Below are positions 1-64,000 of a DNA stretch of 64,000 bases, one piece after another. The notes under the pieces were generated by a model. The model was given only the letters and a program-made list of their open reading frames with translations. It had not been told where the DNA came from and did no database searches. The position numbers and the translations under genes are program-made. Origin of the DNA: Cokeromyces recurvatus (lineage: Eukaryota > Mucoromycota > Mucoromycetes > Mucorales > Mucoraceae); assembly GCF_025118155.1 (NCBI RefSeq), contig NW_026251400.1:186001-250000 (forward strand), read 5' to 3'. The first letter of the stretch is position 1. Every line of letters starts with the position of its first letter.

Positions 1-1
1 T

Positions 2-1953
2 ATGATGAGTTCTTCTCAAGATCTCGGTATGTCTCATAGTCCAGGTGACTTTTCACTACCTCCTTCTTTTAATGCACAGCAACAACAACAACAACAACAT
101 CATCATCACAATAACAGCAGTATAGGTTCACTTTCTTCATTATTTGGAAGAAGCTTGAATAATTCAAATGGAAAGTTATCCCAATCTTCTTCTTCAATTT
201 CTCGTAGCATGAATACAAACACGACTAAACCTAAAAACCATTTGTCCAAAACGAATTCAACCTTTGTTTTAAGATTTCTGATTCATGAAAACCTTCAAAA
301 ATTATTAGCCACAAAAGCATTTGAAGATGATTTTTTATTTTTTAATATTGGTTCTAGTTTCATTTGGGTCGATTCAAAGAGTAAACCAAAGGTAAATCTA
401 TAGATTAAGTATGATTTATTATTAATTAACTTGGATGCTTCATTTATTAGGAACCTTTGTCTAGAATTGTATTTTCGAAATCATATCCAACCTGTCATGA
501 TATTAATGAAACAACACGTTGTGAAGATCACTTGGATATCATTATAGGGTTTTCAACAGGTGACATCATTTGGTATGATCCTCTCAGTTGTAAATATGTT
601 CGGCTTAATAAAGTAGGTTCATTAGTCTCATCACCTGTCACGATGATCAAATGGATTCCAGGCTCTGAACACTTGTTTATTGCTATTTTTAAAAATGGAA
701 CAGCATTAGTTATGGATAAAGATCGTGATGATCAAACATTTAATGCTCCTGAGCCTTCTTCATGGTCAGAGACTCAATTTCATCCTATTCGACCTCATCG
801 AAGTAATAAATATAATCCTGTTTCATTTTGGAGAATCAGTAAACAAGGATTGACAGACATTGCATTTTCACCCGATGGAGTCTATATGGCACTTACAGGG
901 ATGGATGGTCAATTACGAATCATTGATTATAGGAGTGAAAGGTAAAAAAAAAAAAAAAAAATGAATGGAATAAAATGAATATTGTCATAAACTAGATTCA
1001 TGAATTTACATGTCTCTTATTTACAGGTTAATTGATGTATTTTCAAGTTATTATGGTAAATTAAACTGTGTTGATTGGAGTCCAGATGGACGTTATATAT
1101 TAGTAAGCAAGCAAAAAAAAAATGTGTATATACATATTTATATACATATAAGGGGAAGAGGAATAGACATGGCTAATTTATACTGATTTATTTTGGCATA
1201 AAGACGGGTGGTGAGGATGATCTTGTCACTTTATGGTCTTTTGTTGAAAAAAGACTTGTAGCTAGATGCCAAGGTCATAGGTCATGGGTTACAGGAGTTG
1301 CCTTTGATAAATGGAGATGCGACGATCAAAATTATCGTTTTGGTAGTGTAGGCGAGGATTGCAATTTAATTTTATGGGATTTTTCTTATAGTGCATTACA
1401 AAAGCCTAAACATGTAAAGTAGATGGATAAAAAAAGAAAAAGAAAAAAAAACTAATTTTTTTCTATATTATAGCCACGAATAATTGCATCTTCTCCTCCA
1501 AAGCATGTTAACAACTTGGTCATATCTGTTACACCTTCACCTTCCCCACAACAAACAGCGCCTGTTGAGCGTAAAAAATCTCTCAAGAACCATCGTCTTT
1601 TCCGTGGATTCACATCATCTGATACCAATTCTTCTACTACAAATAATAATCAAAATGTTTCAACAAATAACTCTACACCAAATGGATCTTTTAGTAGTCG
1701 GTTTAGAAAGAGGTCATCGAGATCAAATAGCTTTTTCAGTCATGATTATTCTGATGATGTCATTATGGAAGATCAAATTAAACATTATTTGCCTGTATAT
1801 CATCCACCTCTTAAAAAGAATCAATCTGCTATTTTACAACCTACAACCATAAAGGCAATTCATGCAGATCCTTGTTTATCACTTCAGTTTAGAGAACGTA
1901 CATTAGTGACTACAGATAGAAGAGGTAGAATTCGTATTTGGGGCAGGCCCTAA
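2..1953 (+). CDS. creC: WD40-repeat protein of the WDR20/CreC family (5' end may be cut by window edge)
   Basis: Five exons: 2-391, 451-941, 1027-1102, 1204-1413 and 1474-1953, all joined in frame by GT-AG introns. The N-terminus is Ser/Gln/His-rich and low-complexity. It is followed by beta-propeller repeats with typical WD40 strings such as [20 protein letters not shown], then [16 protein letters not shown], then DDLVTLWSF and a last blade ending RIRIWGRP. A Ser/Asn-rich, basic insert sits before the last blade, as in WDR20 and Aspergillus CreC. Family knowledge: WDR20 and CreC activate USP12/46 (CreB) deubiquitinases, and in filamentous fungi this pair acts in carbon catabolite control. 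The first ATG is base 2, so the true start could lie outside the window. The gene is convergent with the next gene (156 bp apart). Confidence is high for the family and moderate for the 5' end. Confidence 0.85.
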
Positions 1954-2108
1954 AGGAAAACACACACACACACAAAAATAGACACTGTATTTGTATAATT
2001 AAAATAAAAGAGAAGTCTTGATTTTCATTTATATCTTTCTTGTCCCTCTCTTCCCCCTCCCCTTTTATATATAATATGAACATTGTTAAATAAATAAATG
2101 TATGCAAT

Positions 2109-3171
2109 TTATGTCAATTTTAAAGCACCTTCTTGCTTTTTTCTAATAGATGTAATTTGACCTAGCACAGCACGCTTTAAGAACATGGAACTCATATTAC
2201 AAATGTCTTCAATCATGTCTATTGCAGAAAATTCTATTAATGTTTGAGCATATTTGCTCGTTAATAGCAGTAAGAGCTGCATGGAACCTTTGTCCTTTGG
2301 ATGCTCTTGTACTATTGCTCGTACAGGCTGAATCAGATCAAAAAGAGTCTCCCTTGTAAACTGGATGAAAGGTTGAACACTTAGGATGGTGTTGATGACT
2401 TGGAAAACAGTATCATTCCAAGGTCTCAAGTAGTTGCGGTTATTACTTGAAATAATTCTATTCTGTTTACTACTAAAATAGATCTCACCATCTGATAACA
2501 GTATCCTTAATAACGAAAGCCTTTGAGAAGAACTTAATTCTTGCAGGGATTTTACAATGACTTCCACCTTTAATTTGGATAAATCGGATTGGAAAAGTAG
2601 AGGAACTATTAAACCATTAATAACGCATTGTCCTTTTCTCATGGATAGTTGTATAATACTGTTCATTAATAATCGCGAAGCACTTGATGATAAGGCCATA
2701 ATCTATATGTATATACATATACATATAGGGTTATGTTAGAGTTTATGTCTAAGTTCAGATGAAAACAAAAAGGTAATAACTTACTTTTACATAGGCTGTT
2801 GAATAAATAAGTAATACAGCATTTTCATTTGATATAGTCTCTGTATCGGCAATCATTTTTAATAAATCGGCTGTTACATCTTCTGGCCAAGTTATAAAAT
2901 CAAGGCATGTTAAGACTGACTGTAGCTATAATGAAATGTAAATTCCTAATCAGTTTAAATTTTGATACACATATATAAATATGTGTGTGTTTACTTGATT
3001 TTCCGGTAATTTGATGAGTGTTTCAAAAGTTGGTAATTTCGTTTGTGAACTATTATCAGAACTTAATTTGAGTGATTCAATCAGTAAAGTTAAATCTGGT
3101 ACATCTTCATCCATAGGAGTAGCTACATCAGTTGATTTTACAATTTTGTTTATATCTTTTTGAATTGACAT
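2109..3171 (-). CDS. FANCE: FANCE-like Fanconi anaemia core-complex subunit
   Basis: Three exons on the minus strand (3171-2995, 2925-2785, 2702-2109) give about 303 residues, all introns in phase 0. The protein is all-helical with no transmembrane segment. Its second half resembles, from memory, the C-terminal helical-repeat domain of human FANCE: SSSASRLLMNSIIQL (human TSSASRLLTTALTSF), PWNDTVFQVINTIL (human PWKEETFLVLQSLL) and LLLLTSKYAQTLI (human LMLTVMTKYQANI), in the same order and with similar spacing. Human FANCE is about 540 residues, so this would be a reduced form keeping mainly the part that binds FANCC and FANCD2. Expected role: substrate adaptor for FANCD2 monoubiquitination in interstrand-crosslink repair. 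The assignment rests on remembered similarity and has not been searched. Confidence 0.6.
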
Positions 3172-3619
3172 GATGGGCTTAATTGTCTTGCTAGTATTGT
3201 GTTTTATTATAAAAAAAAAAGTGTTAAGGATTGGGTACTTTAATAAATGAATTACTTTATACTGTAAATAGATAAATGAATAAAAAGGATATGATAATAG
3301 GCTTCAATACTTTCGGATTGTCTAGTGTTGACCATGTTGGTTCAACTTAATTTATAAAGAGTAAATAGTGTGTACGTTATTTTATTTTTAAGCAAAAACA
3401 AAAACAAAAATACCTCGAGATCTTTGACCATTTGCTTGTAAAGCAAGAGTCAAACTGTCAGAAAACTGAAAACCTTGAGCTGTATTTAATAATTTATGGA
3501 TGGATTCTATTTTTTTTGTTTTCTGAAGATCAAAGATTGACATGTAAAAAAAAAAATAAAGAGAAATATAATTTGCCTTGTTTATAGTAGAAATTTATTA
3601 TTATTATTTGTCAGTTCAT
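3172..3619. other. Intergenic stretch with an orphan coding-like exon
   Basis: Between the FANCE-like gene and the RNA ligase gene lies a minus-strand open stretch, 3543-3414. It starts with ATG and encodes 43 residues (MSIFDLQKTKKIESIHKLL and onward, ending NGQRSR) up to a plausible donor at 3413. Composition and codon use look coding, but the phase (one base carried over) does not fit the strong acceptors upstream of the FANCE-like ATG. It could be a first exon of an unmodelled isoform or a small independent gene. No function is proposed. Confidence 0.25.
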
Positions 3620-4499
3620 TTAGAGTCTATTAGTCTCCCAATATTTTTCAAATTCTTCTCGAACTTGAACAATACCCTTCTGGTTTTTGTATTCTTTAAA
3701 CCATTCTGGTTTATCTAAAACACGTTTGCGTAGCCATTCAATATAATCATATGTCTTTTGATATGATATTTTAGGTAGCTTATCTTCTTTAATAGAGATA
3801 TGATCTTCATTATATACGAGTAAATGCTTTGTAACTTCACGATATTCTCTATATTGTAAATATCGATCGTTCTTCATCTTGAACATAAAATCTTTTCCTT
3901 CTTTTTTGCATCGAATAACGACTCCTTCTATTTCCTTATCATTATAACACTGAGTTTGTTGCATTTGTTCTCCAAATTTTCTTACTTCTTTCAACGTGTC
4001 TAATAATATATAGTCAATTGTATGGAATCCAAATTCAATTGCTACTTGCTTTACTGTTGAACTTGGAAGGGTATTTAATTCAGTCAAGTTATAATTAATT
4101 CCATGTAAATAAAGTCCTCGATCTTTACCAGAATAAGGTAGTATATGCTGTTCAAACTCATCATCGCACAACTATAGATGGTTTTTTTTTTAGTACTAAA
4201 GAAGGAATTTACACTTTTTCTTTTCTTTACCTCAGCAACTAGAGTAATGTTTTTGTTATTTAACCAGCTAGCTAGATCCTTTTCAGTTTTATTAACAGAG
4301 GCTAAATGTTTCAATACCCAAGCATATCCTACGCCAGCATGCGTTTTCATGTCTGTTTTCTCGGAAGGAATAGAATGTTTTGATGTTACAATTATACTTT
4401 CATTCGATAAGGCAACAATAAATATAATACATCCATTTTCTTTTGTTGTGATTTCATAAGGGCCCTCAGTCTTTTCTTCTAATTCTGGCCACTATATTG

Positions 4500-4538
<39 letters not shown>

Positions 4539-4889
4539 GTATACATATAAATACATACACACACATATACATATACATATACATATACATATTGAACTTA
4601 CTTGTGTGTATTTACTTTCCAATATGTTGAAAAACTTATCATACCCTCGTACCATAACTTTATAGTCTTTAGTAAACAGTCCTCTAGCCAATGTCGGAAA
4701 TCTGTCTGCCTTTTTCTTATATACACTTTCTCTCATTGTCCAACTTGTCCATACTTGTCCATCTTCTAAAGTAAAATCCCTATTTCGTAATTCTTTTGGT
4801 GATGCATCTTTTAGCTTGTATAGTTTTTCAATTACTTGCTGTGTTTGTTCCGGATCAGGAGGGATTATAGGAATGTCAATATTTGACAT
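3620..4889 (-). CDS. TRL1: tRNA ligase (Trl1-type) adenylyltransferase domain, free-standing
   Basis: Exons 4889-4602, 4491-4231 and 4171-3620 give 366 residues. The sequence matches the N-terminal ligase module of fungal Trl1, which joins tRNA exon halves and HAC1-type mRNA exons. Visible features are the upstream ARGLFT and VMVRGYDKFFN segments, motif I TKENG with the nucleotidyl-accepting lysine, a motif IV-like EGVVIRCK, and motif V-like FMFKMKNDRYLQYREYREVTK. Yeast Trl1 is about 830 residues, with kinase and cyclic phosphodiesterase domains after roughly residue 390. Here the reading frame ends at a clean stop just where the ligase module ends, and nothing like a kinase P-loop follows. 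Intron 1 carries AC/AT microsatellites. The gene is divergent from CGI121 with 160 bp between start codons. Confidence 0.85.
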
Positions 4890-5049
4890 TGTATAATAAT
4901 AATAATAATAATAATTGATAATAAAAAAGGTTAAAATAAAACACCTGAAAATTAAGCTTATTTATTACTACAAATTTCCGGAAAAAAAAAAAAAAAAAAA
5001 TAGTGTGATAATTTTAAATATTCATTTCTTTTTATTTTACGAATAAATA
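4890..5049. promoter_or_regulatory. Short bidirectional promoter between the RNA ligase gene and CGI121
   Basis: Only 160 bp separate the two divergent ATG codons. The region holds an (ATT)n-type run at 4890-4915 and a poly-A tract of about 20 at 4982-5000, typical of nucleosome-excluding fungal promoters. Both flanking genes act on tRNA, so co-expression is plausible but unproven. Confidence 0.5.
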
Positions 5050-5872
5050 ATGGAATCTTACACCTTAGAATTACATCCTTCAACACAAGTATATATCGCT
5101 TTATTTGAAAATGTAAAAAATGCATCAGCTTTAAAGCAACGATTTATTGATCAAGATGCAACTCTCACTTGTTCTTTAATTAACGCTAAATTGGTAATTT
5201 TTTTTTTTTTTTCAACGGGTTTTAAAGTAAACAATCTATTCAAATTGAACCGATCTTCTTTTTCTTTCATATATATATATGTTTGAAAGGTTATTGATAA
5301 ATCTCATATCCTGCTAGCAACAAACAGAGCAGTATCAGACGAAGCAAACGGTACTCGAAAAACACAAAGCATTCATTCGGAAATTCTTTTTAATTTTGGC
5401 ATCATAAATAATGTATTGTATTGTACACGCACATTGTCATGTATTACAGCTAATGCTTTCGTCCTTTTTTTTTTTTTTTTTTAGATTGGTAAAATATTTC
5501 GTACATTTGGTATTACAGACGATACAACCAATATCATTGCTGTTAAAGTAGGAGGCTCAGAAGCTGAGGTAATTGAACAAGCCTTGTTTTTACTCTTGCA
5601 AAATAATTTACGTTTATTATTCTTTATAGGCCGAGTCATTTATGAAGGAAAACATTCAAGGTGATTTAGTGCCTTTAGACAACTTGAAAAATATAACCGA
5701 CTTTAAAGAAATTGAAAAAGTAAGAATCTAACTTATATAGAAAGATAAAAGGGTATGATTGTTACTAATGATGTCGTACAATTAGGTTTATCAAACGGGT
5801 GATCAAGGACAAGATAAAGAAAAGTTACTTTCACTTGTTGCAGGCGGTATAGCTCTTAGAGGCCATACTTAA
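5050..5872 (+). CDS. CGI121: KEOPS complex subunit Cgi121 (TPRKB family)
   Basis: Five exons (5050-5193, 5290-5412, 5485-5568, 5630-5719, 5786-5872) encode 175 residues, close to the 181 of yeast Cgi121. Family hallmarks are the SLINAKLVIDKSHILLATNRAV strand-helix region, the conserved HSEILFNF segment, FRTFGITDDT and a C-terminal LLSLVAGGIALRG. Cgi121 binds Bud32 in the KEOPS/EKC complex, which makes the t6A37 modification of ANN-decoding tRNAs. The protein also recruits tRNA to the complex and is linked to telomere upkeep. No catalytic residues are expected. The 3' end is convergent with the next gene, 97 bp apart. Confidence 0.9.
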
Positions 5873-5969
5873 GAAAGAAAGACATAATAATAATAAGAAT
5901 AAGAATAAAACGTATTGGTTTGTTAGCTGCTCTTTTTTCTTTTCTTTTTTTTTTCATTGTAATTTTTAT

Positions 5970-7301
5970 TTAAAGTTTGCTTTGATTTTGAAGATCACCC
6001 TGGTCAACAATATCTAACGCTAATTTAGCAACTGGTTTGAAACGTGCAGCATAAGACTTGGCTTGAGCAGAGGATGCTTGTTTACGTGCAACACGTGCTG
6101 CAATGCCTTGTAAAATAACTGATAATCGAAAGAAGGAAAATGCAACTGCAAATAGCCAATTCTCTATTGGATAAGGTTGTTGTAGAATAGAACAATAGTG
6201 AGCCATTAATTCATCGGCACCGGGAACAGGTAAAGGTTCTTTTGAATCCTTAAATCCTAGCATGTTATTACCCTCTGGTATATAAAACGGTTGAAGTAAA
6301 TTTGAAAGGTCAGAAAGTGGATGTCCAATGGTTGAAAGTTCCCAATCAAGTACACCAATGACTCTAGAGTCTGTAGGATGAAAAATTAGATTATCAATCT
6401 TAAAATCACCATGAACAATAGTAGCTTGATCCTTGACTTGATTTCTTTTAAACCATTGAAACATATCATTTAACCGAGGAATGGATCCAACTACTTCTTT
6501 TGTATCTTGATCTTGAACAGCTCCTTGTGCTTGAGACACTTTACTCAAGGATTTCATTTGTCGATCATAAAACCCTGAGCTTCGACCATACTTTTCCAAT
6601 CCAATTGCTTTAAAATTAACTCGATGTAACTTGGCTAATGTTTCTATAGCAGAGTACCAACTTTTTTTTTCATACAATACAATGATTAACGTTTTTTTAT
6701 TTATTTATCTAAGTTATTCCACCTCACACATGAATATACTTACAGTGCTTTACGTTCTTCAAAAGGTAAATCAAGCATTCGACAATCTTCAAAAATTCGA
6801 CCCTTTAAAAACTCCATCACATAGAAGGCTGTACCAATCACATCACAATCCTCACAAAGAACATAGACTTTAGGAACAGGCACATCTGTTTGAGTACCTA
6901 AAGCATAAAGTATACGATATTCTCTTTCAATAGCATGTGCAGTACTTGAAAGTAAAGTTCCTGGAGGCTTTTTGCGAAGTACATATTGTTGTTGACTTTT
7001 TTTTTTTTTTTTTTTGCAACATAAATCAATTATTCATAATCTAATATATACTCAAAATACTTACTTGCCATCCTTTAGAAGATATGTTGGATTAGACTGT
7101 CCAAATTGAAATTGACTAATAGACAAAGGTGCTTTAAAACTTGAGACATGTTCTAAAAGATAGGCTTCCAGCTTTTCATGATTTAATTCATGTCTATACA
7201 TAGTTTGTTTAGATGAAAAAAATACATATGTGTGTGTTATTTACATGTATAACTGGTTACCCTTCACGTATATTAGAAGTGGATTGACCTTTGTTTGTCA
7301 T
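5970..7301 (-). CDS. Aminoglycoside-phosphotransferase-fold kinase (ACAD10/11 N-domain type) with PTS1
   Basis: Exons 7301-7261, 7193-7065, 6995-6744 and 6660-5970 give 370 residues. The APH fold is complete: nucleotide-loop region FGQSNPTYLL, YVLRKKPPG (ATP lysine), the helix with AIEREYRIL, catalytic loop HGDFKIDNLIFHP, and the IGVLDWELSTIGHPLSDL motif carrying the second metal-binding Asp. This arrangement is the one seen in the kinase domain fused to acyl-CoA dehydrogenase in ACAD10/11, but no dehydrogenase domain follows. The protein ends SKL, a canonical type 1 peroxisomal import signal. I infer a peroxisomal kinase for hydroxylated acyl groups, by analogy with ACAD11 work on 4-hydroxy acids. 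The substrate is not proven. Confidence 0.8.
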
Positions 7302-7335
7302 CTTTTATATTTGTATTTGTATATTTAAAAAAAGC

Positions 7336-7383
<48 letters not shown>

Positions 7384-7709
7384 AATAGAAATTAAAATAA
7401 ATATATTCTGTTTTTTCTCATATTTTAAATTGGGATTGTTGCTTATGTAAAGCCTTACATTTAGTCACATGATGCATACTACCATTGTGGTACAACAATA
7501 ACTGACAGAATAAAATACACTAAAAGAATAAAGCCCAGGGATACAATATTATAAAAAAAAAAAGGAGAGAAAAAGAGAAAATAGCATTATTAATTAGTAT
7601 AAATCAAGCTGACAGGATAAATAGCATACATTCATGTTAAATTTACTTATTTAAATGAGTATATTCAAATTTACTCCTTTTTGTTGCCTTTTTCTATTTC
7701 ATTGTTAAT
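7302..7709. repeat. Divergent intergenic region with (AAAG)n microsatellite
   Basis: A tetranucleotide AAAG/GAAA tract runs from about 7336 to 7385 just upstream of the kinase start codon. The rest is AT-rich with short A-runs. I see no gene here. It serves as the promoter region for the kinase (minus) and the seven-helix protein (plus). Confidence 0.6.
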
Positions 7710-9134
7710 ATGACCCATCTTAGTGACTATAGTTTTTTACGTATGTTATATGAGATATAGAATGACATATATCCGTTACTAATATTTACACACTATATAA
7801 AAATAGAAAGAGCAATAGGATTAAGTTATGTTTTGATTTGGTTAATTTATAGAATACATACAACAGAAGGATTTGAATGTTTACATTTCTCAAAATTCAA
7901 AAAAGGGGAATTAAAAAGTATTGTAACAGCCTTAATATTATTTATGATACCATTTCAACTCTATTATGGTAAAAGCAGACTTTTCTTTTTATATACATAT
8001 TTATTACATCTGTTATTCTTTACTATTCACTTCTTTTGTTGAATAGATATTATATCTTGTAAAATTAAATATGAAGAAGGCTTCGTTCAATTATTGGGTC
8101 ATATTGTAACAAAACCTGAATCTTTGTGGACAGAAGCAGACAGAGTATTAGTTAATCCAACAGGTAATATTCATTCGTACTTTCTTTTTATTAGTGAATA
8201 GATGTTTATAGGCCTCTATTTATATTTGTATTCCTATTTATATTTGTATTTATTTTTATACTTATATACACAGACTATAGCTTATGCATTGGATTCTCTT
8301 TACAAATGTATATATTCATATTTATTCATTTATTCCCATATATTGAAATGTATCATTTTATAGTGGAACTTTATTTTTATTACAATGCTTTTGGAAATAT
8401 CTTGCTAAATTTGTAGCAAGAGCAAAATTTATGAGTAGTAGAGAATTCAAGTTTTATGTCATAATGTGAATATTATACGTTTAAGCATATAGATGTATAT
8501 CACTCATATTATTTATTCTATTTGATGACATTATAGGACGATCGTGAATATTATTTTATTTCCAGTTTTACAATATAATTTCACTAGAGATATTTATAAT
8601 TTTACTTTTAAAGAAATCATGCCTCAATTAGTGTATGGTTGTGGTATGTTCTATAAAATAAGAATATAAAATAAGAATATAACTTTATAAAATTTACATA
8701 GAAATGTTGGTCATTTCACTCTTGGGTGGCGTTTCTCATTTTAGATTTAAAAAGTTACTAAGAAATAGCAAAGATCAAAATGATTTACAATTTATTACAA
8801 CTAAAATTCAATACTTTCAAGATCTGAACTTGATTCTTTCTGTCACTTTATTTATCTTTTCTTGTTGCTTTATCATCATTAGTGCAGACGGTTTAACAAA
8901 TATGAAAACGATGAATCGAAACAAGTTCCTTTCAGATTTATTTATTTGTAACAGTAAATGTCTGCAGTTATTATACCCCCCCCTCCCTCAAAAGAAAAGA
9001 AAAATATATATGCATATATAAATTAGTAGAAATATTTACATATTATTTAAATTCTAGTTAACAGTTTATGTATTGTCATTTGGATTATTGTCATATTAAT
9101 ATTTCATCCAGCAAAGCATAGTACGAGGAAATGA
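7710..9134 (+). CDS. Orphan seven-transmembrane (GPCR-like) protein, eight exons
   Basis: I built this from short exons: 7710-7740, 7807-7968, 8047-8163, 8274-8307, 8364-8465, 8537-8643, 8702-8953 and 9058-9134. Together they give exactly 294 codons (293 residues) with every junction in frame. The translation shows seven hydrophobic spans, for example AIGLSYVLIWLIY, SIVTALILFMIPFQLYY, CIGFSLQIGTLFLLQCFW, FYVIMTIVNIILFPVLQY, LVYGCEMLVISLLGGV, LNLILSVTLFIFSCCFIII and SLCIVIWIIVILIF. Basic loops (ARAKFMSSREFK, FRFKKLLRNSK) suit a cytoplasmic side. I do not recognise the family; topology fits a fungal GPCR-like receptor. Exon 4 is only 34 nt. Alternative exon choices exist, but none other that I tried keeps all seven helices. 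Confidence 0.6.
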
Positions 9135-10265
9135 AAAATATAATTATTAACAAAAGGACATTGACATTATCATAACGAGTTTTAACTAAAGAGAAGTAGT
9201 ATGCTTTTTTTTTATTGTTATTATGATAAAGTTTTAGGAGTAACCTCCTATTAGGAATTTTATATGGTGAATAAAAAAAAAAGGTAGAAAGAAAGAGAGA
9301 GGGAGGGAGAAGAAGATGTTATGATTTGATATTAAATAACACTAATTTGACTACCATTTGAAATAAGATAAACAGATTTTAACTACCTTCTAATTTACTT
9401 TCAGATTTAAAGAACCTGGACAAAGAATATCAAAGAAGAAGGGATTTTCCAACTTATTTGTATATACCTTTTTTATGATTATCTATGAATTTAAAGACAT
9501 TGTACACACTTTATACTAAATATAATTCAGTCGTGGCTATTGCTTTTTTCTATTTTCTCCTCTCTGATCTCAGATAGTCTTGTATAATAAAAACTTGTAT
9601 CATACAAAATCATAAATAAAAGAATTGTCCTTTAGAACTATTGTTTGATTTCAGCGACTTTATTAGTATTTTTATATTTATTTATTTATTTACTGATAAC
9701 TTAATAGAGATATCGCAAGCAGATCAGTATTTAAGAAGCCTCATATTGAATGCCTATCAAATCTATCATCATCCCTAAGCTACCACTCATGTCAATCTTC
9801 TTTTTTTCTACGCGCTTTATGAATCAAGAGTACAAATTCATAGATAAATATACACGGTTAATAATAATTAAAATTCCAATCCTTTTTCTCATGAAAAAGA
9901 ATAAAATAAATCAAGATATTTGACTATTGAAGTGCAATGAATAGTTTGTTATCTTTCTCTCTCTCTGTGTGTGTCTCTTTTGTAAATAATAACCTAACAG
10001 AATTTTTGCTCTTAAATCCTACAAAATCTGCTCTTTCTTGTTGGATTTTGAAATGTGAAATTTTGTTTCCACCTCTAGTTAGTGCATAAATAAAAGTCAA
10101 TATCAAATGAAGGATTATATAAAGATATCAATTATAATCTGTGGCTATTCATATTTAATTGATTCCTATTTGTACAGTGGCTTGCATCTTTTATAAACAG
10201 TTCTAAATATTTCTTGACTTTCTTTTTTTTTCAATCTACTCTTATTATCAATAAACATTAATTCT

Positions 10266-10395
10266 CTATTCTATGATTCTGTGCTGATGGAAGGTAGCAC
10301 AGAGTTCCCCCATCGGATGCACTATACAGACGGGGCGATTTACAGTGCTATTCATAGCCCGGCTTAAAACAGGCTCCCCACGTTTCCTGAAAAAA
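10266..10395. other. GC-rich island with hairpin, unassigned
   Basis: About 130 bp near 50% GC stand out in DNA of roughly 25% GC. A perfect 8-bp stem, TCTGTGCT (10278-10285) with AGCACAGA (10296-10303), encloses a 10-nt loop. Further C-runs and G-runs (CCCCC at about 10306-10310, GGGG at about 10334) could pair. Neither strand gives a recognisable protein. It could be a structured non-coding RNA or a fragment of a repeat. I could not match it to tRNA, 5S, snRNA or SRP RNA. Confidence 0.35.
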
Positions 10396-10521
10396 AGGGA
10401 AAAAAGAAAAAAGAAAAAAGAGGGGAAATTAAAAATGAGTGCCTTTTTATATCTTTTCATAATGAAATGTTACACAAGTGACTACTACTTGTACGTTTAT
10501 TATAAATAAAAAAAGCAACTA

Positions 10522-10791
10522 ATGAGACCGAACAATAGTTCTAAAATCGAATATTTTATGAATGAGTTGAAGTTGATAAGAATTGTTAAAGAAGTAGTCT
10601 GTGATAGGATGTGAATCATAAAAGTGTTAGTTAACGACCGAATAAAATACGTTACAGTTAATAAAGTGTTAGATGTTTTAGTATTATTGAATGAAGTAGA
10701 TCAAGAGGATCTAGATAAAATTCCTTGAATAATTTTACGATCTGCTTGTTTAATTAAGAAACATGGCATTATAAGTCTGCTTTGTTCATAA
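10522..10791 (+). pseudogene. Coding relic interrupted by two in-frame TGA codons
   Basis: From ATG 10522 to TAA 10791 the frame runs 90 codons with only two stops, both TGA (10612-10614 and 10726-10728). In DNA this AT-rich, chance would give many TAA/TAG stops in 90 codons. The conceptual product has a normal amino-acid mix, with segments such as FMNELKLIRIVKEVV, VLDVLVLLNEVDQEDLDK and ILRSACLIKKHG. Both TGA codons could derive from CGA (Arg) by a single C-to-T change. I do not recognise the family. Confidence 0.4.
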
Positions 10792-11630
10792 CACAAATTT
10801 TCTTAATACTTTTCTATTAGATGTATTTTTTTTTCTTTTCATTTTTCTACACCCTAAAATAAAAAGGGCTTTATGATACAGAATTGTACAAAGAACATAT
10901 CTATATATTCAATGTAGATCTATCTATCTATCTATATATCTATGTATGCATGTATACATTCAGTATATATCTCTATTATTTACTATTAGCATTTATTCTA
11001 TCGTTCCCTTTATCTTTATTTATTCAATGAACAAATTACTTCCTGAGAAAGGATGATCTAATATTATAGCTTACAGCAAAAGTTAGCTGTCAAAGCGTTG
11101 TAAAAGCATACAAATAATTTATAATTTTACAGGAGGCAGCTAATAATAATAACTTTATTTCCAACTCAAGAGATAAATTAATACTTCTTCATCTCAGTCA
11201 TTACCGTAGATCTTAGAGGGGAAAAGAAAGAGTAGACAATATATATACAAACTACTCTCAGATACTACTGTAGTATTATTTGTTAATGTCCTTTTATATA
11301 GTCAAGACTAGATAAGATAACGATTTGAATCCATGATAATAAAATTCCATAAAATACATAATATTTCTGAGTGATTGTTTTATGCGATTAACATGTGTAA
11401 AAATGTTGTAATTGACGGTCTTTAATCAATATTCATTTAGTACTCTTCATCAATATACATGTATAAGCATTGATCTATTTTTAATAAATGTTCATCTTTA
11501 AGAGATTTTAAATTATTGAATGTGTGTGTAATCCATTAGTCAAGTAAGAGTAATAATAAATTCCAATAATAAACCAGAGGAATTATTTTGTGACTTGTTA
11601 AAGTTCATCCTTGAACCCAAGCCCAAGTTA

Positions 11631-11805
11631 TTGTATTTTTCAGCAAATAAGAGAAAATTTCAGAAAAAATAAGAGAAAATTATTGGACAAATAAGAGAAA
11701 ATTATTGGATAAAATAAGAGAAAATTATTGAACAAATAAGAGAAAATTTTAGGTCAATTAAGAGAAAGTCCAAGAAAAATTAAGAGAAAAAAAAATGGCA
11801 ATTAG
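11631..11805 (+). repeat. Left terminal inverted repeat, seven 22-bp units
   Basis: The repeat core TAAGAGAAA starts at 11648, 11670, 11692, 11715, 11737, 11759 and 11781, a spacing of 22-23 bp (two helical turns). These tandem units probably are transposase-binding sites, since the period puts each copy on the same DNA face. The last full unit (about 11768-11789) has no counterpart in the right repeat. Confidence 0.9.
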
Positions 11806-11839
11806 TAGAAAGCACTTTTCTCACTATTATTAACAAAAA

Positions 11840-13222
11840 ATGGATATTGACTTTGATATGAACGAAATTTCTCTACGCGACGATGACATTGAAGCTGTAC
11901 CTGAAATCATTGTCAGCGTAATGTCAATGATGAGAAAGAAGTGGGAGTACAACATCACTGCATCAGCCATGGAGTTAGATGAAGATGCGACGATGGAGCT
12001 GAAGGAAGGGTACGAGGGTGATGAGGCCAGCAATAGCTCGGATAAGGAGGAAAATGAAGCTGATGTACAGGGTAGTGAGAGCGATTTGAAAGAAGAGAAG
12101 CCTCTCAGAGATCTGGCCGAAAAAAAAGACGCCGCTAGCAATGCTAGACGTGTGTACACTCAGCAAGATATCAACAAGCTTATTTCCCTGTTAATTGAAC
12201 AGGTTCCTGTAAAAGATGCAGCTTTAAAAACAGGAATAAATGAGAAATCAGCTTACCGTTTCAAATCGCAATGGCAGAAAACAGGGGAAATACCTCAACA
12301 GAAAAAAAGAGGGCGCAAAATGGGAACTGTCTCTGAGCTTACTGAAAAACACACAAAGTTTATTACCGACATTGTTGATGAGTGTTCAACTGCAACTGTA
12401 GCTGGAATACACGAGTTGTTGCTCAAAGAATTTCCAAGTCTCTCTGTGAGCCCATCCGCAGTATACAGACATCTTAGAACCAGCTGTGCACTATCTATGA
12501 AGAAGTTGGAGAAAATTTCATCTGCTAGAAACTCGGAAGAAACTCTTAAGAAGAGAAAGGAGACCATCCTTCAATGGCTAGCTGATAAAAATATGGACTT
12601 TGAGAATAATTGCGTTTTTTTGGATGAAGCAGGGTTCAATTTACACATGACACGCACTCGTGGCTGGTCCAAGATAGGAGAACCTGCTAAAACAACTGTC
12701 CCTGCTTCAAAAGGCACCACAATAACCATTCTTGGTGCCATCTCTAGCACCGGCATTATTGACATCTCTTTGAGAAAGCCAATATTAGTTTCGGGAGCTA
12801 AGAAGAGAAGAATAGATGGGAAGGTTGTTACAACGACAGCTAAGGTTGGAACTAGGACTGAGCACTATTTAAATTACTTGAGTAATGTGATGGATGTTCT
12901 TGACCGAAATAATATGAAGGGCTTTTACTTGGTAATGGATAATGCTCCCATACATAAGCCAGCTACAGTAAGAAACTTAATAGAAAGCAGAGGCTATAAG
13001 TGTGCATATCTTCCGCCGTACTCACCATTCCTAAACCCAATTGAGCTATTCTGGTCGAAGGTGAAGTATGGCGTCAAAAGAAGCCCTTTCGAAACTGGTG
13101 AGACACTCACACCCAGAATAATGGATGCCTGCTCCAAAGTAACTAAGAAAGACTGCCAGGGCTGGATTCGCCATTCTCTCAGATTCTTTGAAAAGTGTTT
13201 AGCCCTGGAGAAAAACTTATGA
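11840..13222 (+). CDS. Tc1/mariner (IS630-like) DD34E transposase
   Basis: A single exon of 460 residues. The N-terminal 100 residues are acidic (MELDEDATMELKEGYEGDEA region). They are followed by a helix-turn-helix DNA-binding part (TQQDINKLISLLIEQVPVKDAALKTG, then KSAYRFKSQWQKTG) and a basic KKRGRKMG linker. The catalytic core shows the DDE triad: first Asp in NCVFLDEAGFN, second in LVMDNAPIH, and Glu in YSPFLNPIE, with 34 residues between the second Asp and the Glu. It performs cut-and-paste transposition into TA sites. GC content is clearly higher than the flanking DNA. All catalytic residues are present, so the enzyme is probably functional. Confidence 0.93.
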   Translation: MDIDFDMNEISLRDDDIEAVPEIIVSVMSMMRKKWEYNITASAMELDEDATMELKEGYEGDEASNSSDKEENEADVQGSESDLKEEKPLRDLAEKKDAASNARRVYTQQDINKLISLLIEQVPVKDAALKTGINEKSAYRFKSQWQKTGEIPQQKKRGRKMGTVSELTEKHTKFITDIVDECSTATVAGIHELLLKEFPSLSVSPSAVYRHLRTSCALSMKKLEKISSARNSEETLKKRKETILQWLADKNMDFENNCVFLDEAGFNLHMTRTRGWSKIGEPAKTTVPASKGTTITILGAISSTGIIDISLRKPILVSGAKKRRIDGKVVTTTAKVGTRTEHYLNYLSNVMDVLDRNNMKGFYLVMDNAPIHKPATVRNLIESRGYKCAYLPPYSPFLNPIELFWSKVKYGVKRSPFETGETLTPRIMDACSKVTKKDCQGWIRHSLRFFEKCLALEKNL

Positions 13223-13247
13223 GATTTAAGTATAAGTAAATTTTTTG

Positions 13248-13401
13248 CTAATTGCCATTTTTTTTTTCTCTTAATTGACCTAAAATTTTCTCTTATTTGT
13301 TCAATAATTTTCTCTTATTTTATCCAATAATTTTCTCTTATTTGTCCAATAATTTTCTCTTATTTTTTCTGAAATTTTCTCTTATTTGCTGAAAAATACA
13401 A
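13248..13401 (-). repeat. Right terminal inverted repeat, six 22-bp units
   Basis: This is the reverse complement of the left end, with six TTTCTCTTA cores instead of seven, so it is 154 bp against 175 bp. The outermost 137 bp match the left end by eye. It begins about 27 bp after the transposase stop codon. Confidence 0.9.
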
Positions 13402-13403
13402 TA

Positions 13404-14120
13404 CTCAATAATAATGAATCACAAGACGAGCCTACCACACAGCGAATATATTAACAGAGTCTATTTTCCTTTTTTAATAATTGATAAGAAATCATCTATC
13501 ACCATTATGATTGTCGGAGTAAAAGAAGACTGTTTCAAACAAGGACGACAAGCTTATTATAAATTTTGTAGATATATAAAAGATAAATAAATGAAAACAA
13601 TGATATATACGCTGCTATCAGGATAACAAACTTGACTTTTTAGTGAAATATGGCTTCCTTAAATGAAATAATTATAGTTTGACAAAACAAAAAAAGTTTA
13701 CATCCTTAAATTTTTGTAGCAAATTAGATTGTTGATGGAGCATTATTATAATGATGTAATGTTAGGTTTTTTTTCCATTTTTTATTCATCAGCCATTTAT
13801 TGATACTTTCTTTATTATTAACTATTTAGTAAAAATCCTTTTTTTTTATTCTTTGTTCTTTTTATAATTAAAGATCTGGAAAAATATTATTGTTATTATT
13901 TTTTTTTAAAAAAAAAATATGTATTTTGACTCAAAAAGGTGACTTTTTGTCACTAATTCGCACTTGATGGAAACATTCGTCAACTTTTATCCTTTTTTTT
14001 TTTTTTTTTTTTTATTAATTTTACCCTATTTCTTATTTCTTTTTTCTTTTTTTTTTCATATACATATATCCCTCCTTTAATTTCCTCCCTTTTTTTTTTT
14101 TGTTAGAAGCTTATTTAAAC
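13404..14120. other. Intergenic region between transposon and SPP1
   Basis: AT-rich with long T-runs (about 13992-14013, 14050-14057, 14091-14099) immediately before the SPP1 start codon, typical of the core promoters here. No other gene seen. Confidence 0.5.
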
Positions 14121-15535
14121 ATGTCTCAACAAATTGGAAGTAATGATCATAATCTTTCTTTAGACTCACTAGAGCCTACTAGTACTGTTACAAATAATAC
14201 TAATCGCTTACCATTAAGAAAACGCATCAGTCCTATATTAAAATGGCAACCTGTAGAAACTCCTGAAGAACATAATAAACCAAAAACATACCCTCAAACA
14301 TACCCTTTACAACAACAAGATATTATAAAAACTGATACTAATAAACAAACATACAACGAAATAAAGCATTTTAATGAAAAAAGAACAGTTGAAAAAGAAG
14401 AATTAAATCAAGTAAGTTAATTATTTAATATTATTAAACCTAAAATTGATTAACATAAATTATAGCCTGTGAAGAAAATAAAAAGAGGCAGACCCCCTTT
14501 ACAAAAAAATAGTTCAACAGATACTAAATCAGATGTAAATGAACCATTACCCAATGTAATGTCAACAGAGCCATCAACGAAACTCTATTGTATATGTAAA
14601 AGGCCGTATGATGTACCAAGGTTTATGATTGCTTGTGACAAATGTAACGAATGGTTTCATGGCGAATGTATACAGATTAGTGAGAAGCAAGGCGAATTCA
14701 TTGATCTTTATTTCTGTGATAATTGTTCTAAAAGTAATTTTAAACTCTTTTTTCCTTTTTTTTTTTTTTTTTTTTTTTTGTTTGTTTGTTTGTTTGAAAA
14801 TTTTTATAGTTATTTACATATTATATAGTCACAGGAAAGAAAACTTCATGGAAACCTAAATGTGCTAATCCTGCTTGTTCGAAAGCAGCAAGGATTGGTA
14901 CACATCAAGGACATTTAAGTAAATATTGTACAGATAATTGTGGAATGCAAGTTGCTCGTGCCCGTATTGAACTTGCTGAATTAAAAAAGCGTAATGCAAC
15001 CATGAGTCTAAATAAACAACATTATAATCCACTTTCAAGAAGTAAACTAAGTAGTTTTGCTGAGTTGGATGATAGAGCAAGATTATGTAGAGTGAAAGAA
15101 GAAAAGATACATGCTAAAGATATTATTCAAATGGTCGAACAAAAATCCAAATTATTAAATATGTTAATACAAAAGGAAGATAACAACACGCTATGTGGGT
15201 TTGATTCCAGATTATCTTGGCCTGATACATTATGGGAAAAGGTTCATTATGTGATAGAAAAAGATGAAGTCATAAGTTTATTAGACGAAAATGAACAGCC
15301 CTTAACTACGGCAAAGGTGTTTCATGTTTGTCAACAAAATAGAAAGAGCTGTAATAGGCACACAAATTGGCAAAAATTAAAAACTGCTGAGCTTGAACAA
15401 GAAAGATCGGAACAATTTGTTATCTTGACTATGCTTGAAAGGGAAAGGCAACAGATTAAAGCCCGTATGAAGAAACGACGTGAAGAAGTTGACTTGGTAG
15501 AATTTCTTGAAAATGGAACAATTACTCATTATTAA
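14121..15535 (+). CDS. SPP1: COMPASS subunit Spp1/CFP1 (PHD finger)
   Basis: Exons 14121-14411, 14466-14733 and 14829-15535 give 421 residues. An AT-hook-like KRGRPP motif precedes a complete C4HC3 PHD finger: YCICKRPYDVPRFMIACDKC, then WFHGEC, then FCDNC. A second cysteine cluster follows (KCANPACSKAA and HLSKYCTDNC), as in Spp1 and CFP1. The C-terminal half is helical and charged. Spp1 reads H3K4me3 and supports Set1 methylation within COMPASS, in the nucleus. Intron 2 ends in two tandem in-frame acceptors six bases apart (14828 and 14834), so a two-residue splice variant is possible. The ATG at 14121 is the first in frame after a stop and long T-tract. Confidence 0.9.
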
Positions 15536-17712
15536 AGAAAATTTGTATGTTTCATTCCAAGCTATTAAAATGTATATAATAAATCTATTTTAAATAAATA
15601 ACAACCATTTTAATTTAATAGCGAGAACAGGATTTGTTACTATTTAATAAAAGCGAAATGCTCTTTGTTACTTTCTCGAAAATCAAATAAAAAAAACACG
15701 AATATCCCTTAAAGTAGCCTTTTTTTTTTCTTTTTTGCTAACATATGAAACTTATTTCACTACATTCATGATTAATCATTTATGTATACTCTATTAAAGA
15801 AATATTTAATAATCCCTTTTCGATATTTTTTTTTGTTTTCAAGCTGGCATTACATACATGAAGCTTACACTTGAGGACTATTTAAAAGTAAAAGTGTCCC
15901 TATTATATCGTCGAATTTAGCCTTACTTTTATAGTATTAAATCATATCTATTTAAATGCATAAAAATATCATTGATAAAATCAATAGTAGTAGCGTACAC
16001 ATACAGATGTATAGATACATAGATACATAGATATTGTATTATTATAGATATCACTTGGTTTGCTTTATTATCTTGATAGCAGTCAAATTGAATATATTTA
16101 CATTTGTATATAAATAATGAAATCTATTATCCTATTTGATATTAACAAAGAAACTCAAGATAGCCTATTGTTTTATTTTTAATCATATTCACGCTTAATT
16201 CATACCTACTAAATTTTATCAGCGTGTCCCTTTGAAGTAGCTTGATGCTTTTTTTTTTTTTTCATAAGTTAGATACCTTTACATAATTATCTGCTTCACC
16301 TTCTGACACAAGTCTTCATATTCAATTTTAACCTTACTTACTGTTAAAAGCTTCAAACTCATCACAATATTAAGAATTTATGGTGAAAAAATTCTCGATT
16401 ATAAAATTATAAACACATCATTGCTTTACATATACACGTATGTAATCTAACCTTTATGTCTCGATATATTATTCAGACATAGGTACTAATAAATGCATGT
16501 ATCTTTTTATATAAGTATACACCCCCCCCCTAGGATTTATATAAGAACAATAACTATAGAAGCTATATTTAACAGGATCAAACTATATCTGAACATCTGT
16601 GGTTAGTAAGAATAAGGATAATTTATACAAATATCTATTGAATTGAATAGATACTCTGTATATCAGAATTCAAGTTTTGATTTGTGTTTTTAATTACTTC
16701 CATAGAAATTCAGCAAAAAGCGTATTGAATAATGATATTTGATATAGTATATATAAATGCATTTAAATAATAAATATATAGTTAGAATAAAGGTAAAATA
16801 TGGCTTTCTTTGAGGATTATGTGTTATCAAAGATATATCATGATGTGCTAACAATTGAAAGCCCAAAGTTTAAAAATCTATTATAGTATAATTTTGTTTT
16901 AAAATCTCTCTTTATTCAGGTCCTTACCGAATGCTTCGGTAGGATGAGAAACAAACCCTTTAAGGATATTAAAATGCAAAGTATCATAGGCTTCATTCAT
17001 TTTAGTCATTAGTGTACCTCCCCCCTTTTTTTTTTACAAGAACTAATTTTACTTAACTTTACTTTTAACATATCGACAAGAACTGCTTAACTGAATTCAG
17101 TTTGGGAGAATACGGAGATATATATATATATGTATATGCGAATATCCTCAAGATTGAATATACTCTCCAATATCAGCTGAACTATGAATAGGAGCATTGA
17201 CCATAGCATAGGTAATATTCCTTTATACCTGGGATGCTTGTTTATTTCATTAAAAATAGCTTTCACAAAGCTCAAGTAATGACTCATAACAGTACTAGCG
17301 TTAACACTATCAATCCTCACTCTGAAGTTCCTTTTCTTTATATGCCGAGAAACTCTCACCACACTGATATTAATCAAACTAAAAACAGAAATTAACACTA
17401 TTGTTTTTATTTTCTTCCAAATATAACATATCATTAAAAAGTATTCAACCAAAATATAAAGTTTCAAAGAGGTATTTATATATTCGCATTGAGTTCTTTT
17501 CTATGCTATATTCTTCATGTTATTAGTATTAACCAATCATAAATTATTAAAAAAGCAGTCTTCATTTTTATGTTTATTTTCAAAGACAGGTAATCATTAA
17601 GTTATAGCATTAGGCAGCGAAAATTTTGCTGTGGTTTTTTTTTTATTTTTTTTTATTTTATTTTTTATTTTATTTTATTTTTTTTTCTTTCTTTTCTATA
17701 CAGATAATAAGA
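15536..17712. other. Long intergenic region, no confident gene
   Basis: About 2.2 kb of AT-rich DNA. It includes a small hairpin at 16921-16942 (CCTTACCGAA / TTCGGTAGG with one bulge) in a locally GC-richer spot. There is also a 126-codon minus-strand open frame at 17467-17087 with two hydrophobic stretches and no recognised family. The last 100 bp are T-rich and lead into PRP45. Confidence 0.4.
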
Positions 17713-19721
17713 ATGGCATCACTTACAAGGTAAAATATAAAAAATACAAAAAGAAAAAGCTAAAATTTAATTTCGTTATTGTTTTCTTATCTTTTTTATT
17801 TATATTTTTAAAGTCTTTTACCCAAACCTCGACAAACATTATCATCTACAACTGATGCACAACCACAATTAGAAAAGAAAATCAACCAAATCATTACAAA
17901 AACCAGCCAAAATAGAATTCCTCCTTATGGACAACGTAAAAACTTTAGACCTCGTGGACCAGAAGATTTCGGTAATGGTGGTGCATACCCCGAAATTCAC
18001 ATTCCTCAATTTCCATTAGGAATGGGCCGTAAAGAAACAAGTTTAGCTGAACGTAAAGGTGGAGCCTTGACATTGGAAGTCGACAATGATGGTAACATAA
18101 AATACGATGCAATTGCTAAACAAGGACATAGTGACGACCGTATCATTCATACCTCCTTTAAGGATATGATTCCTCTCAATGAACGAAAAGATATGGATGT
18201 CGACAAATTAGTCATGGATAGACCAAGCCAAGAAGAAGTTCAGAGTGTAGCAGAAAAGACTCGATTAGCTCTCGAAAAGATTGTCAACTCAAAGATCAAA
18301 TCTTCTCAACCTAAAAATTCAGCACTTTCAGCTTCCAACAGTACTAATAAAGATCCAACCTATATTCGTTATACACCAGCCCAACAGGGTTCATCTGGTG
18401 CTAAACAAAGAATTATTCGTATGGTAGATGCACCTAGAGACCCTATGGAGCCTCCTAGTCATTTACACAAGAAGGTTCCTCGTGGTCCTCCATCACCTCC
18501 TGCTCCTGTTATGCATTCACCTCCCCGTAAGTTAACAGCTAAAGAACAAGCTGAATGGATCATTCCTCCCTGTGTTTCAAACTGGAAAAACACAAAGGGT
18601 TATACTATCCCCCTCGATAAACGTTTAGCAGCTGATGGTCGTGGTCTTCAAGAGTTGACGATCAATGATAATTTTGCAAAGTTCTCTGAAGCTCTTTATG
18701 CTGCTGATCGTCATGCTCGTGAAGAAGTTAGACAAAGAAATTTGATGCAACAGAAACTAGCCCAGAAACAAAAGGAAGCTGAAGAAGAAAAGTTAAGGCA
18801 GTTAGCTCAAAAGGCACGTGAAGAAAGAGCTGGTTTAAAGACTACAAATCATTCAGAAGCACCTGCAAATGCTAATCGTCCATCAGCAGCCTCTCTCATG
18901 GTAGATTATGATAGTTCTGAAGATGAATCAGGATCTGAAAGTGAAGAAGACTCTCCTGTTCGTCGAAGAGTTGAGGATAGTGATGAAGAAAAAGCAAGAG
19001 AGCGTGATCAACTTCGACGTGATCTCCAAAGACAAAGACAACGAGAAATGCGTATGAGTAAAATGGGTACAGAAGCTAGAGCAAGGCATCTTGCTCGGTA
19101 AGTTGCTAAAAAAAAAAAAAAAAAGAAAAAAAAAATTAAAACAAAGTATTGATTTATATATCCCAATTTAGTGAGCAAGGACGTGATATTTCTGAAAAAA
19201 TTGCACTTGGTTTAGCTAAACCATCATTAAGTAAAGAAAGTATGTATGATGCAAGATTATTTAATCAATCAGAGGGTATTGGATCTGGTTTCAAAGATGA
19301 TGATGGTAAGTACAAATTTTATATAGTAAGCCCCCCTTTTTTTTTCTTTTCTTTTTTCTTAAGCGTTATTTTTTATAGTATATAATACGTATGATAAACC
19401 ACTATTCAACCAAACATCATCATCTATCTATAGATATAGAGGTGAAAATACTGAATCTGAAGTCTTGGGTAGCACAAATGCAGATGACCTTGAAAGGGCT
19501 ATCAAGCAAGACAAGTTTGGTATGCGTAAAGGATTCCAGGGTGCTGAGGGTGGTGAAGGTTCTGCAGCAGGGCCTGTTGAATTTGAAAGAGAAACATTAA
19601 TGCCATCAAAAAAGTTGAAAAAGATGTATTTGGGTTAGATACTTTCTTGAATAAGGCGAAAAAAGGAAAGAGAGCTCGCGATGAAGATGATTATAGTGAC
19701 GATGAACGTCGTAAGAAATAA
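17713..19721 (+). CDS. PRP45: SNW/SKIP-domain splicing factor Prp45, 3' end frame-broken
   Basis: Exons 17713-17729 (17 nt), 17814-19097, 19172-19305 and 19379 onward. The N-terminus MASLTSLLPKPRQT matches SKIP. The SNW core is complete (IPPYGQRKNFRPRGPEDFG, GGAYPEIHIPQFP, then IPPCVSNWKNTKGYTIPLDKR), followed by a charged coiled region and the ENTESEVLG...DDLERAIKQDKF C-terminal part. Role: NineTeen-related spliceosome component needed at activation, also a transcription coregulator. In the sequence as given, the frame reaches a TAG at 19636-19638. The expected tail (VEKDVFGLDTFLNKAKKGKR to a TAA at 19719-19721) lies in another frame. One missing A in the run 19608-19613 would explain it. 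Confidence 0.88.
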
Positions 19722-19846
19722 ATCTTATTATGATCTATTATATATACATGAATATATAAAGCAGACAATTCTCCTTTTGAGACGTCATTATATATCAATA
19801 TTACACGTTTTGTTGTCCTTTTTATATAATAATAATGATAATAAAT

Positions 19847-20116
19847 TTACCACATAAATCTTTGTAATTGATTTGGCTCATTTAACCAAACAAATGGCTT
19901 AAATAAAAAGAGATAAAGAGTAATAAGATGGATGAATATATAAAACGCCAAACCACTTAATAAACGCCAAGTTTGTTTTGGAGGTGGGATATGTACCATG
20001 TAGAATAAAAAGGGAATAATAAAATAACGAAATTCTAATAAGGGAGATGGGACCAAAGTCAAGACAAGTGCAGTTAAATATCCTAAAGCTAACAAGAAAC
20101 TTGTGTGATTTGCTAG

Positions 20117-20154
<38 letters not shown>

Positions 20155-21619
20155 AAGTTGAATAAACGTTCCTCCAATTGCCAGAATCACTTACCAAAAG
20201 CTTGAAAATTTAATATTTCGCTAAGAACATAAACTGGAGTCAATAAATAACGTATAGTCCAGTGACGTCTATAAACTTTCTTCCAAACATAAAAGCTGTA
20301 ATGTCTGTTATCACTTAAAATAAACGGATGCTCATATCTATACAAATATGTATATATATATTTAACTTTTAGAATTTATCATGTTATTGAACAAATATAT
20401 TGTCATTACGTGTATTTAAAAACCAAATATAAGCTTACTACGCAAGATAAAAGACCATACAATATTCTAATTATTTCTCGTAAAGTGAGTCGTGATACGT
20501 ACTATCTATCTATTTTCATAAAAGACTTACTTTTTTATGCTTGAATGAAATATTAAATCAGAAATGGCCGTTAAAGATAATGTCCAAGGGGCAGAAAAGA
20601 AAGATAAGAAAGAAGTAAAATAAAACAATTGAGGGAAATGAAGACCAGCTATATGATTTGAACGATCTCCCAAAACTATACCGTTATTCCATATTAGAAA
20701 CAAGGCAAACGAAAATATTGCAATTAAAAATGTCACTATATTGGGCAATAAAGTCTTGAAATTTTCTAATATGTTTACAGTAAGACTCAAGATAGATCGA
20801 AGCATTTGTACTATATTCAATGATGGAGTTAGTATATATATTCAGATGGGGAAAAGGCTCCCTTTTTTCTTCGTCAAGTTATATCTTATAAATAAACTAC
20901 CTGGTGAATTCATAATAGTAGCACATAAAGGATTGTATAAACAATTACTATGATCGTCGTTTTTTTTACTACTTTCATTTAAGGATAATGTATCTATAAT
21001 GGTAACCATCATAAACAAGCATACCCATATAACATTAGTCTGTCTAAAGGTCATAGAGACAATACCCATAACACCAGATAATCGATACCATCTCCTTTTC
21101 ACTAAAAGATATGACAATAAAACAAAAAAAGTTGAGCCCGCGTCTGTGTAATAAAGGAAATTATAAAAGAATCCAACTGGAAACCATGCTAAGCTTAATG
21201 CATACACTCTTGAAGTCTTTGTTAATGACACCAGAATAAAGTAGAGTCCAATTGAAAATAAGATATTTGTGAAACGTAATGCATTTACAGTACAAAGATC
21301 ATAGTTAAACAGCTTTCCAACATATACGAATACATTGCTTAACAAGTATCTATATACCATATTAGTAAAAATACATATAAATGATCGTGAATATACGTTA
21401 CAGTCCTGGTGGTGTCGTTAGTTTTGGATCCCAACTGTAAAAATCGCCACGACAATATTGTTGTGCCTGAGATATATGAAATATCTCATCCTAAAAAATA
21501 TGTCAATATAACCATATATACAGCTGATATATTTTTATTACCATATAGGGATTAGAGACTTTAGTGTTAACTACTGCAGCTGTCATTAACAAGTTAATGA
21601 CATGAAGAACAAAGATCAT
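19847..21619 (-). CDS. ALG10: Dolichyl-phosphoglucose alpha-1,2-glucosyltransferase Alg10
   Basis: Six exons (21619-21542, 21490-21402, 21349-20901, 20810-20531, 20337-20195, 20112-19847) encode 434 residues. Conserved Alg10 strings are [19 protein letters not shown] (across the first splice), [51 protein letters not shown] and a C-terminal FMW. The protein is multi-spanning in the ER membrane. It adds the third and last glucose to the dolichol-linked oligosaccharide, which oligosaccharyltransferase then recognises. Slightly shorter than human ALG10 (about 473). Intron 5 holds a poly-T tract of about 36. Convergent with PRP45 and divergent from the KH-protein gene. Confidence 0.93.
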
Positions 21620-21965
21620 TCTGGTAATGTCTTACTTTTGTATAGATTGATCGTTATTTATTAATTACGATAATAGAAATCCATTTGTATACTTTTTTTT
21701 TTTTTTTTTTTGTGTGCACTTATTTACAATATTTTTGTAAACATTTTATTGGCTAAAAATCATTAAAAAAAAAATAAATAAAATAAAAATAAAAAATAAA
21801 GACAGAGCGGCTGTTTTAAAACTAACCTTTTTCTTGTTACTTTAATTTTTTTTCTTAAAGATTAATTGAATTAGCTTATTGAAATAAAGTAACAAAAAAA
21901 AAACTTTCAGGCTTTTTCTTATTCTCTTACACACACACTAAATAACGGTACACCTCTCTTTTATC
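21620..21965. promoter_or_regulatory. Divergent promoter region of ALG10 and SCP160
   Basis: 346 bp between two start codons, with a T-run at about 21690-21711 and A-rich stretches at 21765-21805. No gene seen. Presumed to drive both flanking genes. Confidence 0.5.
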
Positions 21966-24856
21966 ATGACTTCTAACGATTCTATGGAAAACTTGCCTCC
22001 CTCTGCTAAATTGGCACTCCTTCATGCTCAGGCTGCTATTCCTTCATCCGTAGAAGAAGATCCCTTTGTTCCTTCTCCTGACGACCCCGTTGTTGTCATG
22101 GATAATACTGCTTATGAACCACTTATTGCTGGTGATTATCCTACCCCTATTGGTAAGCCTATTGTTCCTGCTCCCAAGAAAGAAGTTACCGTGACCAAAA
22201 AGAATCTCGATTTGAATTCTGAAGCTGCTTTCCCTGCTCTTTCACCATCTCCTCGTCCACCTGTTGTATCGGGTGGTTGGTCAGCTAGTTCTCGTGTCAA
22301 ATCACCTCAAGCCAGTCCTATCCGTAATAGACCTATGGCTCCCCCCGCTTCTGGTAATGTCAAAAAATCATCTACTGCTACTCAAATCACTGATGTCCTT
22401 GAATTGCCTGCTAATCAACAAATTGCCAACATGCCCAATAAGCCTCTTGGTTTCAAGAGCAATGCTGATGTCATTCAACAAGTCATCAAAAAAACTGGTA
22501 CAAATATTATTGCTTCTACAAATCGCTCTGGTACAACAACTTTTCTTATTCAAGGTGCTCCTGCTGAAGTTGCTAGAGCTAAGAAAGAATTAATTTCTGG
22601 TCTTGTTGTGAAGGTAAGAGAAAGGAAGTTGATTTAATAGTTATCTTCCGTGTGTTTAGCCTTTATATATAAATTGAAACTTATTTCATTTTATTTTATT
22701 TAGCGTACTATTGAAATTACTGTACCTGCTTCTACTCGTCGTTTCATTATTGGTGCAAAGGGCGCTACACTCAAGCAAATTGAAGCTAAATCAAATACTC
22801 GTATCAACTTTTCTCGTAAGGATAATGAAGATGAATCTTATGAGGAAAACCCTGATGACATGGTTCCTGTCACCATCATGGGTGATGCTACTGGTATTAG
22901 AATTGCAAAGGAAGAGATTGAAAAAATCGTTAGTGAAAAGGTATATATTTATATAAAAGTGAATTAAGGATAGAAAACAATGTTGTTGACTTATTTTTCT
23001 ATTAGACTTCTAAGCAAACAATCAAGATTGATAACTTTGACAGTAAATTTTATCTTTTCCTCGCTGGTCCACAAAATAGTAACATCAAGAAATTGGAAGG
23101 CGAATTTGATGTCAAGATTCATATTCCTGCTGTTATTGTAGATGGTAATACAAACCGTGAAACAGCTATCTCCATTTCTGGTGATAAAGAGAAAGTCCAA
23201 GCTGCTAAACAAGCCCTAGAAAAATCATATGCAGATATTGAGAACTCAAGTCGCACCATTGCTATTGCAATCCCTAAACGTCAACACAAATACCTTTATG
23301 GTAAGAATGGTGAAACTCTTAAAGAAATTTTGAATGAATCTGGCTGTACTGTAGAATTACCTCCTACTGAAGATCCTTCTGAAAATGTCACAATTCGTGG
23401 TCTTGATGCTGATTTAGTTAAGGGTTTAACAGTTGTGATGGAAAAGGCTCGTGCCGTTCATGTGAGTGTTTTTGATTTAACAGAAAATTACAAATCATCT
23501 GGTGATGCATTGAAGTATGCTCGCGCTGCTCTTAAATATCTTTTGGTTAAGAAGAGTTTCAAGAAAATTGAAAATGATCATAATGTTCAAGTAAATGTCC
23601 CTCAAGCCGATGAACTTGACAAATCTGTCTATCTTGAATTTGTCAGTAAAGCCGAAAAGGATGCTGCTCTTGCTCAATTAGCTGTCTCTAAACTCTTGAA
23701 TCAATTAACACCCGAAGTCTTTAGCTATGTTGAAGTTAAGCCTTATCTCCATCATTATATTCAAAAAAGTCATTACAGTGCCCTTGAGCGTATTCAATCT
23801 ACACATCATGTCACTATAATTGTACCAAATGAAGAAGAGAACTCTGCTAACATCTTGGTTGTTTTTAGTGGTGAGGACAAATCAAACGTAAAGGCTGCTT
23901 TGGATGCTGCTGCTGATGAATTAAATAAGATTGTTAAAGACTGTTCAGATTACATTTTCAAGAGTACTTCTATTCCTATCAAGTTCCATGAACTCATTCG
24001 TGGACCTAAGGATACAACCTTAAATGCTATTGTAGGTGAGACCGATGCCATCGTTCGTTTTGGTCCTAATGATAAGGTTGAGATTCGTGGTCTCACCAAA
24101 GAAGTAAACCAAGTTACTGCTAATCTTCAAAAAGCATTTGAAGCTGTTCAAAAAGAAGATTACACTAAGCCTTATACAGAAGAGTTCTTTATCCCTGCTA
24201 ACTTTTCTGCCCACATTATTGGTAAGTCAGGATCTAATATTAATAAACTTAAAGATGATCTTGGTGTCAAGGTTGACATTGGAGAAAGCAATAAAACAGA
24301 AGAAAAGATTGTTTCCAAGAACAAGAAGAACGTTACACCTGTTAAGGTTGTCATTCAAGGTCCTAGAATTAATGTTGAGAGTGCTAAGGAACGTATCAAT
24401 AGTCAAGTCGCAAGTTTGGCCGACCAAGTCACTCTTTCTCTCAAGATTCCCAAGGAATTCCATCGTCATTTAATTGGTCCCAATGGTCGTTATGTTAAGA
24501 AACTTGAGGATAAATATAACATCTTTATTAAGTTCCCTAAGTCTACCAATCATGATAATGAAAGTCCTAACACTAATAAACCTGATGAAATCACAGTTCG
24601 TGGTGGTAAGAAAGACTGCCATGCTGCTAAGGAAGAATTAATGGAATTATATGAATATGAAAAAGAAGAACAAGAAAAGAGAAAGGAGAGAGAACAGAAG
24701 CATAAGGAATATGAAGAGAAGCGTGCTGCTGAAGAGAAGAGAAGAGCCGAAGAAAAGGCTGCCAGAGAAGCTAGAGAAGCTGCTAAGGAAGCTGCTAGAG
24801 AGGCTAAAAGAGCTGAAAAGGAAGCTGCTGCTGCTGCTGCTGCTAAGAAAGAGTAA
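21966..24856 (+). CDS. SCP160: Multi-KH-domain protein, vigilin/Scp160 family
   Basis: Exons 21966-22613, 22704-22940 and 23006-24856 encode 911 residues. A disordered N-terminus (with AAFPAL, a motif seen in Scp160 homologues) is followed by a string of KH domains. Clear GxxG loops are in RRFIIGAKGATLKQIE (about residue 223), KYLYGKNGETLKEIL (about 391), AHIIGKSGSNINKL (about 700) and HRHLIGPNGRYVKKL (about 785). Several other KH units have lost the GxxG, as in vigilin. The C-terminus is a long charged Glu/Lys/Ala-rich helix. Scp160 binds mRNA on ER-associated ribosomes and links translation to codon use. It is shorter than yeast Scp160 (about 1220), implying fewer KH units. Confidence 0.88.
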
Positions 24857-25645
24857 ACCAATCTTCCATTTATATATGTACATAATATAATGAAATATAT
24901 ATAACACGTACATTTGTATTTAGATAAAAAATAAAATAAAAAAAATAAACGTCTTTATCAAGAAAAGGTTTTTATTGTAATTTCTATCTTTTTTTTTTTT
25001 TTTGGAATGAAATATATACTACTTAAACTTCAATTATTCGAAACATGTTCCTATTTTTACTCATCTAAGATGCTTAATTGAAAATGGTTTTTTTAGTGTT
25101 TTGGACTACTTTCTAGTAGGTTTATATTTGCAGTCATAATGAATTTTCACGAATATGTTCATGTGATCCTGATTTGATATTTATTTCAACGTCACCCAAA
25201 TCAATTTTAAGATTATGTTCTAAACCCGTTATAACTTTTGAATGAATTAAGCATATTTAGTCCTTCACAAATGGTGGGAAGTAGGATTTCTTTAATTTTA
25301 AAAATAAGGCTTATGAAACATTTTAATCAAGATTACTCTCTTTTTTATTAACTTTGATATTACTACATATAAAATTCTAACATCATATTTTCAATCATTG
25401 CCATTATCATCATTAATAATAAAGAGCATGTTTATTTATCAAATATGTAATATTAACTATTCTACGTTAGTCATAGATACGTCTATTATGTATGTTTTAA
25501 ATTAATCTAAAAGCATAATGTGTGATCGCAATTATAGATTTTAATATAAAGTTTTCTTCTTTATACTATGATACACTTTATTATAATTTACATAATAATA
25601 ATAATAATAAATTAATTTTTTTTTTTATTACAAATACACTCCAAT
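24857..25645. other. Convergent intergenic region
   Basis: Holds the 3' ends of the KH-protein gene (AATAAA-like signals near 24935-24950) and of the flippase gene, with a poly-T run at about 24991-25003. Otherwise AT-rich; no gene seen. Confidence 0.5.
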
Positions 25646-28600
25646 CTATAACTTGCCATTAGTCCTAGAAGCTATCTCTTCATCTATGTCAAAGTCTATA
25701 TTCATATTTCTTTCTTGCTCGTCATGACAATTTTTTCCCTTATTAATCACCAGTTCAATTTCACGGATAATATCATTGTCATAAGGATGGTATTGATGCA
25801 TATAATGTTTAGCTGTTATTCGCGGAATATAGCAAGCTACACATGTTAAAATAAATATTAACCAGTAGGCACCTGTGCCAAATAATCTGATTTGCCCTCC
25901 AAAAAGAAATGTGTTGAATTGTGAATAAACCGCCACAAACGCATAATAGACCAAAATGGATAGTGCAACGATCAATACTTGGATCCAGGTATAGCTATAG
26001 AGTGAAAAGACTACAAAGAAGTTGGCTACACAAACAGCAATACTAGAGATAATTGTACCAATCTCATAAAGTCCGTTAGCGTCATAGCCATGAGGATCAA
26101 TAGCTCCTCCTACAAGTAACATGTAAGGGAAAAAGAAACAAACGGCTGATTGAAATATAGAATCAAAAACAGTTAACCAGAATTGCCAAACTTTGAATTT
26201 ATCATTTCTAAGGCCCATACGATAGAGTTTTGGATATAATAATGAAACCTTTGCATTTAAATCTTGATCCCAGATGCCTAAAAAGATAATAGGAAGTGAC
26301 GTAAAGACAAGATTGTATAAGGTAATTAACGCATAATCAAACATCATGGAACCATTAAACCTATACAATTGATAAATAAATGTAATGTAATATAATATAT
26401 ACATATAACTTACTGGCAAAAGATTTGATACCAGAATAGCACAAAGGTCCAAACAATGTTCTTGAAAAAGAACCCCATAATCATTTCTGCTGTTCGGAGA
26501 TATGACCAACGTCCATGTACTAATAAAAGTTTTCTCAAGAATCTAAATTGCGCAATTGCATAATCAGATGCCATAACTGCTTGTCTACCTTCTACACCAG
26601 AGATACCAATACCTACATTGGCTTCTTGTATCATCGATACATCATTAGCTCCATCACCAATAGCAAGTGTCATCACTTTAAGTCCCTTTTTCACTAAGCG
26701 TACAACTTGTGCCTTTTGTTTAGGACTCACTCGACAGCAAATCACGCTAGCACATTGCATACCTAATGTCAAGATTTGATCACGTGTATCATCCTCTAAT
26801 GCATACTTAAGTGTAGTGCCATCAATTATCAATGCATATCGTTTCTCATTGTCGACAACTGTATTGACCTTTTGTAAAATATTCTCTATAGCATTGGCTG
26901 TATCATTACGATTTGTTGCGCGTAAAATGAGAAGCTCCATATCAGATGTTAACAGATTACATGCAAAACCAATATTGATAGCTGTTTCCGTTTTATCACC
27001 TGTCAATACCCAAAGCTTAATACCCGATTTTGCGAGCTCTGCAATCGTTTCGGGGACACCATCTTGAAGTCTATCTTCAATAGCTGTACCACCCATTAAA
27101 AGCATATTTTGTTCAATTTCTTCACAAATAGCATCTACACGCTCTTCACGGTTATGTATACTAGCTGAAGCTTCCTCGAACCGTTTATTCCATGGTTTAT
27201 ATTCTTCAGGAGAAAGAAACCGATAAGCAAGACAAAGTGTACGAAGACCTATAATATAAACAAGAAAAATACATAAAGTCCAATATTCAATATAAAATTC
27301 AACTCTTTTCGCTCTCTCTCTCTCTCTCTCTCATGCAACTTTTACCTTCATTTGCAAATTCTTCCAAGTCTTTCATAGTTGCATTCTTTAAATTCTCTTG
27401 CTCCTCCTGCAATTCTCTTTGATCTCCAAAGTCATTACACAATCGTTCATAAATAACAGAATCTGCACCCTTACAGAGAAGCACAATATGATCACTCTCG
27501 TCTGGTTTAACAATGACACTCATTCGCTTTCGAGTTGAATTAAATTCAAGCACATTTAAGAGAGTGAATGTCTTTTCTTTATCCTTCACCTTAATAAAAA
27601 CCTTGTTTGAATCACGTCCTAAAAAGACAAACCCCATATCTCGTGCTGTTGCTACGAGTGCTGCCTCATCGGGTGATTGTGCCTTATAGTCAATACGTCT
27701 CTCATTTACATCATGATCTGCAATCGCAGTGTGACAAAGAGCTAGTGTTTGGAAAAAATGAGTAATTGCTGTTGACTGCTTTGTCTCCCCCACCAGATCA
27801 TCAAATAAACTAGGGTCAACGAAAGTCGGGTGAGATCCAATATAAGGATTTTTGAAAAGTGCAGCCTGTTTATCAAGCATAAGTTGCTTCAGTTTCTCCA
27901 TTTCAATCGTATCAGGTTCATGCATACTTAGTTCATCCATATCTATTTCGTCTGTGTCGTCACTTCCAGCATCATATTCACGTTGTTGTCGCTTGAGGGC
28001 GCCTAATGTAGCCTCTGTTGTTGCAGCAATACCATATGAGGTCCCATTGATTGTACACTTTCGGAATTCCATCACATTTTGTGTTAGTGTACCAGTTTTA
28101 TCAGAGAACACATACTCAATTTGTCCAAGGTCATCGGAAATGTTCCAAGTCTTTGGTATACAAGGTGTGTCGTTTGGAGCATAATACATGTCTAAGTCTG
28201 CAAAAATAAAATAAGCCTAAAAAAAAAAAAAAAAATAGCGGGATCAGCAATTATTTTCCCCACTTTTTTTTTTTTCATTACTTACAGCTAATGTCTTTAC
28301 GATTTCTACAGAGATATATAATGAAATAGGTACAATATTTTGATATAAAATAAGTGTAACCCTAGTAAAAAGAAAGAAAATGTTAAAAGATTATATATAC
28401 TTTTCTTTTTTTTTTTTTTTTTTTTTTTACCAAAATGTGAGGAATCCAGAATAAGATGCGTTTGATCCTTCTATGCCATAATCAAAATGCCGTGAAGATC
28501 CTTTCCCATTAAACTCAACACTATCCATAATAGAACTTACAATACAAATAATAGCTAATATACAAAAGTTAGCAATAACCTAAAGATATACATATATATA

Positions 28601-30261
28601 ATTATATATTAAAATCAAATCATTAAATAATCCACCACCCGATTAAAAAAAAAAATTACATGAGGATTTGTTGCCTTTGCCATTTTACTTCGTTTTGAAG
28701 GAGTTCGACCGGTATTAAGCATAATTTTTGTATCATTGCCAGTGTAAACAACAATTCCAATTAGCCATTTCGTGTTTCTTAAAACGCAACCTCTTAAGAT
28801 AATGTTATTATAAGTGACCGCATCTGCCTTTTCATGGGCTACACCTGAACGAGTTGTCTCTGACTCATTTGCATCGACTTGCCATCTTAATACCGCATTA
28901 TATTGATAAATATTCACATGAGGTGGTTCACTCTCGATATAGAACCGAGCTCGTTCACAATCATGCTCAGTTCGAAGGCCATTGGTACCTGGTAAGCCCT
29001 GACGTTGTTTCAGATTGGTTTCTCCATCTAGGTTCTGTGTCTCGACGTAACAGATATTATCATTTTCAGAGGTTGACAACACCACGATATCAGCAGGGAT
29101 ATCTTGATCATTTTCAATCTTCACATAGTCACCCACGTTTAATTCCTTCCATTTTGTGTATCCCCATTTGACTTGACAATTAGGGGCAGGTGGATCCCCT
29201 GGATAAGCATCTGCACAAGAACATTTTATATCATGACTTGGCAAGGGCTGGTGTAGACTAGTTGAAGTACGTTCATTTTCTAGAATGTCGCTATGTCTAT
29301 GTGCTGTTGTGGTCGTTGAAGAATCTCGGGTTGACATTCGATAAAGGACAGAATGTGGAATTGCGCCGGGACGATAGGGTTCTCTCCTGTTGGTGAGTTG
29401 AGAAGGCGCAGTCGGGATATTTTGATTTGGAGATCGGTTAGTAAATATAGAACGGATTGTATCTGATCTCTTTCGAACTGAGTTTATCAAAGATTTAGGT
29501 GGAGATGAAATAAATTCCATTTGTTGATCTAATTCTGTTAAAGGTAATCGGTCTTCTTTAGAGGAAGATTTCATTTTTTTCTTGTTGTTGTTGTTGTTAT
29601 TATTAGGCTCAGGCTCGGGCTCGGGCTCTGACAGATTATCTATTTGAATAGGAGATTTCTTTCTTGACTGTCTATATGTATGAGCATATCTATTTTCTGT
29701 ACCAGACAGAATACAAAAGAATCCTACAAGGATATGGAAATAATACCAAGGCCCCTTCTTGATATCCGGGATATTCACATTTCTCCAATTCGATAATCGT
29801 AACACAGTCGAGTTATTGACTTTATCATCACTTTCATTTCGCTTCCAATCCTCAATACCGTCTTTAATTGCAGTAATGATCAAGATACAAATAAGAGGTA
29901 ATGCAGATACAACAGGCTCTGTCACACCGAAAATAGGAATACATTGTAAAATAACTAGAAATAAAAAATACAAATTGGCTACGTTTCGAAATTGTTCAAA
30001 TAAGTTCTTTGGTATAAATGTAATAGGTGTATATTTAGCAGTTCGTACTAAATTAGTAGCATAGTTATGGTGGATTTGGTTATCTTTTTCATCAAATTCT
30101 GAAGACGGTAGATCCATATTCACATAAATATATCGTCTCGATTGCATATAAGAGGATGTTGATGCCATACGACTTAACCCATTATTTTCTTGTTCACTTT
30201 CATCATATTTATGGTTTTTTGATTTTTTTATAAATATATTTTCTCGAGATATTATTTTCAT
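25646..30261 (-). CDS. P4-ATPase phospholipid flippase (Dnf1/Dnf2 type)
   Basis: Six exons (30261-28660, 28579-28431, 28361-28286, 28216-27346, 27248-26414, 26360-25646) give 1415 residues. P4 hallmarks are FIPKNLFEQFRNVANLYFL in TM1, the actuator motif VETQNLDGETNLK, phosphorylation site VFSDKTGTLTQNVMEF, YKAQSPDEAALV, KGADSVIYERL, WVLTGDKTETA and the hinge IGDGANDVSMIQEA. Ten transmembrane helices are expected. It moves phospholipids from the outer to the cytosolic leaflet of plasma or endosomal membranes, usually with a Cdc50 subunit (not in this window). The actuator region carries a long insert with EPEPEPEP, poly-Asn and Ser-rich segments, and a hydrophobic patch, unusual in length. Confidence 0.92.
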
Positions 30262-30489
30262 ATTTTATCATATAAAGAAACAAACAATATGTAGGAAATA
30301 AAGTTAAAAAAAAAAAAAAAGAAAAAAAAAAGAATTAAAAAATAAATAAATAGAATTACTTCAAACTTAAGCTATTATAGGAACTGTTCTTGAAAACGCT
30401 TATCCACGTGTAATTTGTTAAAAGAAAAAAAAAAAGTAGCGGTTGATTTATGATCCCCCTTCCCACCATTTCGGTTAAATACCTTCACC

Positions 30490-30535
<46 letters not shown>

Positions 30536-31791
30536 AAAAAATTGTAACTAACAAATTTTCCTTGTTTGGAAGTATTTCCTCTACCAAATAAATATATAAT
30601 AATAGATTTATACACTATTCAGAATTATTGGAAAAGAAAAATCCTACAAAAAATAAATTAAATGAGACAAAGGCTGATACAGACAAAGGAGATAAAGTTG
30701 GTCAAAAAAAAAAAAAAAAAAAAATTATTAGTATAAGAATAATAATAACTAATATATATGAAGTGTACTTGCCTTGAAGTGATTAAAAAAAAAAAAGGTT
30801 ATAATCTACTTCTTATTCTGAGCGTAAGGCTTTGAGTTAACTAGATGGTTTTGACTCTTTCTTCTTATGTTGCTATTGGGGGAGGGAGGGTGTTACAATC
30901 TCTTTTTTTTTCTCTCTCTCTCTCTCTCTTGGCAGTGGTAGAGGAAAGGGAAAGAAAGTTCTTACAGAACGTTTTGGTCGTAAACCTCAATTCAGAAATG
31001 ATATATTGATAGCTTAAAACAGCAGCTCAATCACAATTCCAAACTATGGTCAACAACAGAATTCAAGCAATTCTTCGGTGGTACATCCATTAAACATTAT
31101 AAAGCAGAGTCTTTTATATATAATCTATTACAAGATAAAATCAAGTATTTCAGAAAGCTGTAGTGTAGAACCTTTGGTTTTTTTTTTTCTTAGCAGGGAT
31201 CACCAATATTCTTTTCTACTTCTTACAAAGACCTAGCTTGCAGTAGGGTTGTATTGTACTCATCAAATAGGTATACATATCCGCATATATACTTTTATAG
31301 ATGGTTCAACATCCATTGTATACAAATATTTATCTAAAAGTAAAATATGAAAAGAGGAGAGGAAAAGTAATACTAAGATAGTACTTTATTAATAATGCCG
31401 ACCTTTTACAATTGATCTACATATTCAACCCTTAAAAACCAGTTCAACACAAAAGTCTATTTATGTCACTTGCTAATCAGTATGAAGAAAAAAAAAAAAA
31501 AGAAAAAATCTTATATCCATTAAAAAGGCATTCTATGTTACTTTATATTCCATTCTATGTAAATGATTATCTCATAAAATTACGCTGTAAAGAAACAAAA
31601 GGAAAGAACTTATAGATGTAATTACTCCCATACCCAAATTTTAACAATAAAAGAGCCCGATCTCTTATTATGTAACCCCCCTTTTACACATGTGTACATA
31701 CAGAAATACCACTTTTTCTATGTGAATAACAAATTATTTATTTTCTTTTTTTTTTTTTGATTTAGAAAAAAAAAAGTCAAAAAACGGGAAT
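30262..31791. other. Intergenic region with decayed coding fragments and a 44-nt poly-T
   Basis: A T-run of 44 lies at 30491-30534. Plus-strand coding-like fragments are at about 30594-30708 and 30931-31163 (given separately). The rest is AT-rich, with a CT-repeat at about 30910-30930. The last part holds the 3' region of the eL24 gene. Confidence 0.45.
30594..31163 (+). pseudogene. Broken gene fragments, family unknown
   Basis: Two plus-strand open stretches have protein-like composition. The first (about 30600-30700) reads HYSELLEKKNPTKNKLN and continues hydrophilic into a poly-A. The second starts after a CT-tract and CAG at 30934 with SGRGKGKKVLTERFGRKPQF and ends at TAA 31015-31017. A third stretch overlaps it in a shifted frame from 31011 (SLKQQLNHNSKLWSTTEFK and on to FRKL), ending at TAG 31161-31163. 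No single spliced model joins them in frame. Most likely a frameshifted remnant. Confidence 0.35.
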
Positions 31792-32609
31792 TTAACGAGA
31801 GGTGGCAGCAGCCTTAGGAGCGAAACCCTTAGCTTGTTGCTTGCTGACCTTGGATTGGTTAACCTACCAAATACAAATAAAATAAATACCCCATATAAAT
31901 ATATATATGTATATGTATGTGTATATATTTAATAACTTACATTAGGGTTAGCAGCCTTCTTAGCAGCAGCAGCAGCCTTCTTAACTTCCTTGGACTTGGC
32001 AATAGCGGCTTGACGAGCAGCAGCACGAGCATCAGGCTTTTGGTTACGCTTAGCACGAATAGCTTCCCAAGAGGCACCGGCAATAGCACGTTCGTGCTTG
32101 ACGGTACGACGAGAACGCTTCTTGCGGACTTCTTCAGTAATACCCTTCTTATTCAAACGACGGTAGATTTGGGTCCATCTGATCTTACGAGGGTTCAAAC
32201 GTTGAAGGAAGTAAGAGGCAGCCTTACCATTAATGAAACGGAAAGTCTATAAAAAAATAAAATAAATAAAATAAAATAAAATCAATTACATTGGGTCCAT
32301 TTGCTGATGTCAAATTAAATAAATGAAGAAAATTCTGCTTACTCTATAAAATGAAATGAAAAAAGAGAAATATTAATATATAATCCCATTTCATACATTA
32401 ATTTTTTTTTTTAGATTAAATTTACCTAGAGTCGACACGAACGTAAGTCTTACCCTTGGCAGGATAGATCTTATGACCAGAGAAGGAACAAATCTCAAGC
32501 CTAATAAAAATGAATCCATGTAAGTTTATGATTGTCTTTATAATGTTTAATTCGATATGCTGTTATTATCGAGTAGATGGATCGTTTGATGGATGATACA
32601 TTACTTCAT
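31792..32609 (-). CDS. RPL24: Ribosomal protein eL24, with a predicted 1-nt exon
   Basis: Exons 32609-32605 (ATGAA only), 32500-32426, 32343 (one nucleotide), 32246-31941 and 31863-31792 give 152 residues, matching the 155 of yeast eL24. N-terminus MKLEICSFSGHKIYPAKGK, zinc-site region, then the join VRVDS-R-TFRF, then ASYFLQRLNPRKIRWTQIYRR and a basic Ala/Lys-rich tail. Without the single A at 32343 (flanked by TATAG and GTAAGC) the exons do not join in frame. With it the Arg codon AGA is made exactly where eL24 has Lys/Arg. Cytosolic 60S subunit component at the subunit bridge. An alternative non-canonical splice cannot be excluded. Confidence 0.92.
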
Positions 32610-32893
32610 TGTTCAAATGGGTGCTTATGGGAGCTGAAAGAGGAAGTACAATATCCCACATCAGCATTTCTTGCTTGTACTCTGCGATAACTCAAGAGGC
32701 ATTACAAATGTCCGATAATAAAAAAAAAAAAAATAACAAAGGAACGTCCGGCCCGGATTATAAATTTATAATTTATGCTTATCATAGATTTAAATTTTTT
32801 TTTTTTTTTCTCAGTGTTGGGTAACCCATATTTCATATTAAAAATTAAAGAAAGCAATTCTTAGAGCTCAAAATTCAACATTTTATATATTTA

Positions 32894-33342
32894 TTAAAAG
32901 TCTAATAAAAGTTGAGGCAGTATACGTTCTAAATGCTCAACTTCAAGTGTATTTGAAGCCTCATTCACTGTTGTTGTAGTGTTCATAATATCTTGTTCAT
33001 CAGAGGCTCTATGTATTGCCTCTAAATCTTGAATTGGTTGATGTATTTTATTTATTTATTTATTTTTTCTTTTGTATTTACCTACTGTAAAAAGTCTCAG
33101 AAATTCACAAGCTAATATAATAGCTTCTTTATTAGCTAAGTTGATAAAAAAAAATAAGTTGTCAATCTATAAAGAAATAAAGTTAAAAGAAAAAAAAAAC
33201 CTTTTGCGTTGTCACTTTTGTAAGCAGCCTTAAATACATTTGAAACAGTATCCTAAGAAAAAAAAAATTATTCATATAAGCAAAAGATTGTTATAAACAA
33301 ACTCTTTATTATCATTACTGGATTAAAAGTTGTATCGTTCAT
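32894..33342 (-). CDS. MHF2: CENP-X / MHF2 histone-fold protein
   Basis: Four small exons (33342-33319, 33252-33201, 33135-33082, 33027-32894) encode 87 residues. Human CENP-X has 81. The C-terminal segment VEHLERILPQLLLDF is nearly the same as human VDQLEKVLPQLLLDF, and the middle helix ANKEAIILACEFLRLFTV fits the histone fold. An acidic Thr/Asn-rich loop is slightly longer than in human. MHF2 pairs with MHF1 (CENP-S). The heterotetramer binds FANCM to promote fork remodelling and crosslink repair, and is also part of the CENP-T-W-S-X centromere complex. The exon 3 acceptor was chosen for frame; a nearer AG would put a stop in frame. Confidence 0.87.
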
Positions 33343-33517
33343 GCTGTTACAATCTGATAAATCAAAATAAAAAAAAAAAAAAAAAAAAGAGAAAATAAGC
33401 TTTGAATTTTTTTTATTTTATTTTTTATAAATAAAGTTGACTGCATAATTTATTTATTTATTTATTTCAACTAGTTCAATAATAATGAAGATGAGGAATG
33501 AGCATTTTCCTTTTTTA

Positions 33518-34927
33518 CTATGGAGTTTTGATTAAATCTGATTGTTCTAAAGAAACCATCATTTCTATTGATTGTTGTGATGAAGAAGCTGACACAGCTT
33601 GACGGTCCTAATATGTTAAATATTATGTAGTTTTATTAAGGGCTGTACAAATACATGTCATACCTGTTTTTCACTTCGGAATGAAGATGATTTAAATACG
33701 CGTGGTAAGGCTGCTACACGACTATCAAAGTAGTAGTAATGATAATAATAAGTTGATGTCAACACCACACACACATTTTTTTTTATCTATTTATTTACCC
33801 ATCTTCCAGATCAGTGACTAATAAACTGTACTTTTTTCTAAATTGAATCAACTCATTTCTATATTTATTACATTGTTCATATTTTTGAAGATCTAAAATA
33901 TGTTACAGATGAAAAATAAATGATACATGTATAAATGTGTATGTGTAATCAACATCATTAATATAGTTATTACATTCTTTTTCCATTTCTATTGTCCTTG
34001 TTTTCAAATTCATTAACTCCACTTTTAGTGCATCTGTAGTTCCTAAAAAAGTTGATTCAATATGTTGATGTAAATGTGATGTGTTCCAATTCTTTTCCCT
34101 TCAAAGGAAAGAAAAATGAGTTTAATGATTCATATTTTATTTTGGTGTAAATATTTTCATACGCTAAAAGTGGAGAACCAATAGGGCTTGTCACTTCTGA
34201 CATACGAATAGGGCCTTGTTGCTTACAGAATGAATCCAACTGTTTTTGTAGACGATTGACTATGATGGCTTGCTCTTGTTCCAGGGCATTCTCCATATCT
34301 ACTTTTTCTTTTTGAAGCTAGGTAATAAAAGAAACATGGTTCAATGTGTAAGCCATGTATGGTGTATACAATATCATTTACCTTCATTAATTTTTTTTGC
34401 AACATGTTTGTAAGGCTTTCTTCTTCTTCTTCAACTTGAATTAATAAGCGTTCTTTTTCCTTTTTTAGTTGTGCTATATGTTTGAGTAATTTGTTAGATA
34501 TATATTCTTCTTCTTGCTCATTCATGACAGACTATATATATATTATGATATAGATATGAGTCATTGCATTGCATATAAATTAAAAGGTACATCTATTATT
34601 ACCATTTTGATAGTTTCTTTCTTTAGTATTTCATTCTCTTCACGTAAATGATTGATTTGTCCACGCTCTGTTTCTAACTGTGACTGTAGTGTTTTGAAGC
34701 AGGTTGTTTGCATCATGTATATTTTATATAATTTTTGTAATTGAATTTGAAGCTGTCTTACATCCTCAAATTGGTTTATATTTTTTTCTCCTGAAATTTC
34801 TATATGAGTTTCATCTTCCTAATATAAAAGGACATTAATATGTATTTGTATCTTTTCTTTTCTTTTCATGTTATACAGTATGAGTTGGCTGAATTATGAT
34901 AGTGTCGTCTTGATTTATTATGGACAT
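33518..34927 (-). CDS. CCDC6: CCDC6-like coiled-coil protein
   Basis: Eight exons (34927-34877, 34818-34603, 34531-34382, 34317-34163, 34098-33974, 33892-33799, 33721-33664, 33607-33518) give 312 residues. The core is a long coiled coil with the CCDC6 pattern: EEEYISNKLLKHIAQLKKEK, EEEEESLTNMLQKKL and KVDMENALEQEQAIIVNRLQ, followed by a helix and a Ser-rich tail containing SRVAALPRVF-type sequence. Animal CCDC6 is a nuclear and cytosolic scaffold linked to the DNA-damage checkpoint. The fungal function is unknown. It lies directly upstream of MHF2 on the same strand, 175 bp apart. Confidence 0.82.
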
Positions 34928-35784
34928 TTATAATAATCTTTACGACCAAAATATATGTGTGATTTAGTATAAAGAAAGTATAACAAACATAGAGTAAAAT
35001 AGATAAATATACATGTAGATGAATATGTATATATGCATGCATGTATGTATGTATGTGTTCTTTTTTTTTATTATTATTATTATTAAAGAAATATTACCTT
35101 TTGAAGTTATACAACAATGTAAAAGAAGAAGAAAAAAATATATATAAATATATATATAGAAGAAAGAAATGGAAAGGAAAGGAAAAAAAGAAAGCGGCAA
35201 TATATACATATACACAGTACATCACCATTTACTGATATATATTTACGTGTTGCATAAAGTACATGGTGTTTGTATCACAATTGTACTTTCTGAGAAAAGC
35301 GTATCTATAGTAAGCAGTAAGTTTTAAATATAATAATCTCAAAGGACATCACAATATGGATTGGTGTCACTCATCTTCTTCTATGCATTGAGGAAGAGAC
35401 TCAATAAATAAAAGAATAGAATACTGTTTAATAATACGCTTTGAACTCATCATTACTACCTCCTTTTAAACCTTAACCCAAACCCTAAAGAAAAAAATAA
35501 AAATAAATAAAAATAAAAATAAAAATAAAATAGAAATAGAAAGAAAGGGAGACTAACTATTTTATTTGATTCTATTCTATCCTACTCTATTTTATGGCAT
35601 ATTGAATATCTAGAATAGAAACAGCTTATTTGGATATAATTGTCCTGTCCTCATTAAAAAAAAAATGGCTGGACAGTATTTATCAGTTTTTCAGTAGTTA
35701 GTAATAATAATGGGGATTTTGGCGTATTAGTGTTATCTTATTTGCACACACGTTTATTCTTCATTATATAAATACACTATTTAT
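34928..35784. other. Intergenic region between DnaJ and CCDC6 genes
   Basis: AT-rich, with ATGT repeats near 35035-35055, ATT repeats near 35070-35085, and a telomere-like CTTAACCCAAACCCTAAAG string at 35470-35490. Such AACCCTA boxes occur in fungal promoters, but its role here is unclear. No gene seen. Confidence 0.4.
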
Positions 35785-37582
35785 TTAAAAAAACATATTA
35801 AAAAAGCTGGGGAATCCAGTATGTAAGATTCCATCATCCTCATCATAAAGCTCATCCATTTCTTCACCACTGTTATAATCATAGTGTTCGTTATCATCAG
35901 TATTTGGTCCCTATTAAATAAAATAATCTTAATAATACTCTCCCCCTCTTTTTTTTTATTAACTAACTCTTCCTTACATTGGTTTGATGATAGTCTTGTG
36001 GAACTTCTTCTAATAATGTAGCTTCATTTGTTGAAGAAGCTGCTCCTTCTTCTTCAATATCATCGTCTTCAATTGTAATTGGCGCATTTGTGTTTCCATT
36101 TTCTATAGGAAGTTCCGTCTGTTCCTTACTTGTTGTTTCATCTTCATCATCAATCACAATAGCATTCTCTTTTGCTTTCTTTTGTTGTTCTGTTTCAAAT
36201 AATTCATTTATGGCTGCTTTTGCTTCTCGTGTCCTTGGCACTTGAATGGTATCAGGGAATTTTACATGAAATGTCACTAAAAGATCACCTCGAGCCCCTG
36301 TCTCACTATTGAACAGAGGCATCCCTTCTCCTTTCATTAAGCGTTGTGTGTTGGGTTTAATTACATTTCCGCAAACTTGTGTTACTGTCAAGATACGTCC
36401 ATCTAGATGTGTACATAGTTTTTTATTTTTAAACCCCATAATCGCTTCCTTTAATGAAATCGTCACCGTCATATGTAGATTGTCGCCTTGACGTTTAAAG
36501 ATTGGATGAGGAAGTAAAGTGATCTTGAAGATCACGTTACCTCTACTCTTCCCATCTGGTTTTAGTTTCCCCTTATCTTTTACTTGTAAACTATGTCCCT
36601 CATGAAGTCCCTTGGGCACTTTCACATTCATTTCTTTACTGATCGACTGTTTTCCATTGCATTTACTACATCGTACAAAATATCGCATATTACCTCTACC
36701 TTTACAATAGACGCATGGCATAGGTGCTGTCATCTTTCGATTCACAAATCGCTCCTCTGTTGTTCCTTTACCATGACATTTATCGCATGTTTTTATCCTT
36801 CTAAGTTTTGCATCTTTGCTATTCCTATATGCGATTATATTAAAAGAGTCATTTGTGCGATATTTCGTTTATCTACTTTACCCATGACAATCATCGCAAA
36901 TAATAGGTTCCTGATAAGTCATTCTAACTGTCGATCCATTATAGACATCTTCAAGTGTTATTTTACTTGTAGAGTAAATATTATAATCTATACATATCAT
37001 ATTTTAGTAAAAGAAAAAAAATGGTTACTATAATATATATGTATATATATGCTTACTGGGTGGTCGCTGATGATAGGTAGATCTAAAACCAGAAAAGAAA
37101 TCGAATGGACTATAAAACGTAAATCCATCCCTACTTCCATATGATGAATAACTATGATTTCTATTTTCTGTTTGTTCTTTAGATATGTATTCTTTTCTCT
37201 TTTCTGGATCAATTAAAATGCTGTATGCATGAGAAATCTCTTTGAACTGAAACAAGATCATTAGATTAGATCAATTAAATATATATTCTATAATCCATAC
37301 CTTTTCTGCACCATCTTTATTTTTATCAGGATGATATTCTTTTGCCTAAAAAAAAACGAGAGAGAAAGAGAGAGTGTTGACATGCGAACAAATCTAAATG
37401 TAAGAAAAATGAAAGTTGTCTAAAAGATTAATGACTATTTTACCAAATTACGATAGGCCTATATAAATGTCAAGTAGATTAGTATAGATCAATTATTAAA
37501 TTAGACTTTACATTACCTTTTTCACTTCATTTATAGAAGCAGAAGATGTAAGACCCAAAGTTTGATAAAGTTTTTCTACCAT
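35785..37582 (-). CDS. Type I DnaJ/Hsp40 co-chaperone (Ydj1/Apj1-like)
   Basis: Seven exons (37582-37517, 37458-37444, 37345-37301, 37246-37057, 36987-36882, 36824-35978, 35910-35785) encode 464 residues. Exon 2 is just 15 nt (AYRNL). The J domain has the HPD motif (EYHPDKN). A Gly/Phe/Ser-rich linker is followed by a zinc-binding region with four repeats, of which the second and third are canonical (CDKCHGKG, CVYCKGRG) and the first and last degenerate (CDDCHGNS, CSKCNGKQ). The C-terminal substrate-binding domains are present (GDNLHMTVTISLKEAIMGF). The tail is long and acidic, without a CAAX box, unlike Ydj1. It stimulates Hsp70; the location is probably cytosol or nucleus. Confidence 0.88.
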
Positions 37583-38629
37583 TTTAATCCTTCTATTTAA
37601 AAAAAAAAAAAAAATAAGGAGAAAAAAAAAAAAAAAGGAATTTACGTTGACAAGCAGAGAATTTAATAGAACTTTAATTTTTTAAACAGCGATTTCCTCT
37701 TATCACTGTGGAGCGTACAAAATTTTAATTTACTGCAAATCTTTATAAATACATCAAAAAGAGCGTATTGAAGTTCATCAAAGCTATCATAGTTAGTTTC
37801 TGTTAATCAATCATGTTTCTTATAGTGTACAAAGTTCATCTCGTATTAGAAAAAAAAAAAAGTTAGTTTCTATAGTCAATATGCTTTATAAAATGGTAAA
37901 ATAAAAGAAACACAACAAGTTTCAGAAGATTGAATAGAGAGATCAATCTTTAATGCTATCCTAAAAATGATACTCACAATTCTTTATATCTTGAATAAAT
38001 AATAATATGTATACGACTTTATTTATTATTAGAGTCTAATTGTTTCTTTGACTTCTAAATTAGGAAATGAAATAAACTTCCTGGTAGTAGTTTTATAAAA
38101 TCGTTATCCAATGAATAGTAGGATTAATAACAGCCTTATCCCTATAATCAAGAGGTTATATCCTTGATAATTTCATATACTATTCATGGCCTTTCTCCAG
38201 AATCAATCATTTACTCCGCTTCTTCTTCTTATTTTATTTATTTATTTTTGCTCTTTATATCTCATTATGTAAGGCTATGAGAAAGCTCGATTATAAGAAA
38301 TCAAATAGTTTCATTTAAACTATAGATGAATGAAAAAAAAAATTTTTTTTTTGTTCCTTTCGTGAAAATATAAACTAAAAAGTATGTGTTGTCTATGCTG
38401 ATTTATAGTTTGTGAATAGTTACACATTAATGAATATTTATAAAAATATAAAAAAAAAAAATCGTGAAAATCCCGATACTAGTTTAAGACTTAAAAAAAA
38501 ATAATAAAAAAAAAAATCTGAGGGGTGAATAGAGGATTCCACTAAGCGACGATACATGCGCCCACTAATGACATTTTTATATTCATAGCTTGGATAACCC
38601 CCTATTCTGTTCTCTCCTCTATATTTAAT
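37583..38629. other. Divergent intergenic region, DnaJ and eS25 genes
   Basis: About 1 kb of AT-rich DNA with several A-runs (about 37600-37636, 37851-37861, 38332-38351). A locally GC-richer part at 38540-38610 just upstream of the predicted eS25 start is the likely promoter. No gene seen. Confidence 0.45.
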
Positions 38630-39355
38630 ATGGTAAAGTATATTTACTCAAAATTCAAGAAAAAAAAAAAAGAACATTAGAATGAAAAGCAGGGAATGTA
38701 TGGATAGATGGATGGATGGATGGATGAATTAGTTGGATAAAAATTGAATGTTGTATTAATGAACACTGTTTACGCATCTGAATGTAATAAAAAAAAAGAG
38801 AGATTTTGTAATCAATTTGAATGTTTTTTAATCAACAGTAATTACAATTAAACTTTAGACATCATTTGATATTAATTTTCGATTACAATATGAACAACAA
38901 TTTAGTTTAATTTTGACATTCTCTGTCTCATTCTACATGTCTTTTTTTTTTTAAAAAAAAAAATACACATAGTGGGAGAAACATGTATTAAATCTATTTG
39001 TTCATTTGGATTATAGGCTAAGAAGGACGTTGCCGGTAAGCCTAGCTCTAGCTCTGGTGGAAAGAAGGCCAAGAAGAAGTGGTCCGCTAAGAAGGTTAAG
39101 GACAAGGCTAACAACTTGGTTATGCTTGATAAGCCCACCTATGATCGTTTGTTCAAGGAAGTCCCTACCTACAAGCTCATTTCTCAATCTGTCTTGGTTG
39201 ACCGTCTCAAGTTGAACGGCTCTTTGGCTCGTATTGCCATTCGTGAACTCGAAGCTCAAGGTTTAATCAAGCCTATTTCTCGTCATCACGCTCAAATCAT
39301 TTATACTCGTGCTACTGGTGATGAAAAGAAGGCTGTTGCTGAAGACGAAGAATAA
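38630..39355 (+). CDS. RPS25: Ribosomal protein eS25
   Basis: The main exon 39017-39355 encodes [20 protein letters not shown] followed by the conserved winged-helix body ([57 protein letters not shown]) and an acidic end. The frame needs a start codon in phase 0 upstream. The best candidate is ATG 38630-38632 followed at once by the donor GTAAAG, giving a first coding exon of only ATG and a 384-nt intron. The mature protein would be 113 residues, close to yeast (108). It is a component of the 40S head, needed for IRES use and some frameshifting. The first exon position is inferred; the rest is certain. Confidence 0.9.
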
Positions 39356-40759
39356 ACAGGAATTCTCGTCACTTTGTTAAATATGATAAATAAATCTTTT
39401 TTTTTTTATTTGTATAAATTTGTAACTGAAATTGTTATGGCTTATTTTCTTATCCTTTTTTATTATTATTATTATTATTAATATTATTCATTCTTATTTT
39501 ATTTATAATTGTTCGTACAGTTGGATTAGCGTCTATTAGTTTAAAAGAAAAAAAAACCAAAAGATAACTACGGCCAATGCACCGGCTGATATACAAAGAT
39601 ATCAAGCACGTTGGGTTAATCGTGGGGATGAGTAGCGCAATATAGCCCATTGATAAAGATTCGCATATACCACGACTCTGCTCATACCCTTTAATGTTGA
39701 AAAGAAAAAAAAAAAAATTCGAGAGCAAAATTAGAAGCATATTTTTATACTTGAATAAACTGACTTTAAAATGGGACTGCTTTATTTTATTCTATTTTAT
39801 CTTACTTTATTTTTTTAGAGCAGCTTGTTGAGAAGAGGAAATAGTATGGTTATTGTGAATATTCAAAGAATATTTTTTGTTGTGGTTATGTTTTAATTGT
39901 AAGTAATATATTTGAGTCTTGGATTTTCCTAAGAATCCTTTAGACTTGTATTTAATATTTAAAAATGCTTATTATTCAAGCTGCTTTAAAATCGTTTATC
40001 AGCATGTTGCCTTAAGGCTCTGCAACTTTTGCCTTGTTAAAGTCAATATTTAATTCATTCAAGAGCTTAAAAAAAAGAAAAAAAATACTCGAAATACACC
40101 TGATATGAAACAAATTATATCGATAAATATAACGTCAACAGCTTAAAAATAGTTCATACGTTACTATTAAAATTTATATCTTTTCCTTCTATTCGTAGGA
40201 TTCCATCTGTTCTGTTCATTTAGTGCCCCTCCTCGTCGAAAGATTTATTATCGTCTAATCTGACTCAATAAACCTTTTTTTTTTCTTTCATCTTGAAAGC
40301 TTTCCTTGTTTATCTATTAACGTGTGATAATATAAATTTGTATTTTGTTTGAAAAGACATCTACCTTTTTATTTTTTCCTGTATGGTTTTTTCTACTCTA
40401 TATCAATATATCTACCTAACCGCTTCCAGCTTGTACTTTGTGTTCAAAAGTAATATGTATGCAATTAAATATCAAAATTTAACAACATAAGTGTGGTATT
40501 ATAAAGCGAGTAGCAATACTATAACTATTAGAAAAAAAAAAACTTGGCTATGATTATTGTAATGGCTAATATGACCTTTGTTATGTTAAAATACACAAGG
40601 CATTACTTATTATTTAGCGTAAAGAAGAAAGATTATCTAGTTCACCATTTTGGACCTTTAGATTTATTTTTGAAGAAATTAAAAAAATAAAATAAAATAA
40701 AATAAAATAAAATAAAATAAAATAAAATAAAGAAGGGAGGAGGGAAGAGGGCAAAATGC
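39356..40759. other. Convergent intergenic region with a GC-rich island
   Basis: Holds the eS25 3' end (AATAAA near 39390) and the end of the MOCS1 locus. A GC-richer block at 39556-39692 is listed separately. An (AAAAT)n array lies at about 40685-40731. No protein gene recognised. Confidence 0.45.
39556..39692. other. GC-richer block with small inverted repeats, candidate ncRNA
   Basis: About 137 bp near 45% GC inside 25% GC DNA. It contains GATAT-ACAAAG-ATATC (39588-39603) and CACG-N10-CGTG (39607-39624), and box-like strings GATGA and CTGA reminiscent of C/D snoRNA boxes but in the wrong order and spacing for a confident call. The minus strand is open but the product is not recognised. 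Confidence 0.3.
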
Positions 40760-41385
40760 TTATATTTTATAAGTTGATGATTTCCAATGTCCACTTTTAC
40801 CCCCTTTCTTTTCAATGACACGAACGCCTTCAATAATCATATCCTTTGAAGCTGCTTTACACATGTCATAGACAGTCAATAGAGCCACACTTGTTGCTGT
40901 TAAGGCTTCCATTTCAACACCTGTCTTCCCGGATGTCTGTACTGTCGACTCACATTCAACACTTTGCTTGTCATCATCAAGCCAAAGTCGGACATCAATT
41001 AAACCTAACAAAAGTGGATGACAAAGAGGAATAAGATGAGAGGTCGTCTTGGCTGCTTGAATACCAGCTATTTGTGCTACCGTCAATACATTTCCTTTCA
41101 AGGTATGCACTTGATTCGATTTCAGCAGATCATAGGCTTGCTGAGGCAAAATGATACGGCCTACTGCCTTAGCTTCTCGCTTTGTAGGCGCTTTATCTGT
41201 TACAGATACCATACGAGCTTCTCCTGTAGTTGGATCCGTATGTGTTAATCTTGGTTTATCACCATCATCATCATCATTGGCTTTTGTTGAATAGTAGCGT
41301 ATACTTTGACTCAATGTAGTTGAAGGGATCATGAAGGCTGGTATTCTTCTATTCCCACTAAAAGGCAAACCAAAGGGATGAACAA
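40760..41385 (-). CDS. MOCS1: Molybdenum cofactor biosynthesis MoaC domain (MOCS1B)
   Basis: From ATG 41332 the frame gives 190 residues of a MoaC-type cyclic pyranopterin monophosphate synthase: LTHTDPTTGEARMVSVTDK, NVLTVAQIAGIQAAKTTSHL, IPLCHPLLL (active-site region), TGVEMEALTATSVALLTVYD and a C-terminal KKGGKSG. The catalytic lysine region is present. The open frame continues upstream to a strong acceptor (TATATAG ending at 41386 after a long pyrimidine tract), which fits in phase to a donor inside the MoaA exon. A fused MoaA-MoaC mRNA is therefore predicted. The SIRYYSTKAN segment resembles a mitochondrial presequence end. Together with MoaA it makes cPMP from GTP. Confidence 0.9.
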
Positions 41386-41525
41386 CTATATATAATAATA
41401 AAAAAAAAAAAGAAAAAGAAAAAGAAAGAAATAAGCAAAAAGAAAAAGCAAGTTAATTTTCTAATTTATTTTTCTATCAAGTGTATATCATTTTGTTTTT
41501 CTAAAACAGCAAAAGAAAAAAAAAT

Positions 41526-41557
<32 letters not shown>

Positions 41558-41633
41558 TGATGTATTTTATAGATACACAACATAAGGAATGAATGATAGA
41601 TGCAAATGCTGCTTTAATGATATACAATGAAAT

Positions 41634-43028
41634 TTATCCGCCAATAAGAATCATTGGCCTATTCTTTTTAGATGCCAATTCAAACATACCAGCATGTTGT
41701 TTCTTCTTTTTCTTTACTGCTGCTCCAATTATTTCTAATAACTCTTCATCGCTCTTTCCTTCCCGTATCATATCGCGTAATGATACTTCTGCATTACCAA
41801 ACAAGCATACCTTAATACTTCCATTTGCTGTTATACGCAATCTATTACATGTACCGCAAAAATGATCTGTCATTGATGTAATAAATCCTAATTTTCCTTT
41901 ATATCCAGGTATTTGATAATGCTACGATCACATAAATGAGTATCAATGTACATACTTGGACTAGTATAGTATAGATATAGATAACTAATTATTTACCTTT
42001 GTTGTATCGTTTAAAGCATCACCTACTTTGTTCATTCGACCATAGATAGATTCTATCTTATGAATCAACTCCTTGTAGGGAACAAGTTTATCACTCTTCC
42101 ATTTGTTTCCATCAAATGGCATGTATTCAATAAATCGTACATCTACAGGATGATCTTTTGTGTAGGCAGCAAATTTCAGTACCTCTTGATCATTCACCCC
42201 ACGCATCACTACTGTATTGATCTTTACACGAGGAATATTTAATCTAATGGCTTCATCAATCGCACCCACCACTTTTTCAAAGCCTTTTCGTCGTGTCATA
42301 ATTTCAAACAAGTGAGGGTCCAACGTATCTAAGCTAACATTCAAAGTATCTAATCCACCTTCTGCTAAAGCAGGCAATTTACGTTTCAGAGCAATCCCAT
42401 TTGAAGTCATTGCTAAACTCTGGAGTCCAACTTGCTTTAATTGACCCAGTTTTTGAACGAGTTCAATAATATCAGGTCGTACCGTGGGTTCTCCACCTGT
42501 TAAACGAATCTTTGTTACGCCCTGACTAACGAAAAGCTTTGCTAAATGTAAAATTTCTTCCTTTTTCAAAAGCTGTGATTCTGGTGTTAATTGAATACCC
42601 TCTTCTGGCATACAATATGTGCCTATATACACATATTTTGTAAATAATAAGTTTGATTTAATTTTATTATTTTATTCACTTTACACCTTAAATTGCAACG
42701 TTCTGTTAAAGAAATACGTAGATAATTATGCTGTCGATTATAATTATCTATCAAGTACTTGGTAACAATTGGCTTCTTTTCTTGAGAATCAGCATTGTTG
42801 TTTGGTATTTCTGGTTGCTAAAATAATAAAAAAAAAAAATTAAATTAGTCATCAGATGTTCAACTCAATGAGAACTTACAATTCTTAAGGCTGCCGCCTA
42901 ATAAAGCAAAAAAAAAAAAATGAGTAATGCTATTTTAATTATAAATAGTAACAACTTACTTGTGAGCTATAGAAGCGATAAATGCCTGGCTTGGGATTAA
43001 TGTAAGTTACGATTCTTCTTGCAAACAT
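41634..43028 (-). CDS. MOCS1: Molybdenum cofactor biosynthesis radical-SAM MoaA (MOCS1A)
   Basis: Exons 43028-42960, 42897-42880 (18 nt), 42817-42685, 42622-41997 and 41921-41634 encode 377 residues. A basic, hydroxylated N-terminus ([20 protein letters not shown]) fits mitochondrial import. The radical-SAM cluster CNLRCTYC crosses an intron, followed by [13 protein letters not shown]. The C-terminal second cluster is [19 protein letters not shown]. The protein ends RPMILIGG, the double glycine essential for MoaA/MOCS1A activity. Reaction: GTP to 3',8-cyclo-GTP in mitochondria. A GTATGT donor at 41689 within the last exon (after codon HAG) would bypass the double glycine and fuse to MoaC in frame, as in animal MOCS1. 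Confidence 0.93.
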
Positions 43029-44217
43029 TGCTGAAAAATGAAAAAAAAAAAAAATCAGGACAAAATGAAACAATGTGAATTTTTATTTTCTATTTGTTAC
43101 CTTTTTTAGTTTTTTTTTTTTTTTTTTTTTTTGAAGGATTAAGGTTTCAGTTCATAAAACATAAAATCGCTTCATTGTTTTATTTAAAATTAAACGAATA
43201 AAAGATGAACAAAAAAAATTTTTTTTTATTAATTCAGAAGAGAATCAAAATGAAAAGAAGGTTTTAATCAATACAGAAAATAAAAAAAAGAAACATGTTT
43301 CTATTCAACATCAACAAAGTATCTTCTTCCCAAATAAGAGGAGACCAGCAAAATAAGAACATTATGCTGTTATTGCAAATGATCGCAATGATAAGGAAAC
43401 ATTTGTAAATCAGCAATTTGAAACATCATTTTACCGCCATTTTTTTTTTTTTTCATTGGTAAAAATGATCAATTACGAGTGAAGGGTAATTAAACTTACT
43501 TGATGAATAAGTTTTATAATTATTATTATTATTTTCTTTTGAAGAAGTTGCTAGTGTATAACACAAGAATATCCATTAAATTTTTTCTTATTTGCTGTAA
43601 TAGTAACTAGTATGCCTAATCTACTATAAAAAGGTGTATTTCTTTATTTATTTATATATTTCCAAATATCATTTCGTAAATGTATGCTATTTTCTTTAAA
43701 ATGTCAAATAAAATAAATAGTAACTAATAAAGAAATTACAATAGTAACAGATCTTATTTCAAGTCAAAAATAATTTCCTATGCGTGATAAAAGAATGAGA
43801 GGAAATATAAACTTTATTTTATTTTATTCTATTTTTCACGAAATTACGAAACAGTAAGTCAGTCTATAGTTGTATTGCTATAAACTAATCCAGAATACAA
43901 CAGGAATGGACACTCAGCATTTGCTAATAATGCTTAATAGCTTATTTTTTTTTTTTTAAATACAAGACTTTTTGTTATAATAATTTCTCTACTACGTGTC
44001 AAGATATTTGGTTTAATACATTTCTTTTATTCAAAATTCTAATAAATAAATGTAAAATACAATACAATACATAAAATTGCAGATGGAATTAATTTTTTGT
44101 TTGTCAGTATCAATTAAGCGTGAATCATCTTTTTGTTTCGCCAATATATAATTTTTCTATACGTAAAAAAAATATCTCTAACTGTACAAATAAATTTATT
44201 ATTATTATTATCTATCA
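43029..44217. other. Intergenic region, MOCS1 promoter side
   Basis: AT-rich. A 63-codon plus-strand frame without ATG (43165-43356) looks protein-like (INSEENQNEKKVLINTENK, ending SIFFPNKRRPAK), but no start or partner exon was found. T-runs occur near 43108-43131 and 43440-43454. The right end holds the MED10 3' region. Confidence 0.4.
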
Positions 44218-44887
44218 TCACTCGCTTGGTGGTTGAGATTGCTTATTTTCAAGCATAGTGTCTGCATTATCATAAAGGTCAGGAAAAGACTTTGTAAATT
44301 CTTCTGATAAAAGCTTTCGAAATTCCTAATATATAATAAATGCAACAACTTTTAACTCCATCTTTCTTTTATGCAATAATAAAAAAAGGTTTCCATAACT
44401 TACAGCAACTGCTTTGATTTTACCGTTTGTATATTGATTCTCTGTCGCTGCTCTTTCCACAAAACCTTGAGTAAATATATCTGGATTCTTACCATGTTCT
44501 ACATAGCTTAAAATAATAATAAAAAGATGAGCTTTACTATTGATCAAATAGAAATAGTTGCCATTCTTACTTTATTACTTCTTCTGGTATAAATAAATCA
44601 ATGCCATCTTTTATTTCGTCAATTTCTTTATATTGCTCGATAATACTATTACTGTTATTTTATTTTATTTTTAACATGCATGTAAGTGGAATTAATCTCG
44701 AATGTCGTTTCTATTTAAATTTTATGTAAATCTTAGAAACTTACATCTTTTTCCATACAAGCTTGTTACCATCAGGCTGAAAATCATAAACAATAACACT
44801 TAATTCAAATAATGTTTGTAGTAGTTCATTTAATTTATCTTCAACAGATTGACGAGAATCCTTTGTTGTTATTTCGTCTGGTTGCAT
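44218..44887 (-). CDS. MED10: Mediator complex subunit 10 (Med10/Nut2)
   Basis: Exons 44887-44745, 44645-44571, 44506-44404 and 44325-44218 give 142 residues, the usual size for Med10. Helical signature: QSVEDKLNELLQTLFELSVIVYDFQP at the N-terminus, then IDLFIPEEVINYVEHGKNPD, TQGFVERAATENQ and KIKAVAEFRKLLSEEF. Med10 is a core subunit of the Mediator middle module that links activators to RNA polymerase II. All introns are under 100 nt. The gene lies divergently from the CotH gene. Confidence 0.92.
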
Positions 44888-45842
44888 TTACGTTGAAACA
44901 GAAGAGAGAGAGAAAATAAATAAAATAAAAAGAAGTCATGGTAAATGTAATCGAAAATAAAATACGCCATTTGATTGGGTATCATCATCTCAGCATTTAA
45001 AATGTGCAAACAAAAAAAAAAAAAATACATTTATACACATATGCATATACATTTATATATATACATGTATACACATATGTATATACATGTATATGTATGC
45101 ACACTGCACAACATGTCTTATTATATAACCTCATCTTCATTTGTTTCCAGTAAATAATAGCATAAATGAAATCATCGTCTAATTATAGACTCATGATAGA
45201 TAATGAGTCTACTACTGTATTAAAAAATATTATTGTTAGCTTTTAGCTTTTAGTTTTTTTTTTTCTTATACAGTCTTTTTTTTTTTATTTTTATTTTTTT
45301 ACTATTCTGTAGTGCTATCCTATGTTCTAGCACAAAGAAGAAGTATAAAGGATACTTTCAAGTAATTTGTAACCAACAAACAACTGCTCATCTGAGTAAC
45401 CTAAAAGTCAAATATGACGTCAAACATTCTATTTTGTTGCAATTATTACAATTAGTGTTGTCCTTTTGATTTTAATTAAATCGTCAAAAAATAAATCTTT
45501 TTTTTTTTTTTTTTTTTTAATTAAAATAAACAGTTTATCATATACAATCATATTTAATGTTAAATATAGGATTCTTGCAAAAATCGCAAAGATAAAGTCG
45601 GGATTACCGCCGTAGTTGTCGAACGTGACTAATTTCGATTTAGGTAACATAATACATAATGCGCAGTTCTCTTCCATAACTATAAGAACAACAATAAGCC
45701 AATTTCTATTTTTAATATAAAAAGGCATCTTTTTTTTTTTCTGGATAGATGAAGAAAAAAAAATGATTTTGGCAAAAGTTGTACCAATCTGTAAATCTAT
45801 TATCATTACTGCAAAAAAAAAAAAAAAAAAAAAATAAAATAA
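44888..45842. other. Divergent intergenic region, MED10 and CotH genes
   Basis: Contains a TATACA/CATATG-type repeat at about 45020-45090, T-runs at 45254-45263 and 45280-45290, and a poly-T of 20 at 45500-45518. A minus-strand open frame here has no recognised product. Likely promoter of the CotH gene next to the A-run ending at 45834. Confidence 0.4.
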
Positions 45843-47624
45843 ATGTATTATAAAATGATTAATATACATTTTTTATATATCTGTTTTATAGTATTAGGAT
45901 TATTTACCTTTGCTAATGCGCAATCGGATACTATTCGTTATAATGTTATTAGTTTGATTAACGAAACTCATTCTATGGGCGTTGTTATTGATAATATAAC
46001 TTATCCTTTAATGCCTCATCATTCAGGTATCCCTATCCTTCATTCTGGTGAAGCTCCTATAGCTAAATCGGGTTATAGCTATGTTAAGATTACAAAAGAA
46101 GAAAATAATAATACAGAGGTTGAACCATTTATGCGTAGTCCTTCAACAAAGGATACGGTCAATGAATTCTTTAAACGTTCATGGAATAAGCGTCCATTGA
46201 CTCAGCTTCCTACTCTTTATAAACCATTGGATGATATTCATCGTATCTATTCTCAGTTACATATCGATGATGAAATTCCTACAATTCACTTGATAGCTAG
46301 TCAAAATGATATTGACAAGCTACATACTAGCAATTCAACCGAGGATATTGAGGTCACAGCTAACATGACTTATGTTACACTGAATGACACCCTAGTTTTC
46401 CAAAATACGACTCTTTCCTTATCTGGACGAAGTTCTAGGTGGATGCCTAAGCTTTCTTATAATATTAAGCTAGATAAAAAGGATCGTCTTTATGACTATA
46501 GACGTTTGAAACTTAGAGCTTTATATACGGATCCATCCTATATACGTGAAAAGATGGCTTATGATGTTATCAAATCTGTTGGCTTACTCTCCTCTGAACT
46601 CTCTTATGTTCGTGTTATGATAAATCATCATGAAATAGGTTTGTTTGGTCTGATTGATACCTTTAAGGATCCTTGGTTAGCTAATGTTTTTGCTAATGGT
46701 AATGAAGACTATAAGAATGGCTATCTGTATCAAGGTGTCTTTATGTCCCCTACTTCAGGTCTTACTAATCATACCTCTGACCTTGCTTACTATGATAACA
46801 TCACAGAGTATTCGGATGGACAATATAAAATTAAGGTTGAGCCCTCTGATGGAGAAGGAGGAGAAGTGAAAGATGCTTATGAACCTTTGATGGCATTTAC
46901 AAAGTTTATTAAAGATGCGCCTACAAATACATCCGATGCTGTTACTGAATGGAGAAAGCATCTTAATACTGAATCGTTTCTCCGTTCTATGGCTCTTGAA
47001 GTCATCTTGGGCTATTCTGATGGTTATCTATCTATGGCTGATAACTATTATCTCTATCAAAACCCTGACAGGAATAACTTTTTTTATATCTCTTCTGATA
47101 TGGACTTAACCTTGGGCTCTACCATGTTTAAATTAGATTGGATGTGGAGTGGTAACTATTCTACTTTCCCTGGCATGGGTACAAGACCCTTAATGAACAA
47201 AATACTGCAAGTTCCTGAGTTCAAGCAACGTTATGAAGAATTATTAGTAGATATTGCAAAGAATTTAGTTAATCCTGTTGTCATGAATAGCCGTATTAAC
47301 GACATTGTCAACATGCTTGAAGAAGATGTTGAATGGGATCGAAGATTGCCACGTGTTGGTAAAGATGTCTTTTCTGAGATGGTTAATAATAACATAAGCT
47401 CTGAAGTCACTGCTGTTATAGGTAACGAGATACCCTCTAATTTTGATTTAGATACAATGCTTGATTTCCTTTTCAATTCGAACGAGACTATTTCTTTTAA
47501 GGACGCTGTGAATGGCCCTACTGGTCGTAAATCGTTATCAGGTGTTAAAGAATGGATTCATAATATCAGCAAGAATATTTTAAGTTTTTACAATCTTAAT
47601 ACAGGCAATACCTCTGTATTCTAG
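45843..47624 (+). CDS. CotH-family secreted/cell-surface protein
   Basis: A single exon of 593 residues from ATG 45843 (or 589 from ATG 45855). The N-terminus is a signal peptide (FLYICFIVLGLFTFANA, cleavage before QSD). The CotH kinase-like domain shows LKLRALYTDPSYIREKMAYD, YVRVMINHHEIGLFGLID, MADNYYLYQN and the metal-binding FYISSDMDLTLGS. Several N-glycosylation sites are visible. CotH proteins are atypical secreted kinases, abundant in Mucorales and first known from Bacillus spore coats. Some Mucorales members act in host-cell attachment, but nothing in this sequence alone assigns that role. No clear GPI signal is seen at the C-terminus. Confidence 0.92.
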   Translation: MYYKMINIHFLYICFIVLGLFTFANAQSDTIRYNVISLINETHSMGVVIDNITYPLMPHHSGIPILHSGEAPIAKSGYSYVKITKEENNNTEVEPFMRSPSTKDTVNEFFKRSWNKRPLTQLPTLYKPLDDIHRIYSQLHIDDEIPTIHLIASQNDIDKLHTSNSTEDIEVTANMTYVTLNDTLVFQNTTLSLSGRSSRWMPKLSYNIKLDKKDRLYDYRRLKLRALYTDPSYIREKMAYDVIKSVGLLSSELSYVRVMINHHEIGLFGLIDTFKDPWLANVFANGNEDYKNGYLYQGVFMSPTSGLTNHTSDLAYYDNITEYSDGQYKIKVEPSDGEGGEVKDAYEPLMAFTKFIKDAPTNTSDAVTEWRKHLNTESFLRSMALEVILGYSDGYLSMADNYYLYQNPDRNNFFYISSDMDLTLGSTMFKLDWMWSGNYSTFPGMGTRPLMNKILQVPEFKQRYEELLVDIAKNLVNPVVMNSRINDIVNMLEEDVEWDRRLPRVGKDVFSEMVNNNISSEVTAVIGNEIPSNFDLDTMLDFLFNSNETISFKDAVNGPTGRKSLSGVKEWIHNISKNILSFYNLNTGNTSVF

Positions 47625-47822
47625 TAAAACTAAAATTTTATCTGCACATGAAATGTAGTTTATTATAACTTAAAACAATCTCCTGATTGTGTATCTGTAA
47701 CTTTCAAAAGAAAAAAAAAATATTCTTTAAATAAATATAATATGTGTAATTATCTACGTATTTCTCTTTTTTTATACAATGCTTTTTATTTTATTTTATT
47801 TTATTTTTTTTTAAATCCTATA

Positions 47823-48673
47823 TTATGCTTTTAAAACACGCTTTACAAGGCTTTCAATGCCTTCATTATTTTTAATAGCATCCTCTAAACTCTTGAGAGC
47901 ATATTTAGCCAACATATCCACTTCTACATTCACTCTATCTCCAATCTTTTTAGAGGGCATAATGACATGAGCTTGTGTATGAGCAATCATCATGATAGAA
48001 AATGTACACTGGTCATCATCCACGTCGCATACAGTAAGTGAAGTCCCATCTAAACAAATAAAGCCCTTAGGGATAATATATCTCATCTTATCTTTATCAG
48101 CTTTGTCTAATTGAAACGTGAACCAAATCGAGTTTCCTTCTGGTTTGATATGAATGATCTTAACTGTCGTATCTACATGTCCCTGAACCATATGTCCACC
48201 AAATCGCTTATTTGAATCCATAGCGCGTTCTAAATTCACTTTATCTCCCACCTTTAAATCACCTATTGTCCTAATTAAATATATAATTTTCCCTCTTCCT
48301 CTCTCTTTCTTTCTCTAGTATCTTTTTTTTTTTATTTATTTATTAATCCAATCTTACCTAAATTTGTACATCTTAAAGTTTCAGGTGCAACACCTACTTT
48401 GAAAGAATCTTTATTGAATTCAGTCACAGTTAAGCAAGTACCTAATATTATATATTATTTAGAATTGAAATGACCTTTTTTTTTTTTTTTTCTATATTTC
48501 TTTTTTTTTATTATATTACCATTGATAGCAATACTGTCACCTAAATGACAATCATTCAAAATTTCTGAAGCTTCCGAGATGGTAATAGTCCATCCATTTC
48601 CACCTGATTCAGTATTGTCTAATTCCTTAATGGAAGAGACTTTACCCATAAGTTCGACAAGTCCTGTGAACAT
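47823..48673 (-). CDS. RIB5: Riboflavin synthase
   Basis: Exons 48673-48520, 48441-48358 and 48262-47823 encode 225 residues. Two tandem lumazine-binding repeats are present. The first begins MFTGLVELMGKVSS and includes DSIAINGTCLTVTEF and VAPETLRCTNLG. The second has KRFGGHMVQGHVD and IPKGFICLDGTSLTVCDV. The MFTGLVE start is diagnostic of the enzyme. Reaction: dismutation of two 6,7-dimethyl-8-ribityllumazine to riboflavin and a pyrimidine; last step of the pathway, cytosolic, working as a trimer. Convergent with the CotH gene, about 200 bp apart. Confidence 0.95.
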
Positions 48674-49260
48674 TCTTGTATGTATATATGAAATATTTTA
48701 AACGAGGGAAAATAAAATAAAAATAAAAAACTAAAATATTTATAATATAAAATGAGAGGCATAAATGCTACTACGAATTTTTATGTTTTACATTGATTTG
48801 TCATAAAAACTTCCAGTCACATCAGTATTTGGGGGAAAAAAAAAATTATGTAAGATTGTGTGCAGGATTATCATATTTATAACGAATTAGTAACATATAC
48901 ACACAAACATACATATACAGATATATTTCTTCCTCTGTGCCTTAATCAAGACGTTTCGATACTTGAATCTATTTTATACTTTCTTCTTATAAACATAATG
49001 GCTCTTTTATATACATATACATATGTATATATATTGATTTACTTCTACTTTATATAAAAAAGAATTCATAATATTGATAATTACATGAAATAGATTGCAT
49101 AAAATTATTATTTTGAGGAAAAAAAAAAACGAGTTTTTATTTAGATATTAATTGATATTTATATATATTTCAGATTAAAAAAGAACAAGAAGGGTATTAA
49201 TAGATATGTATAGATATGCTATAAATATATGAGGAAGAGGAGGAGGAAAAAAAAAAAAAC
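48674..49260. other. Intergenic region between RIB5 and hexose transporter genes
   Basis: AT-rich; TATACATA-type repeats at about 49010-49033. Holds the promoter of RIB5 and the 3' region of the transporter. No gene seen. Confidence 0.45.
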
Positions 49261-50760
49261 CTAAGAACTCTTTTCAAAGCCCTTGACAATATCTTCGAGG
49301 GAACGGCCCTTGGTTTCAGGGACTTTAAGATAAGTGAAAGCAAAGGCAAGTGCAGCAACACCAGCAAAGATAGCGAAGGAGTAACCTTTGATACCTTCAA
49401 AGACAAGAGGGAAACATTGACCAATGACAAAGTTAGTAGCCCAGTTGACAGCAGTAGCTACAGCACCAACAGCAGAGGAGGCATAGACAGGTGTGACTTC
49501 AGAGGTAATCATCCATGGGATAGGTCCGACACCAATAGCAAATGAAACAACATAACCAAAGACGGCGACAACCAAAAGGGGTCCCAAGCTATAGACATAA
49601 CCAATGATCAACAAGACACAGAAGATACAGGCACCTGCTTCAGCAATCAACAAAAGGGGGCGACGACCCATACGATCAACCAAGATTAAAGAAAGAATAG
49701 TAGAGGCAAAGTTGACAACGGTAGTGACAATAGCCATGTACTTGGACATCTCAGCAGAGAAGGACATGTTAAAGATAGTAGTAGAATAATACATGACAGC
49801 ATTAATACCAATCATTTGTTGAATGACGTGAAGAGCAAGGACAGTGAGGGCAATACGACGAATAAGTGAATCAGTAAAGATCTGGATCATGTTCATGGAT
49901 TCACGAGCACCTTCATCAGCAGTAACAATACCATCTTCAATTTGATCATCAAAGGACTTGGTCTCATCTTTATTGGTGGCAGAGGCACTACTATCCATAC
50001 CAGTAATAGCTCTAGCAGCAGCAGCACCAAGTTGACCTTCAACCATACCATAGAATTCCTTATCAATGTTTGTGTTAGGACGAAGTCTTTGAAGTGATTC
50101 TCTGGCTTCTTCAATACGGTTAATAGAGATAAGATAACGAGGAGATTCAACACAACCAGACATCAAGAAGAATTGAGCAATAGCAGGGAGAGCAACAAGG
50201 GCATAATTAATACGCCAGAGAGGAACATTTGCCAAGGGGAGACCGATAACAGAGGCAAGCAAGATACCAATGACAATAGCAAATTGATTACAGGTACCCA
50301 TAGTACCACGAGCCTTGATAGTAGAGATTTCACCAACATAGGTAGGAGTAGCCAAGGAACCGAGACCACAAGAGAGACCACAGAGAATACGACCCACAAT
50401 AAACATGGCAGGGTTTACTGCAACACCTTGTAAAAGACCTCCAAGTATCCAACCCAAATTATTAAAAATAATCGTCTTCTTACGACCAAACTTGGTTTGA
50501 ATATTACCACCAAAGAAGCCACCAAGAAGACCACCAACACAGAAAGAAGAGACAGCAAAGCCCCAAAGACTAGTATTCATAGGGAGACAATCAGGGAAGG
50601 CGCTACTAGAGATACGAGCACTGCCATTTTCACAAGAGTGAGTCACTTCACCAGGTACATTAGCAGAACCAATTACCCAACCATTACTAAATGAACCAAG
50701 ACAGGCTACTATCACACAGTAGACCATATATTTAGGTAATTTAAGATCAAGAGAATCCAT
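49261..50760 (-). CDS. MFS hexose transporter
   Basis: A single intronless frame of 499 residues with 12 expected membrane spans. Sugar-porter marks are TKFGRKKT after TM2, the GRILCGLSCGLGS stretch, CVESPRYL at the end of the first half, QQMIGINAVMYYSTTIF (the QQxxGxN sugar-binding motif of TM7), VDRMGRRPLLL and KVPETKGRSLEDI near the C-terminus. An acidic cytosolic loop lies between TM6 and TM7. It is closest in pattern to GLUT-type glucose facilitators rather than proton symporters, but the substrate cannot be fixed. Codon use is more GC-biased than its neighbours, as in highly expressed genes such as eL24 and eS25 here. Confidence 0.93.
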   Translation of the reverse strand: MDSLDLKLPKYMVYCVIVACLGSFSNGWVIGSANVPGEVTHSCENGSARISSSAFPDCLPMNTSLWGFAVSSFCVGGLLGGFFGGNIQTKFGRKKTIIFNNLGWILGGLLQGVAVNPAMFIVGRILCGLSCGLGSLATPTYVGEISTIKARGTMGTCNQFAIVIGILLASVIGLPLANVPLWRINYALVALPAIAQFFLMSGCVESPRYLISINRIEEARESLQRLRPNTNIDKEFYGMVEGQLGAAAARAITGMDSSASATNKDETKSFDDQIEDGIVTADEGARESMNMIQIFTDSLIRRIALTVLALHVIQQMIGINAVMYYSTTIFNMSFSAEMSKYMAIVTTVVNFASTILSLILVDRMGRRPLLLIAEAGACIFCVLLIIGYVYSLGPLLVVAVFGYVVSFAIGVGPIPWMITSEVTPVYASSAVGAVATAVNWATNFVIGQCFPLVFEGIKGYSFAIFAGVAALAFAFTYLKVPETKGRSLEDIVKGFEKSS

Positions 50761-52143
50761 ATGTTATATAATAAATAGTATATATTAATTCAGTTAAAAA
50801 AAAAATAGATAAATAAATGTAAATGTATATAAATAGTTGGCTATATTTGTTTGTTATATAAAAGAATTGAATGTATAATAAAGTCAACACAGTCAAAATA
50901 GACCTTGCTTTATATATTAATTTTATGTTAATGCTGATTGTTTTCTATATATGCTTGTTTTACTTTAAAGGAAAAATTCTCTTTTCCAATTTTTCTATAA
51001 TAAATGTCAGAAATTCATTTTAATTTACTGCTTTTAGATTTTTATTTTTTATGGAAAAATGGAATAAATAATTAAAAAAAAAAAAAAAAAATTATTTTCA
51101 AGTAGCTTCTCTTCAGTTTAACCCTTGAATATTAAGTTTGATAGAATCTATTCTAACAATAACTTTTTAGGGGATTTCAGGGATTATTATTTTGTATATA
51201 AGCATTTGTGTATTTTTTTTTTCATTTATGACTGAGTTATTTTTATTTAGTCTTTACTTCTTACATAATACAACTATTTAATGTTCTTTACATTATTGAA
51301 AACAGTGTCATGTTCTTTTGCATATTGAGCCTTTTACACAATACCACTGCAAATCAATCATCAAGTAATGAAACCGTTGTTATTATATGACTTTTTTTTT
51401 TCTTTTTACTAGTAGTTAAACTTCTTTCTATTAAAAAGATGCCCTGATGTACCCAAAAAAAAAAATATGTATATAATATAGAGTTTTCTAATAAGAATAA
51501 TCGTCCTACAACAAAACATTTCAAGAAATATGTTTTTTTTTCTCCTCAAATAATCAAGGGTGATGTTCTAACTTCATAAGCTATAATAGAGGGTTTTTGT
51601 TTTACTATATATTACATATAAATATTGTTTTGCTTGGAGGATATGTAGCGTATATTGTTTGTAACGTTTAATATTGACTTTTATAAACTTATATGAATAC
51701 ATGAGTTTGGCTATATCAATTTTTATATTTATAGTGTATATTTATAATACTTGAATAGCAATCTAAAGCATAAAAAAAAACAACAATAATAGAAAGGGTA
51801 ATTACATTATATGTATATGTATATATGCTTTTTTTTTCTTTTTTTGAAAAGTAGGTATAGAGCCCTTTTTGATCCAGTATAATTTTACAAATATTACCAA
51901 TATAACTTATATATTTATTTAAATGAAAAAAAAAAGTATCACATAATTTTATATGGTAGCTATACTATTATATTTGTATAATAAGGTATACAACAACAAG
52001 ACACATTATATAATACATAATATGCATACATACATAACAAGGTGTGTTATTGGTAATTCAAACTATTATTATATTGTGCCGCCCTTTCATTGTATTCAAA
52101 TAAATGGTATAAGATGTGTGATTTTTCTCCAATACTATTTTAA
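50761..52143. other. Long AT-rich intergenic region
   Basis: No gene recognised in about 1.4 kb. It has A/T-runs (51074-51090, 51212-51219, 51538-51544) and serves as promoter of the transporter and 3' flank of the kinase gene. Confidence 0.45.
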
Positions 52144-53031
52144 TTATTGGGCTGTAATCCATTTATGCTCTAAGGCTGCTTGAGGCGTCATACGCTTCGC
52201 TGGATCCCATTGTAAACACTTTTCAATAAAGTTAATAAATACAATATCACAGTTTTTAAGAACCTGTAATAGTGATCGAGTGGCTGGAAATCTTTTCTCT
52301 CCTTTAGAATTTGTGATAATACGTGGATGACCCATTGAGTCTATTGAAATTCATTTTATAAGAAATATATCAATCATATATGTATTTGTAATGCTTACCG
52401 AAAAATAACTTTCTTCTTGAGCATTTTTCAATTAAACGTCTATCAGGTAACCCTATTACCTCCATAATACAATTCAATTGTTCTTGTTCATTTTCTCCAG
52501 GAAATAATGGTAATCCAGTATAAAGTTCTGCTAAAATACATCCCAAACTCCACATATCAATTGCTTTATGATAAGGAAGACCTAATATAACTTCTGGTGA
52601 CCTATAAAAACGACTTTGAATATATGTGTATACTTTTTGTTTTTATTTATTTATTTATTTTTCAAGAAATAAAATGTTAGTAAAAATAAAAAATAAAAAA
52701 AATATAAAAAATAAAATAAAAAATAAAAAATACATATACATTTCTATATTTACTTCTTTCTGATTCAAAGCAACTACTGCCAAAATCGATTACTTTTATG
52801 CTAGTTTTCCCTGGATGTTTCAACATAATATTCTTAAAAATAAAAAAAAAAAAAGTCAACATGTGGGATACTATTTCTTTTTCTTTTTCTTTTTCTTCAT
52901 ATAAATATATATATTTGTATATACCTCAGGCTTTAAATCACAATGAATTAAATTATGTTTAGCTAATAATGTTAATGATTGAAGTATTTGAACAGTAATC
53001 CTAAAACACATATTTAATGATTATTACGAAA

Positions 53032-53071
<40 letters not shown>

Positions 53072-55821
53072 ATATAACTTACTTTTTAATGAGATTAAGG
53101 CTAAATCCCTGGAAATGATTGCTCTTGATAAACTCATAAAGGTTCATACATAGGCATTCAAAGGCAATACACAAGTGATTTCTAAAGTAAAAATAATCTG
53201 TCAATTTAATTGTATGATATGTATCATCCGGATCCCATTCAACTAATTTTTTTAGGATATCTATCTCTGTCATTGCCTGAGCATGAAATCTCCTTTTATT
53301 ACGGATAAGTTTAATGGCGACTGTTTGTGCTGTTTGATGATCAATACATTTAACGACTTGGCCAAAGGAACCTCTTCCGAGGACATCAATCACTTCATAT
53401 CGGTAAGCCAAATGGTCTTGAATAACAATCTTATAATCTCCACGCTCATCATCATGTCCAAAGTTGTTGACAATATTCAATGTGCCATTCTTTTTATTTG
53501 CTGCATGAGGTCCTACAAAGTAAATATGACTATAATTGTGTATCTCTATTTGTCTTTCAAACTCTGAAAGATATTGACCGTAATATTTGAGTGCCATTTG
53601 GACACTCTTAGGAGATCGAGCGCCCTCAGTCTCATGCAATTGACTGTTATTTGTTAATAATTTTCTTTCATGATGCTGCTGCTGCTGCTGCTGATGATGA
53701 TGATGATGAATACTAGAGGAACGTGGCAGTTGAGTGGTGGCTGAATTAGAGTGTCGTAATATCTGACCAAAATTGGAGGCTATAATATTGCTGTTATCAA
53801 CAGTATTTCTGTATTTTGATGATGATGATATAGCTGGTTTTTCTTCTTTTGGTTGCCTACAGCTTACAGTTCGTCTCACCTTATTGTTGCTTGTAGATGG
53901 AATAGGGTTTGTGAATGAAATAGTAGGTATAGGACCTTTATGGCTATTGTTTTTAATTAATTTTCTATCATTCGAAGGGATTTGATGATTGTTAACATAC
54001 ATGGCTGATGATTTTTGTTGATTTGGCATTAATGTCTCGAGCCCTACTCCAGTTAAACTCGTATCATTAGGTAAAACTGATGTATATGTCTTTTGTTTCA
54101 TCGACCTGTTAGCATAAATATCTAAAGAGGGTGCTAGTGAAGGCATTTTCATCTTTGATGTGTCATTAGGAGTTGATGTAGATACACTTTGTCCAGGAAT
54201 TATCACGCTGTTTGGAAAAGGATCCTTTTGTGGATTTATAGAAATTTTAAGCTGGATAGGATTCAACTTCATAGGTGGTAACGGTAATGCTGGTATAGGT
54301 GGTGGAGTTGTCAAACTTCCAGGTAAAGTCTGAATAGAATAAAGATCAGTTATTCAAAAAAAAAAAAGATAAACTTTTATTTATTTATACCTTTCCTCGT
54401 TTACGCCTAAGAATAGATTTGTTTTCTGATGACGATAGTGACGGCAAGAGTGATAATGATTGCTCTTTCCGGATCTGTTGTTGTTTCTCTGGTAATTTTA
54501 AATTATTTGTGTAAGAAGGATGAGCTTTTCTTTGAATTTCTAATGCTTTTATATCCTCTTCAATTTGAGCAAAATCATAACTTAAACTCTTTGCATAATT
54601 CAATGTTGCAAGTGAAGCAGTAGTAGTAGTAGAAAGGTACGAAAATTCTTCCTTCATTTTTAGTAGAGGATCTGCTACTACTACTACTACTTCTTCTTCT
54701 TTTTCTTTTTCTTCTTCTTCTTCTTCTTGTACGAACCGGACATTGTTATGACTTTTATCGATAGAGCTATTTTTGTTATTAAAGTTATTGGTATTTGCGA
54801 AATCACTTGTATTATTCATATGTCTTTGAATTAGTGTTGATGATGGTATATTATTCTCCTTTTTCCGAAGTGAACTACTTCTTGATGCTAATTTATGGTA
54901 CTTTGGTACAGGAGGTACAGGAGGTATATCAGATGTCTCTATTGTCTTTAAACTGCTAGTTCGAGGCGGAGGAGGAGAATAAGTAAAAGAGCGATGACGG
55001 CTTTGAGGGGTATAACCCTGGTATTCAGATAGCCCATTATGAATGGTATTTAGCAATAAGGGTTTCTCCTGATGTTGACGCTGATTAATCATACTTGAAG
55101 AAACGGTCTTTCTTGGCTCGTAATGAATGGGCAAACCTGCTGGTTGCTCTTCAGGTGCTCGCAACGTGTTTTTTTCCTTGGTTAAAGTTAATTTGCGTTT
55201 AATTTTATTCACAAGTGGTATGCATGGTTTCTTTTCTGGTAACTGGGGCGATGGCATTTGAAACTGATCTTTGCTTTGAGAGGAAAGTGAAAATGATCGA
55301 GATTTAGATCGTGCTGAATGATCTCGCATTGATTTTGCCTTTCTAAGTGTTACAACTACTTTTTCTTTCGGTTGAGCAGGATGAAAAGTACGACGATGGG
55401 ATCTTTCAATCATGTCCTTTTCTAGTTGGTGATGTACACTCTGATCTTGCTTGGGTCTTTCCTTTTTAATATATTCTGTTTCTTGACCAGTAGAGTCATG
55501 AATTTCCGAATAATTATAAGCATCTAACCAATCTTGTCCGGAGGAGTTTAAGATGTCCATATATGAAGGCATAAGGTGATTTACTTCTGAACTGGTTGAG
55601 TCATGTAACGGCATCTTTAAAGATGTCATCTGGTTTGGTCTATTTATCTTACATACTGTTGCTTTTGTTGAATGTGTTTTAAAATGATATCGTGAAGAGG
55701 AGATTGTATTCGCGGAGCGACTCGCCCTTAAAGGACGAATATCATCAGAATTTCGTTCAACTTGTTGAATGTTATTATTATTATTAAGCCATATTTCAAA
55801 CTGTTGTTCAGATGAAGACAT
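52144..55821 (-). CDS. DYRK-family protein kinase, class 2 (DYRK2/Pom1-like)
   Basis: Six exons (55821-54391, 54329-53083, 53000-52925, 52832-52754, 52632-52399, 52340-52144) give 1087 residues. About 700 residues of disordered Ser/Pro/Lys-rich sequence with poly-His/Gln precede the DYRK homology box ([17 protein letters not shown] region and NYSHIYFVG). The kinase domain has [31 protein letters not shown], the DFGSSC magnesium loop and [18 protein letters not shown] with the activating YxY tyrosine. Class 2 DYRKs autophosphorylate that tyrosine during synthesis and regulate polarity and cell-cycle entry (Pom1 in fission yeast). Intron 2 contains a 38-nt poly-A. The family is certain; the subfamily is inferred from the NAPA-like region. 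Confidence 0.9.
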
Positions 55822-56926
55822 GAATGAGAGTAGAATAAAGCTCAATAATAGAAAAGAAAACTATTATTCCAAACAGAAAAGTAATCTAAAATTTGTCGGT
55901 GTTTATTAGTAAAAGGAGTATAAATTAGTGAAGTGGTAGTTTCTATCCACTGTTGCATACTTTTTATTACCATGGTTTTAAGAAGCAATATAATACCATA
56001 TTAGAATTGTATATCATTACTGTATTTTTTTTTTAAACTTGAATAAGCTAATTGTTATATAAAGTATTCATTTATGCCTGTAATATAAATAAAAAAAAAA
56101 AAAGAGAGAGAGAGAGAAACAGAAAATTCAACCATGGGAACGAACTGCAAGAACAATTTTTTTTTTTTTTTTTTTTTTTTTGTAATAATTGTTGTTTCAC
56201 ATTTTATTCCAGTCTTCACTTACTATCAAATAGTAAATACTAACTAAAGATTATTTATATACTATTGTTTAGGTACTCTAATATATATGTTCATAGCAAT
56301 ATATAATTTTTTTTGTAGAATTATAACAACTTTGTCTTTATTTTATTAGATAAGTTTATCTTTGCCTTAAAAGAAATACAGGTCCAATAGAAGTTATTAT
56401 TGTTAGCGAATATCTAAGAATATAGGCTTTTAAAATATGCAGCAACTTTTAGATAAAGTAGTATTAATATGACATAACAAAGAAATAAAGGTAGGGTAAG
56501 GGGGGTGGGAGAGAGAGAGAGAGTGTGTGTGTGTGTGTGTGTATGTGTGCTTGAGTGACAGACAGACAGAGTTATATGTTTTAATGTAAATCCATTCAAG
56601 TAAAGTATTATTTACTAGTGTGTATGTGTATAGAAGCAAGAAGATACATAATTTTCTTCTTAATCTTTTACAATAACGCCTTGAAGGAGTTCTTAAAAAA
56701 CTGGTAATAAACGCCCTTTGCATTTAAGACAGTATATTTATTACTTTGATAGATAAAATAAAAGATTTATTTTGATTTTCATCATGAATCCCTGCTCTTT
56801 TGTACATTATGATAGGCTAATTTCTAATACCTTTTGTTATAGCAATCTTATTTTTAGAAAATGATAATAATACATTTCTTATTTCTATTTGCTTTTTATA
56901 AAAAATATACATATTATTCCATTTAT
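55822..56926. other. Intergenic region with TG/AG microsatellite
   Basis: A GA then GT repeat lies at about 56508-56543, and a T-run of 22 at 56158-56180. Open frames over the repeat are artefacts of its periodicity. No gene seen. Confidence 0.5.
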
Positions 56927-57971
56927 TTATAATTCTTCATGTACAATGAAAGGCTGTTTTTTGGTTCGTTCACTTAACGGAATATAAGGAGGAGGCGAAG
57001 GCAATCTTTCCTTACGATCAGCATATAAAGCAAAGACATTATTACCGCGGATTTCTAGGGCTCCTTTTCTACCACCATAGGCATTTGAAATACCTATATC
57101 AATCAAGATGACTTTACCACCGCAACGTGTATGAATGGCACCATCATGTTGAACTGTATGACCTACTACCATACGATTTGCTTCTAATAATTCTAAGGCT
57201 TCATCTAGTATATCACATACTTTAGATTCATCATCCAAAGCATAACCTCGATACCAAGTTGGACCATAGCCACCAAATAGACCATACTTATCATCACCAT
57301 AGTGACCATGTGATTCCATATAGGGTATAATACTTTCATGTGTTTGGTCGTTGATCCAATCTATACCGCGGCGACTGAAAAAAGGTGTTATACCACCATG
57401 ACAAAAGACAGTAGAGCCCACTTTAGTTGTCATGTTGAGTAATGTTAGATATTGGCCAATAAAGCCATCTTTTTTAAACGCAAGCTTTCGTGCTTCAAAT
57501 CCTCCAAAAGTTTCTACTTCATCTGGATATACATACCGCCAATCACCTACAAGATTCATGATTTCATGATTGCCAAGCAAAGGAATAACAAGTCCGCCAT
57601 GAAGTGGTGCCTCATCACGTAGATTTTGAATAAGCTCATAAAGTTTAATGGTATCAAGACCTCTATCTAATACGTCGCCCTATGATTAATAAAATAATAT
57701 AGCTACAAGTGATTAATACATCATATTATCCAAAGGGAGAAGGAAGAATTTTTATTTAATTTATTACAGTTTGAACAAAAATAGCATCACCTCCAATCCA
57801 ATGGAGATCATTGTCAATGAGGCCTGAAAACTTTAGAATCTCAAGTGTATTAGCCAAGCTTCCATGAAGGTCACCCAGAGCTACTATTCGACGTTCATCA
57901 TCAATTTTAGCTGTTACGTTGGAAACAAATAAGATGCAACTAAAAAATAAGAAAGTTGCACCTAGAAGCAT
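56927..57971 (-). CDS. Secreted Shewanella-like PPP phosphatase (metallophosphoesterase)
   Basis: Exons 57971-57768 and 57679-56927 encode 318 residues. The first 21 residues form a signal peptide (MLLGATFLFFSCILFVSNVTA). PPP metal and catalytic motifs are complete: ALGDLHGS, GDVLDRG, LLGNHEIM, FCHGGITP and VVGHTVQHDGAI. A glycine-rich loop GLFGGYGPTWYRGY replaces the usual PP1/PP2A C-terminal elements, as in bacterial-like SLP phosphatases. Expected to dephosphorylate proteins in the secretory pathway or outside the cell, possibly tyrosine as shown for plant SLP2. No transmembrane anchor or ER retention signal at the C-terminus. Confidence 0.87.
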
Positions 57972-58047
57972 TTTTTTTTTTTAAGTTATAGAAAGGAAAA
58001 AGAATATAAATAAAGAAAAAAAAAGTATACAACGTTAAAATTTATTT

Positions 58048-58777
58048 TTATTTAGGTGGAATTGATTTTGAGCAATCTGAACGAGATTTTCGTTGCCAAC
58101 CTGAGGATAATGTTAAGCGATTAAATTTCTTATCCACTTTGTCATCTTCATTTGTAATTACTGTGTTTTCTTCATCACTTGTACTACCATTACTACTAAT
58201 GCGTATTAGTCCGCTTAATTTTTTATTTGCTAGAGATTTTTTGATTTTGTCTTCAGGACGAACAACAGTGACTGGGACAGGAGAATGTTGAAGACAATAT
58301 TTTGATATACTTCCAAGTAACATTCCTTTAAATTCAGAAAGTCCTCTTGTTCCGACAATCAATAAAGAAGGTTGATACATGGCAATCATGTGTTGAATTG
58401 TTTCCTGTACTTTACCAATAACAAATTCAATAATTACACTAATCTATATTGTTAAAATTAACTTTTGTTTCATTTCCTTTTTTTTTTTTTGTCTTTTTCT
58501 TTTGAAAGGGATTTACTTTTTTTTCTGTTCCAGTAGTTTTCATAATCTTTTCCATTACTTGATTAGCTTTTTGCTTTGATTGTTTCTGTTCCATTTCTAA
58601 TAGATTTGTTATATTTCCTTTTTTATCTATTTACAAATATAAATACATGTATCTTTTTTTTTCTATCATTTATTATTACCATTCATATCTACTGTAACTA
58701 CTCTTAAAACAATAAGCTCATCGCCTTCATCCATAATCTCCTACATGCTTAAATGTCAAAAAGGGAATATTTTGTGT

Positions 58778-58815
<38 letters not shown>

Positions 58816-59023
58816 TTACATCTGTTGCCCATGTAAGAGCGTATTCACTATAATTGGCCAAGTCGGTGGCAACCATAAAGGTTCGTGAGCGTCTCGTACG
58901 TTTATATCCAGATGATTTCCCTCTTAATGTAAATGAATAATTAGGTAAATCTTTATCTGTCATTGTATCAAATGACACAACTCTAACAAAATTTTCATTT
59001 GACTGTGAATCTGTAGTTGCCAT
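58048..59023 (-). CDS. Universal stress protein (UspA) domain protein
   Basis: Exons 59023-58820, 58740-58680, 58626-58517 and 58443-58048 give 256 residues. A basic N-terminal extension (GYKRTRRSRT) leads into the Usp fold: TFMVATDLANYSEYALTWATD, DELIVLRVVTVD, then VIIEFVIGKVQETIQHMI. The ATP-binding signature GTRGLSEFKGMLLGSIS is followed by HSPVPVTVVRP. The C-terminal 60 residues are polar and disordered. Fungal Usp-domain proteins are stress-related nucleotide binders of poorly known function. Intron 1 includes a poly-A tract of about 29. Confidence 0.9.
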
Positions 59024-60485
59024 ATTTAGTTGATTTGTGTAGATTAAGTAAACGAAATAAGAAAAAAAAAAGGGTTAATTTATGAGATCTCTTTTATTTT
59101 TTTTTCTATCTTTTACGTGTATATCCGGGGTGAATTTAATAATATCTTAATGAAAGTAAATATGAAGAAGAATCGCGTAGTAAAGATAAAACACCGCGAA
59201 ACATGATGGCAGCATTATTACAAAAAAAAAGTATATATAGTAACTCTTTATTTAGTTATTTAATTGCTTAGTTTAGTTGATTGTATACCGTCAGTTATTT
59301 ATTATGATACTACAAACAACTGAGTCTTAGTCTAATTGAATAATATCGTCTCTTATATGTATCATAAAACCACAGTCTATTGTATTTTAGAGTTTTTTTT
59401 TCCCTCTCTCAACATTTGGTAGATACATCATAGGTGAAAACTTTTTTGATTTTTATTAAGAAAAGTTGACTATATAAAGCATTCCATCAATCAAAGGATT
59501 AGCTTTTTAATGACATATAGCATTCTACTACTACATTCATTTACTACATTTGTCGTGTGAATCCAATCTACCAATCAAAATAATACTTTAGCATAAATTT
59601 AATAATTTTATGATTAATATTTAAATGCCGATAATAACAAAAAAAAAGAATCGTGTCACGCAAATTATAATCATGACTCCAATTCTCCTCTAAACTCTGT
59701 ACATACATGCAAACATGATAATCAAAATGCTATTTCAAAAACAACAATAAATAATCCAATAATACTTAATAATTCTTGTAAAGGAGGATTACTGATCATG
59801 ACCGACAAAAAGTATAAATAGTAGCAAGGAATATTTAGGACAAAAGCGTACTCTGTACGTGTTTGAATCAAAAGGAGAACTTCTTAGGCCTTTATATCAT
59901 CTATGCTACGATAATCAATTCAGAACGCTTATGAAAGTATGATTTTTCCCTAGTTATTTTAATGATAAAACTCCTTTTTTATTATTTTTTTTTTAGAAAA
60001 GTCGTGATGCTTTATTTAACTAAGCATTTTTGTTCTTATGAAGCAAAGCCGATTATTTAGTTTTCTCCTTTTATTTTTGAGTACTTTTTTTTTTCTTGTT
60101 TACATTAACATAGTAGTAGTGACTTCATGATTTCTGTTATATTTGCTATGACAGTTTCTCCTTACAAGTACAATGTCTTATGCTATCCTCTTTGATGAAT
60201 GCATATATACAGACAAGAAAATAGGATGAATATGTACAGTACGTTTTTATTACAAGCAATGTATAAATAAGTGTATCGCATCATCACACGTAAATTTAAT
60301 ATAAGCTTCTAATGTGAGTTAATTTTCTTTTTAATTTTAATTAATTAATAAAACTGATCATCTGATATATTTGGGTTCTTGTTGTTGCTGTTGTGACTGT
60401 AAAAATAATACGCATATTCAAAGTTAACATGAGAATAACACGTCATATGTAAAAGTAGTATAAGTGGTTACATTTAGTTTTCTTT

Positions 60486-60530
<45 letters not shown>

Positions 60531-60553
60531 ATATTTTTTGATAGCTTTATAAG
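59024..60553. other. Divergent intergenic region, Usp and GDI genes
   Basis: About 1.5 kb AT-rich, no gene recognised. A T-run of about 36 lies at 60488-60523, just upstream of the GDI start codon. Confidence 0.45.
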
Positions 60554-62237
60554 ATGGTAAACAACTAGATGAGAAATGAAGTTTTTTCTTTTTTTTTTCC
60601 CTTCCTTTTATATAATGTAACATTATTTATTTATATACTTTAGGATGAAGAATACGACGTTATTGTTTTAGGTACTGGTTTGACCGAATGTATTTTATCT
60701 GGTCTCCTTTCCGTTGAGGGGAAAAAAGTTCTTCACATGGACCGTAATGACTATTACGGTGCCGAGTCTGCCTCTTTAAACTTGACTCAAGTAAGCATTA
60801 ACAAATAGGTTTTATTATTAATATATATATGTATATATGTGTATATATATACATATATATATTAATATATGTATATACATATAATTTATGAATATTCATA
60901 TTATATACATCTATATAGTTCTTTAACAAGTTTAGACCTGGACAAAAAGCACCTGAAAACTTGGGTCGTGATCGTGATTGGAACATTGACTTGATTCCTA
61001 AATTCATGATGGCTAATGGTGAAATTATTCGCTTTTTAACACATACAGATGTAACACGTTATCTCGAATTTAAGCAGATTGCTGGTTCTTATGTTTATAG
61101 TGGTGGACGTGTAAGTAAAGTTCCTGCTAATGGTTCTGAGGCACTTGCTTCACCTTTAATGGGCATTTTTGAGAAACGTCGTATGAGAAACTTTTTACTT
61201 TGGGTTGAAGCTTATAAAGAGAATGATCCATCTACTCACCAAGGTCTTAATGTGGATCAAAATACGATGACAGAGGTTTTTAAAAAGTTTGGTTTGGCTT
61301 CAGGTACTCAAGAGTTCATTGGCCATGCTATGGCTCTTCATTTAGATGATAGTTATTTATCTCAACCTGCTCGTGATACAGTTGAAAAAGTAAGGCTATA
61401 TGCTGCTTCTGTCCTTCGATATGGTAAATCTCCATACATTTATCCCTTGTATGGTCTTGGTGATCTGCCACAAGCTTTTGCTAGGTAAAAGGAATTAGAT
61501 TGTCAATAATTGAATGGTATTAATTCATGTAATTTCATATAGACTTTCTGCTGTTTATGGTGGTACTTATATGTTAAACACAGATGCTAAAGAGTTAATC
61601 TATAATGATCAAGGTCAAGTTATGGGTGTAAAGGCAAATGATGAAATGGTTCGTGCTAAAATGGTTATCTGTGATCCTTCCTATGCACCCTCTAAGGTTA
61701 AGAAAGTAGGATCCGTTGTTCGAGCCATTTGTCTCTTAACACACCCTATCCCCAGTACAAATGATAGTGATTCTTGTCAAATCGTCATTCCTCAAAGCCA
61801 AGTAAAGCGTCAACATGATATTTATATCGCTTGTGTTAGTGATGCCCATATGGTTTGTCCTAAAGGATATTATTTAGCCATTGTTTCTACTATTGTTGAG
61901 ACACCTAATCCTGCTGAAGAAATCAAAGAAGGTTTGAAACTGTTAGGACCTATTCAAGATATGTAAAGTATATTCATATTTATTGGTGGTGGTGGTGGTG
62001 AGGGAATGTTTACACGTACTTACTTATCATATTAATAATAGGTTTGTTCATGAATCACCTTTGGAAGTTCCTATTGAAGATGGCAAACAAGATCAAGTTT
62101 ATATTTCTCGTTCATACGATGCTACATCTCATTTTGAAACAGTTTGTGACGATGTTCATGATATTTGGCGTCGTATTACTGGTGAGCCTTTAATTCTTAA
62201 GAAGAGAGAAAATGAAGAAGAAGTCAACACTGCTTAA
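60554..62237 (+). CDS. GDI1: Rab GDP-dissociation inhibitor
   Basis: Exons 60554-60556 (ATG alone), 60644-60790, 60919-61484, 61543-61962 and 62042-62237 encode 443 residues, the normal GDI size. Sequence-conserved regions are [85 protein letters not shown] and CDPSYAP. GDI extracts prenylated, GDP-bound Rab GTPases from membranes and recycles them in the cytosol. The gene has GGT repeats in intron 4 and the shortest possible first coding exon. Start choice is supported by the adjacent GTAAAC donor and the frame DEEYDV. Confidence 0.94.
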
Positions 62238-62520
62238 TAAAAACTTTTGTACAAATAAAAATAAAATAAAATAAAAAATAAAATATGACTGAATACGATT
62301 ACAAAGCCTTTACATAAAAACAAAGGAATTAAAAAAAGAAGAAATGAATCATTCATAGTTAGACTGGAAAGGACACAACTTGCTTCATGTTAATAAGGAA
62401 GAAGCAGCCATTTTTCTGAGTTAAAAATAAAATAAAATAAAAAGCAATAAATTTTTGTAACGTAGGAATTTATTTTTATACTTTTTTATTTATTTATTTA
62501 TTTTATTTTATCAAAAAAAA

Positions 62521-62670
62521 ATGTCATATTCTAAGGCTTGTTGCTCTATCCCACCTGTTGTCTCTGATTATCAACACACAGGTGAAATGGAAACTTATGA
62601 TGGACTCGATATTTATACTGTCGGTCCTAAGGTAATAATATAATAGATTTGGCTATGTTTATAACAACAG

Positions 62671-62716
<46 letters not shown>

Positions 62717-63609
62717 CTTATATCCTTTATCTTTAATAGGATGCAAAGAACGCGGTCTTAGTTATCTATGATGTCTTTGGTTATCAGTAAAATATTTATT
62801 TATTTTCTTTCCCTTTTTAGCTATTTATGTAAATTTATTCTCTTTATATATAGTCCTAATGCTTATCAATTCTGTGATATTTTAGCCAAGAATTGTGGCT
62901 GGAAGGTTATTATGCCAGATATCCTTCATGGTGATTATGCTACTATGGAACTTTTGAAACAATTCGATAAATTCATGGTATGGCTTAATAAAGTGGGCAC
63001 TTATGAAGCTGTAAGTATTTAAAATAAAATGGGGGTAGAGGAGGAGGAGGAGGAGGAAAAAGGTTTTCTCGTCTCTCTCTCTCTCTCTCTCCCTTTCTTT
63101 CTTTCTATTCTTACCTGATTAGTAAAATGGAATTGGATGCTAATTCATATATATATATATATCATCATACATACGACTAGGTCCATCCTGATATTGAACG
63201 TTCTGTTAGATATCTTAAAGAAAGTGGCGTCACAGCTGCTACTTTGGTTGGTTTCTGTTGGGGAGCAAAGATTGCTGTTCAATTGACCTCTGAGATGCCC
63301 TTCTTTATTGGTGCTTCCTTGATTCATCCTTCCTTTGTTGATGTGAAGGATGCTGAAAAAGCGGGTGCACCTATCCTTGCTTTACCTACCTCAGATGAGC
63401 CTGATATGACTGAATACATGGAGGTCTTGTATAAGAAACCCTTTGGTAGTCAATGTAAGCACCATCGTTTCAATGATATGCATCATGGTTTCTGTGCTGC
63501 TCGTGGTGATTATACAAATGAACTTAATGCTCAAAGAGCAAATGAAGCTATTCAATACACCGTTAACTTCTTTACTGACTGCTTCAAATCTGTTCAACCT
63601 TCTTTGTAA
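62521..63609 (+). CDS. Dienelactone hydrolase family protein
   Basis: Exons 62521-62631, 62740-62786, 62854-63010 and 63181-63609 encode 247 residues. An alpha/beta-hydrolase fold with the dienelactone-hydrolase nucleophile elbow GFCWGAK (Cys), Asp region LPTSDEPD and His in FNDMHHGF. N-terminal part: VLVIYDVFGYHPNAYQFCDIL. Fungal members (for example yeast Aim2) are cytosolic esterases of unknown natural substrate. Intron 1 carries a 44-nt T-run (62673-62716). Downstream of GDI1 on the same strand. Confidence 0.92.
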
Positions 63610-64000
63610 AATAATAAATGATCCTCTTTCTTTTTTTTTTTTTTTTTTTTTGTGACTTGAAAAAAAAAATGTTATTTCTTTTAAATGCTAGCAAAAGGTG
63701 GTGTTTGGAAAAAAAAATTGCATTTACTAGAAAATATCAAGACAGGATGTTGATTTAATCTTTCTTTGTTCCATTGATACCAGAGACTAAAGCATGAAAT
63801 GCGTATATAATAAATCATCTTCATACATATAATCTTATTGATATTTTATATATAAAAGTATACTATCTCTATATACTTACCACATGGAGATGTAATTGAA
63901 GTATTTGTTAAATACATAGATTTGTTATTGTTTCTTTAGGGCTAAAGCATACGCTGTCAATAGACTGGAACAACTACTACCAACAATACTAATTTTTGAA
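63610..64000. other. Right-edge intergenic region
   Basis: 3' flank of the hydrolase gene, with T-runs near 63631-63651. No gene recognised before the window ends. Confidence 0.45.

Follow-up and report, generated by a model that had tools for sequence, protein, structure and literature searches.

The window, the 64,000-nucleotide stretch of Cokeromyces recurvatus (Mucorales, Mucoromycotina) DNA analysed here, carries on its minus strand a gene for the ribosomal protein eL24 in five coding exons (Table 1). Together the exons make up 459 nt and specify a 152-residue protein that is matched by the Pfam family Ribosomal_L24e (PF01246; E 1.4e-29); the best match among solved structures is the L24-A chain of ribosome 7pzy (residues 1-152; E 4.6e-45). 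Full-length matches to fungal ribosome structures were the chains L24-A and L24-B, which have K (DSKIFRF) where R is found here. The third exon appears to be a single nucleotide. On the minus strand the segment reads ...GTCGACTCTAG/gtaaattt...ttcattttatag/A/gtaagcag...tttttatag/ACTTTCCGTTTC..., in which slashes mark the splice boundaries and the lone A is position 32343. The earlier note, made from the letters of the window, had placed this A between TTTTATAG and GTAAGC, and reading of the minus strand confirmed the placement. Translation bore out the note's further claims that the A is the third base of an AGA codon and that the coding length comes to 459 only with it; the codon is that of Arg27, between DS and TFRF. 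When the A is left out, exons 2 and 4 are out of frame, as the note had also said, and the product stops after 43 residues.

Table 1. Coding exons and introns of the eL24 gene in the window; L001 and L002 are the other two eL24 loci of the same genome.
Feature	Position	Strand	Description
exon 1	32605..32609	(-)	ATGAA, coding part only, 5 nt; the coding sequences of L001 and L002 begin likewise
intron 1	32501..32604	(-)	GT-AG, 104 nt
exon 2	32426..32500	(-)	75 nt; 3' end GAC TCT AG, phase 2
intron A	32344..32425	(-)	GTAAAT...TTTTATAG, 82 nt; 79 and 89 nt in the paralogs
one-nucleotide exon, A	32343..32343	(-)	third base of AGA (Arg27); counterparts L001:1405 and L002:1368
intron B	32247..32342	(-)	GTAAGC...TTTTATAG, 96 nt; 95 and 132 nt in the paralogs
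exon 4	31941..32246	(-)	306 nt; starts ACT TTC CGT TTC (TFRF)
intron, exon 4 to exon 5	31864..31940	(-)	GT-AG, 77 nt
exon 5	31792..31863	(-)	72 nt, stop codon included

A search of the 28-Mb assembly found three eL24 loci, on the window's contig (C6, 687,009 bases), on C62 (L001) and on C12 (L002). L001 and L002 have the same five-exon layout as the window copy, with 5, 75, 1, 306 and 72 coding nt, and in all three paralogs AG-A-GT sits between exons 2 and 4. Their coding sequences show 90-93% identity and differ at 18-19 of 74-77 four-fold sites; the introns align poorly except at their ends, the L001 and L002 introns sharing 74 nt at 72%. The three paralogs share ancestry and are not three independent events. 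Within the intron region between exons 2 and 4, AGNGT occurs once in the window copy (179 nt), once in L001 and twice, overlapping, in L002, and AG-A-GT is the only such site common to the three regions. In every copy the product that skips the single nucleotide stops after 43 residues, and the frame that retains it is otherwise intact. Codons for VRVDS, at the end of exon 2, differ between the copies only synonymously, including Ser as TCT versus AGC, which indicates that the 3' part of exon 2 is coding. The two codons for DS read GACTCT, GATAGC or GACAGC, a difference by which the paralogs are distinguishable. Both introns beside the single nucleotide are canonical GT-AG introns, and their sizes (79-132 nt across the copies) are about those of introns 1 and 4 across all eL24 copies (61-104 nt). 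If the one-nucleotide exon is counted, the three genes have 12 introns of 61-132 nt; without it the intron between exons 2 and 4 would measure 175-222 nt. The predicted window protein is identical to its best database match, the deposited 152-residue C. recurvatus protein P0002, so the correct eL24 protein is already in the deposited annotation; at the level of protein, this identity is consistent with retention of the nucleotide.

Alternative splice models were enumerated from exon 2 to exon 4 with canonical GT-AG introns no shorter than 40 nt and with acceptors no more than 60 nt into exon 4. Models with one intron that keep the frame numbered 4, 4 and 5 for the window copy, L001 and L002, respectively; all delete sequence from exon 2, exon 4 or both, and they were rejected for this loss of exon sequence. 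Two-intron, in-frame models numbered 24, 12 and 48, of which 2, 1 and 6 leave both exons intact, and among these the one-nucleotide A is the only model common to the three copies. The result supports the one-nucleotide exon put forward in the earlier note. The other models that spare both exons, 1 in the window copy alone and 5 in L002 alone, give extra residues or Ser for Arg; in L002 these comprise a second, overlapping AG-T-GT, which also yields 152 residues with Ser replacing Arg, and 4 further models. A longer exon 2 was ruled out in the window copy and L002 by the next codon, TAA; in L001 no stop follows exon 2 within the first 8 codons. An upstream extension of exon 4 was ruled out in every copy by an in-frame TAG directly before ACT. 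Longer microexons, with AG-to-GT gaps of 4, 7 or 10, were absent from the intron regions of the window copy and L001, and the two candidates in L002, one at gap 7 and one at gap 10, were rejected with scores of 3.1 and 0.6.

The inner splice sites were scored with a matrix trained on the outer splice sites of these same three genes (9 donors and 9 acceptors); the two inner sites were excluded from it. The inner acceptors scored 6.75, 10.2 and 7.2 in the window copy, L001 and L002 (training range 6.6-10.9), so that the acceptor in the window barely exceeds the lowest training acceptor. Inner donors of the window copy (4.85) and L001 (4.68) fall below the lowest training donor (5.3), and the L002 donor, at 8.3, equals the best training donor. 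The inner sites are good enough for use, though strong only in part. The intron region of each copy was put through 20,000 dinucleotide shuffles, and a site scoring at least as high as the observed one arose in 0.33% (window), 0.045% (L001) and 0.07% (L002) of cases; these fractions are kept separate and were not multiplied, because the paralogs share ancestry. Among the 321 AGNGT sites scored on both strands of the window, 4, including the one at 32343, reach the score of the window copy, and none reaches those of L001 or L002. Eleven AG-N-GT sites in the window score above 10, the one at 32343 among them. Another of these, 36973(+), lies on the strand opposite to, and just upstream of, an open reading frame at 36868-35963 (-) with CxxCxGxG-type repeats, a motif from which we take the frame to be DnaJ-like.

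The eL24 homologues compared were the best 120 of 247 matches, and a junction was called normal if it fitted [VIL][RKSC]xD[SNG][RK]x[FY][RKH]F. All 54 listed proteins from outside the Mucorales and Umbelopsidales or without an organism name (environmental ones included) have a normal junction, with R or K at the place of Arg27; among them are 15 of 15 Mortierella-type proteins. The other 66 are proteins that we take from their organism names to be of Mucoromycotina, the placement being looked up for Cokeromyces and the Umbelopsidales only; 19 of the 66 listed models are normal and 47 are abnormal. The difference between 47/66 and 0/54 abnormal has a Fisher p of 3e-18, a value that ignores relatedness and so is not phylogenetically independent. 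By a heuristic classification, exon 2 ends early in 12 of the 47 (11 as if a donor at -17 had been used, P0019 as if one at -11), residues are inserted at the junction in 12, and sequence near the beginning of exon 4 is lost or altered in 8; these 32 models may be what a gene finder puts out when a joint is one base short. Exon 2 is in another frame in 9 and absent in 6 (P0052, filed under the latter, resembles exon 2 in another frame), and for these 15 the 5-nt first exon alone could be the cause. That exon, ATGAA, is a second tiny exon of eL24 in all three paralogs, and it is likely another cause of wrong N-termini in public eL24 models.

Eight of the abnormal models listed, from Mucor fragilis, M. 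circinelloides (two), Rhizopus stolonifer (two), Absidia glauca, Rhizomucor pusillus and Lichtheimia ornata, contain D-S-R-V-[R/S/C]. In the fixed phase, DSRV[RSC] corresponds to AG, then A or G, then GTN, then a codon compatible with NGN (Ser also with TCN), as expected if intron A had been spliced to a one-nucleotide exon that was then read through into a GTNNG donor. In the Choanephora protein P0030, intron A appears to be retained in another frame; the run ...AYR/TFRF can be read as ...TAYAGR/, which would place one base after the same acceptor. Two further proteins, P0050 (Rhizopus arrhizus) and P0086 (Mucor hiemalis), include the string DSRLSVS, which is what translation gives when the one-nucleotide exon is skipped, and are back in the eL24 frame within a few residues. 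All six listed Umbelopsis proteins are abnormal, with loss specific to the junction in only two (P0031 and P0039); three of the others have no exon 2 and one has exon 2 in another frame. No eL24 DNA of other Mucorales was found among the genome contigs and viral contigs searched, and the evidence across species thus rests on proteins. These annotation scars suggest that the one-nucleotide exon is probably widespread in the Mucorales and, with less assurance, that the arrangement perhaps predates the split from the Umbelopsidales.

Instead, just one intron, non-canonical at one of its ends (GT...TA or TA...AG), might be removed at the junction, in which case the codon would be AGG, the mRNA would read GACTCTAGGACTTTC and the inner AG-A-GT would be a coincidence. 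The geometry is possible in all three copies and the protein would be the same, AGG being also an Arg codon, but splice ends of these two kinds are very rare, and such a splice neither explains the conserved inner AG-A-GT in three of three copies nor accounts for the eight public DSRV[RSC] models; we consider it very unlikely. A canonical single intron could start from a cryptic donor, TAC/GTTCGT, 17 nt inside exon 2, giving TACACTTTC at the mRNA junction and a real eL24 without VRVDSR. This donor is in frame in all three copies, and the 11 public Mucoromycotina models that end exon 2 at -17 apparently use such a site, with KTY fused to TFRF in P0013, P0018 and P0041. Its score, however, is 3.0 versus 5.3-7.7 at the end of exon 2, and its use would remove residues that are retained in all 54 listed outside proteins, in 19 of the 66 Mucoromycotina models and in the deposited C. 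recurvatus protein, and whose codons vary only synonymously among the copies. As the main splice site the cryptic donor is not credible, and it is very unlikely that the real eL24 lacks these residues.

If the exon were skipped, exon 2 being joined directly to exon 4 with GACTCTAGACTTTC at the mRNA junction, a -1 ribosomal frameshift might rescue the frame, and a one-base slip back on AGA-CTT would indeed read AGA ACT. Direct reading found no slippery heptamer at the joint in the three copies, the conserved inner splice sites would be left unexplained, and the skip product ends early in every copy, as noted above; such a rescue is extremely improbable. A nested [D1,2] stwintron, in which an internal intron ends in AGAG and the last G of the exon joins TA... 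to form the external donor, fits the geometry of the three copies, for the exon has G as its last base and AGAG/TA stands at the inner site. Its product of 457 nt, however, loses the frame and meets an early stop in three of three copies. The stwintron is thereby refuted as a productive route and is conceivable only as an unproductive minor isoform, and we see hardly any prospect that it explains the locus. The rarity of one-nucleotide exons in general would favour either a base dropped at the exon junction in sequencing or assembly, the error for which the earlier note had allowed, or a pseudogene. Against this, the same base would have to be missing from three copies on three contigs, precisely at the exon joint, and the reading frames are otherwise intact in all three; the chance of either is close to nil.

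We conclude that position 32343 is very probably a genuine constitutive single-nucleotide exon of a nuclear eL24 gene, its flanking introns being removed consecutively by intron definition and the A completing AGA (Arg27). What the genomic sequence itself shows are the intron boundaries, the frame, the recurrence of the arrangement in three paralogs and the absence of any other canonical solution that they share; consecutive splicing and constitutive inclusion are inferences. Introns A and B would each be recognised by intron definition and excised in succession, because a one-nucleotide exon cannot be bound from both sides simultaneously, and the retained A would complete the Arg27 codon between DS and TFRF, with GACTCTAGAACTTTC expected at the mRNA junction. 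Since AG ends exon 2 as well as intron A, the donor of intron B reads AGA/GTAAGC whether or not intron A has been excised, and neither order of removal is blocked. Consecutive removal under intron definition is the mechanism proposed for the plant gene APC11 (PMC4674806) and is the simplest one here. It seems doubtful that the exon predates the split of the Mucorales and Umbelopsidales and has been kept as a splicing switch tuning the supply of eL24, whereby inclusion would give eL24 and skipping a 43-residue frame that would be cleared by nonsense-mediated decay. An autoregulatory role of skipping is conceivable, with the 43-residue skip product as its sole support.

Previous work showed by cDNA and mutants that Arabidopsis APC11 has a nuclear, spliceosomal, constitutive one-nucleotide exon (PMC4674806). 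There, too, an A lies between AG and GT and is required for the frame; APC11 differs in being a plant cell-cycle gene present in one copy, in contrast to the three copies of a fungal ribosomal-protein gene here, known from sequence. The one-nucleotide microexons of plant APC11 and VPS55 are described as deeply conserved and as lacking in the reference annotations for the plants under study; these cases are in land plants and have RNA-seq and RT-PCR support, and VPS55 has isoforms both with and without the exon (PMC8831610). The earlier note had named a plant gene as the best-known case; plants are no longer the only comparison, a single-nucleotide exon of Fusarium CYP621A having been published in 2026 and stated there to be the first fungal case (PMC12940212). 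Like the eL24 exon, it lies in a fungal nuclear gene, and it was inferred from one base lacking at a conserved motif, an intron that was too long and a conserved AG-N-GT; there the base is G, the genes are rarely expressed P450 genes of Fusarium (Ascomycota) and the proof consists of 18 SRA reads (PMC12940212). The eL24 exon differs in its base (A), its ribosomal-protein gene, its occurrence in Mucoromycota and a span that is likely broader. Ascomycete [D1,2] stwintrons likewise consist of two U2 introns that need consecutive removal, and the eL24 geometry is one slip away from theirs; a stwintron leaves no nucleotide behind, whereas eL24 must keep one base. The mitochondrial introns rnl-576/577 also have a single A between two fungal introns but are group II introns of an organelle rRNA, unlike the spliceosomal introns of the protein gene described here (PMC12308204).

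Our literature search found few nuclear one-nucleotide exons, and the open-access literature searched yielded none described from eL24 or from Mucoromycota. The eL24 case joins the known one-nucleotide exons and stands out by lying in a ribosomal-protein gene, by being present in three copies and by its probable age. As a ribosomal-protein gene, eL24 is presumably highly expressed, and with three copies it should thus offer a convenient natural substrate for the splicing of two introns one base apart and for the order of their removal. If the scars are read correctly, the exon is broadly conserved and 47 of the 66 listed Mucorales and Umbelopsidales eL24 models are faulty at or before the junction; out-of-phase scars of this kind may serve to find other one-nucleotide exons.

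Just upstream of the eL24 gene, at 33055-32894 (-), the window holds an open frame that resembles the CENP-X-like part of the Rhizopus delemar proteins P0037 and P0038, in which the domain (PF09415) was taken from the precomputed domains of those proteins and not from the window frame. The resemblance suggests that CENP-X-like and eL24 genes are neighbours in a conserved gene order and that the two have been wrongly fused in the public annotation of P0037 and P0038.
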